Positions 1 through 64,000 of a DNA stretch of 64,000 nt are shown one piece after another. Made by a program: the position numbers and the translations under genes. The stretch comes from Trichoderma breve (taxonomy: Eukaryota; Ascomycota; Sordariomycetes; Hypocreales; Hypocreaceae): the NCBI RefSeq assembly GCF_028502605.1, contig NC_079233.1, positions 248,001 through 312,000 on the forward strand. Direction: 5' to 3'. Below the pieces are notes generated by a model. That model saw only the letters and a list, made by a program, of their open reading frames with translations, did no database searches and was not told the origin of the DNA. The stretch's first letter is position 1; every line of letters begins with the position of its first letter.

Positions 1-1041
1 CCTGCTCAGGCGTCTGCAAGGGGTTAATCTTGCCGTCGAGAATGCTCTGGGCCCAGGCAGCCACCTCTTCGGTCACGCCATTCGTCCTGGTGAACTCCTT
101 GACATACGCCTCTCCATTGGCGGGCTCTACTGTGACTGTCTCGCCGGCGATCTTCACAGCACCCTTTTCATACGAGAAGCTCCACTCGAAAGCCTGGAGG
201 TGGGATCCAGCCGAGTTTTGAAACACGCCCGTTGCTCCAGACTGTGTCTTGATGATGGCGTTGACGGTGTCGATGGGCGGCAGGTGCTCACACATCTGTG
301 CGGTGAATGCCTGCACCGTCTCCGGCTTGTTCTCGTCGCCTGTCAGCAGCAGCCTCGTGGCAGCGGCCCAGTGCACGCCGGCATCAAGCAGGAAACCTCC
401 CTGATAGTCGGGCTTTTGACGCCACGAGGTGTTGTACCACTTGTTGTCTGCCTCGATGCGCCACAGGACGCGGACGCTAAAGTTGTGAACCTTGCCGAGC
501 TTTGCAGCCTCGCTGGCGGCATAGGCAAAGCTGGGGTAGAAACGAATGTTCTCAGCAATGGACAAGGTGGCTTTCGTTGACAAGCAAATACGTTGAGCGT
601 TGGCAATCAGGGCGCGTGCAGCAGGGACGTCTTTGGCAATGGGCTTCTCCGCAAGGACGTGTTTGCCAGCAGAGAGAGCCGCCTCAATGAAGGAGGGCTG
701 GCTGAGGATAGGGAGAGCAATGATGACGGCGGAAATGTCATCTCGTTCAAGGATATCTTGATACGACTTGCCAGCACCAGAATCCTCAGAGTAAAGATCC
801 GGCTTGGGGACTGAGTCGGGGATGAGGCTGGCCGTTTCTTGAGCTGATTTGAGAGATCTTGAGTAGATGGCTTTGAGGCTGAAGAGCTCGCACTTGAGAA
901 CAGCAGGCTGCGAGAGTGATTAGTTGGCTAGTTTCTTTTAAGGGGCTCAACAAACGTCATGTTTGTGGTGATAGATACCAGATGTGACCCCTTGACGAAC
1001 AAACCTCCTCCAATAATGGCAACTCCCATGGTTGGCGTCAT
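1..1041 (-). CDS. Gfo/Idh/MocA-family NAD(P)-dependent oxidoreductase, 3' end outside window
   Basis: Two exons: 1041-979 and 907 to beyond base 1, with an intron at 978-908 (GTATCT..CGCAG, branch-like CTAATCAC). The spliced N-terminus reads MTPTMGVAIIGGGLFVKGSHL then PAVLKCELFSLKAIYSRS, which restores the glycine-rich Rossmann motif followed by the second beta strand. The family lysine motif AEKPIAK is present, and GGFLLDAGVHW matches the GG(x)xxDxGxH substrate/cofactor region. Members oxidise or reduce sugars, inositols or diols with NAD(P); the substrate cannot be read here. No signal peptide, so it is probably cytosolic. A second in-frame ATG four codons downstream is an alternative start. 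The C-terminal end is cut by the window edge. Confidence 0.85.
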
Positions 1042-3497
1042 GATGGCAATTGGTTATCGTACAGCTTATGTGTGTTCACCACTAAGTCAGCTCTCTCTTC
1101 AACAGAGATGAATCCTTTAATCAATGGAAATACAAAGATCTTCGAGATAAACTGAATTACTCCGAAGGCTGAAATGCTGCCCCTCTAGAGTGGGGGAGGG
1201 GTTCCGCCGCCCCGCCCTCGTATAATTGGGGGTTCATCATATCAACAGCCCTTGATGGCTAGAGGTTTAAGATTAGGTCAAGATGGACAAATAGCCGTAT
1301 GTGAAGTTTTTGGAAATGAAGTTGTGGTGATGTGTTATATGGATGCGAGCGTGTTTCTTTGTCTTGGTCTTATGTCAAGTATCTCACTTGGCTGTACTAC
1401 TAGGATCAGCATCAATGTCATCAATGTGCCAACACATTGCACATATACTTCTCAACGAGACACTGCCCTTGGCAACATTATGGCGTAACAATGGATATGG
1501 CATTTAAAATTGTAATCCTTCATTGATATTCATTAGTCATTATACATCATGAAAAAATAGAAGCAATTTGGCCTCCAGGCGATGCCGCCTACCAGATAAC
1601 TAATCTTTTTTTTTCTTCACCAATCGTTCAACCACATCCAGCTGTAATTCGTCCGCGTTCCAATTCCATAACCAAAGAGAAATCAAAAAGACAAAGGAAC
1701 AAATAACAGTAAAGAAAGAAAAGTAAAATTCCGCCGTCACGTTGAATTGGTGTTGCACGTAGCATCAATCACAACTCCTCGTAACGATACAGCTGCTCCA
1801 CCCACAACGTTCTTGCATCTCCACGAGTGCTTCTCTCCCACCGTGTCTCGGCTTCCGTCTCGGTCTCGGCCTCATGATCAGTCTCTTTCTTTGCCGCCGA
1901 TACATATCCTTCCGAGAGAATTTCAATGCGCCGTATTTCTTTTATAGAGGGCGCCTGGAGTTTGCGACGGGAGATCCGGTGGCGTCGGAGAGGATGGTCT
2001 GCTTGGAGCCGGAGTCGGCGAAGCGGGCTCGGTGAGGCATCGGCGGCTGTTCGTCTTGGAGCCATTTGATGGTGGTGACGGGACAAGAATGTCTCGCGAT
2101 TGTAATAATTGTAACAGTAGTAAGTCTCGTCGCGGAACAGCGGATGTAACGGGTTTACCGCGTAGAAAAGTATTTGGCTCTAAACTGCAGGTCTGGGTCG
2201 GTGTCTCGCAATCCGCCGACGAAGCAGTATATAGGGATTCGGATCGAGCCAAGCTGCGACACTCCTTTTCATCAATCCTGATGGAATCTCTCCTCCAGAT
2301 CAGAGTCAAAACAAGTAGATGAAGAATAAAAATACAATGGTAGAGGAGGAACAGGCAGCGAGGCTGCATGTCATGCAGGTCTTCTAATGCACAAGGCACA
2401 TTTCAACCCAATCAGGGCCCAACCCACCTCTTCCATGGATGCACGTATGCATATACTGATGTTAGTCTCGCTTTTCCCACCGCTCCTCTTTTTGACTAGA
2501 ATGTGTGCCCTTGGTTTTACATTCGTATAGTTGGATCTGTTTCTTTTGCAAGTAAAGCCTATAGAAAAGGTATGGCCAACTCTGTGCTACCTTTGATCAT
2601 ACCGGCGGGCCTTTTGGCTGCCTTGCCCAGCATGAGACGCCCATAAATTTCCGCTGCTCCGGATCAGCAGATGCAGCATGCAGCCAGCCACTTGTATCGA
2701 AGATTACCAGACCTTTGTTCATCATGATTTGCAATTGGCTCAAGTATACGGAGTAGTCGCACTGGACATCGGATTTGGGGGCCATGTAAAACGTGGCACT
2801 GCATGAGGCTGTCTCCGACCAGTTGGTGGTGGCCGCTCTACCCGGGATTGCCTTGGGGAAGAAGACCGTATTTTATTCAGGGAAACTTACAATAGAGCAA
2901 GTGTATTGGATGATGCTGAAGAAGGCGCTTACAATACAGATACAAGATTGAAATTCACTGAAAACGCAAATAGAGTGTATATCAAGGCATTAGTCCAGCT
3001 GGATTCTCGCAAACTCGGCCCCTTCTATGATAGATGTTGAAGTATAAGCAATGATGGGGATCAAGGGTTTGGAGTACATGCAGCTTTGTTATGTGACTGC
3101 AATTCTTAGTGACATGATATATGAACACTACTACATTGATCACGATGATAAGTAATGTGAAAAAAAAAAGAGATAGACGACGAGCACGTTAAGGAGAAGA
3201 ACAGAGAACCTGAAATCATTAACTCCATGTAAATTGACGACTGTAGGTTAGGCTGAGCTTAAGTTGTTCAATCCATCATCCATCCATGCAGGCGGTTGTT
3301 CGCGAACATACCCCGCCATTGCGCCCCTCTGTTGACATCCATGATTAGGCCCCTGTAGAGCGCTGTTAGTGGGGATCTTGTAGCGACTGGAGCTTCTAAG
3401 AGCTTCAAAGCTCTAATCGAGATACGAGATAACTTCACAATTTTCCAAACATCATCTGCTCTTTTCACATTCCGCCCAAATTGGCCGCAGAGACCAA
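1042..3497. other. Intergenic region with one weak ORF
   Basis: About 2.4 kb between the divergent oxidoreductase and fta4 genes. It contains poly-T and poly-A tracts, TC-rich stretches and one doubtful minus-strand ORF near 1.8-2.4 kb (listed separately). I saw no recognisable protein, RNA or repeat elsewhere in it. Confidence 0.5.
1769..2399 (-). CDS. Doubtful hypothetical protein
   Basis: Two overlapping minus-strand frames (2399-1923 and 2086-1769) are open here. The 1769-2086 frame ends in a charged, glutamate-rich tail (IKEIRRIEILSEGY, then ETETEAETRWER) that looks more protein-like than chance. The other frame is Pro/Ser-rich. They could be two exons of one small gene, but I found no convincing splice pair and no family match. 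A TATA-like CTATAAAAG lies inside the overlap, which argues instead for non-coding promoter sequence. Confidence 0.2.
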
Positions 3498-4306
3498 ATG
3501 CCTCCTGCTCCTACTATCACCTCCGTCAAGCAGACGTTTGTCGCTGCGCAGACCAACGTCTTGTCCCAACCGATTGCGCCGTCTCGAGCCTGGCGCGCCT
3601 CCAACGACGCGTCCGAACATGCGATCCCGAACCGCCTCGTCGAAGATGCCGTCGCAAGCGTAAATCGCACGATCCTGCAGCACAGTCGCCGTGTCTATGC
3701 GCCTCAGGCAAACCGAAACGTGGCTGAGCAGATCAGCACCGTGTACTCGAGAGATGCTGAGCGCAGGATGGAGAATCCGGACGATGCTGAGGGCGGGATT
3801 GGAAGAGAGCTTGATCTGGGTAATTGCTGCTGCTGCCTCCATGTCTCAAGACGCTGTATCTGACATTATACTCTATTGATATAGTTGACGAGAAAGCCAT
3901 TGAAACGCTGCCTGCGACTTGGCCCTCAGCCAAAGACGTCGAAGCCTATCCAATGGAGGCTAATCGCTACGCCGAGACAGTTCGTCAGCTCACTGACCTC
4001 AGCCAGCAGCGCAAAGATTTACGGCAGCGGGTTGAGCGTCTTCGCAGCCTACAAAAGACGGTCGAATCGTTTCGGACCACGGATGGCGTCGGCATCCAGG
4101 AGAATCTGGTGACTCGCGATGGCCCGGTAGAAAAGGAGCTCGAGAAGATGCGCTTTCTCCTTGCGCGTGTTGCTGGCCGTGTGAGCAACTTGTCTGATAG
4201 CGATACGACTCAGGATTCGGGCCAAGTAGAGCTCAAAGCCTTGACTGAGGCAAGAAAAAGGCATATTGAAGAGTTTCTAGCAGATGGTCGTGTTTTCCCA
4301 TCTTGA
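3498..4306 (+). CDS. fta4: Inner-kinetochore protein Fta4 (CENP-U-type, Sim4/CCAN complex)
   Basis: Two exons, 3498-3819 and 3885-4306, give 247 residues; the 65-nt intron (GTAATT..ATATAG) joins RELDL to VDEKAIETLP in frame. The N-terminal part (TFVAAQTNVLSQPIAPSR, then HSRRVYAPQANRNVAEQI) and the segment TWPSAKDVEAYP match my recollection of the Fta4 family, a subunit of the fungal Sim4/CCAN complex that links centromeric nucleosomes to the outer kinetochore. The second half is a likely coiled coil (residues about 130-215, rich in L, E, R and Q). The gene stands alone between two large intergenic regions. The call rests on remembered family sequence; a profile search would settle it. Confidence 0.75.
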
Positions 4307-5919
4307 ACCCGAGGTCATAACATCATTCATGAGAGGCTGGGTTCCAAACAGGATTCCATACAAAGCTATTTCCCCGGGAGCTGGCAATGCGGACAGCGAC
4401 GCAGCGACTGCAGTTACAGATGTGTAACTTTTACAGCCATTACCCGATGGTTTACGAATCTCAGCAGAGCCATCAACCATAGCCAAACCTGGCGCAGCTA
4501 CATGACCTACCTTCTTTCGTAGAGGGGCATTGCATGTCTGACAGTCCAGACAACGTCGAGATTAGCCGGCATGGTTCACATGCAACTGATTCTCAGCTTA
4601 CACCTGTAGCCACTCGGCTTTGGAGTTCCCGATGCAAATAGCAGGAGGAGATACCCCATGAAAGCTTGGCATTAGTCGAGCCTCTTGCTGTCGATTCTGG
4701 CGAAAGTGAAAGTGGCAAGCGAAGCGAATGCGAGCCCAATCTCCAAGTGGAGGCACATCTTACTTCAACGGCTGAAGAGGCTCGATTGAGCCTTGAATTG
4801 GGAACACCAGGAATCCCCGCAGCCAGTCAGATGCAGCGGAGTCAAGAGCAGAACACGAACCATTTCCAATAATGAATGTGCCTAGCAGTCCCAATACGTG
4901 GATTATACGCGCAACGATGCGTGTGACTGATCCTTGCAACCTCGAATTCATTGCCTAAAGCGGAAAGTTGGCTTGGTCCAAACTCTGACAGATTTGATTC
5001 CGGGCGGGGCACAGTTGACCAAGTCTTTGAGTTCTTGAGAGCAAATGCAGTGTTATTTTAAGACTTCTGACAAGCAGTTCAATAGGAGGCCGTCACTTTG
5101 AAACTCGACCCATTCGAATACTCTGTAGTAGATACCAAAGGCCCAGGTGCTGTCTATCTTCATTAAGAAACGCAAGAGAACGCAACGTGAAACCCATTGA
5201 ATGCCACAACAGCGTTTTCAGGACATTGAACGTTTGTTTCTAAAAAGAACCCGAGGTATGGCGTCAACGGCTGTTCTGGATCGCCACTTGGAATTACTAC
5301 CAACGTGACAGCTCATGGCTATTATGCTTCATCGATTAAATGCCAACTCAATGTAACTATAATTCGGCACTTTTCAGCTCGCATTCGCTTGCGCATCGAC
5401 GCCATGTGGGCCAAAATTAACCTGTGGCTGCCGATGCCTGCATGGCTTACCCCGGCCTGTCACTGTCTCCTGATTGGATGCCATCTGCCCTCCAATGAAC
5501 GAGATGAACAATGCGAGGTTCTTTGCAGGATCATAGGTCAAGGAGAGGGGCAGAAGGATCCTGCTTCTTGGTGTCAAGAGGAGAAAGGTGACGCGTTTTG
5601 CCATTCTTACAAGTTGCATTCACTCTGGTGGCTTGTGACTGTGCCCTCCCGGCCGTCGCATATATAACGAGGGTGATCCTCTCATGGAAGGATGGAGTGA
5701 TGTCTGCCTTGGTCAAACAATTGAATCACCAGCCGTTACTCATTCACTCGATTCTCTCATACCATTCGAGTATATGAGAGAGTCTATTCCATGTACACTC
5801 GCCCCCGCCTAACGTCATTGTACAGCTATTTGCGCTTGTCTCTCGTACGTTTGAGCAATCCTGGGCGGAAACAAGCCTATTCATTCAAGCCTCTCTCTCT
5901 TTCAAAGATCGCATCAACC
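4307..5919. other. Intergenic region upstream of the carotenoid oxygenase gene
   Basis: No supported gene. The open frames here lack ATG starts or protein-like composition. A TATATAAC motif lies near 5659-5666, and pyrimidine-rich CTCTCTCTCT at about 5891-5900 sits just before the chosen oxygenase start. Both are compatible with a promoter and 5' leader. Confidence 0.5.
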
Positions 5920-7708
5920 ATGGCACTCAACGGTGAGGGAATCATTTCTCGCACGGCACAAGACGCAGGCGAGGATGAGCAGTTGAGACTAAGCAATTGG
6001 GAAAACGAATCGTGGAAGGAATGGCCATCAAAGGCTCAGGTAAACTTTCGCTCACTCTCCTTTTGCTTTCTTATCCAAACTTGACAAAGATGCTGACAGT
6101 AGAACTCTGTAGTTTGAAGGGCTAGAGGAGCATCGTGGACCAGTCCAGCTAAAAGTCAAGGGCACCATTCCATCTTGGGCTGCTGGTTCCTTATTCCGAA
6201 CAGGACCGGGCCTGGACAGAGTGGAGGGCACATCTAGGGGCACTCATTTTATTCACCATTGGTTTGATGGTATTGCCCACAGCCATCGATTCGACATCGC
6301 CCCCTCTGAATCGGCCGAGGGCAGCTCAACCGTCACGTATTCCTCTCGTCGACATGCCGATGCTGTCGTTGCCGAAATTAAAGAAAAGGGCTGGCAAACG
6401 AGCCTGTCATTTGCTCAACGCGCCGACCCATGTATTGGCCTATTCGCAAAAGTCATGACCATCTTTCTCCCCAGCAAAGCCAACATCAACGTCACCGTCG
6501 TACCAGACATGCCTGGTGGCGATGATGTGAAGGAAGGAGATGCGTCCAAAGGCAAGGCCCTTTATGTCCTCACTGATAGCGCTACTGTCAGCAAGCTTGA
6601 CCCTAGGACTCTAGAGCCTATTGGGAATGCCAGGCAGAAGTCGCTTCACCCAGACCTAAAGGGTCCAATCTCTTGCGCTCATACACAGCGTGATCCTGAA
6701 ACTGGAGACTTGTTCAACTTTAACCTGGAGCTTTCTTCTCATCCAACCTATCGCATCTTTCGCGTTAATGCCAAGGATGGGAGTGTCGACATTCTGGCGA
6801 CCTTTTCAGATAAAAAGTATCCAGCGGCATACATGCACAGTTTCTTCATGACGGAAAACTACATTGTGTTTTGTGTCCAATCGACGCAATACGCGTGGTC
6901 TGGTTTGAAGATTCCCTGGCAGAGGAATATTCTCGACGCCATCAAGCCATTTGATCCCTCTATTCCGTGCACGTGGGCGGTTGTGGACAGAAGACATGGA
7001 AAGGGCGTTGTCGCAGAATTTTCTACTCCAGCTGGTTTCTTCTTTCACTCGGCCAATGCCTTTGAAGAGGTGGTGACGGATGAAAGCGGGAATAAGCATA
7101 CAGAGATTAACATGGATGCCATCTCTTACACCAACACTGACATCCTGCACATGTTTTACTACGACATCCTTCTCGACCGAGACGGTGCCACGAAGAAGAC
7201 TATGCTTGACAAGAAGTTTTACAAAACCACTGCAAACCGCCTATCGCGATATCGCTTTAGGATCCCGTCGGAGCCACAGTCGGCCAAGGAAAAGGCATCT
7301 GCTGTGGCGGAAGAGGTACTCTCCATTCCCTCACCTCACGTCGGCGAGCTTCCCACTATCCACCCTAAGCGCGCCGGAAAGCCATACCGATATGTCTACA
7401 CTGTAACCAACAGGGGTCTCTACCTCTTTGCAGACTCTATCGCCAAGACGGACACGCACACCCAGGGGGCTCTGATCTGGAGCGGGCCCAAGGGACATTC
7501 ACCCGGAGAGGCGATTTTCGTTCCTCGGCCGGGAGGCACGGAGGAGGATGATGGAGTGCTGCTGTCGGTGGTGTTGGATGGGACTCTGGAGAAGTCGTAT
7601 TTGCTGTGTTTGGATGCGAGGACGATGGAGGAGGTGGGTAGGGCGGAGGCGGATTTTGCGATTCCGCTTAGTTTGCATGGAGCGCACCAAGCTAAGGGAC
7701 ATCTTTGA
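5920..7708 (+). CDS. Carotenoid cleavage oxygenase (RPE65/CCD family)
   Basis: Two exons, 5920-6039 and 6113-7708, give 571 residues. The intron joins KEWPSKAQ to FEGLEEHRGPVQLKVKGTIP. Members are non-haem Fe(II) dioxygenases that cleave a polyene double bond of carotenoids or apocarotenoids. The four iron-binding histidines are recognisable in context: CAHTQRDPETG (about H230), YMHSFFMTENY (H282), FFFHSANAF (H352) and LSLHGAHQ (about H562). The usual GSLFRTGPG motif is also present. Length fits the family. An upstream in-frame ATG at 5791 would add 43 basic residues, but MALNGEG at 5920 has a better context (CAACCATGG). No carotenoid synthase or opsin gene is adjacent, so this is not the classic fungal car cluster, and the exact substrate is unknown. 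Confidence 0.9.
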
Positions 7709-8316
7709 GGGGAGTTGGACTTTTTTTTTTTGTATAGTGTTTTGTGAGGGGAGGGTGCTTTTGCTTTTGCTGATGCAGTTTTGATATCCCTGTAATGTTA
7801 ATTCTCATTATGTACCTGGCTCTTTCAATTTATATTACTCGTTACACTAGTCTGGCCCTTATTTTTGTTCTCCCTCTCTCCTTTCCTTTTGCTCTGGGAA
7901 TGGAGATACAATGAGTATTGCTCTTAATTTGTGAACCAAATTTGATGTCGAGAAGATTTATCGCTGTAATACATCCATCTTCGTTTCGATCCTAGCATCT
8001 CACATCAAACTCATTTTTCGGTGACAGAATGGCAACAAGCCTGGCTGGTCTTATCATTGTATGAAACATCTCCCTAGAAGTCCGTGGAAGGGAGGCACAT
8101 GGTTCACCAATCTGTTTTCATGACAAAATAACTTCGTGTACTGCCTCTATTATCTCAGAGGTGACTATAGAGTTTCACATTTGTCGTATTTAATTCGACA
8201 TAATACGTATCTAGTTCATACGTGGAGCAATGGTTTAATATTTCTCGTCGTTTCCTCAAGCCCTCCACAAGTCTCTTAAATCAACCATACCTTCGTTACC
8301 CAGTCCCATTATCCCT
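7709..8316. other. Intergenic 3' region
   Basis: Convergent 3' flanks of the oxygenase and the first gasdermin-like gene, AT-rich with T runs. No gene or repeat is visible. Confidence 0.5.
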
Positions 8317-8991
8317 CTATGGATGTATTTCCATGCCTGCATAGTCCTCGATAGTTGGCACATTTTTCCGATTAAGGCGAAGTCTGGCGACTTGGAAGGC
8401 AAATAGGATGGGGCCGTCAATCCTTTGCGTGTGTGTGTGATATCTTCCATGATCTTGCCCAGCCTCGGCCTTGATCTGCAAGTCAGGTATTAGAATTCCA
8501 GCGCTCGCTTGGACGATTGTGCTGTTCTCCATTACTTTTATTGTAGTAATGTCCAACGTTTTGGCGATCTTGACGCCGGTGATGATAAAAACCTTATCTC
8601 CCGTTTTAAGAAAAGTCGCAACAGCTGGATCGGCTGCGGCCTTTGCAATAAACTGCGGTGAGAGCGCGAACGTTCGTGTCTCAATCAACTCACAAGTATA
8701 CTTAAACTCCGACGATAACGTCGAAACGTAAGATATCGCGAAGTAAGATTTTATAGCTTGTAACAAGGTCGTGAACAGTCCAATACCCCCTTTACACCAG
8801 TGCTTCATACCGCCCGAGCATCCTTTAACTTCCCAACTGTGTATTTTCTTGTCGATTTCAGTTGGCAGGTCCTTATTAGATATAAACATTTGAGGGGTTG
8901 TAATATCCGCAATGACGCTTCCGAGGGCAATTTCAGATGGGTCTAGATCCCATGTTGGGGCTAAGAAGTAACTTTTCTTGAAAAAATTCAT
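8317..8991 (-). CDS. Gasdermin-like protein (RCD-1/HET-Q1 type), copy 1
   Basis: Predicted 224 residues. The N-terminus (FFKKSYFLAPTWDLDPSE, ALGSVIADITTPQ) and the later block (TRTFALSPQFIAKAAADPAV, KVFIITGVKIAKT) are shared with the copy at 11140-11742 and resemble fungal gasdermin-like proteins. Those form membrane pores and cause regulated cell death after proteolytic removal of a C-terminal tail. FIITGVKIAK sits where animal gasdermins carry a VVTEVLQT-like strand. ATG 8991 is chosen because it aligns with the paralogue. An upstream ATG at 9063 is probably intronic: a 5'-UTR intron 9131-9030 (GTAAGT, CACTAAC, TTGCAG) is well formed. Three ATGs lie in frame near the start (9006 also possible). 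The putative partner protease immediately upstream is a pseudogene. Confidence 0.7.
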   Translation of the reverse strand: MNFFKKSYFLAPTWDLDPSEIALGSVIADITTPQMFISNKDLPTEIDKKIHSWEVKGCSGGMKHWCKGGIGLFTTLLQAIKSYFAISYVSTLSSEFKYTCELIETRTFALSPQFIAKAAADPAVATFLKTGDKVFIITGVKIAKTLDITTIKVMENSTIVQASAGILIPDLQIKAEAGQDHGRYHTHTQRIDGPILFAFQVARLRLNRKNVPTIEDYAGMEIHP

Positions 8992-9029
8992 ATTAGAATA
9001 ATTCATATTAGAATGAGTGTTGAGTAGCT

Positions 9030-9131
9030 CTGCAAGAAACAAAAAGTTAGTGCCATGATTCACATCTGTGTTTGCAGAGTGTACAATGTTTCCACAAGGC
9101 TTCGTTGCTCATGGATCTAGCTGGTACTTAC
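9030..9131 (-). other. Predicted 5'-UTR intron of gasdermin-like copy 1
   Basis: On the minus strand the segment begins GTAAGT, has the branch-like CACTAAC and ends TTTCTTGCAG (102 nt). It contains the first ATG of the long reading frame, so splicing would move translation to 9006 or 8991. Confidence 0.5.
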
Positions 9132-9601
9132 ATTCTTGCGACGCTTCTGTCCCGATGCAAGGATAAAGATCGCTTTATGGCCTCAGTTTGGGGTGGCTGA
9201 ACATAACAAATTTTTGTGATAGATTTGATTTCAGTGGAAAATGGAGCTGTAGAAGAGAGGAATTTATAACGACTGGATGCTTGTCGTACACGGCGCGTAT
9301 ACTGTCGTACATGGCGCCTATACGGCCAATGGAAGAAAAGGCAACCACGTGATAACGCGGTGCTCGTTGAGTTTCAGAATGTTGATGAGAATACAAGTAC
9401 ATTATATCCCAGGTAGTGCCTAGGCTGGCACGGGGGATTCTAAGTACCACGGCGATCGATGAGAAAGCTGTGATATCTCCATGATGACCAATGGTGACCG
9501 CTCTGACGCAACCTTCAGTCCGAAGCGTAGTAAGCAATTTGTAGCTGCACCTCTAGCTGCTGAAGACAACAACGGCTGTTTGACTGTAGCAATGTCGTTG
9601 A
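9132..9601. other. Region between gasdermin copy 1 and the protease remnant
   Basis: No intact gene. Subtilase N-terminal motifs (the Asp and His boxes) would be expected here if the downstream protease remnant were complete. I could not find them in any frame, so the front of the protease is deleted or diverged beyond recognition. Confidence 0.4.
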
Positions 9602-10253
9602 CTAGTCTGGTATCAAACAATCACCCACTTCTCCCAGGAGGGCAAAGACCGCCTTGACATCCTAACTCTGCCAGGCTTTCCCAGGTACGACAACGAACTC
9701 GAACCGATTAGTAGAGCTATTATCAATGCCAATAATGGCGGCATCATTATCTTTGACGCTGCGGGAAACGAGGGTGATAACGCGAGCGTCTTCTGGCCGG
9801 CTTCGGTACAAGAGACGGGCGACGTGATCTGGATCGACTCATCAGATGCCAAGGGCTCGCCCTTGAGCTTTAAACCCAGCCCCGAGACAGGCCGCTGGAT
9901 CTTCACTCTGGACTAAGGTGTCCCATCGTGCGAGATGCAAGTTATGGATGGAGAGCAACGAATTGTTTACCGGAGCGGGAGTTCGTTTGCGACCTCGATC
10001 GCCGCCGCCATTGCGGCTATAATCCTCGGGGTCGTAGATCACGCTGACGTTTCCAAGTATGAAGGGCTGGCTACCCTTCGGCTCGGCTTCGAACACGGCT
10101 GGGAATGGAAAAGGTGCTGTGCGAGACCTGTTGCAGAATGCAGGATCCAAGAGGTTGGAATACTACTACCTCACATCCTGGTCCTTCTTCGAAGACTCAG
10201 AGCAGACGCAGATTCATGTCATTCTGAACACTCTGAGGCATGTCACTTCCTGA
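9602..10253 (+). pseudogene. Subtilisin-like serine protease (S8) remnant, HET-Q2-like
   Basis: The + strand frame from 9602 has the second half of a subtilase: LDILTLPGF (cf. the VDIISMSFG strand), IIFDAAGNEGDNASVFWPAS (the oxyanion-Asn AAxN region), then GSSFATSIAAAIAAIIL, which fits the catalytic-serine box GTSxATPxxAG. A TAA at 9914-9916 interrupts the frame between FTLD and GVPS. Near the A run at 10109-10112 the frame shifts; the tail (GAVRDLLQNAGSKRLEYYYL, then TSWSF) continues in the frame of 10059-10253. The frame is closed by TGA at 9599 and no Asp or His boxes are seen upstream. Subtilases of this kind cleave and activate gasdermin HET-Q1 in Podospora. Lying between two gasdermin-like genes, it looks like a lost activator. 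Confidence 0.8.
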
Positions 10254-10297
10254 GGACATTTGCCAACTGCATCATGTGCATGTCACGCATTGCATGA

Positions 10298-11139
10298 GTT
10301 ACTTATAGTTCAGGGAAGCTGATAGAAAACAGATGCTTAATTGAGTCATCCAGCCAATGCGTGTATAAGGAGAAAAATTTTCTTTCAGCTTGGTGACATA
10401 AGAGATAATCATATTAATTGATCATATTAAAATAACATTCGGTCTTTGCATAAAGATATCTGTAAAAGTAAGATTCATCATATTGCAATACCATTGGGAG
10501 CCATGATTCAAGTCATGGTTGCGCGTATATCTCTCCTTTACGTGTCAAACACATCAAACTACAGCGTTAATACTGTATCATAGATGACGCTTACATTGTG
10601 CATGGAAAATTCAGACTCGACCGGAACACAGGATCAAGACACGCGCATTGCAAACCTAGAGATATATACATCATTCACACATTTTTCACCAATTAAATAT
10701 TCGCTGCCGGGTAGGTTTTATTATATAAAACAATGAGATTGGTTAGTCCTATAGATAATGACCTCAGGTCCCTGTATAAATGAACTCTATACGGCGAAGC
10801 CACATGGTTCATCAATTTATTTTAGAAGCAGGATAATACTGAGGTAGTTGATAATATTCTGGTCGTTGGTATCAATTAACTAGCATAAGCTACTCTTCCT
10901 ATCCAATAGAACGTTCTGCAAACTGGTATTAAAGTCATTAATAAACAAATCAAATAACCCAAACAAACAATTCCATGTATTTCTCCCATTAACTCACAGG
11001 CAACAGCCTTCCACTTGCCGCATTTAATTCGACATACTGCTGGCCTGGTCCATACGTAGAGCGGCGAGCTGTCAATTCTGGTTGCTGTTGCTATCAATGC
11101 CAAATTCTGTCGGCCAGGCCAGTAGCTTCAATCGTGAGC
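10298..11139. other. AT-rich intergenic region
   Basis: AT-rich stretch between the protease remnant and gasdermin copy 2 with many TATATA and AATTAAT motifs. No protein-like frame or RNA gene was recognised. Confidence 0.5.
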
Positions 11140-11742
11140 TCATCCATCCTGTTCAAAAATAGCACCGTCTACATAGCTCTCGATGGTTGGCTCACCATCC
11201 GAAGTGAGGAAAAGCCGTTTGACTTTAAAGCCAAGTATGGTGGGACCATCAAATTCTTTTTCGTGAGTGACTATGCCCTCTTCCTCTAGAGTTTCAGAAA
11301 TGGAGAAGATTTTAGTCGTCTTGAGTCCAGTGATCACAAAGACCTTCGCAGCGTCCCCGATTTCGAGACGAGACTTGACAGCTGGGTCAGCCGCAGCCTT
11401 TGCGATAAACTCGGCTGACGGTTGGAAGAGTCGTGTCTTGACCCAGCCAATCTCATATTCAATGACTGACGCCGAGGCGGGAGGTTCCTCAAGGCCATCG
11501 AGCATAATTCGTCTGAAGGCTGAGTAGCGGCTAGTGTCAAATCCCCCGCTCCGTATGAACCCTGCCGTGGGTTCGACCTCCGCAAGTTTGTATACTTTTG
11601 TGTCGATGTGGATTGAAAGATCTTCATTCGGTTTGATCCTTTCCAGCGTTGTGACATCCGCGATAACGCTTCCGAGCGGCATGTCAGACTCTTGTTGACC
11701 CAGAGATGGGACCAAGAAGTAAGACTCGCGAAAGGAAGGCAT
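11140..11742 (-). CDS. Gasdermin-like protein (RCD-1/HET-Q1 type), copy 2
   Basis: Predicted 200 residues, intronless. SFRESYFLVPSLGQQESD, MPLGSVIADVTTLERIKP and FIAKAAADPAVKSRLE, then KVFVITGLKTTKIFSI, align with copy 1. Copy 2 is shorter in the middle, lacking copy 1's cysteine-rich segment. It ends in YVDGAIFEQDG. The ORF could start at ATG 11877, but a minus-strand TATATAAG at 11885-11892 puts the transcript start downstream of it, which favours ATG 11742 (MPSFRES). The inferred function is a pore-forming cell-death executor kept inactive by a C-terminal segment. It is divergent from the PNP/beta-trefoil gene starting at 12325, 582 nt away. Which copy is functional, and what would cleave it, cannot be told from sequence. 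Confidence 0.7.
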   Translation of the reverse strand: MPSFRESYFLVPSLGQQESDMPLGSVIADVTTLERIKPNEDLSIHIDTKVYKLAEVEPTAGFIRSGGFDTSRYSAFRRIMLDGLEEPPASASVIEYEIGWVKTRLFQPSAEFIAKAAADPAVKSRLEIGDAAKVFVITGLKTTKIFSISETLEEEGIVTHEKEFDGPTILGFKVKRLFLTSDGEPTIESYVDGAIFEQDG

Positions 11743-11884
11743 GTTGAGAATGTTGCTTCTTGGGTAGAATGAATGAATATAAAACGGTCGTACGTCGTAT
11801 CGATGATGTTTATATGCGGGTGTGAATGATTTAGGCTCATGTATAGCTTGACTACCTGGATCAGAATGAAGGTTCAAGACTCAC

Positions 11885-11892
11885 CTTATATA
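11885..11892 (-). promoter_or_regulatory. TATA box of gasdermin-like copy 2
   Basis: TATATAAG on the minus strand, about 145 nt upstream of ATG 11742. It is the clearest core-promoter motif in this block. Confidence 0.45.
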
Positions 11893-12038
11893 TGTATGAG
11901 CTGTCCACATATTCCTTTCAGCAACTCAGTATTGGCTGCCTGCGATTATTGGTTGTTTCCTTTTGAACAAAGACTGCCGCTGTTGTTGAGAAGGAGGGGG
12001 TAGCATTCTCCAATCAGGCGCCATCTTGCGCTTCCGCG

Positions 12039-12272
12039 GCATTTCTTTGTTCAGATTTTCTTTGCTCAGACCTTCTTTATCTGAACTTTCTTTGTTTACA
12101 CCTTGTTTGCTAGTATGTCAGGAGGTCTTGAACTTCCACCAATAGTATGCTTCGTACACTTGTACGACTTTTCTTAGTTTTGACTTTTCAAAATTTAGAA
12201 CTTCTCTGTCCACACTCTTCTTGTTCACACTTTCTCTATTTACACTCTCCTTGTTCACACTCTCTTCAAGAC
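12039..12272. repeat. Degenerate 15-bp minisatellite in two blocks
   Basis: Two blocks (about 12039-12110 and 12199-12272) of imperfect 15-nt units near CTTTCTTTGTTCACA, separated by about 90 nt of unrelated sequence. On the minus strand the second block reads as repeated five-residue units of the type ESVNK/ESVNR, in an open frame 12318-12118. The unit length is a multiple of three and the minus frame stays open, but no family match supports a gene. The repeat sits in the divergent promoter between gasdermin copy 2 and the PNP/beta-trefoil gene. Confidence 0.65.
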
Positions 12273-12324
12273 TGAAGATATTGATAGGCCCTAGACCCTC
12301 ACCCGACTTACGGTCCACGTCGGG

Positions 12325-15300
12325 ATGTCATCTTCACGGCCCTTTGGGAAGGTAGTGGAGAAGGAATCTCTTGCAGACACGGCCGAAAGAGTATGTCTCC
12401 TACTTGTATGCTGTCAAGAAATTGCAGACGAAAAGATCCAGAGTTTCGCGGCCGTCCAGCTGCTTAGCTTCAACGAGTGGGTTGATGATTACAGAGTCTT
12501 TGCGGCCCAGCACGCATCGCTCGACTATCAACTCCGAACAACCCCCTCCTTTATATCTATTATTGAAAACTACCTTGACACCATCATCGAATGCCTTTTG
12601 GCAAGTAAGTTGACCCAACGTCTCCAAGTAGCGGTTATCAGCTGACATTTTAAACTCAGCTCTCAAGGGGTCTACGGAGGTGTCTGATGATCAAATAGAT
12701 ACCTTTTTAGCCGTCCCCATATCGCATGTCCCCATCATTGCAAGAAATTTGCTGCTAGATTCTGCATTTGATGGCTGCACAAGAACAAAGCAGCTGCAAA
12801 CCGTCGAAGCCCGTATTACCTCGCTTAGCAATCTTTCTTCTCAAATTCGACAAAGAGTTCATCGGCAAAGCTTGGTAGAAATTCCCGAGCTTCTGGACTT
12901 TGATAAGGAATATGTCATCACTCGGGAGCGAATAGGCGATGGTCTTGACTCAGAGTTCCATGTTGATGGCACTCATTTCGATGTTGGGAAAGAGTTTGAG
13001 AAATTCGTCCGAGAGGCTCTGACACACAAGTGGTTTCATTTTCACTCTAATAACGAGAAAAACCTCAGCGAGGAACAAATGAGTTACCGGCAATGGCTCC
13101 TTGAGCGTTGCGTGACGATTATCTCAACACGCAGGCGGCAACTGGCGTGTTTCCGAGCTCACTACAGTCACGAAGAGACATTTGCTTTGAAACAGGTGGT
13201 AACAAGGTTCAAGTTCAAGCCGCCATTGTCGAACTTGGTGCCATCCTCATCTACCTCGATAATCGCTGATGACGGGTTCGGATTCCGATTCGGGGGCCCA
13301 TTCGATGTACCGCAACCGCCGAACCTGGCTGAAAGCGAGGAAGAGACGTCGTGCCCCTACTGTTACCTAGCATTACCAGCCGAAACTTTCTCGGCGCAGA
13401 ACAGTGCAGAGCGCTGGGAGCGGCATCTCCTAGAAGACTTACAGCCGTATATCTGTCTATTTGAGAACTGTGATACCCCTGGAAAGACGTACTCTTCGTT
13501 CAGAATGTGGTAGATGCACCTCCACCATCATCACTACGACAGCTGGGAATGCCATTTACCCATAGAAAACGGCAGCAGAGACGCTATTGATGATGACGTG
13601 GTCACCTTCTACACTTGCGAGAAGTTTGCAATGCATTTCGAGATGGAACATCCTGATCATGATCTATCATCTGTCGAAGACCCGTTCCTGTATAGAAGTC
13701 AGCTGGATGCCTTATCTCAGTGGTGTTTCGTCTGCTGTGAAGCGCTGCCTCAACGCGATATGCTGTTGGAGCACATTGCAAACCATCTCAGATCCATGTC
13801 GTTGTTGGCGCTACCTTGGCGGGACGATATTACAGACAAGGAAGATGTCGCCAGTGAAAAGGCTACTGGCTCGGTTACATCTGACGGCATTGACAACGAC
13901 GGCCCAGGCAAACAGCTTGACGGCGTCGGTCTCTGGGGCTGGGAAGAAACTAAAGAGAGAATAGATAGCCCAGAGAGAAAGCTTGACAAGCACGAATTTG
14001 CTTCCTTGCTTCTGGCGGCGAATGAAACTCCCCAAGACCGCTTACAGGTTCTAGAGCTATGGATTCAAGACACTCGTTTGAGTGGTACAATACAGAGACG
14101 AGCTCGAAGAAACTGGCGGCTATCCTTGAACGTCGTCAGGGTGATTACGGAACTCCGCAAGAACACAATATGGTGGCAAGCGCAGCGTCGGGAAAACCGA
14201 ATCCAAGAGGACATGATTTGGCCTAGAAACTACACAGTTGGATGGATATGCGCATTGCCAGTTAAATTCGCAGTCAGCGAGGGTATGTTCGACCGCCGGC
14301 ATCCCAAACTCCTTCTCATCATAAGGACTGTGATGATTATTCATACACGTTCGGCCGTATCTGGCATCATGATGTTGTGATGGCATGCCTTCCAACTGGT
14401 GAGAATGAAACGGCATGGATATCGGATGTTCTGGATGATATGCAAGAAACCTTTCCATTTCTGCGGCTTTTCTTAATAGTGGGCATTGGGGGTGGCGTTC
14501 CATCTACAGCAAAGGATATTCGGCTAGGAGATGTTTTCGTGGGCGATCCTGCAACCGACGCTGGAGGTGTTGTTGAATATGACTCTGACGAAATCAGTCG
14601 AGGGGGTAAATTTGTGTACAGAAGATTCCCGAATTCGCTTCCTAGGGATTTACGAAATGCAATGGGAACGCTAAAGGCGGATCGCCAACTTGGGCACAAA
14701 CTCTCCGAGCATTTGCAAGGGATGCTCAAGAATTGCAAAAAAATGCAGGCTCAATACAGCCGACCGAGCCCCGAGACTGATGTTCTATTCAGGTTTTACG
14801 AGGATCATCTCGGCGCCGAGGGTGACTGTTCAGCATGCCCCAAAGATCTACTGCAGTCGCGACGAGCTCGTGACTCAGTGCCTATCGTTCACTACGGGTT
14901 AATAGCCTCTGGCGACGAAGTAATGAAACACGGCGAAACGAGAGATGGACTGTCGAGAGAATATGGTATAGAATGCTTTGAGAAGGGGGCAGTTGACCTA
15001 ATATTTGGCTTCCAGTGCCTTGTTATTCGCGGAATCAGCGACTATGCCGATTCGCATAGGAACGACATCTGGCAGCCATACGCAGCAGCAATGGCAGCGG
15101 AATATGCAAAAGAGCTTCTTCACTTTCTTCCTCCGGATACGTCTACATCATTATCTACAGATGTTTGCTATCGCCTCACAAAGCACCAGTCACATACCGA
15201 CAGCATTGAGATCGAAGAAGATCCCACCTCTGCGGATGGCAACATGAGAATTACATTAGCGCCGAACGACGCAAATCAACCCGGAAAGTATTGGAAATTG

Positions 15301-15600
15301 CAGCCGTGTGACACTGAGAGAGCTTGGGTCATCTCTACTTTGGCTTCTCCAGACATGATACTTGGTGTTGGCCCTGGTGATTCGACTCGCCCGTGCCTCT
15401 CCCCAGCAGCTTCTGTCCCTGGACAACGATGGAACATAATCCAAAGAGATGGCGGCGCTGTGAGCCTGCAGGTTAAATGTTTAGGGCATAGAGGATATCT
15501 CTGTGCCAGCGGCTATCCTGCAGAAATAACGCTGTGCGAAGAGGATGAGAATGATGCGTCACAGTTGTGGCGTTTACACGCGACAGTCTTGGCACGCTGA
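12325..15600 (+). pseudogene. C2H2-finger / PNP_UDP / beta-trefoil protein, interrupted by a stop and a frameshift
   Basis: Exon 1 is 12325-12604; the intron 12605-12659 (GTAAGT..CTCAG) joins ECLLA to TLKGSTEVSD. The N-terminal region (FGKVVEKESLADTAERVC, then FAAQHASLDYQLRT) matches a fungal domain common in NACHT or finger proteins. Cys/His pairs follow: CPYCYLAL, YICLFENC, HLHHHHYDSWECHLP. TAG at 13511-13513 breaks this region. A PNP_UDP domain starts at YTVGWICALP, shifts frame near 14318-14326, and resumes as DYSYTFGRIWHHDVVMACLP through VIRGISDYADSH. The usual catalytic FEMEAAGL reads FEKGAVDL. The C-terminus has three QxW-like repeats (KYWKL, QRWNI, QLWRL), a ricin-type beta-trefoil. 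It may be an NLR-like sensor that is now broken, or recent lesions or assembly errors could explain it. Confidence 0.75.
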
Positions 15601-16722
15601 GGATATGATTATTGATTATTGACGGCACGATTGCGATATTGAACGAGTTTCTGAGAATTGGGTGTCAACTTATTGAGATTCATTCGTTTAGTATTCCGTA
15701 CAAGTTTCCCTATGTAGTGTTCAGCTAAGCAATCAAGACTAGGACAGTGTAGCTCGTATGTGACTGACTCATTTCGCAAGTCTACCTCTGTGACCGTAAG
15801 AAGCCAGTTGATAACGAATAGAGAAACCTGAGAACCTTGAATACAAGTTAGGTACATGAAAGCAAGCAACCCGTAACAAGGCAAATGTTCATCTTCGGCT
15901 CGATCCCGGCATCTTGAATCGTGTGGATACAGATCTCAAACTCGGCATGCTGTCGGCAACAAGCTCGGACTTTTCGGGGAAGAAGTGCGAGATTTTTTTT
16001 TTCTTTCTTCTCTTTTTGGCCCTTGCTGGCGGCGGCCCGGGTCTATGCGCGTGCGGCGCTTGCGGCGAATTGGAGACTAAGAAAAGCAATAGCGCGCAAG
16101 ATTCCCGGGGTAAGAGTAAGAAAGAGTAAGAGGCCGGTGAATGTGAATGAGTGAGTTTGGGGAGGATGAGTAAAGCTCTACGGAGGAGAGAAGAAGATGA
16201 AGAGAGGAAGCAGGACGAGACACGATTGGTAAGAAGCAGCGAATATTGTCAAGTGGTTGGTTATCAAATGTTTTTAAGAGTAGCTTTTGCGTCTCTAATT
16301 TTACAGTTTCATCCTGGCCCATCGTAAATTCCTCTCAGCGGCTGTTGAAAAGCCGCAAGTAAAATACATACATCGTTTTGTTCTTTGCCCAGCCCCTTCA
16401 CTACTCGATTTCTGGTAGTGGACACGCTCCATTATTCATCTCCGATACCGTTTTAACCGTAGAAAAACAAAGTGAATGGGGAAAAAAGAAGTAGAATCAG
16501 AACAGTATCCCGATGGAAGCAGCCTCTCAATCTGAGTCTTTTCTGTTTTCTGTTTGTTTTTTTTGTTGGCCTACTCCCACATATAATTTGAGTTATATGT
16601 ATTGCTCAATCTTCATCCCGTACCATCGCTGGCGAAAAAAAGAAACTCGTAGGAAACAGAGAGCAGACATTTTCTTTTTTTGTGTTTTCTCGTTTTCAAT
16701 CTCACCGATGTCGAGGATGCGC
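15601..16722. other. Intergenic 3' region
   Basis: Between the convergent 3' ends of the PNP/beta-trefoil gene and isu1. T-rich and A-rich runs are present, with no gene. Frames around 15.9-16.2 kb are low-complexity and GC-skewed, with no family resemblance. Confidence 0.5.
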
Positions 16723-17361
16723 TTAGGCGGCGACAGCCTCGGCAGCCGGCATTTTCATGCCGGTGCCGCTCAGATCGGTGGGTTTCCGTGAGGGGTTCTT
16801 GGTGTAGTAGTCAGAAATGGCAGACTTGATGGCGTCCTCAGCAAGCATGGAGCAGTGCACTATAAGCATAAGAGTTAGTAAGACATCATCGCATATCGGA
16901 GACTTGTTTGGCTGTATATGGTAATGATAATACATACGCTTGACGGGAGGCAGGCAGAGCTCCTTGGCAATCTCAGTGTTCTTGACCTTGCCGGCATCGT
17001 CGAGGCTCATGCCGCGGACAAGCTCGGTCAGGTAGCTGCTGGAGGCGATGGCGGAGCCGCAGCCAAAAGTCTTGAACTTGACCTCGGAGATCTTCTGTGT
17101 CTCCGGGTCGACTCGGATCTGCAGCTTCATGACATCGCCGCAAGCAGGGGCGCCAACAAGGCCGGTGCCGACGTCAGCGTCGCTCTTGTTCATGGAGCCG
17201 ACATTTCGCGGCCGCGCATAGTGGTCCAGCACCTTCTCGTGGTAGGAGCGCTTGGCCTCGATGGATGCGACGGGGGCGAGCTGTCGAGCAGCGAGGGCTG
17301 GTCTGACGAGGGGGGCAGCGATAGCTTGCCGTGAGATGACGCGGAGGCCTCTGGAGAACAT
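16723..17361 (-). CDS. isu1: Mitochondrial iron-sulfur cluster scaffold Isu1 (IscU)
   Basis: Exons 17361-16938 and 16859-16723, 186 residues. The intron GTATGT..TTATAG restores LPPVKLHCSMLAEDAIKSAI. Isu1 is the scaffold on which cysteine desulfurase Nfs1-Isd11 and frataxin build [2Fe-2S] clusters in the mitochondrial matrix, before Ssq1-Jac1 passes them on. The three cluster cysteines are in LVGAPACGDVM, FGCGSAIASS and LHCSML. LPPVK is the Hsp70-binding motif, and the aspartate after the first cysteine is conserved. The N-terminus (about 35 residues, RGLRVISRQAIAAPLVRP, basic, no acids) is a typical matrix-targeting presequence. It is an essential single-copy housekeeping gene in fungi. Confidence 0.96.
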   Translation of the reverse strand: MFSRGLRVISRQAIAAPLVRPALAARQLAPVASIEAKRSYHEKVLDHYARPRNVGSMNKSDADVGTGLVGAPACGDVMKLQIRVDPETQKISEVKFKTFGCGSAIASSSYLTELVRGMSLDDAGKVKNTEIAKELCLPPVKRMYYHYHIQPNKSPICDDVLLTLMLIVHCSMLAEDAIKSAISDYYTKNPSRKPTDLSGTGMKMPAAEAVAA

Positions 17362-19093
17362 TTTGAACGGTTGTGAAGGGTGGATTTGGTTGATTTGGGA
17401 TGGGGAGAGGCGAATATCTGAATTCGCAGGCCGCTGTGCTTGTGATGTGGCGGGCGGAGTTAAGCTGCAAGCAAGATGATCGAGAACCTGCTCGGATGCG
17501 AATGTGATGCGGCTGATGATGAGCGATTCTGCGCTGTGATCAGGTTAAGGAGCTGCGAAGGGAGGATTTTCGTTGGGAATTGAGGTGAGGCGATTGACAA
17601 GATGGTGGAAGAGTGAAGATGGTAAGAATGAGGGCAAATGACGAAGGTTCCAAAGATGAGGAGCAGCCGCTTAATCAATTCCCCAAGAAAATCCAGCAAG
17701 AAAAGCAGCCCCGGGTGCGGATGGCGATTTCGGCCAAGTGCGCCTCGCCAGTGGCCAATCAGCGTCGTCGCCCCTCTCGGCCATTACGTCTGTGCAGAGT
17801 TGTGGAGCTCGGTCCTTGTCGGAGCTGGAAGCCAATTAGATTGCTGGAAGAGCTGAGTCATCTATCAGATTCTGATGCAAATACGTAAATGCGTGCAAAA
17901 GCTCCGCAAAAAGATTGGAAATCAATCTGATAAGATGCACGTGAGACGGGGATAGGTCACGTGGCCAGGCGACAGAGGGACGCGAAATTCACAAGCCGGC
18001 TCGGACTTTGACACGTCCTCCGAGGGGGGCTGCGACTTATTTGCTCCGTATTACCCTGGAGGGTGACGCGTTTTACTGGATGCAGAGTAGCTTGGCAATT
18101 GAGAGGCGGGAGGATGGAGGAAGGATTTCACTGTGGAAGGCGAAACGAAGGGGCTGTTGAATTCCCCGAGCTGCACGGAGAAGAGTGCCTGATACTATCT
18201 ATAAACTGGGGTTGGCTCGGGGTTTTGGGTGTTCAGTTGCGCCGAGCCGATCCCGTATTAGACACGGTTTGAACAAGATGAGCATTGGATATTGATGCTT
18301 GTCTGATACAATGATTGATTGACTTTAAATCTGTCGGGCATTGTCACGACTCCGGTACTGGGTACCCAAATAAATTTAATTTGGACCACGAGCGGCACAT
18401 TTGCGGCATTGGCACAGTATTGGATCCCACTCTGGAAATATCAGTCAGCACAGCATTCGCTGCAACCCCGCAGTCTGACCGTCCCAGATCTGTTCTGTTC
18501 TGGGCAAATCGACATGAGGGCCGCCTGCGTTGGATGGGATGGGACGTGAGAAGACGGGATGATGTCATTTATAAAAGCGACTGTCCGGCACATAACTCGC
18601 TGCGTCTACTTATTCAATATGGTAGAATGATAACAGTTAAACAGTATTCACTATTATTATAACAGCGACCAGGGCTGGCCTCTCTCTCATTCAAGGTATG
18701 TGTTCAAGAAATGACAAATCTTCAACAGCGCGCCCGTTAAATCATGCAACACAAAATCTTCAACTTTTGCCCCTCCACCGTCTGTCCAATCCCGATACCG
18801 TCATCGAGGGGCAGCCTGGATTAGTGGTGGGTGCCTGGCAGCAGCTGCTAGCACAGGTGCTGTAGTCACTAAGCTTCACTGCGGCACCCACTAATCGCCC
18901 AATCGATAGCGCCCCTCGGCTTGCGCTACAGCTAGTGCAGACCTGTAGCAACTCCAAACAGCATCCATCACAGAACTTTGTCGTTGACTCTTCCACTTGA
19001 CAACCGCCTGCTTCTACAGCTCCCTTTCGCGTCACCATACTGCTACTCTCTTCGTCACGGCCCTCTGACTCTTCTTGTCCGCCGCTCAAAGAC
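17362..19093. other. Divergent promoter region of isu1 and ubp14
   Basis: 1.7 kb with no convincing gene. It contains GC-rich patches near 17.7-18.1 kb, and CT-rich sequence just before ubp14. Open frames here show no family features. Confidence 0.5.
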
Positions 19094-21678
19094 ATGTCGT
19101 GCCCGCATCTCGAGTCCATCGGTATGTCAAATCCTTACCTCGCCAGCTTGCGCTTCGCAGCTCTTCTAGCTGCCTTGAAGCTCAAGAAAGCTCATGTTTC
19201 GTCCTCATAGAGCTCAAGCCGCCGACTCCTGTTCAGTCTGTGTACAAGGAAGACTGCACACAATGTTTTGACTCGATTGTATGTCTATAAACAGCCGCCC
19301 AGCTCCCCCTCTCTAGGCTGCAGCCCCGCGAAAACTCACCATCTTGTTCTATTTTTTCTTCTAGGACAACGCTGGAGGGCTCGATGTCTGCCTTCAGTGC
19401 TTCAACGGAGGCTGCACCGGTGATCGGGAGCACTCGCTGCTTCACAACGCAGTCTGGGGCCACCCGCTTGCTCTCAACATCCGCCGCACCCGAAAGGCGA
19501 TCCATCGCGATGAACCCCCCGCCAAGATGACCAAGCTTGCCATTGCTGCCGAGACGGAAGAAGATCGATACGATACTGCTCTGGCCGCCAAATGCATCGA
19601 ATGCCAAGTCGAACTGGACACGACGAATGCGAAGCTAGCCCCCATCGTCGATGGCATTCTCAAGGCACACACCTTTTCCCGAAAGGAAGAGGTAAAGGCG
19701 TGGGAGCAAGAGCTCACGACGTGCGAGCACATCTTGACCATGCAGCAGCATCCATCCCGCAAGATCGAGCAGGGCGAGCTTGGCCACTGCTCAGGTTGTG
19801 ATCTCAGAGAAAACCTTTGGCTTTGCCTGGAATGTGGAAACCTGGGTTGTGGCCGGAAGCAGATGGGTGGCGTTGACGGCAATTCGCACGCCTTGGGCCA
19901 TGCCACCGAATCTGGCCACGGCGTGGCTGTCAAGCTTGGATCTATTACACCAGAGGGTACTGCCGATATTTATTGCTATAGGTGTGACGAAGAGCGTATC
20001 GATGAGCTTCTCGGCGATCACCTGGCCCATTGGGGAATCATCCTAGCCGAGCGCCAAAAGACGGAGAAGAGCTTGACGGAGATGCAGATTGAGCAGAACC
20101 TCAAGTGGGACTTTAGCATGACTACAGAAGATGGCCAAGAGCTGAAGCCTGTGTTTGGACCTGGTCTCACCGGACTGAAGAATCTTGGCAACAGCTGCTA
20201 CCTAGCCAGCATCATCCAGTGCCTATTCGACATGCCCTCGTTCCAGCAGCGCTATTACAGTGCTGACAACGACTTGCCCATCATCCAGGAGCCTGCAGCC
20301 GATCTCGAGACTCAGTTGAGAAAGATTGCCCACGGCCTGTTATCCGGTCGGTATTCAGAGCCTGATACCTCTGTAGGATCGGGATCAGAGATTGCCTACC
20401 AGAGAGGATTGGCACCAGCCATGTTCAAGCATCTGATAGGTAGAGGCCACGAGGAGTTTTCCACCATGCGACAGCAAGACGCCTTTGAACTGTTCCAGCA
20501 TCTCTTCAAGCTCATTAGCCGGTCACCACACAACGAAGACGGCCAAAAGGATCCCACAGCCGAATTCCGATTCGTTCTAGAGCAGCGGCTCCAGTGTCTC
20601 GGATGCCACAAAGTTAGGTACAGCTCTAACGAACAGGACAACATATTCATCGACGTGCCGTTGGAGAAGCTCGAGACAAGCGAGGGTGGCGAGACGGCAA
20701 ACGCCTACAAGCCAGTCACTCTGAAAGAATGTTTGGACAACTTTACCGGCGCCGAGAAAGTCGAGTTGACATGCTCATCGTGCGGCAGCAAGGCGGGCTT
20801 CACCAAGCAGTCGCTCTTCAAGACGTTCCCCAACGTTTTGGCCGTCAATGCACGAAAGATGGCCGTTGTCAACTGGGTCCCTATCAAGATTGATGTCCCC
20901 GTCATTGTCCCAGACGAACCATTTTTGCTGGACGACTACCTCTCCAAGGGACTCCAGCCGTCAGAAGAGTTGCTGCCTGAAGAGCCCGAAAACAAGGTTC
21001 CCGCATTTGTGGCGGATGCGACAGCAGTTGCCCAGCTTGAGGCCATGGGCTTCCCGCTGAACCGAGCTGAGAAGGCCTTGCACGCGACCGGTAACTCTGA
21101 TGCAAATGCGGCCATGGAATGGCTCTTTGCACACCTCGACGATGCCGATATTGATGCGCCGCTCGATTTAGGATCCGGGTCGGGAGATGCTGGCACTGCT
21201 GACCCCGAAAAGATTGAGATGCTTGGCGCCATGGGATTCGGTGCTCCCCAAGCCAAGAAGGCGCTGAAAGAAACGGGCGGCGATGTCGAGCGAGCTGTAG
21301 AGTGGCTCTTTAACCACCCTGACGACCAGGGCATCACTGAGGATGAGAACTCTGGCGCAGCAGCAGAGACAGCTCCCAAAGAGCCTGCTGGAAGCGCAAC
21401 ACTGCCGGCAAGATTCCAGCTGCAGTCCATTGTGTGCCACAAGGGCACAAGCATTCACGCCGGGTAAGTATACATCTCCTCAAGTGTATTTTTTTCCCCT
21501 AGTAGATGCTAATGAACTAATGATTTTCATCAGCCACTACGTTGCCTTTATTCGCAAGTCTCTGGAAGGCAGGGAGACGCCCACATGGGTGCTCTTCAAC
21601 GACGAAAAGGTGGTGGAAGCTCACGACGTTGAGGAAATGCGCAAGTTTGCATATGTGTACTTTTTCAAGAGAACTTGA
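19094..21678 (+). CDS. ubp14: Ubiquitin carboxyl-terminal hydrolase Ubp14 (USP5/isopeptidase T)
   Basis: Four exons, 19094-19121, 19211-19278, 19365-21463 and 21534-21678, give 779 residues with every phase matching. Ubp14 disassembles free polyubiquitin chains left after proteasomal degradation. Visible domains: N-terminal cryptic zinc finger (CPHLES, CTQCFDSI, LDVCLQCFNG), ZnF-UBP (about residues 150-240, CSGCDLRENLWLCLEC, then GNSHALGHATESGHGV), the USP Cys box GLKNLGNSCYLASIIQ (C310), two UBA domains (VAQLEAMGFPLNRAEKAL and IEMLGAMGFGAPQAKKAL), and the His box HYVAFIRK (H733). The 28-nt first exon holds only MSCPHLESI and would be easy for a gene finder to miss. Length and domain order are as in the family. 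Confidence 0.97.
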
Positions 21679-22123
21679 AGAAGAGGTCAATACGTTTTTT
21701 ATAGGTGATGGTGCATTCGGAGAGACGGCGTTTGATGCGTTGCCTCGTTCGTATGGCAACGCTTGGAGACTGTTTGGAGGTTGAGCCTGGTCATTGGTGC
21801 TGGTTTGAGGGGTCATGAATAAGGGATTTGTTTGCCCAATTGCATCCGATATAGATGAAATACTGCAGAGAGATCGATACCAACAAGAGAATATTCATCA
21901 ATATATATCTCCCTAGCCTGCGGACGAAATCTCGTGAAAGCTGCATGATGCACCGATTTATTTCCAGTTCTAACGCCGTACCAAAAAGCCCATTGTCTCG
22001 TTTGCAGACGGCCAGTCAAATCAAGGGACAAAACCTCGTAAACCGTAACCCCAACCTGGCTAACCCCGTTCCATCTATCAGTCCCATATCATTATATAGT
22101 TTTTCATCATTCAAAATTCGTTT
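21679..22123. other. Convergent 3' region of ubp14 and mad2
   Basis: Short 3' flanks. No gene or structured element seen. Confidence 0.5.
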
Positions 22124-23356
22124 TCAGTCCCCCAACCGGTAGCTGACGAGCGTATCGACGCGGTGGTTCGCCGTGCTGAAGCCCCTGAGCTGGACCCTCT
22201 CGCCGTTCTCGATTTCTTTTGCGTCCGAGTCGCCCCACTCGACGGGGACGTCGCTGTCGGCGTCTGCGTAGACGAGGACGTTGAATGTGCAGTCGCCGCT
22301 GAGCTGGGGGAGGAATGTGACGGAGGCGGTGATTTGGCGGAAGATGGCGGCGATTTCGGCCTGGATCTCGGCTTCGGGCTTGTCTTTTTCGGCGAAGAGG
22401 GAGTTTGTTGAGGAGGCGGAGGTGTTTTCTTGTTGTTGCTCTTGTTCGGCGGTGATCGGGGCGGAAGGGTCTGTGGGGGGTTTGGATTTGGATTTTGGTG
22501 GTGGAGCTGAGATTTGGACCTTTTTGTGGTTGGGAGCGGTGAATGTTAGCCTTTCTTCTTCTTCTTCTTCTTCTTTTATGTTCTTGATTGTGGGTGGATT
22601 TGTAGGATGGTGGTGGTGGAGGGGAGAGATTTGGGTCGTACATCGAATTGCCAGCGCTCGACGTGTTCGCCCGTGTCTTTGTCGGTGATGACGATGACGA
22701 GCTTGGAGATTTTGCCGCCAATCATCCACTTGTCAAGCTGGCTCATGATTTTCTTGATGTAGGCTTTGACTTGGTCATCGGCGGAGACTAGAGAGTACGA
22801 GGTCGGGAGGTCAGTTCTCGTGTGTCTTGATTTTGGAGAGTCGATGTCTCAAGGGAGAGGTGGTAGTACCGAGCATGTTGAGGCCATATTTCTTGACGCT
22901 GTGGTTTGGAAATGTGTTAGCCGATGGTGTTTTGTTTGATCGACTGATTTGGGAGTTTTGGAGAGGTGGATGTGTCGTACGCTGTAAAATCCTCGGCTGG
23001 GTAGACGCCTCGTTGGAATCTGTCATGGGAGAGTAGCGTCAGCTATTTCGTTCGACGCTGAGGAGGAATTCTGGTAACTCGATGGATGCGATTCGTACAG
23101 GATTGTATGTATCGAGTATTGGAACTAGAGACGAGAAGAGAAAGCTGTTAGAAAAACTGTTCGCAGGCATCAATTGACGAGGGAGACGAGGGCCGCAAGT
23201 CGGACATACAAATTCAGCAACCAGCCTTGAGCTGCCCTTGAGCGACAGCTTGTGCACCTTGGAGTCGTCCTTGTTCTTGTCCTTGTCCTTGTCCTTGGGC
23301 CGTTTGTCTTTGGACGACGCCGTCTTGGAAGATGGTTTTCTGGCTTCCTTGTCCAT
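22124..23356 (-). CDS. mad2: Spindle-assembly checkpoint protein Mad2 (HORMA domain)
   Basis: Six exons: 23356-23210, 23124-23099, 23019-22981, 22898-22870, 22787-22642 and 22519-22124; 260 residues, all phases consistent. The spliced core reads HKLSLKGSSRLVAEF, GVYPAEDFTAVKKYGLNML, VKAYIKKIMSQLDKWMI and WQFDVQIS. The safety-belt region CTFNVLVYADADSDVPVEW ends in VDTLVSYRL. Mad2 binds Mad1 at unattached kinetochores and sequesters Cdc20 to restrain the APC/C. Two additions to the usual roughly 205-residue core are visible: a lysine/aspartate-rich N-terminal tail (residues 1-34, repeated KD) and a Pro/Gln-rich insert after QIS. The fifth intron contains a TTC microsatellite. Four exons are under 150 nt. 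Confidence 0.93.
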
Positions 23357-23818
23357 GGCTGAGGGCGGACTTATGCTGAATGGAGGACGAGAGGGAGAGG
23401 GGGAGAGCTGTGATGATGACGATGGTAAGATCTCAGGTCCGATCTTGGGACGGAAGATGGCTCTAGCTGATTTTGTTTACTTTGGGCGATGGGCGGTTGC
23501 GGGGCGGCGAGCTGGGGGGTTTTGTCGAATCAGAGGCTGTCAAATGCCTGGCAGATGGAGATGACCTTGATGGCCTGGAAACGCTGGGCTTGGGGCAATC
23601 TTACAGTATAAAAGCAGTATATTATATTGGATTGAGAATAATTTAAAAAGAGAGAAATGAAATTCCGGATTCTTGAATTTGATTCATCTTGAATGCACAG
23701 GATTGAAATCACGTGCCGTCTCAATACTCTACCAATCTCCCTCCGCCATAGCCTCTTCACCTCCCACTCTATCTCCATCTTACATACTCAGCATCAAGAT
23801 CTTTCTCTCCATGTCTTC
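23357..23818. other. Intergenic region upstream of mad2
   Basis: GC-rich just upstream of mad2, AT-rich from 23.6 kb. No gene seen. Confidence 0.4.
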
Positions 23819-25109
23819 TTACACCTCCTGCACAATCTCCACGCCTCTCGAGTAAATCCGCGCTGGTCGAGGAACTACTCCCCTTGCTGCTAATCTTGCC
23901 CTCGCCGCTGCTTGTTCCGCAGCCTCGCGCCTCTGGATCGCCGTCCTAGCATACCAGTAAGCCTCGGAGCCATGGGCGAAATACTCGCTCACGTTGTCCA
24001 GTGTAATTCCAGCTATGAATTCATCTAAATCTCCCATCTGAGGAGTCGCGTCTTGAGCTTCATCTTGAGCTTGATTCTGGCGATTCGATCCCCCACTTCC
24101 ACCGGAGCCCCCAGGTCGAGGACGAGACCCAGCACTTGTCGATGTGCCGTCGCCCTGGACTGCATAGTGAGATACAATGAGACGAATCAGGATGCCGAGG
24201 CTAACTAGCAGCGGAATTGTCTGTCCACTGGTGTTGACTCCGTCTACATTGTCAAACTGGTTCCATTTGATCGTCAGTTCAATGGCAGTGATGTGAAGTC
24301 CGTACACAACCAGGTTGGATATGCTCCGCATGGTGCGCAAGAGGTCTTTCTGTTCCTGTCTAGCACGCTCCCTTCTTGCGATGCGTTCTTGGGTATCCTG
24401 CTCTGGTCTGAGGCTTTCCTGTCAGATATACCACTGGATACTCATATGGGCATTGAGAGGGGAGGCTGACTGACTGTCTTGTACGATGCTTCTTTCGACG
24501 TCGATGTCTGCGTATTCGAAACTGTGTTTTCCAAAACCCCGTATACGACAGGACGATTCCAACGCAAACGAGAATAACGATGATGTGCAAGATAATGTTG
24601 ACCACAATGAATCCGACGTTATCGAGTTTGACTTTCGTGAAGAAAAATCCATAATACTCGCATTGGTGCCCCCTCGTGGGAATATAGGTACCAAAGAGCC
24701 AGAGCTGAAGCGATGAAATGATTACCATGACTATCATGGTCGAGACGCCATAAACCGGCACATGGACTTCTCTCGTCCACTTCAACGGATCCCATTTGCG
24801 GTCACAGCATGTGAGTGTCTTCCAGATGTATATGGGTATAAGAAAGATGTATGAGCCACCGGCGAGTTGAAGCATGATGTATATGTCGGCTGCTTGGACA
24901 TTATGATTCACAATTTCGACAAGCAGCGCCAGAACAATGGCGCCAGACAGAAGGAGGCCCAGCAGTCGTATATCCGAGACGTCCGTGTCGTCAAACAACT
25001 CGACAAGAATTTCGCCAAACCACTGGAGATAGATTCCGAGGCGGATTCCCAGACCGTACATGTCAGGACGCCCCTCTCGCCCACAGGAGTTCATCGTGCC
25101 GCTCTGCAA
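23819..25109 (-). CDS. Uncharacterised multi-pass membrane protein
   Basis: The first exon (from 25109) encodes YGLGIRLGIYLQWFG followed by about six hydrophobic segments, including LLGLLLSGAIVLALLVEIV and MIVMVIISSLQLWLFGTYI. It carries EYYGFFFTKVKLDN, a motif I associate with an uncharacterised Sordariomycete membrane-protein family. The last exon is 24418-23819 (after an AG at 24419) and contains ISNLVVYGLHITAIELT, one more hydrophobic segment and a Gly/Ser/Arg-rich tail. A 66-nt intron 24484-24419 (GTACAAG..TGACAG) fits the last junction, but the first exon's frame is offset by one from that donor. Either a second small intron or a different donor near 24550 is used. Start could be ATG 25109 or 25094. 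Function unknown. Confidence 0.6.
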
Positions 25110-26200
25110 TCACGGCAGACATTTTCCATGATTGTTGTGGGAGATTTGCGATATAGGTGCTAGATGCCTGTCTCTAGAGGATGTTGAAAGAGGAAACTCG
25201 TGCAGATGAATCAAGACGGCCGCAGAAGTGGTCATTTGCTGCAACTCGCCTCACTGCAGAACCGGAGTTCGCTCTGTCTTTAACCTTAACAGACGTTGTT
25301 CATTGTCCGGTTGGGCAAAGAACGAAGCAAATCCGTTTTCCGGCGCCGGTTACATGTTACATTTTCCAGTGCGGTGCTTGACAGTCAGCGTCCAGCATTC
25401 GTCCAAGAGGCGGAAGAGGCAGGTAAGGCGAGCTGGTGTTAGTGCGGACACGCCATCATTGTCGGACGAGGTGGCACAAGAGAGAGTGTGAAGGGACATA
25501 TCATAGGTTCGTTGACACGGGTGCCTTTTTTGGGGGGGATTTTGATTGAGGGGATATGAAACAGAGAGCATGTGCTTGTCAGGGCCCAAGTGGAACGTGT
25601 TTGTTGGGCTTTTACTTTGTGAGAGTACGGATATTGAGACTCGTGATGTATTTTTGCAGTGTTGAGGATTATGACTATTACCCTGGAGGCTTGTATGTAA
25701 GTCTTGGAAATTGTCTTGTGTGTTGCGTCCACAAACTAGGCGGGATTTAGTTACACGAAATGGAACAAACATAAATAGCCCGAATGAAGAAAAGAAAAGC
25801 AATAGAGTATATGCGGGCTTTTTGCAATTATAACGAACGGTTTGTTGTGGATTCTTTAAAATCATCGTCAAGATCTAGCTCTCCAGGCAATCAATCGCTA
25901 GGCGACCATCAATTAGTGATCAATTGATGGTTTAGCGGTGCAGTGGCCATTCTATAGCGGGACATCTGCTGTAATATGGAGATAGACTCACTAAAATACA
26001 ACGGCCTGTCACCTGAGCACATCACGGAGCAAGGGCCTGATCGGGACAAGCCTTGCATGGATCCGTTGGCGGCATCTCTCAATAGAGGGGCAGATGCTGT
26101 GCTTTTCCTACAGCAAATTATGACTTCACACTGAAAAAAAAAAAAAAACTAAGAGCAAAAAAACGAAAAAAAGAAATTTTCGAAACGCATCTGGGGCATT
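25110..26200. other. Intergenic region with a hairpin
   Basis: No supported gene. At about 25905-25929, CCATCAATT and AATTGATGG form an inverted repeat around a 7-nt loop, flanked by outer CGCTA/TAGCG pairs. A 14-A run is at about 26135-26150, and T/A-rich sequence borders the downstream tRNA. Confidence 0.45.
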
Positions 26201-26300
26201 TGCTCCCGGCAGGGCTTGAACCTGCGACCTTCGCATTACCAATATTTGAGCCGAGGCTCTAGTATTAGTACGAAGCTCTAACCAACTGAGCTACGGAAGC
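26201..26300 (-). tRNA. tRNA-Ile (anticodon AAU) with intron
   Basis: Minus strand. The acceptor stem GCTTCCG/CGGGAGC pairs with one G-T. D-arm GCTC..GAGC and T-arm GCAGG-TTCAAGC-CCTGC are standard. The anticodon loop is CTAATAA, with anticodon AAT and T at position 33; the stem TCGTA pairs with TGCGA. A 26-nt intron (26262-26237) follows position 37, the canonical eukaryotic site. Mature length would be 74 nt before CCA. The internal A and B boxes (GTAGCTCAGTTGG and GGTTCAAGC) are intact. Confidence 0.93.
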
Positions 26301-26755
26301 GCTCGAATTGTTGAATGATGTTGCACTGATTCTAATCATGAACCTTTGGTGCCCACTAGATTACTCTCACCATGAGCCTCATCTTCTGAAGATGAAAATG
26401 CGAGCATTCGCTTTCTAGTTTCGAAGCATCTATCTGTCTCTTTGATGCATATACATCTTCTAGAAGCTCTGAACATTGCTTGGCCTTTCTTCCGCAAACT
26501 AGTGGCTCCTGCTGAGATGACGCTGATATACGTGCGTGAAGATGAGTGTGAGCTGGCACTGAACTCAACTTGAAGTTGCGAGCATGGTGATGGCCTCAGA
26601 GCGAACTACTCGGCCCTCGAGGACTCTTTCTTTCAAGGCGACGCAGCTGAAGACCTCAAGAAGGCGTATCGAATCGCAAATATCAGAAGCCACGATATCC
26701 TTCAGACGACATACGGAGAGTAGACGGTCAAACTTGGATGGCCTGCTGTGGTATG
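26301..26755. other. Intergenic region
   Basis: Short open frames on both strands, none protein-like. Nothing else recognised. Confidence 0.4.
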
Positions 26756-28331
26756 CTAATCGAGAAGCCAATCCAGCTTTTCCATTGCCTTTTCCAGGAT
26801 TGCATCCACCGTCTCCCTGTCTATAATGCCATCCTCATATGACACATTGATGACCGTGTCACCACCAGCCACGCCGGCAACATTTAGGACAAGACTGCGA
26901 GATCCTACATTCCCGTTCGTCGCAGCAGCCGAGAATTGCATATCGCCAATAGTCCATGTTTCCTTTGCATCGCCTGTCGTCGCAACGCCCTTTGGACTAC
27001 TCGAGAACGGCCCGAGATTGGATACTAGATACGTATCGCTGGTAAAATGTCCTATCCTGGGCATGGAGGTGGTCATGAAATCTTCGATCGTATTGCCTAT
27101 CAGTGTACCCGCCATCCAGTCGCGGATTGACCCATAAATATCGCCGTCCATCTTTGACTTGTGTTCTCGGACTAATTGCCATACAGTACTGCGAAACAAG
27201 GAAACTTTGCCGGCTTCCCCGTTTGAACCGTTGTATTTGGCAACAGCCTTGCGGAAAGGCTCCATATAATGAATATGTGCCGAACCTGCGGCGGCATTCA
27301 TGATTACATTGCTGCGAACTAGGTCGCCGAATTCAGCCGAGGGGAGATATGGTCGAAGGTCAAAGGCAAACCGTGATGCGCCAAACTTCGCTTCGGAATA
27401 AAAATCAGCTGCGAGAGTGAGGTTCAGCAAGGTACATAGTAGGGGTGTGAATGTCGTCTGGTTCGCACGGCAGGCAGAGAGCACAGTACGCATTTTATGC
27501 GAGGGAATGCGGTAACTCGAAACTCTGGTGATTGTTCGGTCGGTGTAGACAGTCTTCGCCACTACTGATTGAGCATATGGTCGAGGCCGGGGAAGATCAC
27601 CAAAGACAAGCTTCCCGCCAAAGAAGAGGCGAAGCAAATACCAAATCAGCATCTTCCAGAGTAGTCGAGGAATAGATGGCGTAACATTTGAATGCTCGGT
27701 AGGCTCAAGTGGGTATTGGATGGTGGAAGGGTAAGTAAGTGAAACATGAGTTGACATCGGTTTCGAATCAAGAGGTAAGGAGTTAAGGGCGGCGAGAAAC
27801 GCGCGATGGAATACGGTGCCTGAGATGCCATCACCAACGAAATGATGGTACACAAACACGACGTGTTTCCTTCCCACAACAAGCACTTTCCACCAAGGAG
27901 TGTCTGGCTCATCGTCGGTCCAATCCCACGTGTTGTGCGCATTCTCAAGAAGAGCTGGGCCAACTGCAGTGTCTTCGTCGCCATCCATGAACACCACACA
28001 TTTTTGCAGATCAATCTTGTGCAGTAATGCGAGGTGGAGACTATGTTTTCCGGCGCTGGAAGATGGCAATCTCACGCCAACGGCACATAGTGGTGGGTGT
28101 GCCTTGATGACAGTTGCAAGAGCCGCGTAAACGTCATCATCAGATAGTGTTCTACCATGCGAAGAATATTCTGCTGAGACAAGGATGTTCGATTGGATGC
28201 CTAAGCGGTGAAAACAGTAAAACATGCGATCGTAGAGGCCTTCAATGCTAATTATTAGTTTGCTTGTGGCGTGTTGGTGGCGTTAACATACTAGACTCTC
28301 GCAACAAGGTGTACTTTTCAGATAAAGACAT
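26756..28331 (-). CDS. Alcohol O-acetyltransferase family protein (AATase/condensation-like fold)
   Basis: Exon 1 is 28331-28292 (MSLSEKYTLLRES) and exon 2 is 28239-26756; 507 residues. The long frame has the acyltransferase motif HHxxxDG as YHHFVGDGIS (H145, H146, D150), and IGHFTSDTYLVSNLG near the C-terminus, typical of fungal alcohol acetyltransferases. These make volatile acetate esters or acylate secondary metabolites from acetyl-CoA. The intron has a good donor (GTATGT) and branch (ACTAAT), but phase requires an AAG acceptor at 28240. The nearer TAG would shift the frame, so translation might instead start at an internal ATG such as 28225. No polyketide or peptide synthetase is adjacent, and the substrate is unknown. 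Confidence 0.8.
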
Positions 28332-29580
28332 GATGTTCAATTGATTGTCATGAAGATCTCGATTCGAATGATTCACGGAAAAAGCTCATCGTATCGTAAA
28401 TGCATGTGATGTTGGCGGACACCATATTGGAGATGTACGTGTCTCTTATATGGTGCTGACGTATGTTTTAGTGTTCTTGGGCTTACTTGATCCTACACTA
28501 GACTATTAGTCTAGGCCTTAAGATGAAATATAAATTAGTATCGATGTAGGTGATCCTACTGGGAGCTCAATTGGACATCTGTGCCCGAAGCATGGTCTGC
28601 ATCCAAAGTGAATATAGGGCTTACATGGTAGCATGAGCTAAAGCATGAGCTAAAGTGGCAATACATTAGTCGAAACAAGCGGAAATTGGTTAATGGAATA
28701 CTACCCTCAGGCTTTAAATACTCGCAATGGGCTAGCGACGCAAATGAATACCCGAAGTCGACTTCAATCATACCATCAAATAAGTGCATGATGTGCCTCA
28801 TCATATTGCTCTCGCGAGGGGACTTTGCCGGAACCCCGCGACTTTCTCCCATCCCATCCTTAATAGATGGCACTGTGTTAGATCCTACCATTCAGTTATG
28901 TAAGTAGCTACATGCCTATATCTGGTAACTCATGGATGTTCGGATGTGTAGGGGCATAAACTGCACCCAAGATATACACCAAAACATAAACTCTTGACGA
29001 TTGGATAATAGCTTTAAGGTGGAATAATGCTCATTGAAATATTCATCTTAGTATAAATTGAGTAGACGTGACCGTTGAATCCTGCCCAAGGCGATTTTAT
29101 ATTTATATCTGACTGTGAACTCCTTGGGCATATTTTGATTGTCTGTGCTTGCATCTTAACCTCTGTACATTTCATTTCTCTTCAGTTACTCCCGACCTCC
29201 CTAACTTGGAAAATGGCAGCACTTTCCATAACAGCTTTTATATACGCCTCCCGAAGTAATCTGGGAGTAGATCGCACGCCGTCCCATCCCTTTGAGCAAC
29301 TTCATAGCCTTGCCGTCTCTCGTAGTGAGCTACAAGCGTTTCACGTAGTTGCACTTGAAATGTCACGGGCTGATCCAAGGCCCCGGTATCACCAAGGAGA
29401 ATAACGTCGGAATAACCCTCAGCAACAGCGTGTGGCAAGTCAACAAAATGATAAGCTGCTAGGATGAGAACACCTCGCTCATCACCGTGATATCAAACGC
29501 AGGCAGCCTTGAGAATGGCAACACCATCTGATTAGAAGATTAAATAAGCTGACAGTTGTCAGAGAACGACGATTCTGCCC
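28332..29580. other. Intergenic region with a possible relic frame
   Basis: 1.2 kb with no clear gene. On the minus strand about 29475-29238 a frame reads GVLILAAYHFVDLPHAVAEG and continues to DYFGRRI before a stop. It looks protein-like but matches nothing I know and may be a gene relic. Confidence 0.35.
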
Positions 29581-30324
29581 TCAAGATTTAGAAACCGATA
29601 TCGACTTCAGCATATGTACATTTTTGTGCACTTGGCCCTTTGCACCACCCCACGGCTCCAAATCAAAAGCTTTTGCACCAACTTCCTCCCACCCAAGGTT
29701 TTGATACATCTTTAGCCCGGAAGGGGAGGAGTCCAGCCAGCACCCGACATTATCGAGACCCTTATCTGCGTATCTAGCAGCTATGTCGGAAATCATGAAC
29801 TCGAGAAGTTTTGTCCCAACTCCGCGCTTCTGGAAATTGGGATCAACGGCCAAATTCTCCAAGAATGCATGTGGTTCGCCATTGGTGAAGTCCAGTCGAG
29901 CTTTAGTCAATGTCCCGAAGTAATGAAGACAAAGAGGCGCGTTTGCTCCCTTGGGAACTTCGTCTGAACTGTGAGGCCATGGATTCCGTTTAGAGGCTGT
30001 ATGGGATGACTCATAAGTGTTATATACGGCTGCGCCAATTATGCGCTCAGCTGTTGCACCGTCGGGAGATGTTTCGTATGTAACCGCTTTGATGTAATGT
30101 GCCGTTGGGTCCGATTGCCAGACATGCTCATGTCTGGCGAGTTTTGAACTTCGAAGAATGGCCGAAGATGGAGAGGGCGATATGGGGTAAATCAGTCGTA
30201 ATAAAGGTGAGGCCGCTCCGAATGCCCTTTCCTCGATATCGACAATCTTCTCCAGATCTCCCTTGTTGGTCACGGGCAATACTTCTGTCGGAAACATGCC
30301 GGTTGTGTCTGATGCTTTCTGCAT
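29581..30324 (-). CDS. GNAT-family N-acetyltransferase
   Basis: Intronless, 247 residues. The acetyl-CoA binding motif A is clear: FLENLAVDPNFQKRGVGT followed by KLLEF (Q/RxxGxG/A). Motif B follows as CWLDSSPSGLKMYQNLGWEE. The N-terminus begins MQKASDTTGMFPTEV. An in-frame ATG ten codons in (MFPTEV) is an alternative start. This subclass is common in ascomycetes and usually acetylates small amines or detoxifies amino-acid analogues; the substrate is unknown. No signal peptide, so probably cytosolic. Confidence 0.88.
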   Translation of the reverse strand: MQKASDTTGMFPTEVLPVTNKGDLEKIVDIEERAFGAASPLLRLIYPISPSPSSAILRSSKLARHEHVWQSDPTAHYIKAVTYETSPDGATAERIIGAAVYNTYESSHTASKRNPWPHSSDEVPKGANAPLCLHYFGTLTKARLDFTNGEPHAFLENLAVDPNFQKRGVGTKLLEFMISDIAARYADKGLDNVGCWLDSSPSGLKMYQNLGWEEVGAKAFDLEPWGGAKGQVHKNVHMLKSISVSKS

Positions 30325-31913
30325 CTTCTATTTTTCCCGGGCTGAACGATAAGAATGACACTTTGAGAGAGTACGAACAAGTAAAGTTATGGGCTGTTCG
30401 AGCTAGTTGTACTTGTGGGTGGGACGTCGGTGGGACGTCTAGGCACCCTATCAGCGTCTTGGTATACACTAATTACATGCCCGGGCATTTAATAGACAGA
30501 TATAAGCAGACATAAAATGGTCTATTATAGGTGCTCGCTGCCTTGCCTATTGGACTAGAGTTGGAGCTTGGCTACATGGCGGGCGCTCAACACCAATCCC
30601 CGGGTCAGGTAATCATGCTCAAAAGGCAAAAACTGGTGACTACGGTGTGAGCGCTTATTGACGCTGGGTCACTTGAACTGGCAAAATTTGCCGTGAATTC
30701 TATTTGGACACTTGCGCACCGTTCGAACTATCCGTTTAGGCACCGGTGGTTCTTGAGGTGCATTCTTACCCTCGCAAATCTATTTTTGCTCATGCTCTCC
30801 CATTGATGAGGCTGAGTAGTATAAACAACTATAGCAACATTCTCCACTGAAGATGAAAAATATTATACCCTGTTGTAAGTCGTTGTATACGATTGATCTT
30901 AATAAAAATACAATAGTAAGTAAACTTGCGTTAGATAAAGAGTCCAATTCAGTACGCAGGATATGGTGATGAGAGCTCTTGATCAAATTTGGCAAATGCG
31001 ACAAGCCTGATCAGTCGTGGAGATGGTGGGTAATCGTGCAAAATAGTCCAACAAATGTTAGTTAATAATGCTGCTTACGAAGCCTCGCTCTCCCGCGGAG
31101 AGCGAGTCGCACGTCATTACTAACGAATCTTCCCCAAAGACTGGTAAAATCCAAGTCCAGGCCTAAATGCATCGAAGGCAACAGTCAAAGTGAACGTGTA
31201 GAGTGAATTGATATGGCTGACGAAGTCTCGCTATTCCGCGGAGGGCGAGTTGGCAAGAAATGGAGCCAGTTGGAGATCTGGGGATATGGAGCCTATAATA
31301 GCTGCTTCTCTTTGGTTGGCCTTAATTTGTTCGCCGATGTGTGTGGAAAGGATTTAACCTAGCTATTCGCTTGTCCTCTAATTGAGGCAACTATCTATCT
31401 CCGAATAACGTGTTCCTGCGCAACCTATGTTTGATGTATTCCCATCACATCTCCCCACTGCGCTGACCACCATACTGTGTCGTGTAGCTGGCAACTCTTA
31501 GGACTAACCGAAGATGGGCTACGGTGCTGAAAGTAACTCATGCATTGCTGATATTCGAGCTATTAGCTCTTGCTTGTGTATTTACTGGTTTCGATGAACA
31601 ATTAGTTGTTGACGATGAAGAAACTTCTAACAGATTCCTTCTGGGACGTACTTTGTTTGGGAATTCAACAAGTAAAAACAGCCATGTGATTTATTATGAC
31701 GTAATAAAATATATATGCAAAGGCAATCCGTTCACTTAGTCTCGACTCCGATGCTACACCTCACAAGCGCAACGCCGTCCACAACTCACTTTACCGCCAA
31801 AGTTCGCCTAAAAACTAACCACGGTGGCATTATCCATAAGAAGGTAATGGTAACATAAGGTGTACAAATTCGGCTCGCTAAACAGCCAGTATCCTAGACC
31901 ATGACGACTCAGT
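30325..31913. other. Intergenic region with paired CCGCGG palindromes
   Basis: No gene. It holds two related palindromic blocks at about 31077-31110 and 31217-31250 (listed separately). Frames around 31.5 kb are short and AT-rich. Confidence 0.5.
31084..31246. repeat. Two diverged copies of a CCGCGG-centred palindrome
   Basis: Copy 1 (31084-31106) has perfect 10-nt arms CTCGCTCTCC/GGAGAGCGAG around CGC. Copy 2 (about 31226-31248) is CTCGCTATTCC, then GCGGAGGGCGAG. Flanking CGAAGYCTCGCT and GCGAGT are shared, so the unit is about 35 nt. Most differences are C-to-T type. Copy 2 contains TCCGCGGA (31235-31242), which also occurs upstream of the P450 gene. Confidence 0.6.
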
Positions 31914-33676
31914 TTACAGGATCTCCCTTGGTTTGATATAGATATTGAGGTCTGGCTTTTGCCAGAGTGTATAGGCCATGTTTTCCTGGAGCCAATCTTT
32001 ACTATCAGGATGCAGACTGATGTCAAAATTCCACAGGATTCTTGCTAGAATCAGGCGCATTTCGGCATATGCAAGACTAAAAAGAAGTTAGAATGCCAAA
32101 GATGAATTGTTTGGAGCGTCACCACTAACTTCTTTCCGATACAATTTCGGGGACCAAAGGAGAATGCTTGAAACACGTCTTGAGGGTCGCTCGAAAACCG
32201 AGCATCGCCAAGCCATCGTTCTGGAATATAGGAATCAGGCAGAGTAAAATTCTTCGCGTTGTGATACATTGGCCATTGCCAAATCCCCAAGATGGTCTGT
32301 CATCTTGTTAGAGCCGACTGAGGATTGTCCTTGACGTGAAATGATACTTACATTTGCTGGAACGTACTGTCCGCAAATCACGTCGCCGCCTGGCTGTGTC
32401 TTGCGCGGTATGGCAGTTGGGACAGGAGGGTACATTCGAAGTGCTTCTTGCAGCACGGCCATCATATAACCCAGCTTTTGCACACTGAGGAGATCAATCT
32501 CGCCTTCATTTGAAAAGCTTGATCTTACTTCATCCATCGTCTTTTGCAAAACTTCCGGGTGGGTCAATAGCAGATAGGTGACTCCAGATAGGGTTGTCGC
32601 AGTTGTCTCTGATCCGGCGATGATGAGGAGACTTGCATTATCCAGGAGTTCAGCATGGGAAAATTTCTGTGGTTCATGTAAGCGACTGGAAACATTCAGA
32701 GGGGCTATTAATTACACAAAGTCATACCATGTCACCATCCTTTTTAATCATGGCTTCCATGAAGTCTGATCGAGGGTTGGTTTCAGCCAACCTTTTTTTA
32801 ACCTTTTCCTGTGTAAGCTGGAAATACTCCTGAAACTGCTTGCGTGCTTGCTTTGAGATAAGAAGCTGTATAAGTTTGTCTCCAAAGGGAAACCGGCGTA
32901 AAACATTATTCATCGCACTTGTCCGGATCCTGGTGAATAGTAGAGACACCCAAGGGTGATAATTGGAGTTTTGAAGGCAACCAAATGGCTCTCCAAAAGC
33001 AAGGTCGCCAATGATGTCAAAAGTTGCCCAGTTATACCAAGATGTCATCTCCAAAGGCCGAGTGCCATCAGCACAGTTCTCTCGTAGTCGGCTTATCAAC
33101 ATATCGACGTAACCTCGTATAAGAGATTGCTGATCCATCATTGCCTGTGTCGAAAATCCATGAGCCAAGGTCCTTCTCATTCGAGTATGATTTTCGCGGT
33201 CAGCACTGATGACGCTGTGTTGTTGCGTCTTCCAGAATACGGGATCCTTGCCGTTCTCTCCCTGGCCTCGTTTTCGATGGCCCATAATATCATTCCAAGC
33301 AGAGCCACCAATGTAAGTTAGCTCATCAGGTGCCACTCGCACAACGTCCCCATAAATCTGATGAAGTTCGAGGATTTTTCGATGGGACATGCCAGAGAAG
33401 ATCATGCGGGCGTATGGGATCCGAGTTGCGGCCCACAGCCTGGGACCGGGGTACTTGCGAAGTGGATGGAACCAGACATTATAGATTGGTATTGAGATCA
33501 AGTAAACAGTCCCCTGTATTGGCTACGTTAGTTCCATTGCAGATTCCACGATATAGGAAGATGGAGCAGCTGGAGGAAGATCAGCGTTGAGATATACTCA
33601 CAAGAATAATAACCCAGAGCACTAGAGCGACTCCAGGCCGTAGCGTGAAGAGTAGAGATTCGGCAGTTAACAGCAT
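31914..33676 (-). CDS. Cytochrome P450 monooxygenase (CYP65/Tri11-like)
   Basis: Five exons, 33676-33602, 33513-32728, 32666-32352, 32296-32130 and 32076-31914; 501 residues with all phases matching. It has an N-terminal membrane anchor (GVALVLWVIIL, GTVYLISIPIYNVW), then HPLRKYPGPRLWA. The I-helix is AGSETTATT (304-312), the ExxR motif EALR (361-364), PERW, and the haem loop FSFGPRNCIGKN with Cys 444. The layout and CIGKNLAYAEMR resemble fungal CYP65-type enzymes such as trichothecene hydroxylases. No biosynthetic core gene is in the window, so a detoxification or lone tailoring role is possible. It would be an ER-anchored enzyme using NADPH-P450 reductase. A TATA-like GATATAAGAG lies about 80 nt upstream and TCCGCGGA 145 nt upstream. 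Confidence 0.95.
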
Positions 33677-33820
33677 AGTGAAGACTTTGTATATAGCTTG
33701 GCATTCATATCCGAGTTCGATATAGGCTCACTGAGCGAGAAGGCAGCCACCTCTTATATCACAATCGAAATGTACAAGGAGCAAATGAAATAGTATACAT
33801 GGATTTTCTATACCGGAGCC

Positions 33821-33828
33821 TCCGCGGA
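33821..33828. promoter_or_regulatory. TCCGCGGA palindrome upstream of the P450
   Basis: Perfect 8-nt palindrome 145 nt upstream of the P450 start. It is identical to the yeast pleiotropic drug-response element bound by Zn2Cys6 factors Pdr1/Pdr3. Whether a fungal homologue binds here is an inference. Confidence 0.4.
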
Positions 33829-34364
33829 GACATAGTTCAAGTGTTATAGACGTCATGGATTTAATTCCACAATGTCGGGGCTCGTAAACACCGCCGTATA
33901 TTCAAGGTAGCATCGTGGTTAATAAACGGTGGGCCTCGAGGGGTTGGGTTGGGTGCCAGGGATACTACGTTTTTGCTTAAATTGGCATTTTGATAATTCA
34001 TGCCTATGGGATATATTCATTTGATGGATATTGGGTCAATTGATTAGCGGATCTGTATTAATGTTATACTGCTGGCTAAACGGGCTGCATGCCTTTGCTT
34101 GTTCACTGATTTGCAACATCTAAACCCAATCGGCTTGAATTTTACTGTAGAGAACAGGAATTCTTAAATAGCTTGCGTGTACTAGACTTGGGATCATTAC
34201 AGATACTTAGAAAACAGTCCCAGTAGGAATATGTCTCCCATTGTTGTTTTTCTCTAATTTGAAGATGTGCATGCAAAAGTAGCGTTTAGTGATATCGTAC
34301 AGACGCTCAAGTCGAATAAATTATAAAAGATGAAGGCACTAAAGTTCCTCGGCGGCTTGACTAA

Positions 34365-34408
34365 TAAGCGGCCACTTAGGCTCCCGTCTCTCTGTAAGTG
34401 GCCGCTTA
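34365..34408. repeat. Perfect 14-bp inverted repeat (hairpin)
   Basis: TAAGCGGCCACTTA (34365-34378) and its exact reverse complement (34395-34408) are separated by 16 nt. It is much GC-richer than its surroundings. No flanking duplication or transposase is visible; it could be a factor site pair or the relic tip of a small inverted-repeat element. Confidence 0.7.
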
Positions 34409-36428
34409 CCTAGTGGACGCACCTGGTAGGTACATTTAATATATGCATATAAAACATCAAATACACTCCATCAATTATACTCAGGCATTGTCGAAACGCT
34501 TGTCTACCTCGGCGGACTCACTCCCTACTGCGAAGCCGATGATGACACCCGGTTAAATCGCTCCAATAGTATTGCGATCGTATAGTGCGATAAATGCCGA
34601 CTTGGAGTCAGTGAATGGGTTTCCGAGGATGTGTCCGAAGAGGCTTCCATGACGTTTTTTTTGGAACGCCGATTCCGAGGTAAACTGTCTCATTGCGGGA
34701 GAACGGGCTTATTTCTCCTCTGAGTGAAGATACATAATGTTCCATCGTGGACCTTTTTTCACCTAGGGTTGCGATATTTGCGGGGTCGGAAGGCTCTGAG
34801 CCGGCGATCGACTGCAACAAGTCTCTTCTGCATTGCCGCAAAAGCGTCCTCCATTTTCCCATGGAATTTAATAAAGGGGGACCGGGGTTGTACGTGAGAA
34901 AGTGGAGCCATCGTATGTGCTCCTATGATGAGCTCTTGAAGGCTCCGGAGAAAAGATATCGATCTAATTCCACCAAATAGGAGCCACACATCAGGCTACA
35001 AGAAAACTATAGTAATAATATCAGGCGGTGAAGGGAGGTATTGGGGCCTTGATGCTGGCCAAATACGCGCAACCGGTGCCATCTGCTAGGTAAAAATGGA
35101 TGTACGGAGTTGATGCTGTTCATTTCTCTTTCTCTCCTTTTCTTTTTGTTTCCGATTCCCTTATCCAGCTGGACCATATGTATGGCATTAGTTCTATTGA
35201 TTCCGCTCCTTTGGTAAGTCTAGTAATACATATCCTCCGAAGATACCTTCCAAGTATAGCAAAATCTTCCACATTTGATCTATTGGCGGTCTAGATGGTA
35301 TATATCTCTCTCTAATGTACAAGACACTGTTTGATTGGGATAATCGGTATCCAAGTTTCATTTCACTCTTTCTGGACAATAATATGGACAAAAGCACGTG
35401 GCAGATGGAATATTGTACTCTTGATCTACCGTTCCAGGGCCGAAAAGTCGGCTGCAGTATCCTACCTAACCGGGAGATGTTCCTAACCTTCTATTAAAAG
35501 AGAATAATTCCTTCCTCCGTGACTCTCCAGGCTAACACACGAAAACTGTATTAATGGCTACTAAACTGCGTTGTATCGACTTATCGTACACTGACTTCGC
35601 AAGAGTCACCTAAACCTCCGTCAAGTACATCTGACACGCATTGTAATTTGACAGATTTTATACCACACATTCCAGAGTATGTATTTCTCCCGTATTTTTA
35701 GAACCTCACCAACCAAGAATGCTTCGGCTTTTGCCAGCCGTTATTTCTCGTGACCCAACGTCACGCATACATGTTGCGGGACTTTGTGGATAACCAAGTC
35801 GTTGAGCTATTTACCACGTGCAGTTTGGTGCCCTTGAACCGCTGTGACTTTCGACCCTCAGGCCGTTGGGCGTGCGTTCTGTAAGAGAAGCCTGCATATG
35901 ACGAGCTTTACAGTTGGTCGTGTCTCCTGCGGCCTTACGGCTGATTACTATTCCAATAGCTGCAAATGACGATTGGTGCCGGTCTTGTCACGTTCGAAGA
36001 TTGCACAAAAGAGACAGACAGCGCCGCGAGACACAGCCGAATGGTGTTACCCGATATGCATATAAATTTGCCGTTCCTCAGCCTTGTCTTACGGGGCGTG
36101 GAAATCGTCGGAGCAGGCTTAATTAAAAAAGGACTGGTAACGGCAAAGATATTTTTCTCCACCCCAACGAAGCCTCGTCCAACAAGTAGACGAAAGTTTC
36201 GACTTAATAGGGTTGCAAGGTCGCCTCTCCTCTTTTCCATTCCAACTTCAGGGAACTTTTGTTGGATACATGCATGACTTGTCCGTAGAGTGTCTATTTA
36301 CAAAGGGACACTTTTGTGCTTGGCATAACCATGAGCGAAATAGTACTTAAACACTTGGTAGCACGAGGCTTTTAAACAGGATTGTTAATGAATAATGAGA
36401 GCCTGCCAAATCGATCGTTCGCATCGCC

Positions 36429-36770
36429 ATGTCTCATCCACCGGAGCCGCCTCCACTCTTCGGAGCAACGTCGTCATTCATCACCGAGCGCGCTCGGCAG
36501 CTGATTCAAAGACTTCGCCAGGCGCAGCGACAGATTATGGATACGTTGTCACCGGAAGACGCAAGCTTTTCCAATATCCTTATGCCACTTGCACAGGCGG
36601 AAAATGCCGCTTCGGCAGACAGGTGGCTCGTCACAAGTTACAGGAACTTCTCGCCAGATGCCAACATCACGGCCACCCTGTTTGAGGACTTTGAACTTGA
36701 AATTACATTACACAAGAACCTGTTTAACCATAATGCCGTGCTGCGCAAAGATGAACTGCTGGATTGTTAA
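36429..36770 (+). pseudogene. N-terminal fragment of an M3 (thimet/saccharolysin-type) peptidase
   Basis: 113 residues starting MSHPPEPPPLFGATSSFI, with FSNILMPLAQAENAA and ending RKDELLDC before TAA. This matches my recollection of the first 110 or so residues of fungal M3 metallopeptidases, normally about 700 residues. The helical N-terminal lobe is cut off well before the HExxH zinc site. Downstream (36771-36851) I find no continuation, and the 3' end of a kinase gene begins on the other strand. It is probably a truncated relic that left an open frame. Confidence 0.6.
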
Positions 36771-36851
36771 TCTGGGGAATCAAGATAATAATTTTATAAT
36801 TCGACGATATACTTGGGAAAGCCCAGAACGATCGGCTGGTGAGCAATGCTT

Positions 36852-38320
36852 CTAGGCTTCCCCCCATTGTTCTTCCTTTCGAACCCCGTTGCCCGCTTGA
36901 ACCCATGGATGCAACATTAATTCTGGCAAATTCGCTCGTCGGGTTGGCTTGATTATGCACATCCTGCGAAGATAACTTCTTAATGTCGTGAGATCCTCTT
37001 CATCAAGATCGAGTGTCTCTTTGTCATAGCCATTAGCGTATGACGCTTGTATATCCTCCTCGAGGGATAAAAAGCCGTTCGCAGCCGAGACTTTTTCTAG
37101 AGTTAGCTAGGCCTTGAATCACATTATGGGGACTGACTGTCTGGTTCCTCTGTAAAGACTCCGGCTTTTAGAGCATCTTGGATCCATTGATCAGGGACAC
37201 CACCAAGCACCTTCTGAAACTGCGGTGCCAGCTCGCGATCATCCATCCATGCTTCGAATGGCGTGCGCCCAGTGACAAGCTCATATGTCTTTGATGTCAT
37301 TAGTCAGTGTACAAACATAGCTTGTCTGTTCTTACCGTGCATCCAAGGTTCCAGATGTCAACTGCTTCTGTCAAAGGGTGCCTGAACACCAGTTCAGGTG
37401 GGTGGAGGGACATGGGCGTATGTATTGAGTTGGGTGGATGGCCAATGAAGAACGCTAGAACCACCAAGGGTCAGTATGCCATCTGTTTCATCAAGTGAGG
37501 GAAGACAAACACTCGCCAAAGTCAACAAGCTGGATTTCATCGAGAATCTCGCTTCTGTCGAACTTATACTCCACAGGCTCTACAAGGTATTCCGGAACAC
37601 CCGTTTCACTCGGTGAGCCATCCTTCTTTGACACCTTTCCTATGCGAGTCATCACAAAGTGGTATCCTACTGAGACCAGAGACTCGAAACAGTACGTTGC
37701 CCAAGTGTATATCTAATAATAACGGTTAACAGGAGCAGAAACAGGGTGAGCTCATTTGAGGCTTACCTCCATGTGCCACGCCACATGAATGAATATAATC
37801 TACGCCCAAAAGGAGCTGTGAAGATGTTCGACGAGCAAGCCTACCGCCCAGGCGGTAGTTTGGCCGTCTATTGACAACCGACGATATCTTGGGACCAAGC
37901 AGCTCAAGGACTATACACAGATGGCGCCCATTTGGCCCTTCAAGGTAGAAAGAGTCTAAGAGATGAGATACATGCTTGTGGCCTGGATGAGTAGGGTCAC
38001 CGGTTTGTGTAATAGCTTGCAGGATTTGCAACTCGCCATTGGATTATGAGACTGTTCTGCGACTGCAATTTTTATAGAAACATATATATCCTTCCTAGTC
38101 AATCCGTAAGTGGGAATTAGCTTAACGAAGAGAATACTGCTTACACCTCGTCTTGAGCAAGCCAGACAGTAGAAAATGACCCGAAGCCAAGCTTATCAAG
38201 TATTCGGTATCGCCCGTCACATAGTAGGTCATTGAGATGCACCGGATGGTAGCCTCCATGGCAATACTTGGCCAATTCTTCTGCGAGGACGCCGATGTTG
38301 TATTGAAGATGATCAATCAT
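36852..38320 (-). pseudogene. SRPK-like protein kinase, frameshifted
   Basis: Reading from ATG 38320 the protein has the N-lobe (HGGYHPVHLNDLL, LDKLGFGSFSTVWLAQDE), then after an intron KDIYVSIKIAVAEQ with the conserved lysine. Within AATCCAATGG (about 38038-38046) the frame shifts by two before NGELQILQAITQTG. The rest is well conserved: HKHVSHLLDSFYLEGPNG, the catalytic loop HGDIHLGNVLF (after an intron), IQLVDFGE, MSLHPPELVF, TYELVTGRTPFEAW, and a C-terminus ending HPWVQAG..QWGEA. About six introns are present. SRPK-type kinases phosphorylate Ser/Arg-rich proteins. Apart from the shift the gene looks intact, so the lesion is recent, a minor splice oddity, or an assembly error. Confidence 0.7.
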
Positions 38321-39107
38321 TTGTAAGGCGAACTGATATGGAGATGCGCAACTTGAAAAAATATCTCAGTGTGTTACTGTTGGCTGGCTGGTCGCATGAG
38401 AACTCCGGAAATTTTGATTGGTCCAACCCCCCCAGCCTGGTGATCGCAGAAATGTTGGCATCGTGCGATTAATCGAGTAATTTGTTTTATAACATTGCTG
38501 ATAGACCCAGGAAATGACGCAGAAAATATCGTCGTAGAAGATTACTGCAACTTTGACACAGTAATCCTGAAGGCCAGGTACTTGCTTTGACTAGTCTGCC
38601 CCAATTACCCTTAGGTACTTACAAGTTTACGAGGAAATGTGACTGACAATATTCACTCGATGCTGTAAGCCGGTGTCGCTAATAATGAATCATCGGCCCC
38701 CGAAAATGTGATTATTGTCAATTAGCATGACAATAGCTGTCAACTGCGACTTTAGTGTTTGAGGACCTGGCAGCCAAAGTAATCATCGACATCGGAATAA
38801 TTTCCTAATATGAGCCCTTTGATCTACTTTTTTTTTTTTTTTTCAATTAAGTTGCATCAAATTTTGCATAAGCAATTGTTTGGTCTCATACACTCTCTTC
38901 CAAGTGACTGTATCTTAAATGGATGGAAGCCGGAGAACGCCATTTGCGCAAAATTACGTAGCTTTCGTAAATTATAAAAAGGGCCAATCCCCCTTCAGCG
39001 ACTCCAAAACTCCTTTGCTAATTTCCAAACAAGTTTACAGCATTCCAAAATCCATGCACTAATTCCCTGGTATACATCGCCTGCTAGGCAAAAGCAGCCA
39101 CTATCAC
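38321..39107. other. Intergenic region and F-box gene promoter
   Basis: A pure T run (about 38829-38843) and AT-rich sequence. TATAAAAA at 38973-38980 is a likely TATA box for the F-box gene, about 130 nt upstream of its ATG. No gene. Confidence 0.5.
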
Positions 39108-40139
39108 ATGGGCCATAGCCAAATGAGCCCCAACGCCGCTATTTTCCAATTGTCCCCCGACATTTTTCTCCTGATTCTCAAATACCTAGCTCTACATGAT
39201 AAATTCCTTCTATCACACACCTGTAAAGTATTTCGACATAGTACATATCATGACTGGAATAGCGAGATATCGCGGCTCTCCCTTGGCGATAGAGTTGGAT
39301 TCTGGGCAGGATTGGCTTACACGCTGCCCGATTACTGGGCTTGTCCCAAATGCTGCAAACTGCACCTTATTAATACCTCGGACGTACCAGCGACCCTTAA
39401 CAGACAGCATTTGGTTCCATGCCAGGCAGACCTTTCTCGAGGGATCGGTACGGAAGTGTATTCTATCCACCACTATCACATACAATTTGCATTAAAGCTC
39501 TCCCGGCTAGGCAAACATCAACAATACCTTGGGGCATTGATGAAGCCTTACACGGATATCAGGGTATCATTGCTGAATCCACTTACAGATTCTTATACAG
39601 CAGAGGCTAAGATTATTAAGAAACAATTTATCTTCCGTGAAGAATGGAATATTAGCAATGATACCAGTACAACAATTCCGCTTTTCCCAGAAAACGGAAC
39701 ATTTCATATGCCGGTGTGCCCACACTTGGGCCTAACATCTAGTGGGCTCGCATCCTCTCGCAGGCGCAAGAAGTGGGATGCGGAACGTCTGCAACTGCGT
39801 CACAAGATGACTGAGCTTGAACAATTGACTCTATTTAAAGAGATGACACTGATTGAAGATGGAATTGCCTTTGCTTTCCGATTCCCCGGTAATTGGATAT
39901 ACAATTCCTGTTTGCGCTGCCCTACAGATATCGGAATCATTGTTTCCCCAGATGAGCGGAAGGTGACAGTCCGGGCATGGCATAACTTTGGCGTAGAGGG
40001 ATCACCAATGGATACCAACTGGATGGTTCATGTGGTGGACCCATTACAACCATGGGCTACACTTGGTTCCTATATGGATTATACTCATGGTAGTGTCCGG
40101 ACGCTATGGATGGAGGGTATTTCCGATGGAACTAAGTGA
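39108..40139 (+). CDS. F-box protein
   Basis: Intronless, 343 residues. The N-terminal F-box is FQLSPDIFLLILKYLALHDK, then FLLSHTCKVFRHSTYHDW (residues about 13-55), which binds Skp1 in an SCF ubiquitin ligase. A CPKCCKLH pair of cysteines follows, then a region with no repeats (no WD or LRR), typical of the large ascomycete F-box families whose targets are unknown. The start is chosen at the first ATG (MGHSQMS); a second ATG follows five codons later. A TATA box lies upstream. Confidence 0.85.
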   Translation: MGHSQMSPNAAIFQLSPDIFLLILKYLALHDKFLLSHTCKVFRHSTYHDWNSEISRLSLGDRVGFWAGLAYTLPDYWACPKCCKLHLINTSDVPATLNRQHLVPCQADLSRGIGTEVYSIHHYHIQFALKLSRLGKHQQYLGALMKPYTDIRVSLLNPLTDSYTAEAKIIKKQFIFREEWNISNDTSTTIPLFPENGTFHMPVCPHLGLTSSGLASSRRRKKWDAERLQLRHKMTELEQLTLFKEMTLIEDGIAFAFRFPGNWIYNSCLRCPTDIGIIVSPDERKVTVRAWHNFGVEGSPMDTNWMVHVVDPLQPWATLGSYMDYTHGSVRTLWMEGISDGTK

Positions 40140-40739
40140 AGGCACAAACAGGCATCCTAGGGAGCAGACTACATTAATCCATAATGGTTGCTGGTTTTGT
40201 AGTAGGTAATAAACTGAACTTTAGTACGCAATCGAACAACTCATGCTGGCACCGGAGAGAAAATTGTAATTCCGAGCTTATTGTTTGTCAGCATGAATTA
40301 TAAATTAAAGTGTGATAATTCCATTCTCATGAGGTTTCATAATCCGAGGCAAGAATAATTTAAACAGACAGCGCGATATCAGTTAGGTATTTGTTGATTA
40401 CTTGTTTCAGTCTGCCGAGCTCTTAACTAAACATTTCGTTGCGGTCTAGCTCACAGTTGAGACATCACGATTGATGTGGGCGCGGACTAGTGCGAGAAGT
40501 CGACTTACAGGGGGAATGCATAGCATGATGGCTTTGGACAGTTGGATAAGTGGCAACTCCTTTAACATCGCCGAATGGACGTGAATGACGTTCAAGTTTT
40601 CGGAGTTAAAAAGATGCGTCGCAAGGTTTCAGTCGTTGAGTAGTCTTGGTAAAGATATAAAGAGCAAGTCGGCAACCGAACACCCTTATTCGATTGGCAG
40701 AGACGGTCAAAAAAGGAAAAGAAAGTATTACGATCCAAT
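40140..40739. other. Intergenic region
   Basis: Between the tandem F-box and epoxide hydrolase genes. No gene or repeat recognised. Confidence 0.5.
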
Positions 40740-42231
40740 ATGGTCTCTTCACGCGCGCTTACTCTGAAGCTGGCGGGGCTCACTGCTCTGATATCCGTCT
40801 CCCTTGGTACTCCTATTGAGCATGCCAGCCATTTTGACTTGAAGCCCTTCTCTATCAATCTCTCGAAAGGAGTTTCTCGAATGCTTGAACTTGTCAAGGA
40901 CACAAAGCTTCCAGAAAAAGAGGAGTATCCAGGGGTTGGATCATCAGCTGGTATTGGGCTTGACGTCGTTAAAAGCCTGCAGAGAGAATGGACTCTTGAC
41001 TTTGACTGGCACAAAGAAGAAGCCAAGTTGAATAAGTAAGCGACACAACATCAGAGCCTTCGCTTTACAGCCTAACGATTCATCCAGGTATCATCATTTC
41101 ACGGCCGATATCGAGAATTTGTCAATTCATTTTATCCACGAAAAATCGCAGGATCCAGAAGCAATTCCTCTTCTACTTAACCATGGCTGGCCGGGCTCAT
41201 TTTTGGAATTCTTGCCAATGATAAACAATCTGACACAGAAGGCGACCACTTCAACCGGCAAACCCATTTCGTTTCACGTTATTATTCCGTCAATGCCCGG
41301 ATTTGCTTTTTCTTCACCCCCGCCGGCGAATTGGACAGTTGACGATACGGCACGCGTCTTCAATACCCTGATGACCAAGATTTTAGGTTATGAGACATTC
41401 GCAACCTTTGGAACCGATTTTGGCGCCGGGCCGACCTACAGTCTCTATGACAACTATAATTCTTCGACGCGCGCTGCACACTTTGCTTTCCTGCCGTTCT
41501 TCCCGCTCACCCCAGATCAATTGGTGGCAGAAAATATCACGCTTTCGAAATTGGAGCAGTCAGAGGAACAGAACTTTGTGAGCTGGTCAACTACTGGAAA
41601 TGCATATTTTTCTGAACAAGCTACCAAGGTAAGCTAGTCCACAGCAAATAATCGTAGTTGGCCTTATTAACAGTGAGACAGCCCAATACAATCGGACTTG
41701 CGCTTCAGGATAACCCAATCGGACAGCTGGCATGGATGGGCGAAAAGTTTATATCTTGTAAGTCGACCTCAACACTACAGGGTCGTTAGTTTGATGTTTC
41801 TGAAGAATGGACCACTGACAGATGGGGCAGGGTCCGATCCAAAAGCCGGAACAGCTCCCTCTGTTCTGAATCACCACCAAATCTTACTATCTACATCACT
41901 TTACTACCTCACACGCTCCTTTATTTCTTCTGTATACGTTTACTTTCAGAACCCGAACGGATTCAAATCTGTGTATACCAAGGCTAAAACGGATGCGCCT
42001 CTTCTATTCAGTGCTTTCCAGTATAACGTTGCGTTTTGGCCGCAAACACTAGTAGCAAAAGTTGGGAACTTGGTCATGTATAACAGTGAGTTTGTCTTTT
42101 TATCCAGCCTAAAAATGCGAGTCTGACCTTTTTTAGATCATGAATTTGGAGGTCACTTCCCAGGACTTGATAATCCACCGGCTCTTATTCAAGATTTGAG
42201 AGAGATTGGCAACTACTGGGACCGGGCATAA
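40740..42231 (+). CDS. Secreted epoxide hydrolase (alpha/beta-hydrolase, EHN domain)
   Basis: Five exons, 40740-41035, 41088-41628, 41682-41757, 41822-42085 and 42137-42231; 423 residues, all phases consistent. A signal peptide (LKLAGLTALISVSLGTPIE) precedes an EHN-type N-terminal domain (PFSINLSKGVSRMLELVKDT, then DFDWHKEEAKLNKYHHF). The oxyanion motif is NHGWPGSFLEF (HGWP, residue 131) and the nucleophile elbow FGTDFGAG (Asp 209). The catalytic histidine is in NHEFGGHFPGLD near the end. It opens epoxides to diols with water. Microsomal or juvenile-hormone-type homologues are the family; the secreted form may act on plant or microbial epoxides. The physiological substrate is unknown. Confidence 0.9.
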
Positions 42232-45286
<3,055 letters not shown>

Positions 45287-46613
45287 TGTATTAGAATGAA
45301 ATATAACTGACTTTTGGAGTATTTCTTTGGCAGCTGTAGAACATCTTGCAACTAATTTGCTTCGATTATAGTCTTTTCTCCCCTTTGAATTGAAAGGTTG
45401 TTTACCAAAGAAGAAAGTGATTTTTCTTTAAAAACTATAGCCCTGAAAAGCGCACAATTGAGTCTTTGGGAGTTTGCATCAAGAGAAGCTCTATCGCGTG
45501 CTTCAATCGGTGCAACTCTAGGTCCGACAATAAGGCGTATTGTATACCAGATTCAACCTCTTTGATACGAGAAAAGTTAACCTTCAAGAAGTGCGGTGAG
45601 GTGAGCGGCGGAACTCGTCGCCGGCATTTGGCACCTATACTATTACCACCTTCTAATAGTAGGCGTAATAGATTGAAGAAGGATAGTCTTTAATCGCAAG
45701 GGTAGCAGTTGCAATCGGCTACTCAATACGGTAAGTGTTCTGTCAAAGTGACCCCAGTCCGAACGGAGCCTAATTGGCCTGCATACTTGAGTACAACTTC
45801 GGACATCCCTAGCCTCACGCACCACGGTTTGTTTTACTTAATGTATATGACAGCGTAGCACATCTAACGAAACAGCGCAACTCGGAAAAGCTGGATGAGA
45901 AGTCTTCCAAACTATTCAGCCTAAAGACAAAAAGCGCAGTTGTCAATCAATTAGCCACAGTTAAACAAATAGAAAACGCACCTCTAGGCGCCTCGGCCCA
46001 CAATAGGATGTCAAAAACATTAATATTAACCTTATACTTGCATATCCGTCGGAAATGGCATTAACGTAGCTGAAAACTGCAAAAGTAAGCCGCCTAGTGG
46101 AGTTGACCTGTGTCTTATTTCTCCGTTTCCATGGAGGAATGGGGTCCCCTGGCGTTAAGCTGACACGACTGACGCCCATGCTACTGTCAACCATCTCCTC
46201 TCCTGCCAGCCATTCCTTAGGGGGTAATTAATCCGATCAAAAGATGAAGAAAAAGGTTGTATGCGGAGGAACTATTTGTCATTGGTATACCTATTGCCAC
46301 GCTCACCTATAGTTGCTAGGATTAGCATTTGCTCATTCTATCCCGTAGCATAATTGAAGAGAAATACAGTAAGACAGCAACAGATCATTGCTTCTTTAAG
46401 AAAAAGACCCCTTGCATGAATCGGACTCCACATTGATGCATCGGATTGTATATTGTGCCGATCCAAGAAGAAGATGTTGAAGCTGAGAGAAAGTTTGTTG
46501 ATAGAAAACTTCTATAAAACGATGCTATCTCTCTTGATGAGCACAATTACTCAACAGTTCAACAACTCAATCTCACAGATACTCCAACGTTTGCGACTCC
46601 AATAAAATTCACA
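45287..46613. other. Intergenic region and promoter of the secreted protein
   Basis: 1.3 kb without a gene. CTATAAAAC at 46512-46520 is a plausible TATA box about 95 nt upstream of the next start. Confidence 0.45.
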
Positions 46614-47328
46614 ATGGCTGTTCTGTCTCGTGTCATGCTGGCTGCCGCCGCCGCCGCTCTGGGTGTTTCTGCTGCCACTGTCACTTTGAACGTGAGTCGC
46701 CAATATACATGTGCCCTTTAGTAATAAGATGGCTAATCTCCCATAGTTTGACGATATTGCCGTCTCCAACGCCAGGCAGTGCGGCCAGACTGCTTTGAAT
46801 CAGAAGACAGCCTATAACGTAAGTTGCCACTACTACTAACGGCTTACTGCATCTATTCATGAACTAATTGTTGAAATTCAGGGCTTCCTCATCACTGGTG
46901 GTGGAGGTGTCGGCATTTTGAACAGCACGGCGACTCCCAACTGCCCAACTGAAGAAGAGACTCGCCCTTACCCTTCGTGGTCTACCTCTGGCTCCAACGT
47001 TGTCTACAACAGCAATGGAAAGCTCAAGTTCACAGTTCAAGGGTCACAAAAGATTACCAAGGCTTCCTTTGACGTTGATCTTATCTTCTACGACAGCGAG
47101 CTCCAACTGAATACCACTGTGGAGATTCAGACTACTCTGTCCGGAGGAGAGCAAGATCTCTATGTTTTCCACACTCTCGAGGATGGATTCGGCCCGTATC
47201 ACATCGAAACTAGTGGCACCCCTGCTACTTCCGTTCTTATTGAGGCTCTTGCCATTGAGCCCATTGGCGAAGGCCCAACCATCAACACTGATCTTGCTGT
47301 TGACACTGTCGTGTTTGAGCTTGCATAA
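46614..47328 (+). CDS. Small secreted protein of unknown function
   Basis: Three exons, 46614-46691, 46747-46818 and 46882-47328; 198 residues. A classical signal peptide (MAVLSRVMLAAAAAALGVSA, cleavage near residue 20) precedes a beta-rich region: FDDIAVSNARQCGQTA, GGGGVGILNSTATPNCPTE, YPSWSTSGSNVVYN, SGTPATSVLIEALAIEP. Two cysteines in the mature protein could form one disulfide. Only a few N-glycosylation sites (NST, NTT) are seen. I recognise no family. The Pro/Ser/Thr content, strong signal peptide and TATA box suggest an extracellular protein made in quantity, perhaps lectin-like or effector-like, which is an inference. Confidence 0.8.
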
Positions 47329-47388
47329 AAGATTGAAGCGCTTATTTATGTCCTGCGCTTGTATATACGCTTGTATATAGAAAATTCG

Positions 47389-49275
47389 TTACTGTAATGT
47401 GAACCATTCTAGCTCGTCTGTTGCTTGTGCGTCTTCCTTGGTAGAAAACTCTCCGTCCATCATGCCGCGAACGTAACAAGGCCCTCCCAGCTTGGATTTA
47501 CCACCTTCAGTTCGTACGACAAAGGGTAGTTTGGCTCCTTCAAAAATCACGATTTCATCTCCTACTTTTGTCGTTATGGGCACCGTGGCTAGATACCCTT
47601 TATCCGTTATTCCCATGTTACGCCCCCAGGTGATTGAACTAGCCCTATGAGCGTACTTGTATGGCTCTTTGCTGTCGAAGATGTTTTTGGCAGCAGTATC
47701 TGTGTCATCCGATCCTGTCAAAACCTTAAGCTAGGCCTCAAAAGTCTCTCTGTAATCCTCTAGTGACGCTCTGTGATAGTGGAGAGTGGAACCCCAGCAA
47801 AGGGTATCTTGAAATGCGTCCGAAATAGTGTCTCCAGTTGGGTATGTCTTTAAATCTGACACGAATTTCCACCAGTAGCGCCATAACTCGATATAGGCCC
47901 CGTTACTATACCCTATAGAATCAGGCAACTGACCTGTGAGTTTCACTGTGTCAACTTTGTTGCCTTTGATCCGCAAGAGCAATTTGTCATCAGAGTCTTC
48001 ATAAATAACGGAGGAAGCGCCTGCTGCATTGAAAATTTCATCGTCAAAATATTTTAACGGAGTGTCGTTCCAAGAAACCGCCCATGACGGTAGGTTAGGC
48101 ACACTCGACTTAATGAAGCCGTAACATGAGCTTAAGACGTCCAACTTTCCAGTATTGATGATTATGGCTCGCGAGACATCTGCATACAGCTCAGCAGCTG
48201 TCTTTTTATAATCTGGCTCTGGAAATATGTTTTCGGGGTCTTTTCCCGAGGCGCCGAAGAAACCAAGGATGCCGTATATCTTGTCTCGCGGATCCGAGGC
48301 TTTGGCGTTGCGGGTGGCATTTAGGATTCGGAGTGCCTTGGCCCCAGGAGAAGATATCTGACCCATTCCGCCAGTTTCAATCATATGCCGTACATGAAAC
48401 TGATGGAAGGTAGATGCGATGAATAGCGTGTTAAACTCCATCACTTCGACAGGCTGCTCTGAACTAATGAGGGCCTCAATAACAATCTTGAGGTTGTGGA
48501 AGGTCTCTGCCTTGCCACCACAGACGAGTGTAGGCTCCTTGGATAGGGCGACCTCTTGGATAACCCATAGCCTGTCCCACCACTTACGGTGGAATACGTC
48601 CCATAAGCCGCGCACTCGAGGCGTAAAGACTTCGCTATTAGAATGCTGGAACGCCTGGCGATCTTTGATGAACTCTTGATAGAGTGGCCCCTCACAAGGA
48701 TCCTGGCCCGAATTCTTTCTTTCTGCAATCTCAACAGCAAAATCGTGGATATAGTCCATGCCGAGGTCCGAAAGCGGTTTACCGGTTTCTTCGTCAACAA
48801 CCGAAGATGACTCGCCCACCCACAGGGCCACCCAGGATGCCTGGCTGTAGATCTGACGCATTAAACCAATCTGTAGACTCCTTTCCTCGATATTGGATTG
48901 ATCGATACAAACTGCATCAACCCAAAGGACTTGATCTTCCGTCGGTCGTCGCAGTCTTTTCAGTGCAGCCTCGCAATTTTCGGTTATCCTGAGGGAAGCT
49001 CCGTTACAGAGTAATTCTCGGGACAGAGAAGCAGCCCCATCTTCAGTCGCCCATGTATAAGATAGCGCCCCGAAACTCGGACATGCATTGACTGGAAATT
49101 CCTGGAGGGAGACCTTGATAGGTAGCTGATGAAATGAGCCTGGATGTAGATAGAGCAGTCGGATTGATGCGCTGTCTTTTAGAGGTTCATACTGGTAATC
49201 GACAACAGACCCTAGAATTCCGTTGTCCATGATGGACATCGTTATAGGCTTATCGGCTTTATTCTTCGATTGCAC
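47389..49275 (-). pseudogene. HET-domain protein interrupted by an in-frame UAG
   Basis: Frame 49275-47731 encodes 514 residues, then TAG (47731-47733); the same frame stays open to 47389, adding about 113 residues. The HET domain is clear: FGALSYTWATEDG, LRITENCEAALKRLR, LWVDAVCIDQSNIEERSLQI and WVALWVGE. RLWVIQEVALSKEPTLVCGG and DPRDKIYGILGF are later family blocks. The part after the stop contains the usual C-terminal block (AKLPFVVRTEGGKSKLGGPC, then YVRGMMDGE), so the intact protein must have been longer. HET proteins trigger regulated cell death on non-self recognition. Start may be 49275 or a downstream ATG (MSIMDNG). Either a nonsense allele, a readthrough site, or a sequencing error; the UAG is followed by CUU. 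Confidence 0.8.
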
Positions 49276-49818
49276 GAAACATGACGATGCTGTGAGGGCC
49301 AGGATTGTACAAAAATGCCTCCGTCTTAGTTAGGCAGAAGGCGCTTACAACCTACAGGTACCTAGACAAGGATTAGGAGCGGACTATACGGTTGTGGCTA
49401 TGCATATGTTGAGACCAAATTTGTTCGCCATTCGTAATTGGTGACCGATGCCCTATTATGAGAATTGAGCCCTTATTGATGTTGAAGGCTTTCAGAATCT
49501 CCAGCATATAACAGAAGATGTGCTATATTTACATTGATTCAATTATCGTCTCGCAATGGCTGCTACAGTGGCTGTGAAACTCGGCACACAGAAGGCTCTG
49601 TAACTGTGCGGCTTTGGGTGTTGGTCATCAAGTCCCAGAATAAAATGTAGGACATCGCGTTAGAGATATAACGAATCCATTTCTATCAGCCTATATAATT
49701 ATGAAAGCACATACACGTATCCTTAGTGTATGATCTCCTCTGACTTTTCCCCTCCAACAATTATAGCGTAGCTGCGCCGATACTATTGGCTAGCCTGCCC
49801 GAGGCCATAACGGGGCTA
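49276..49818. other. Intergenic region
   Basis: Between the HET gene start and the 3' end of the next minus-strand gene. No gene seen. Confidence 0.5.
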
Positions 49819-51864
49819 TCAATAATGAGTCTTCAGGCAGATGTTGCCTCCCGTCTTGAAATCAGTCGTCTTTAGGTCGGGGTAGTCGAACGCCAATGCA
49901 TCTATGAGTTCCACCAACGGCGTCGGTTGACCATGCGCTGGAACTGCCCTGTAAAAAAAGTCAGCTTCAATCTACTAGAAGAGGAAAACAGGGATGGATG
50001 CATACAAGGCGTTACGACTCAATCCGTCGGTACTAGCTTGTACCAACCAGCTTCTAGCGAAAGCACTATCGAACGGAAAGGCTGTGGACCAAGCATCGGC
50101 GACATAGGTCAAGATCGTGCTGTTAGCTGACGGACAAGCAGTTGTGATGACGGAATATGTCCAATCCACTGAGTGAGCGGCTTCGGGCCTCCACAAGAAA
50201 CGAGCTTGCATTTTACCGTCCGAATGGATGTAAGGCTTGTTTTCGCTGCAACGAATTAATATACGTCGTACATAACAAGCTAACTGCCAGGTACATACTT
50301 GAAGGTTATCAACTTGGCATTCGGGATTTGTTTCCAGTAAGGCGCAGAGACTTCGGGGACAATAATCTTTGCACCCAACTCAACATATTTGCGAACCTCG
50401 TAGTTGTGATCATGGTGATGATGCGAAGGCTAAATATCTTGGTTAGAAGCTGTCTTTGTCAAGAGTAAGTGATTACGATTACTTACCCAGAAATGGGTGA
50501 CGGGCCTCTTCAGCGTCTCGTTGACCCATTGGATCACCAAGTCAGTCTGATGGGGAGGTGCTTCGAAGACAATGATGGAATCATCAAACTCAAGCACAAG
50601 TTGCTCCAAATTTGTCTGGTCTAGGAACAGCAGCTTGTGAACGCGGGGTAGATCGGCGGCTGGCTGAACGACACTGAGGTTGTTGTATGTCCCTGTATAC
50701 TCGCCTCCCCAGAAGGTGTTGTACCAGTACTCTCCAATCTCAGCATGCGTATACCCAGCAATCCTCTTTGGGGGAGCTGAGCGAGTTTCGGTTTCATTCG
50801 CTGCGAGGCCATCAAAAAAGCCTGGGGAGAATGTTGGGTTTACAGAAACTCGCGATACAGTCGTGTCTTCAAGAATTGCGCTTCCGTTGTACAACACCAT
50901 TCGACGATGGGGAAACTGAATGCCCGAAACCTCAGCATAGTTTGAGAGTTTAAGATCCTGTGTGGTATTTCCAAATATCGCATGATCTTCAAATGATCTT
51001 ATAATTTTCGGGTAATGCGTATAAGCATCGAAGATCACGGTGATATCAAGGTCGAAGTCGTGGACGGCAAGATTCTCAACTCTGTTCAACTCCACAATCT
51101 GCGTAGCGAGTTTATGACTTCGTATCTATTATCTCATTAGTCACGACACAAACGATACCCGAGGTGTGTGACAAACATCTAGGAGAAGTTTTGGGGAAAA
51201 CTTGTTGGCCTGGAATAGCAGATACTCTGTAAGTGCAGCTGTTGTGTGTTAGCGAATAACCTTGTTATATCGGTAAAATCACCTACAGTCGGCATATCCA
51301 GCAACTTGATCAGGTGCAATGAATGCATTATTGTTTCCGTCGATGTAGCATGCAAACCCATTTTCCGTTCCGTTTTGCATGACAAGCGAAAAGTGGCCAG
51401 GCGGGAGAGTTGGGTTGGCGAAGAAGAAGTAGTCTTCTGGAGCATTAGTCATTGGCGCAAATATAGCTAGCAATGGAGTAGTCACTGACCTGAGTGCTGA
51501 AAAACCCTGTCAATCCTGTGCTGAAAAGTATCTTCAGAGAACGAGAAGGACAGATTCTGAGAACCCAAGTTGACAATATAGCGATCGGTCGTGAATAGCT
51601 TGTAGTTTTGCATTAACGTGCTAGTATGGAAGATGCTTTCTCGGTATTAGCCTGTTGACATATCAAGTAATAGGCGGCGAATACATACTCGGCCGATTCG
51701 TATACAACCCCTTTCAGTCCACGGAGAGCATTTTGGCCACCAAGAGCCTCAATAGAATCATCAATGATCTTGAGGGGACTAGGAAGTTTGGCAGGGCCTC
51801 GGGGTTCATGTGGATGGGCCGAAGCGAGCCACATAAGCGTGGCAACAACCAAGCTCTTCGCCAT
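49819..51864 (-). CDS. Secreted metallo-beta-lactamase-fold protein
   Basis: Multi-exon minus-strand gene from ATG 51864 (MAKSLVVATLMWLASAHPHE, a signal peptide) to TGA at 49819. Exons I could follow: SPLKIIDDSIEALGGQNALRG; then IFHTSTLMQNYKLFTTDRY; then EDYFFFANPTLPPGHFSL; ALTEYLLFQANKFSPK; LNRVENLAVHDFDLDITVIFD through a long exon; SHHHHDHNYEVRKYVELGAK; PYIHSDGKMQARFLWRPEA; and AHGQPTPLVELIDALAFD. At least six introns are needed. The second zinc-binding motif HxHxDH is met by HHHHDH, and the AHG near the C-terminus may supply a further ligand. The long N-terminal half is not the usual lactamase core. Enzymatic substrate unknown; family position is inferred from motif and fold order. Confidence 0.7.
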
Positions 51865-52981
51865 TGAGATGGTCTCTTTGTCGAGAAGATTGAAATTTAA
51901 AAAAAGCTGAAGAAAATATGCTTGGTCGTAGGAAACCACTGGATAGGGTAAAACAGAATGAAATTCCAAGTCGTAAAGAAGGAGAGGTAGGCCATTCTTA
52001 TAGTTGGACAAGACATCACCCCTTAAGCAACTGTGGATAGCCAACTGTGGATGCCTTCCTCGCTGCTGGAAAAGAAGAAAAAGAAAGAAAGGAGTATGGT
52101 ATTGACAAGGTTAAACTCACCGTAATGGTGAATTAGATCCATAGGACTGGTTTGATACTGACGCAGATCATGCAAATTGGCCATCCGGTGGGATATGGTT
52201 ACAGTTGCGTGTTACGCGCGCGTTTGTAGATTGAATAAAATTGTTCATAGACTATTCTCCCACAGACTTCCGTGAAAGCCTTCACATGAGAAAAAGTGGA
52301 CAGCAGTTGGCATGGTATCTGGTGCTGACCGATGGATCATCGTGGCCATCCGGTGGGATGTTGATTCCAAAGTCCTTCGGAGTTTCACATTACGCGTTAG
52401 TGGCTTGGATTAAGCTTATACTCTGACTTTGCCGAGGGAACTGGACTGAAATGCCGTCTGACATGCAATTTCTAGTATAGTGGATTATTTGTATGATCTA
52501 AGTCAGCTATAGCGCGTCATCCATTTCATGGTCTCCAAGGGGCATGTAGGTCCTAATTTGGAGTATACTGTTAAGAATACAGGTTAGTGGACAATCGTGT
52601 TTTAAAATAAGTATTCAAAGGACAAATTATTTCTTCGAATTTTCGTCATCTCTTCTAACTTGACAGAATTTCCTCTTCTTTAAAAAGATACCAAGATCGA
52701 AGAAAGCCTCTGGATTGCCTGCCATAGAAAATATCACTGGCGAATATGGCCCACATTTTCGATCTCATTCCTTTATCCTTTCTTTGTAGATTGCGGTTTC
52801 TTTCCTTTCTTCATAACAACACATTTGCCATAGGTTACATGATGATGTTATTTAGTCGCTAGTATTAAAGATCGAAACTTGAGCCTAAGTTTTGAGCAGA
52901 CTGAAAACTAAGCCTATGTACTGATGCGGATAGAACCAGTCCAGATGTAATATGTGCGTTAAAATGATCAATGATGCCACA
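51865..52981. other. Intergenic region
   Basis: 1.1 kb between the starts and ends of two minus-strand genes; AT-rich. No protein-like frame, tRNA or repeat found. Confidence 0.45.
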
Positions 52982-53701
52982 TTAGCTCTCCGCTTTTGTT
53001 ATACCTTCACTATCCGTCTGTAATGTAGCCTGGACAAAGTCGTCACCAGTAGGCAACTCTGTGTGTATAATCCGAATGGCGGCAATAGCAAGCTCTGCTT
53101 CGCCATCCGTCTCCAGTTCGAGGAGATGCCCACCTTGACGTCTATCGGCAGAAATAAAATGTAGATGGTCCCCAGCAACGCTGATACCCTGCATATATGA
53201 AGGAGAACGAAATCCTACAATTGATCCTTGGACATCCTCAAATGAATGAGCCACTTGGGATTCTGCCAACTTCGAAAGCTTCTCGCCGGGGTGCTGCTGG
53301 CCGCCCACTGTTCGGACCACAACAGCTTTAAATTTGCCTTCTAGTCTTATAGACGAGAAAATGTTTTTGGCTTGTGGCATAAGGTCGGTAAGTAGTTTCC
53401 CAAAGTCTCCCTTGCTCTTCACCGTCACCTTTGTTGATAAAGTTGGGCGGAAATGCGTAACCATGGCGAAAGGTGTCACGGTCGTGTTCAGCTGGTCACG
53501 GCTAAACGATGTCACCGAGCCATCGGCCTTCATCTGATAAATGACACCATCAAGAACAATCATTTCGCCAACCATGTGTCGAAACGTGCCGAGGCCGAAG
53601 TCTCCGCGGGGGAGGAGGTCTGATAGAGTAAGGCCACTCTCCGCTACGCCATCCATCAACGCCGTCACGATGGAATACTGGAACAATTCGTTTGGTGCCA
53701 T
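52982..53701 (-). CDS. Alpha-acetolactate decarboxylase
   Basis: Intronless, 239 residues from MAPNELFQYS; an upstream in-frame ATG at 53746 would add 15. The enzyme converts (S)-2-acetolactate to acetoin and CO2. Family signature blocks: YSIVTALMDGVAESGLTLSD, GDFGLGTFRHMVGEMIVLDG and YQMKADG. The zinc-ligand histidines are H179, H181 and H192 in DHLHFISADRRQGGHLLE, with the 2- and 11-residue spacing of the known bacterial enzymes. No presequence, so it is probably cytosolic. It is divergent from the acetolactate synthase at 54693; together they would form a pyruvate-to-acetoin route. The arrangement and lack of introns suggest a bacterial origin, an inference to be tested. Confidence 0.93.
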   Translation of the reverse strand: MAPNELFQYSIVTALMDGVAESGLTLSDLLPRGDFGLGTFRHMVGEMIVLDGVIYQMKADGSVTSFSRDQLNTTVTPFAMVTHFRPTLSTKVTVKSKGDFGKLLTDLMPQAKNIFSSIRLEGKFKAVVVRTVGGQQHPGEKLSKLAESQVAHSFEDVQGSIVGFRSPSYMQGISVAGDHLHFISADRRQGGHLLELETDGEAELAIAAIRIIHTELPTGDDFVQATLQTDSEGITKAES

Positions 53702-54692
53702 CTTTTTGATGCGACTGATGCAACGTAGAGGAAGTATAAATGACAAGTTGCCACGTGGTAAACACGAGTGAGGTGAATGCTTACACCGGTGGCGTCTCCA
53801 GCTACTCTGTCCAGTTATGGCACTAGTGACAAGAGTTGAGTTTTGCTGTCTGTTGGATGATGGAAACCGTCGCTCCTCATCCTATATATCCGTACTTTAC
53901 CGTGATTAAATGTGATGTGCACGATTCAAGTCGGCTTCTATCTTGATGAATGGCTGTACATTCGCAAGGCCGATAAATCGGAGCGAAACGGGAGCTTGTT
54001 TCTGATGGGGCAAAGTTTTACTATGACTGACGCCGGCCCCTCTTAAAAAGAATGGAAGCTTGGCACTTCAGCGTTCCGCGTTCCGAAATCCTGGGCAGAA
54101 TGTCGTCATGGATGAATTGAATCGGATCTCTTTGCCGGGTTCTTAACTGCATGGCATTTTGCCCGACATATTTAAACTACAGTCAACTACTGTCTCTATC
54201 TTGAAGTGCTTATCCTCCGATGCTCCGAGCAGCGGTTTCGGACCCGAGTAAGATAGCCGATCTTCCCATTGGTGAGATATTTTCACCACTAATACAACGC
54301 AACGGGAATAGCCAACAGCTAAGACGTGACGTCAAGCCGCAAAGATATATGCACGGCAAGTAGCGTCGTAAACATTGAAGTTATCACAATTGGCTCGGTA
54401 CGCCCGGCGACGGTTCCGAAAAACATCATCTTCCAGCTTTTCTTGATTCTCCGATGTTAGGCTATTGGCGGCCATTCACAGGGTTTTGAGTCACCGAACG
54501 AATTGTTTGAGATGAGCATCACAGAGTGATGCTTTGCCGTGACAGGACATACATATATTGACCGTCTCGCCATTCTAGTGTCGGGGATAATTCTGATCAA
54601 TCATCGCGAACAAGCCTGCAGCAGGCTCTGAATAAAAATCATCGGGACACACGAACCACCAGACTTGTTAATTAACTTCACTTCGCTCAATA
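53702..54692. promoter_or_regulatory. Shared divergent promoter of the acetoin gene pair
   Basis: About 1 kb between the two starts, with no other gene. Contains CATTGG and CTATTGG (CCAAT-type, about 54.2 and 54.46 kb). A shared, head-to-head control region is expected to co-regulate the two enzymes. I cannot identify the factor. Confidence 0.5.
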
Positions 54693-56378
54693 ATGACGGA
54701 AACCGTTCGAGTTGTGGTCGACTCTCTCATCGCCGCCGGGGTAGAGTACGTCTTTGGGGTTCCCGGAGCCAAGATCGATTCCCTCTTCAATGAGCTGCTC
54801 GACCACCCAAAGATCAAGCTGGTTGTCTGCCGCCACGAGCAAAATGCGGCGTTCATGGCGGCAGCTGTAGGGAGGCTGACTGGTCGACCCGGTGTCTGCA
54901 TCGCCACCTCGGGACCAGGCACGAGCAACTTGGTGACGGGATTGGTGACAGCCAACGACGAAGGCTACCCAGTTGTCGCCATTGTTGGGAGTGTCAAGCG
55001 TGCACAGGCATTGAAGCGTACACATCAGAGTCTCCGAGGCGTTGAACTGCTCACGCCCGTCACCAAGAAATCTGCCGCAGCAGTCGTCGAGAATCAGATT
55101 GCTGAGATTATACTTGACGCTTTCCGAGCTGCCAGCTCGTTCCCACGAGGAGCAACGTCTGTAACGCTGCCTGCCGACATCATGCTGGCATCGGTCAGCA
55201 AAACGACTGTGCCGGCGTTCCCTTCCTCAGCCTACCTCCCTCCCAGCTATGGCACCGCTGCGAATGAGGTCCTCGATCAAGCTGCAGCTCTAATCAGTGC
55301 TGCCAAAGCTCCGATCTTGTTCTTGGGGCAACGTGCAATTGACGCAGATATCGTTGCAAGCATCCACAAGTTCCTTCGAAAACATCCGGTTCCTGTCATT
55401 GAAACGTTTCAAGCAGCAGGCGCCATTTCCAAAGACCTCAAGCACCTCTTTTACGGCCGCGTGGGATTGTTTCACAATCAACCAGGGGACAAGCTCCTTA
55501 GTGAGGCAGACTTGGTTGTCACCATTGGCTATGATCAGGCTGAATATGATGCCGACCAGTGGAATACAGACTGTCGCCTGGACATATTGCACTTGGATTT
55601 CGTTCAAGCAGATCATGTAGAATGCTACTCGCCGAAGTTAGAGGTTATTGGATCCCTGACTGCAAACATCGACGCCATTACTGATCGAGTCACCGAGGTC
55701 GCTCGATTGCAAGACACAGCCGCCGGCAAGAGAATTGTCGCGGAGCAACAGGATTGGCAATCTTCCGAAGTTGCTACTGCGAAAACTGACGGCCCAGTCC
55801 AACCTCTATACTTTATTCGCCTGTTACAAAGCTTGCTTGACGAAGAGACTGTTGTAACCTGCGATGTTGGCAGTATATATGTCTACTTCTCACGCTATTT
55901 TTACTCTTACAAGCCAAAAACTTTTTTGACATCAAATGTCCAGCAGACTCTAGGAGTTGGCCTTCCTTGGGCCATCGGCGCGTCGTTATGTCAGAAACCG
56001 ACGCCCTGCTCTAAAAAGGTAGTGAGCATTAGTGGCGATGGCGGATTCATGTTTAGCTCACAAGAGCTGTCCACAGCCGTGCAACTTGGTTGCAATATTA
56101 CACACTTTATATGGAACGACGGCAAGTACAACATGGTTGAATTCCAAGAGGTGGACAAATACGGGCGAAGCGCTGGTATCGATCTCGGCGGCGTCGACTT
56201 TGTCAAGTTTGCCGAGTCCTTTGGGGCCAAGGGACTTCGCGCCAACAATTCTAAAGAACTGGATGCTGTGGTTAAAGAAGCCTTGAGCTATGACGGAGTC
56301 TGCATTGTCGATGTGACCATTGATTACTCGAAGAACCACGATTTGATGAAGCAGATTACTGCAGAGAATGTTAACTAA
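54693..56378 (+). CDS. Catabolic-type acetolactate synthase (AlsS/BudB-like)
   Basis: Intronless, 561 residues. It condenses two pyruvates to 2-acetolactate with thiamine diphosphate. Domains run in order: PYR domain with the catalytic Glu (RHEQNAAFMAAAVG, E49) and ATSGPGTSNLVTG; central domain (PILFLGQRAIDADI, then VIETFQAAGAISK, GRVGLFHNQPGDKLL); and PP domain with the GDG..N motif (ISGDGGFMFSSQEL, D449, IWNDGKYNMVEF). GLFHNQPGDKLL and YDQAEYDADQWN are typical of bacterial catabolic BudB/AlsS rather than the mitochondrial biosynthetic enzyme. There is no targeting presequence: the PYR domain starts at residue 3. With the divergent decarboxylase it forms an acetoin cassette in the cytosol. 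The bacterial-like sequence suggests horizontal transfer. Confidence 0.93.
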   Translation: MTETVRVVVDSLIAAGVEYVFGVPGAKIDSLFNELLDHPKIKLVVCRHEQNAAFMAAAVGRLTGRPGVCIATSGPGTSNLVTGLVTANDEGYPVVAIVGSVKRAQALKRTHQSLRGVELLTPVTKKSAAAVVENQIAEIILDAFRAASSFPRGATSVTLPADIMLASVSKTTVPAFPSSAYLPPSYGTAANEVLDQAAALISAAKAPILFLGQRAIDADIVASIHKFLRKHPVPVIETFQAAGAISKDLKHLFYGRVGLFHNQPGDKLLSEADLVVTIGYDQAEYDADQWNTDCRLDILHLDFVQADHVECYSPKLEVIGSLTANIDAITDRVTEVARLQDTAAGKRIVAEQQDWQSSEVATAKTDGPVQPLYFIRLLQSLLDEETVVTCDVGSIYVYFSRYFYSYKPKTFLTSNVQQTLGVGLPWAIGASLCQKPTPCSKKVVSISGDGGFMFSSQELSTAVQLGCNITHFIWNDGKYNMVEFQEVDKYGRSAGIDLGGVDFVKFAESFGAKGLRANNSKELDAVVKEALSYDGVCIVDVTIDYSKNHDLMKQITAENVN

Positions 56379-56850
56379 GCATGCATACCGAGTTACTGGG
56401 CAGAAATAGCATACAGATTTTCGGCTGTATTTGGCGCGACTTCTAAAATATTGGAAGGCTTATAGCAAAAGGTTTCTTTAAAGGATATAATGGTGCGGCA
56501 GAAGTACGCGATCTTTCCTAGACGAATTGTCATTGGCCCGGAGCATCTTGGATTTAGCGCTTTGCCACTACGCAATGGACACAGCTGTTCATAGGAACCA
56601 TCGCTTAATATTTGAACGCTTATACCGATAGGTAAATTGACCTTAATAAAGCCGTATTCTTGCATGGCGAACTACATGGGCTAAACGTGCAAGTATGTAA
56701 TGATGATGCATTCAAAGCTTGCCGGCAGCAGAAGTAGTTTTACATGATTGGTGATATTTGAGGTGACGTTGATTTGAGGTAAAAGTTAGAAACAAGTAGA
56801 TAAATTAGACTACCAGATCATATTAAGCCAACGCGATGAACATTGTGGGC
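56379..56850. other. Convergent 3' region
   Basis: Between the convergent ends of the acetolactate synthase and the NmrA-like gene. No gene recognised. Confidence 0.45.
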
Positions 56851-58055
56851 TTAGTGTTTTGCCCTCTTCCGCGGTCGAAAATCAGCAGAATAAGACTTGA
56901 AGAATTCATTAGGCTCCGTGGGATGTGTTCCTGTAACATCATGGAAGGCAGTTGTAGCAATATAATTGGTCTTGCCCTCACGAACCAGACTGTAGTACTC
57001 CAAGATGAATTCCCTCTCTGATTCGTCGCTCTCACTCTGAGAGGCCAGCACTCTCTTTGCTTCGTTTCTATGCCCAATGTTAATGGGAAATCGCTGTTGG
57101 GCCTCGAAAATGAGCGACTCACTCAGATATGTTCTCAAATTCAAGTTGAACCCCCAGCGCTTGACTAGCTGCTTGGGCCAACTCTTCCCCAGCACATAGT
57201 TGAGGCCCTGGGTATAGTTTTCAGCTAACTGCGACACGCGCAAAACGCACAACCAAAAGTCATTTTTACCTGTGACAATCATCATCTGGCCTCGGTGCCT
57301 ATCGTCAAACCCATGCTTGCCTTTGCCGGCAAGAACATGTGCAGCCATATGAGCAATGTCCTATAGAGACCGATTAAAATCATGTTTGGCGATTTGGAGA
57401 AATATTGTGAGACTCACGCCTAAAGCGACCGGAGCAAATTTATGACTTTCTCCAATGGGCAATGGAAGCACACCATCAGCTTTGGCCTGTTCTGAATAGA
57501 GAAGCAAGTTTTCTGCGTAAAATCCAGCACTTGAAATCGTCAGCATCTGTTTGACCTGGTCCATCCATAATAATCGAGAACAAACCGAATGACACAGGGC
57601 GAATGACCGAGAGGAGTCCCCGCATCGCCCTTGGTTGCAAGAACCGCACTTTCAATGTCAATAAACTCTCTCAAGCGAGGCTGTTTCTTGCTGTCGGCAT
57701 AATCACAGCCAGCAGAGCTAATCAGGAGAACGTTAGAAACGCCTGCTTTCTTGGCAGCATTTGCGAGTTCCAGTGTTATGTCTAATTTGTCTCGATAAGC
57801 GGGTGGAACCAAACAGATAGTATCGCACCCAATCTCCTTGAGTGCTTTTACCACAACGCGTTCTCGGCCTGGTTGATGATGCACGACTTTCCCGCCAAGT
57901 TCAGTGAGTTCCTGAGCTCGAGGAGAGGATGGATCCAATGCTAGTCCAGTAAGGCTGCTTATTTGTCGGGCGAATTTACCCTCTTTCAAAAGCAGTTCGG
58001 CTATGAGGAAGCCCGTCTGGCCGTCCACGGCCGTGATGCAGATATTTCGAGACAT
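56851..58055 (-). CDS. NmrA-like NAD(P)-binding protein
   Basis: Three exons, 58055-57586, 57529-57418 and 57360-56851, 363 residues, all phases consistent. The N-terminus ICITAVDGQTGFLIAELLL has the modified glycine motif of NmrA-type atypical short-chain dehydrogenases. Later blocks are VKALKEIGCDTICLVPPAYR, NVLLISSAGCDYAD and FAPVALGDIAHMAAHVLAG. NmrA-family proteins sense NAD(P) redox state or act as isomerases or reductases in secondary metabolism. It lacks the usual YxxxK tetrad, consistent with a sensor. It lies next to the acetoin cassette, but convergent rather than co-directional, so a functional link is unproven. A C-terminal basic patch (PRKRAKH) could be a nuclear signal. Confidence 0.88.
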
Positions 58056-58867
58056 TGTGAATATCAGAAAGACTGCTTAATCAAAGATGAGTATTTTGCA
58101 TCTTCACTTGAACGCAGCTGATACTGGAGCAGAATTAAAAGGACTGGGACTTTAGCACAGCGTATATTTATTCGTGTTAAGCATCGACGTCACCCTGATC
58201 TATACGATCTGGAATATGTAAGATCGGGCGCGTCCATGGACGGGAGCCCGTGGCCCATAATCTTATTGACATCATCCATTTGGAAGAATCAGCCAGCGGC
58301 TGACAAGAGTGTATACATGTATGTTATGCATCAATCGTTATTGTGACGCTGCATTGCTTTACTCTTGAAATGGCCCACGCATTGCCCATGTTAACTTTGA
58401 AGAAGAAAGTCTATAAAATAGATTACGTTAGCGCTTTTAGAATGACCAAGATTGCTGTCATGCATAGATGAACTTTAAAGCATATTCCGCAAGGTAATGG
58501 GCAGAATGGTCAGTATTTCATAGTATCTAGCTTTTTGACGAGCATTTATTGCATTGAGAGACACTCATCGTAAAATGGATATTGCAAGCAACTCAAATCA
58601 GCTTGATCCTCACCTAGCATCCTGAGGTGCAGGTGTAAGGGGCGGGCGTCGCGCATCTCGTACGAGCCAATGCAGAGCGCAAACGAAGGGCCTGCAGATA
58701 TAATTGCTAAAATGTCTGGTGTCTTACATAGCGGGAAAGAAAAGACAATGGTTTAGTTAAGCCTGTATTTTCGCCATAGACTACGGAGCATCTCATTATC
58801 GATATTCTACTTACCTTTTAACCTCTATATGTAGCGCTGTATCAATGACAAGGATCTCGTCACTTTT
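58056..58867. other. Intergenic region
   Basis: No supported gene or repeat. Confidence 0.45.
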
Positions 58868-60411
58868 CTATATGTCATTCTCATCATCTAAACTTTCCAA
58901 GGCATTCTCATCTTCTGAAATCTCCACCTCAAGGTCTATCTCGATGTGCTTCCTTGGTACCATACGCCAACGGTCCAACACTTCCTCATCGGGGACGAAT
59001 CCTGAGCTACTCGTCCAGAGAGCTCTCGCCATCATTTCTTCGCTGTAATACCAGAACTTATGCCAGCATATGCCATTCTCGAGCAGTGCTATGAGCTTCA
59101 TATGCTTCAGTGCCGGCATCTGTAGAGCCGCGTGTGCTGCAGCGAGATAAAATTGCTGCATGGCCGGCGCTGCAATGCTGGGTTTTGGCTGTGACTCTTC
59201 GCTCGGCCAGCCGTCCCAAGATGACGAATCGTCGCTGTCAGGCTCTTCCTCAGAGGAGCTGGATGCATCCGGGTCGGGTAAGAAAAGCCATTCACCTGAA
59301 TGGGTGATTGGTAGATAGTGTAAGCTGATCATAACCAATCCGTCCCATATCGGCATCATGTCTATGGATGGAGTTTTTGGAAAGAATAGCTCATTGCTAA
59401 TTGAAATATCATATATATCGAGCCTCTTGAGGCGCTGTGACATGTTTCGTATAGATATGGAAAGCTCATCCACTTCTTGTATTGTTGAAGCAGGCGGTGG
59501 ACTGAACGGAAACCAATCACCGTACGTAAGACTACTGTCCGATATGCTCAAATGATCTATGGGATACTTGATTTGAGATATGGCAGCGGCAAGATCTAAT
59601 TTCGGCATGTCAGCAATAACCATTTGCTACTCTCTATACCGAATTAAAGGCAATAAACTATACCTGACCGAATCCTTGAAAAGTGGTTACACCTCCACCA
59701 GTCAATAAATGCCACCTTCGCTGCAGGCAGCTTTGCCAGTAAAACGCAGGTGGCCACTGCAGAGATGTGAATGTTCAGGTCTGAACTATTCCCCTTATAC
59801 TCCGTGATAGCCAAAATTGGTGGGTATTCTGAAATGCGAGAGGGATTTGTCAACTCTACCAATGATGAGGCACGCCTTCGCTCTAGTTTCGCTCGTCTTT
59901 TCCGCGATTGGGGAGTGATGGGTCGCCAGCTGAAAGCATCGTCTGGTATAGATGTATCAACATATAGCTTAACACCTCCATGACGTACATCGTACGGTTG
60001 CCATGGACTCATGAATCGCATAAATGCTTCAAACGTGACTTGTAGTCTTCGGTTGTTTCGTAGCTTCTCTTCGTCTGTTTCGGGGCTTTCCACAGGTCCA
60101 GGCATGGGCAGTGCGACATCAAGTTTAATGGTCCGGACGAGACGACGCCGACGATGGGTGACAATAAAGTTGGCCTGCAACAGTCGATCCAAATCAAGAC
60201 GCAACGAGGCGAAAGTCTCGCGTTCAATTTCGTCTTGCCAGAAGCGGCTGACCGCGGCATATCGACCATAGCCCGGGATGAGACCCCAGGAGTCGTCATC
60301 GAGAAGGACAACATAGTCATGAATGAGGAAGTAAATGATGTTATGGATAATTTCAGGAGCCAAAATGACGGTCGCCATGATGGGCGCCATGGCGGGTATC
60401 GTACGATGCAT
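58868..60411 (-). CDS. F-box-like hypothetical protein
   Basis: Exon 1 is 60411-59664 and exon 2 is 59595-58868; 491 residues if translation starts at 60411, 484 if at 60390 (MAPIMATV). The intron (GTATAG..AAATTAG) joins RIRS to DLAAAISQIKYPIDHL in phase. The N-terminus LAPEIIHNIIYFLIHD with AAVSRFWQDEIERETFASLR is an F-box-like motif in the style of a large ascomycete family (the DUF6546 type, from memory). DLDRLL and HRRRRLVRTIKLDVALP follow. An acidic Ser/Glu/Asp stretch (DASSSSEEEPDSDDSSS) sits in the second half, and the C-terminus is acidic. Members may be substrate receptors of SCF ligases, which is unproven. A longer ORF upstream to 60645 is in frame but adds an unlikely Cys-rich start. 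Confidence 0.75.
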
Positions 60412-60979
60412 GAAACACGAAGGTACAATAGAGTGGCAGACCGGGGTTAAGAAGAAACGCAGCCTCGTCATTGGATTCGCCAGGAAAAGGAACATAAATA
60501 CGCCGACAATGCATGACGTGTACTGCAGCATTAATTGATCTCTGCAGATAAGTAAGCAACTCATGAAACTCGAATCTACCTGTCTAGATACATGTATTCT
60601 ACAATGGACAACATCTGCTATGTTTGAGATTCTCTCTATTGACATACAAGTAAGCTAACGAGACCCTCTAAAATCTTCCCTTTAAGCTTAAGGGGATTCA
60701 CTTTGGCTCCAGTGTTTTAAGGCCCGATCCGTGACCCACAATGCTACCGGCCGGACGCCGAACCGTGCTCAAGATTACGAGAATTGCATGGATGCGGGCG
60801 AGACGACATCAATTTGTGAATAAGAGCCTAGTTACTCTGACCTTATCTACCTCTCCTTCCCGTTCCTTCTTGTCAGCATCCAAAGAAATCCCAGGATCGA
60901 CAAGGACGATAGCGTACAATGACTGTGCAGTTTGTGGCAACATATGGTATAAATCGAGGTTTCGTGCAAGGCCAGAGAC
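60412..60979. other. Convergent-to-tandem intergenic region
   Basis: Between tandem minus-strand genes. Short open frames only; no recognised feature. Confidence 0.4.
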
Positions 60980-61969
60980 TCAGAAACCAGTAACCGACTC
61001 CAGCATTTCTGTAGTTACCACAGGCATCTCAGTCTTTAGGCTTGCAACTAGTAACCACGAAAGGGACGGCGACGGACCAAGAACTCCTGGAGCTTTGGGC
61101 AGTGGCTTGGACACCTCGAGCCCGAGATCAAGGCAAACCTCGTTGCCAAACCGAAAACTGACAAAGTCGTACTCTGCCTCCAGTTGATGCAGCAACTCCA
61201 CCATAGCAAGATTGGAGAGACTTGAGTCGTGCATCTTTGCAGTAAGGTAAGAATGCATCCCGGCAATGCCTTCGCCTGCTCCTTTTCTGCCAACATCTGC
61301 AATAGCACTCTCGCCATCCGGAAGATGAGCCACTGCTTCGGAAAAAGCTTTGACAAGGCGGTCCGGAATGCGTTCCTTTCTCATACCAACACGATCGTTG
61401 CCGCCAAAACGGAACCGGCGCCCAAGAGAGCGGACATAGCGATCAGCGTGGTGGCCAAAGTCTTTAATTCCAGACACCCCATACGGCTCTGGTTTCAGGA
61501 ACAAACAGCTCCCTCGGAGCTTATCATTGGAAATAGCTGTGAACAACACGTGTCGATGATCATTGGCGAGTGGTGGTAAAGCGCCGTCGACAACAAGATC
61601 GACTCCACCGGTACAACCCGGCGCGCTGTGACGCCTGAGATGGCTGCTCGTTCGCGGAGTGCCAATAGCCAAGAAGAAAGCAGAGAGTCGACCGTATAGG
61701 TCTAGGCAGAGAAAAGCACCCGATAGAAAGGCCTGATTGCGTTCAACCGCTAGTGAAGTGAGATACCAAATGATGCCAGTGACTTGACGTCCACGAGCGG
61801 CTGGGTGAACCTCGCGAGCTGCAATTTCTCGTATCTCATCGGAAGAAAAAGGAGAAGACATAATGGCGCGCACATCTTCGGCACCTTGTGCAACATATCT
61901 TCTAATCTCTTCTTCGCGATCTGAAAAGCCAGTGGCAGCGAGATACTTGGTAAAGCGGTCGACCTCCAT
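60980..61969 (-). CDS. Hypothetical protein, unrecognised family
   Basis: Intronless, 329 residues starting MEVDRFTKYLAATG. No transmembrane segment or signal peptide is evident. Visible blocks: GIIWYLTSLAVERNQAFLSG, GVDLVVDGALPPLANDHRHV, LFTAISNDKLRGSCLFLKPE, RRFRFGGNDRVGMRKERI and LDLGLEVSKPLPKAPG. The composition is protein-like and the frame is long and open, so I believe it is a gene. I cannot assign a function. It is in the accessory part of the window, next to an F-box-like gene and an NLR start. Confidence 0.7.
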   Translation of the reverse strand: MEVDRFTKYLAATGFSDREEEIRRYVAQGAEDVRAIMSSPFSSDEIREIAAREVHPAARGRQVTGIIWYLTSLAVERNQAFLSGAFLCLDLYGRLSAFFLAIGTPRTSSHLRRHSAPGCTGGVDLVVDGALPPLANDHRHVLFTAISNDKLRGSCLFLKPEPYGVSGIKDFGHHADRYVRSLGRRFRFGGNDRVGMRKERIPDRLVKAFSEAVAHLPDGESAIADVGRKGAGEGIAGMHSYLTAKMHDSSLSNLAMVELLHQLEAEYDFVSFRFGNEVCLDLGLEVSKPLPKAPGVLGPSPSLSWLLVASLKTEMPVVTTEMLESVTGF

Positions 61970-62936
61970 GTAATCCTATATATATGGTACAACTCTCATA
62001 GATTTGACGATATAGACGATTCAAGTTCAAAGCCATCTGTGACATTTGCTTCGAGGCCTGAGGGCGGGGATATGTATACATGTACTTCTCGTCTGTTGGT
62101 CCAACCTACCTATGCGGCTGAGTGTCTCATGAGAGACTTTCAACCAATACAGAAGCGCCACAACAAGGGCGGCTTGGTGATTAGGAAGTAAAATAAGTCA
62201 CCTGGCCACATTGGATCACATATTGAACCAATTAAGAAGTGCAATTTATGAATGGAGATAAAACATATCCATTGCATCACCGAAATTCAAGATAGCGCGA
62301 ATTTAATCCTGTATATGTAGCACATGTGTGACGACGAAGATAACAGTGCCTAAATTATATCGATGTATACGCAATGATCCATATCCATATTCTTTTTGGA
62401 ACATTCGGTTCACCCTGTTATATTATTAACCTATTTTATATACAATGTATATTTCACCAAGTAATGGCACAGGGCATTTTGAGTGTAACGACGATTCGAT
62501 ACTTGAGTTACCTAAAATCTTCCTTCACGGTCTAAAGTTCGTTTACGTCTTGGAATAAGTATTAAGGCGTTGTGTTGTTAGGTTTGGGATTAAATGTCAG
62601 CCGACAGCTTTTGTACTTGGAAAGTATTTATACCGGTGAATGTGATTACAATAGTCATCAATCTCTTGATGACTATTCGCCGAGTAGAATGGGGAATCTA
62701 TCTATGGCCGACTCCGCGGCCGACTCCAGCCTTGCGGCCTGATTCAGCCTAACGATCATGTCAGAGGCAGCCTGTGGGTTTTAGTCTCTCATACATGCCG
62801 TTTCGCGCATCTTACGACCCCGCAGAGATTGATACCGTCTGAAAACACTTGACAGTAGAGCACGAGAGCCGTGTGGTCCAGGTTACAACTACATGTCAAC
62901 TATAATCCAGTATTCATATTACTTGGATTTGTCGCC
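61970..62936. other. Intergenic divergent promoter region
   Basis: About 1 kb between divergent genes; AT-rich with GGCCGACTCC in two direct copies near 62706-62727 around a CCGCGG core. No gene. Confidence 0.45.
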
Positions 62937-64000
62937 ATGCCCCCTCCGGCGCGTCAAGAATTCCAAATCGGATGGATTTGTGCCTTGCCAATTGAGGTTG
63001 CTGCAGCTAAAGAGATGCTAGATGAGAATTTTGGGATATTAGATGAACAAGAGAGCAATGATACAAATTCATATACCCTGGGACGGATTGGAAAACATTA
63101 CGTTGCAATAGCTGGCCTCGGACAATATGGAACAACTTCAGCAACAACAGTGGCAATCAATATGATGCGAACATTTTCCGAATCGTTACGAATTGGACTG
63201 ATGGTGGGTATTGCAGCGGGCATTCCGTCTCTAAGACATGATATTCGGCTCGGTGATATCATAGTCAGCTATCCAGATGGCACTTGCGGCGGCGTAATTC
63301 AGTACGATATGGGGAAAATGGTGAACGGAAAACTCACCCAAACAGGCTCCCTGAAGAGTCCGCCGCGTTCGCTGCTCACTGCACTCACAAACCTACAAGC
63401 AACTGCTTTGACTGATGATCCAAAATATCCGATATACATTGAGAAAGCAATTTCAAGAAATAAACGCACGCGAAAAAGCTTTGCTCGGCCTGATATCTCT
63501 ACCGATCGACTATTCAAGATACATCATGAGCATCCTGAGACTGCGCGAACTTGTGAGGGATGTTTAAAGGATTGGGAAGAAGACAGAAATCCACGTGGAG
63601 AAATTGATCCACAGATACACTACGGCATTATTGCATCTGGAAACATGGTTATAAAACACGGAGAAACAAGAGAACGGCTGCGCCAGGAAACTGAAGCTCT
63701 CTGCTTTGAGATGGAAGCAGCTGGCTTAATGATGGACTTTCCATGTATTGTTGTCCGTGGGATCTGTGATTATGCCGACTCGCATAAAAATAATGAGTGG
63801 CAAGGGTACGCAGCATTGGCCGCGGCATCATATGCGAAAGAATTGCTGAGCTACGTTCCTGCTGGGCATGTGTCTCAAGAGAGGCTAGTGATAGAAATGT
63901 ATCGTAAGTAAAAATTGTATGTTGATCATTATGAGCGCAACAAAAACGCATTGACACTCTACATAGATCAGATATCTAATGCCACTGAGAAACTCCAGGG
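62937..64000 (+). CDS. PNP-UDP-type NLR (STAND) start, truncated by window end
   Basis: Exon 1 is 62937-63903; the intron 63904-63966 (GTAAGT..CATAG) restores MYHQISNATEKLQ in exon 2, which runs off the window. The first 320 residues are a PNP_UDP domain: FQIGWICALPIEVAAAKEML, YTLGRIGKHYVAIAGLGQYG, GIAAGIPSLRHDIRLGDI, HYGIIASGNMVIKHGETRER, ALCFEMEAAGLM (catalytic EME intact) and VVRGICDYADSH. In fungi this domain usually precedes a NACHT or NB-ARC ATPase and repeats (an NLR), and the linker ISNATEKLQ is typical just before it. It acts in non-self recognition, sometimes by hydrolysing nucleotides. Unlike the copy at 12.3-15.6 kb, its catalytic motif is normal. The ATPase lies outside the window. 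Confidence 0.85.

What the first reader, a model, noticed from the sequence alone, without database searches (positions are those of the whole stretch)
8317..11742. Two gasdermin-like genes flank a dead subtilisin-like protease
Both gasdermin-like proteins share the SYFLxP, LGSVIAD and FIAKAAADPAV blocks and have open frames. Between them lies the second half of a subtilase. In Podospora, gasdermin HET-Q1 is controlled by cleavage by the subtilase HET-Q2, and fungal gasdermin genes are commonly clustered with proteases. Here the protease has lost its front, gained an internal stop and shifted frame, leaving the two executors without an obvious local activator. Either another protease activates them, or they are moving toward loss. 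The order gasdermin-protease-gasdermin suggests a duplication around one protease.
Basis: partly seen in the sequence, partly recalled or inferred. Interest (0 to 1): 0.88.

Follow-up and report, generated by a model that had tools for sequence, protein, structure and literature searches.

The report
Tailless gasdermin pair, dead protease
In a Trichoderma mould, two neighbouring proteins of the cell-killing pore (gasdermin) family lack the safety tail that their relatives carry, and the protease and the sensor-like gene beside them are broken; this may be a cell-death switch changing its mode of control.

Summary
Confirmed and extended. The window lies in a Trichoderma genome. Both genes (P1 8317-8991-, P2 11140-11742-) encode gasdermin-fold proteins; their models match the fungal gasdermin RCD-1 best. 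Eight other gasdermins were found in this genome: 6 of 8 neighbour a subtilase, and 8 of 8 end in an acidic tail of 41-55 residues. P1 and P2 are the only two of ten without it. The tail is also missing in P1's three orthologs, in P2's T. simmonsii ortholog and in half of a fused T. compactum model. A remnant of P2's tail is legible after its stop; the same test for P1 was negative. The subtilase is a dead remnant, and the divergent zinc-finger/PNP_UDP-like neighbour is broken too. P1 orthologs keep paralog-conserved sites (p=1.3e-4); P2 is equivocal. P2's clade has a shortened second hairpin. Without tails, 'another protease activates them' loses its substrate. Best reading: a protease-controlled cluster decayed towards a protease-independent, RCD-1-like state; simple decay is the main rival. 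The proposed local duplication around one protease is not supported, since P1 and P2 belong to separate, older clades. Expression and activity are untested.

The parts
8317..8991 (-). P1: gasdermin-fold gene, 224 aa, no C-terminal tail, long second hairpin (55 residues between motifs)
11140..11742 (-). P2: gasdermin-fold gene, 200 aa, no C-terminal tail, short second hairpin (28 residues between motifs)
11048..11098 (-). remnant of P2's tail-coding sequence after its stop, out of frame and with a stop inside; matches the C-terminus of the T. aggressivum relative P0010
   Evidence: (score 56; 0 of 300 dinucleotide shuffles as high, shuffle maximum 37)
8178..8228 (-). 3' flank of P1, 76% identical over 51 bp to the 3' flank of P2 (11012-11062)
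   Evidence: E = 3e-7; D2
9653..10081 (+). subtilase (S8, HET-Q2-like) remnant: second half only, in-frame TAA at 9914-9916, no front half found; C-terminal end seems to continue in another frame up to 10253 (by eye)
12295..15600 (+). divergent neighbour with a C2H2 finger and a PNP_UDP-like part, broken: TAG at 13511-13513 inside the finger, and a change of frame between 14297 and 14340
   Evidence: (PNP_UDP_1 16.5 bits, below cut-off 25.1)

Best explanation
This is a decayed fungal gasdermin cell-death cluster. The ancestral unit had a gasdermin with an acidic inhibitory tail, a convergent HET-Q2-like subtilase that would cut the tail off, and a divergent C2H2 gene of sensor-like make-up. 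SHOWN by sequence and models: the subtilase and the C2H2/PNP gene are broken; the gasdermin domains are open; the tails are gone in both, and P2's tail was lost secondarily; tail loss is shared by the P1 orthologs and by the nearest P2 relatives; P1 keeps the sites that paralogs conserve. INFERRED: at least P1 works without proteolysis, as a primed, RCD-1-like effector that stays quiet alone and makes pores only when a partner variant arrives, for instance after fusion with a different strain, or when P1 itself is induced. P2 is either such a partner or a relic. That the tail of this branch is inhibitory is inferred from HET-Q1.
Against: No expression or activity data. P2's site test is weak (15 of 75 against 39 of 118, p = 0.07), and the same test on tailed type-C genes was not significant either (p = 0.23), so it has little power. 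Intact database orthologs are a biased sample, because broken copies would not be listed. P1's tail remnant was not found at protein level (153 of 300 shuffles as high). P1's model is only moderately confident (pLDDT 69.8). P1 and P2 lie in one haplotype; if they paired as RCD-1-1 and RCD-1-2 do, the strain would be expected to kill itself when both are made.
Confidence: 0.5

Rival explanations
1. The whole locus is dying. Protease and sensor-like gene went first, the tails followed, and the two gasdermin frames remain open only because there has been too little time or because nobody lists broken copies.
For: Protease and C2H2/PNP gene broken; tails lost; P2 test weak (p = 0.07); long stem of the P1 clade (0.53).
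Against: P1 orthologs avoid changes at paralog-conserved sites (p = 1.3e-4) and all four rows have equal length; tailless frames persist in two separate clades.
Confidence: 0.3
2. P2 is a regulator, not an executioner. Its clade has a second hairpin too short to line a pore and restrains or pairs with the long-hairpin gasdermin beside it, which would let P1 be tailless.
For: Hairpin-2 spacing is 28-32 in 7 of 34 rows (six type-B rows plus own C6:1412), 37-38 in five type-C rows, 40 in the P0013 N-half, and 51-59 in the other 21. In 5 of 12 genomes with hits (the window and 11 named Trichoderma), both a P1- or A-type and a B- or C-type gene are listed: this window, one fused model, consecutive tags, and two cases of equal contig lengths.
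Against: 7 of these 12 list only one of the two; no binding data; P2 has lost its tail like a decaying copy; tailed short-hairpin relatives (P0009, P0016) exist; own C6:1412 has a short hairpin and no second gasdermin in its 10 kb.
Confidence: 0.12
3. Another protease elsewhere in the genome still activates both, cutting at a site other than the lost tail.
For: One search lists 50 S8 matches in the genome (several can belong to one gene, one is the remnant, and the list is a lower bound); six of the S8 genes lie beside other gasdermins.
Against: The segment that HET-Q2 removes from HET-Q1 has no counterpart in either protein.
Confidence: 0.06

Closest known systems
RCD-1-1/RCD-1-2 (Neurospora crassa)
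   Same: Gasdermin fold, best structural match; no inhibitory C-terminal part; not controlled by a protease in RCD-1, no intact protease beside the genes here; two divergent variants
   Different: RCD-1 variants are alleles of different strains; here two diverged genes sit in one haplotype. P2 has a short second hairpin. Activity unknown here.
HET-Q1/HET-Q2 (Podospora anserina) and Q2L-gasdermin clusters
   Same: Convergent gasdermin-subtilase layout for P2 and the remnant, as in 5 of 6 subtilase-linked loci of this genome; subtilase similar to the gasdermin-linked ones
   Different: Subtilase dead; no tail to cleave
Other gasdermins of this genome (C3:104115, C5:1039259, C7:810840, C6:850529, C1:6930098, C7:2889513, C3:3989588, C6:1412016)
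   Same: Same family by profile (six of the eight were among the sequences the profile was built from, C1:6930098 and C7:2889513 were not)
   Different: All eight have an acidic tail; 6 of 8 have a subtilase neighbour, whose integrity I did not check gene by gene

Membership tests
Gasdermin (pore-forming N-domain) | Gasdermin fold | tested here: met
   P1 and P2 models: top PDB matches are RCD-1 and other gasdermins
Gasdermin (pore-forming N-domain) | Match to Pfam Gasdermin PF04598 above its cut-off | tested here: not met
   No hit for P1 or P2. None either for five tailed own-genome paralogs, four of them subtilase-linked (L012-L016); the relative P0013 reached 13 bits against a cut-off of 25. 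The model seems not to reach this branch, so this says little against membership
Gasdermin (pore-forming N-domain) | Two long beta-hairpins per subunit | tested here: inconclusive
   P1 model: strands 51-73/82-107 and 134-165/172-206. P2: second hairpin 134-152/158-179, and spacing 28 against 51-59 in most rows
Gasdermin (pore-forming N-domain) | Makes membrane pores | not testable with these tools
   needs expression
HET-Q1/HET-Q2 type (protease-controlled) | Cleavable inhibitory C-terminal tail | tested here: not met
   0 of 2 here, 8 of 8 other own-genome gasdermins
HET-Q1/HET-Q2 type (protease-controlled) | Adjacent intact protease | tested here: not met
   front half missing, internal stop
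RCD-1 type (protease-independent) | No inhibitory C-terminal part | tested here: met
RCD-1 type (protease-independent) | Death only when two variants meet | not testable with these tools
   needs co-expression
RCD-1 type (protease-independent) | Incompatible haplotypes under balancing selection | not testable with these tools
   no population genomes held

The most novel reading that the evidence does not exclude
The locus is a two-gasdermin device in cis: a tailless, long-hairpin pore former (P1) and a short-hairpin partner (P2) that licenses or restrains it. It would have evolved out of a protease-controlled cluster after the protease and sensor died, giving a gasdermin system in which a partner subunit replaces both the inhibitory tail and the protease.
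Probability: 0.12. Interest if true: 0.88.

Novelty: new variant of a known kind. Interest (0 to 1): 0.62.

Why it matters
How fungal allorecognition systems such as RCD-1 arose from protease-controlled gasdermins is open. A published model says that pathway parts pseudogenize and leave primed effectors (PMC10197012). This locus looks like that state: two gasdermins without tails beside a dead protease and a broken sensor-like gene, in a genus that can be transformed in the laboratory (recalled). It makes the question testable: is P1 silent alone, toxic alone, or toxic only with a partner?

Tried and rejected
Sequence-only identification: Pfam and single-sequence PDB searches gave nothing telling for P1 or P2; the 13-sequence profile gave a HET-Q1 pore only at E = 0.036, with Gasdermin-D at E about 1. 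Structure models were needed.

PF26164 is shown as a precomputed domain on three relatives, P0011, P0013 and P0022, but the Pfam copy here has no such family, so it was not used.

RIP as the cause of the stops: dinucleotide indices of P1, P2 and the remnant are like those of the whole window and of the other gasdermin genes. Rejected.

Repeats showing that P1 was inserted into the protease gene: (16 nt or longer) gave only short repeats, apart from the shared 3' flanks of P1 and P2.

Protease front half elsewhere in 7500-12300: not found.

Tail remnant after P1 by protein comparison: no better than shuffles (153 of 300). Only the DNA flank similarity to P2's 3' side stands.

The automatic tail cut misplaced the end of the domain in many rows (P1, P0006, P0010, P0011, own C1:6930098, own C7:2889513 and others); one search repeats it with one anchor per protein, and the tail lengths given here are.

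dN/dS: not done, as I had no DNA of other fungi.

Literature, held library only: 'gasdermin + fungal + HET-Q2 + protease' 3 papers; 'gasdermin + Trichoderma' 14, read as a listing; 'RCD-1 + gasdermin + heterotypic' 1; 'fungal gasdermin + zinc finger' 2; 'fungal gasdermin + pseudogene' 6, of which 4 listed; 'RCD-1 + gasdermin + Neurospora + pore' 15, of which 10 listed; 'gasdermin-like + Trichoderma + heterokaryon incompatibility' 4. In these listings, and in the passages or sections read of PMC10197012 (section 15 and passages), PMC12881547 (sections 20-21 and passages), PMC10989679 (passages) and PMC11760362 (passages), I saw no description of a tailless gasdermin pair beside a dead protease. 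No paper was read whole. Clave et al. 2022 is not held and was seen only through reviews.
Full report
WHERE. The window is C2:248001-312000 of a 38.5 Mb assembly with 9 contigs. Its gasdermin proteins are closest to those of Trichoderma (P1: 94% to Trichoderma sp. SZMC 28011, 88% to T. afarasin; P2: 71% to T. simmonsii). The species itself is not named to me.

OBSERVATION. Two open frames on the minus strand, P1 (8317-8991, 224 aa) and P2 (11140-11742, 200 aa), flank a plus-strand subtilase remnant. The remnant matches gasdermin-linked subtilases of the same genome from 9653 to 10081, best with the one in L018 (E = 3e-8; the same gene is the best other hit of the first piece in the whole genome, E = 1.3e-4). 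One TAA interrupts it. The front half, including the DUF7580-type part found in L012, L013 and L017, gave no match in 7500-12300 better than E = 0.05.

THE REST OF THE GENOME. Searches with P1 and P2 and a profile run over fetched loci give eight more gasdermin genes: C3:104115, C5:1039259, C7:810840, C6:850529, C3:3989588, C6:1412016, C1:6930098 (two exons) and C7:2889513. This is a lower bound. Six of the eight lie within about 1 kb of an S8 match: five convergent, one (C7:2889513) in tandem. A rough estimate of at least 6 of 8 by chance within 2.5 kb is 1e-12. None of the 18 other S8 loci fetched (L019, L021-L037) shows a gasdermin in frames of 50 codons or more; S8 places that were not fetched are untested. 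So this branch belongs to the protease-clustered fungal gasdermins; reviews put clustering at about 80% (PMC10197012 section 15 read; PMC12881547 sections 20-21 read). P2 and the remnant keep the convergent layout. P1 lies on the far side, where the front of the protease should be.

TAILS. All eight other own-genome gasdermins continue past the last domain strand with an acidic tail of 41-55 residues, with 10-21 Asp+Glu against 1-4 Lys+Arg. P2 has 3 residues there; P1 ends at about the same point (alignment). HET-Q1 loses 40 C-terminal residues on cleavage (PMC10989679 passages). Tree of 34 rows: a Trichoderma clade of 26 rows (100/100) holds P1 and P2. In it, 7 of 26 rows are tailless in two separate places: own_P1 with P0001-P0003, and own_P2 with P0008 and the C-half of a fused T. 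compactum model, which may be cut by its gene model. The tails of P0010 and P0023 are shortened or altered. After P2's stop, at 11098-11048(-), 17 codons match the end of the T. aggressivum relative P0010, out of frame and with a stop inside (0 of 300 shuffles as high). P2's tail was therefore lost, not absent from the start. For P1 the same test failed (153 of 300); only a 51-bp, 76% DNA similarity between the 3' flanks of P1 and P2 was found.

CONSTRAINT. Among P1 and its three tailless orthologs, 5 of 73 sites that at least 70% of paralogs share vary, against 38 of 129 other sites (Fisher p = 1.3e-4); all four have 224 residues. For P2 against P0008: 15 of 75 against 39 of 118, p = 0.07. 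A tailed control group (P0004-P0006): 13 of 95 against 28 of 140, p = 0.23. So P1 looks constrained after tail loss, P2 is undecided, and the test is not powerful. Database proteins are a sample biased to open frames.

SHORT HAIRPIN. The stretch between the TG[V/I/L]K motif and the next domain strand, which holds the second pore hairpin, is 28-32 residues in seven rows (six of P2's clade plus own C6:1412), 37-38 in five type-C rows, 40 in the P0013 N-half (perhaps a gene-model effect), and 51-59 in the other 21 of 34 rows. P2's model has a short second hairpin (134-152/158-179) against 134-165/172-206 in P1. P2's type may not line a pore on its own. This is the basis of the partner/regulator reading.

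SECOND BROKEN NEIGHBOUR. 12295-15600(+), divergent from P2, encodes a C2H2 finger and a PNP_UDP-like part. The Pfam match of the latter is below cut-off (16.5 against 25.1 bits), but 74 other matches lie in the genome at E up to 0.001. The gene has a TAG where homologs read on (13511-13513), and a change of frame in the PNP part: 44 nt (14297-14340) separate two conserved motifs where a PNP protein of the same window (63 kb) has 14 residues by eye, which leaves no room for an intron. Similar C2H2 genes lie beside other gasdermin loci. By motif in the fetched stretches: window, L015, L017, L018, L020, i.e. 5 of 9 gasdermin loci against 1 of 18 S8-only loci (Fisher p = 0.008). Two more (C3:109363 and C5:1044868, at the edge of L012 and just beyond L013) come from the genome search, giving 7 of 9 (p = 3e-4). 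That list of 18 matches has no further one near the 18 S8-only loci, but it also holds C2H2 genes far from any gasdermin and misses those of L015 and L017, so it is a partial list.

PAIRING. Of 12 genomes with hits (the window and 11 named Trichoderma), 5 list both a P1/A-type and a B/C-type gene: the window, T. afarasin, SZMC 28015, T. harzianum (consecutive tags 08275/08276) and T. compactum (fused). For T. afarasin and SZMC 28015 the same contig is inferred from equal contig lengths only. Seven list one only.

MECHANISM. Shown: fold (by model), tail loss, dead protease, broken neighbour, constraint on P1. Inferred: P1 acts without proteolysis. [quoted passage not shown] A published model has allorecognition systems arise by pseudogenization that leaves primed effectors, with the remaining parts lost (PMC10197012 figure legend). 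This locus fits that model. It does not prove it: two diverged tailless genes in one haplotype either do not pair, are not made together, or are relics.

NOVELTY. Known kind (fungal gasdermin cluster), new variant (tailless pair with dead protease and dead sensor-like gene; short-hairpin gasdermin clade). That Trichoderma carries many rcd-1 homologs, up to 23, is already in print (PMC10989679 passage).

Noticed in passing
L012, L013, L015, L017, L018, L020 and window 12295-15600: A divergent gene with a degenerate C2H2 finger, in L015 with ankyrin repeats and in the window with a PNP_UDP-like part, neighbours 7 of 9 gasdermin loci; possibly a third member of these clusters.
   Followed up: partly
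L017:3787-5496 (+): A DUF7580 frame and a gasdermin frame follow each other in one reading frame with a single stop between, no S8 match there, and no ATG in the gasdermin frame before its conserved start: perhaps a DUF7580-gasdermin fusion across an intron, or a broken gene.
   Followed up: no
Proteins P0004, P0005: Two of the five type-C gasdermins end in a hydrophobic Trp/Leu/Val-rich stretch after the acidic part of the tail, like a membrane anchor.
   Followed up: no
L019:2916-5634: An S8 gene and a C2H2 gene head to head without a gasdermin in the 10 kb fetched; another effector may sit there.
   Followed up: no
window 12043-12261: Short direct repeats of about 30 nt (two pairs) in the intergenic region between P2 and the broken C2H2/PNP gene.
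   Followed up: no
L016:4464-5420 and 6418-8664: A tailed gasdermin beside a large protein with WD40-like repeats (by eye) and no S8 match in the 10 kb.
   Followed up: no
P0014 (contig of 2,839 bases): A Trichoderma-type gasdermin filed under Candidatus Bathyarchaeota, most likely contamination of that assembly.
   Followed up: no
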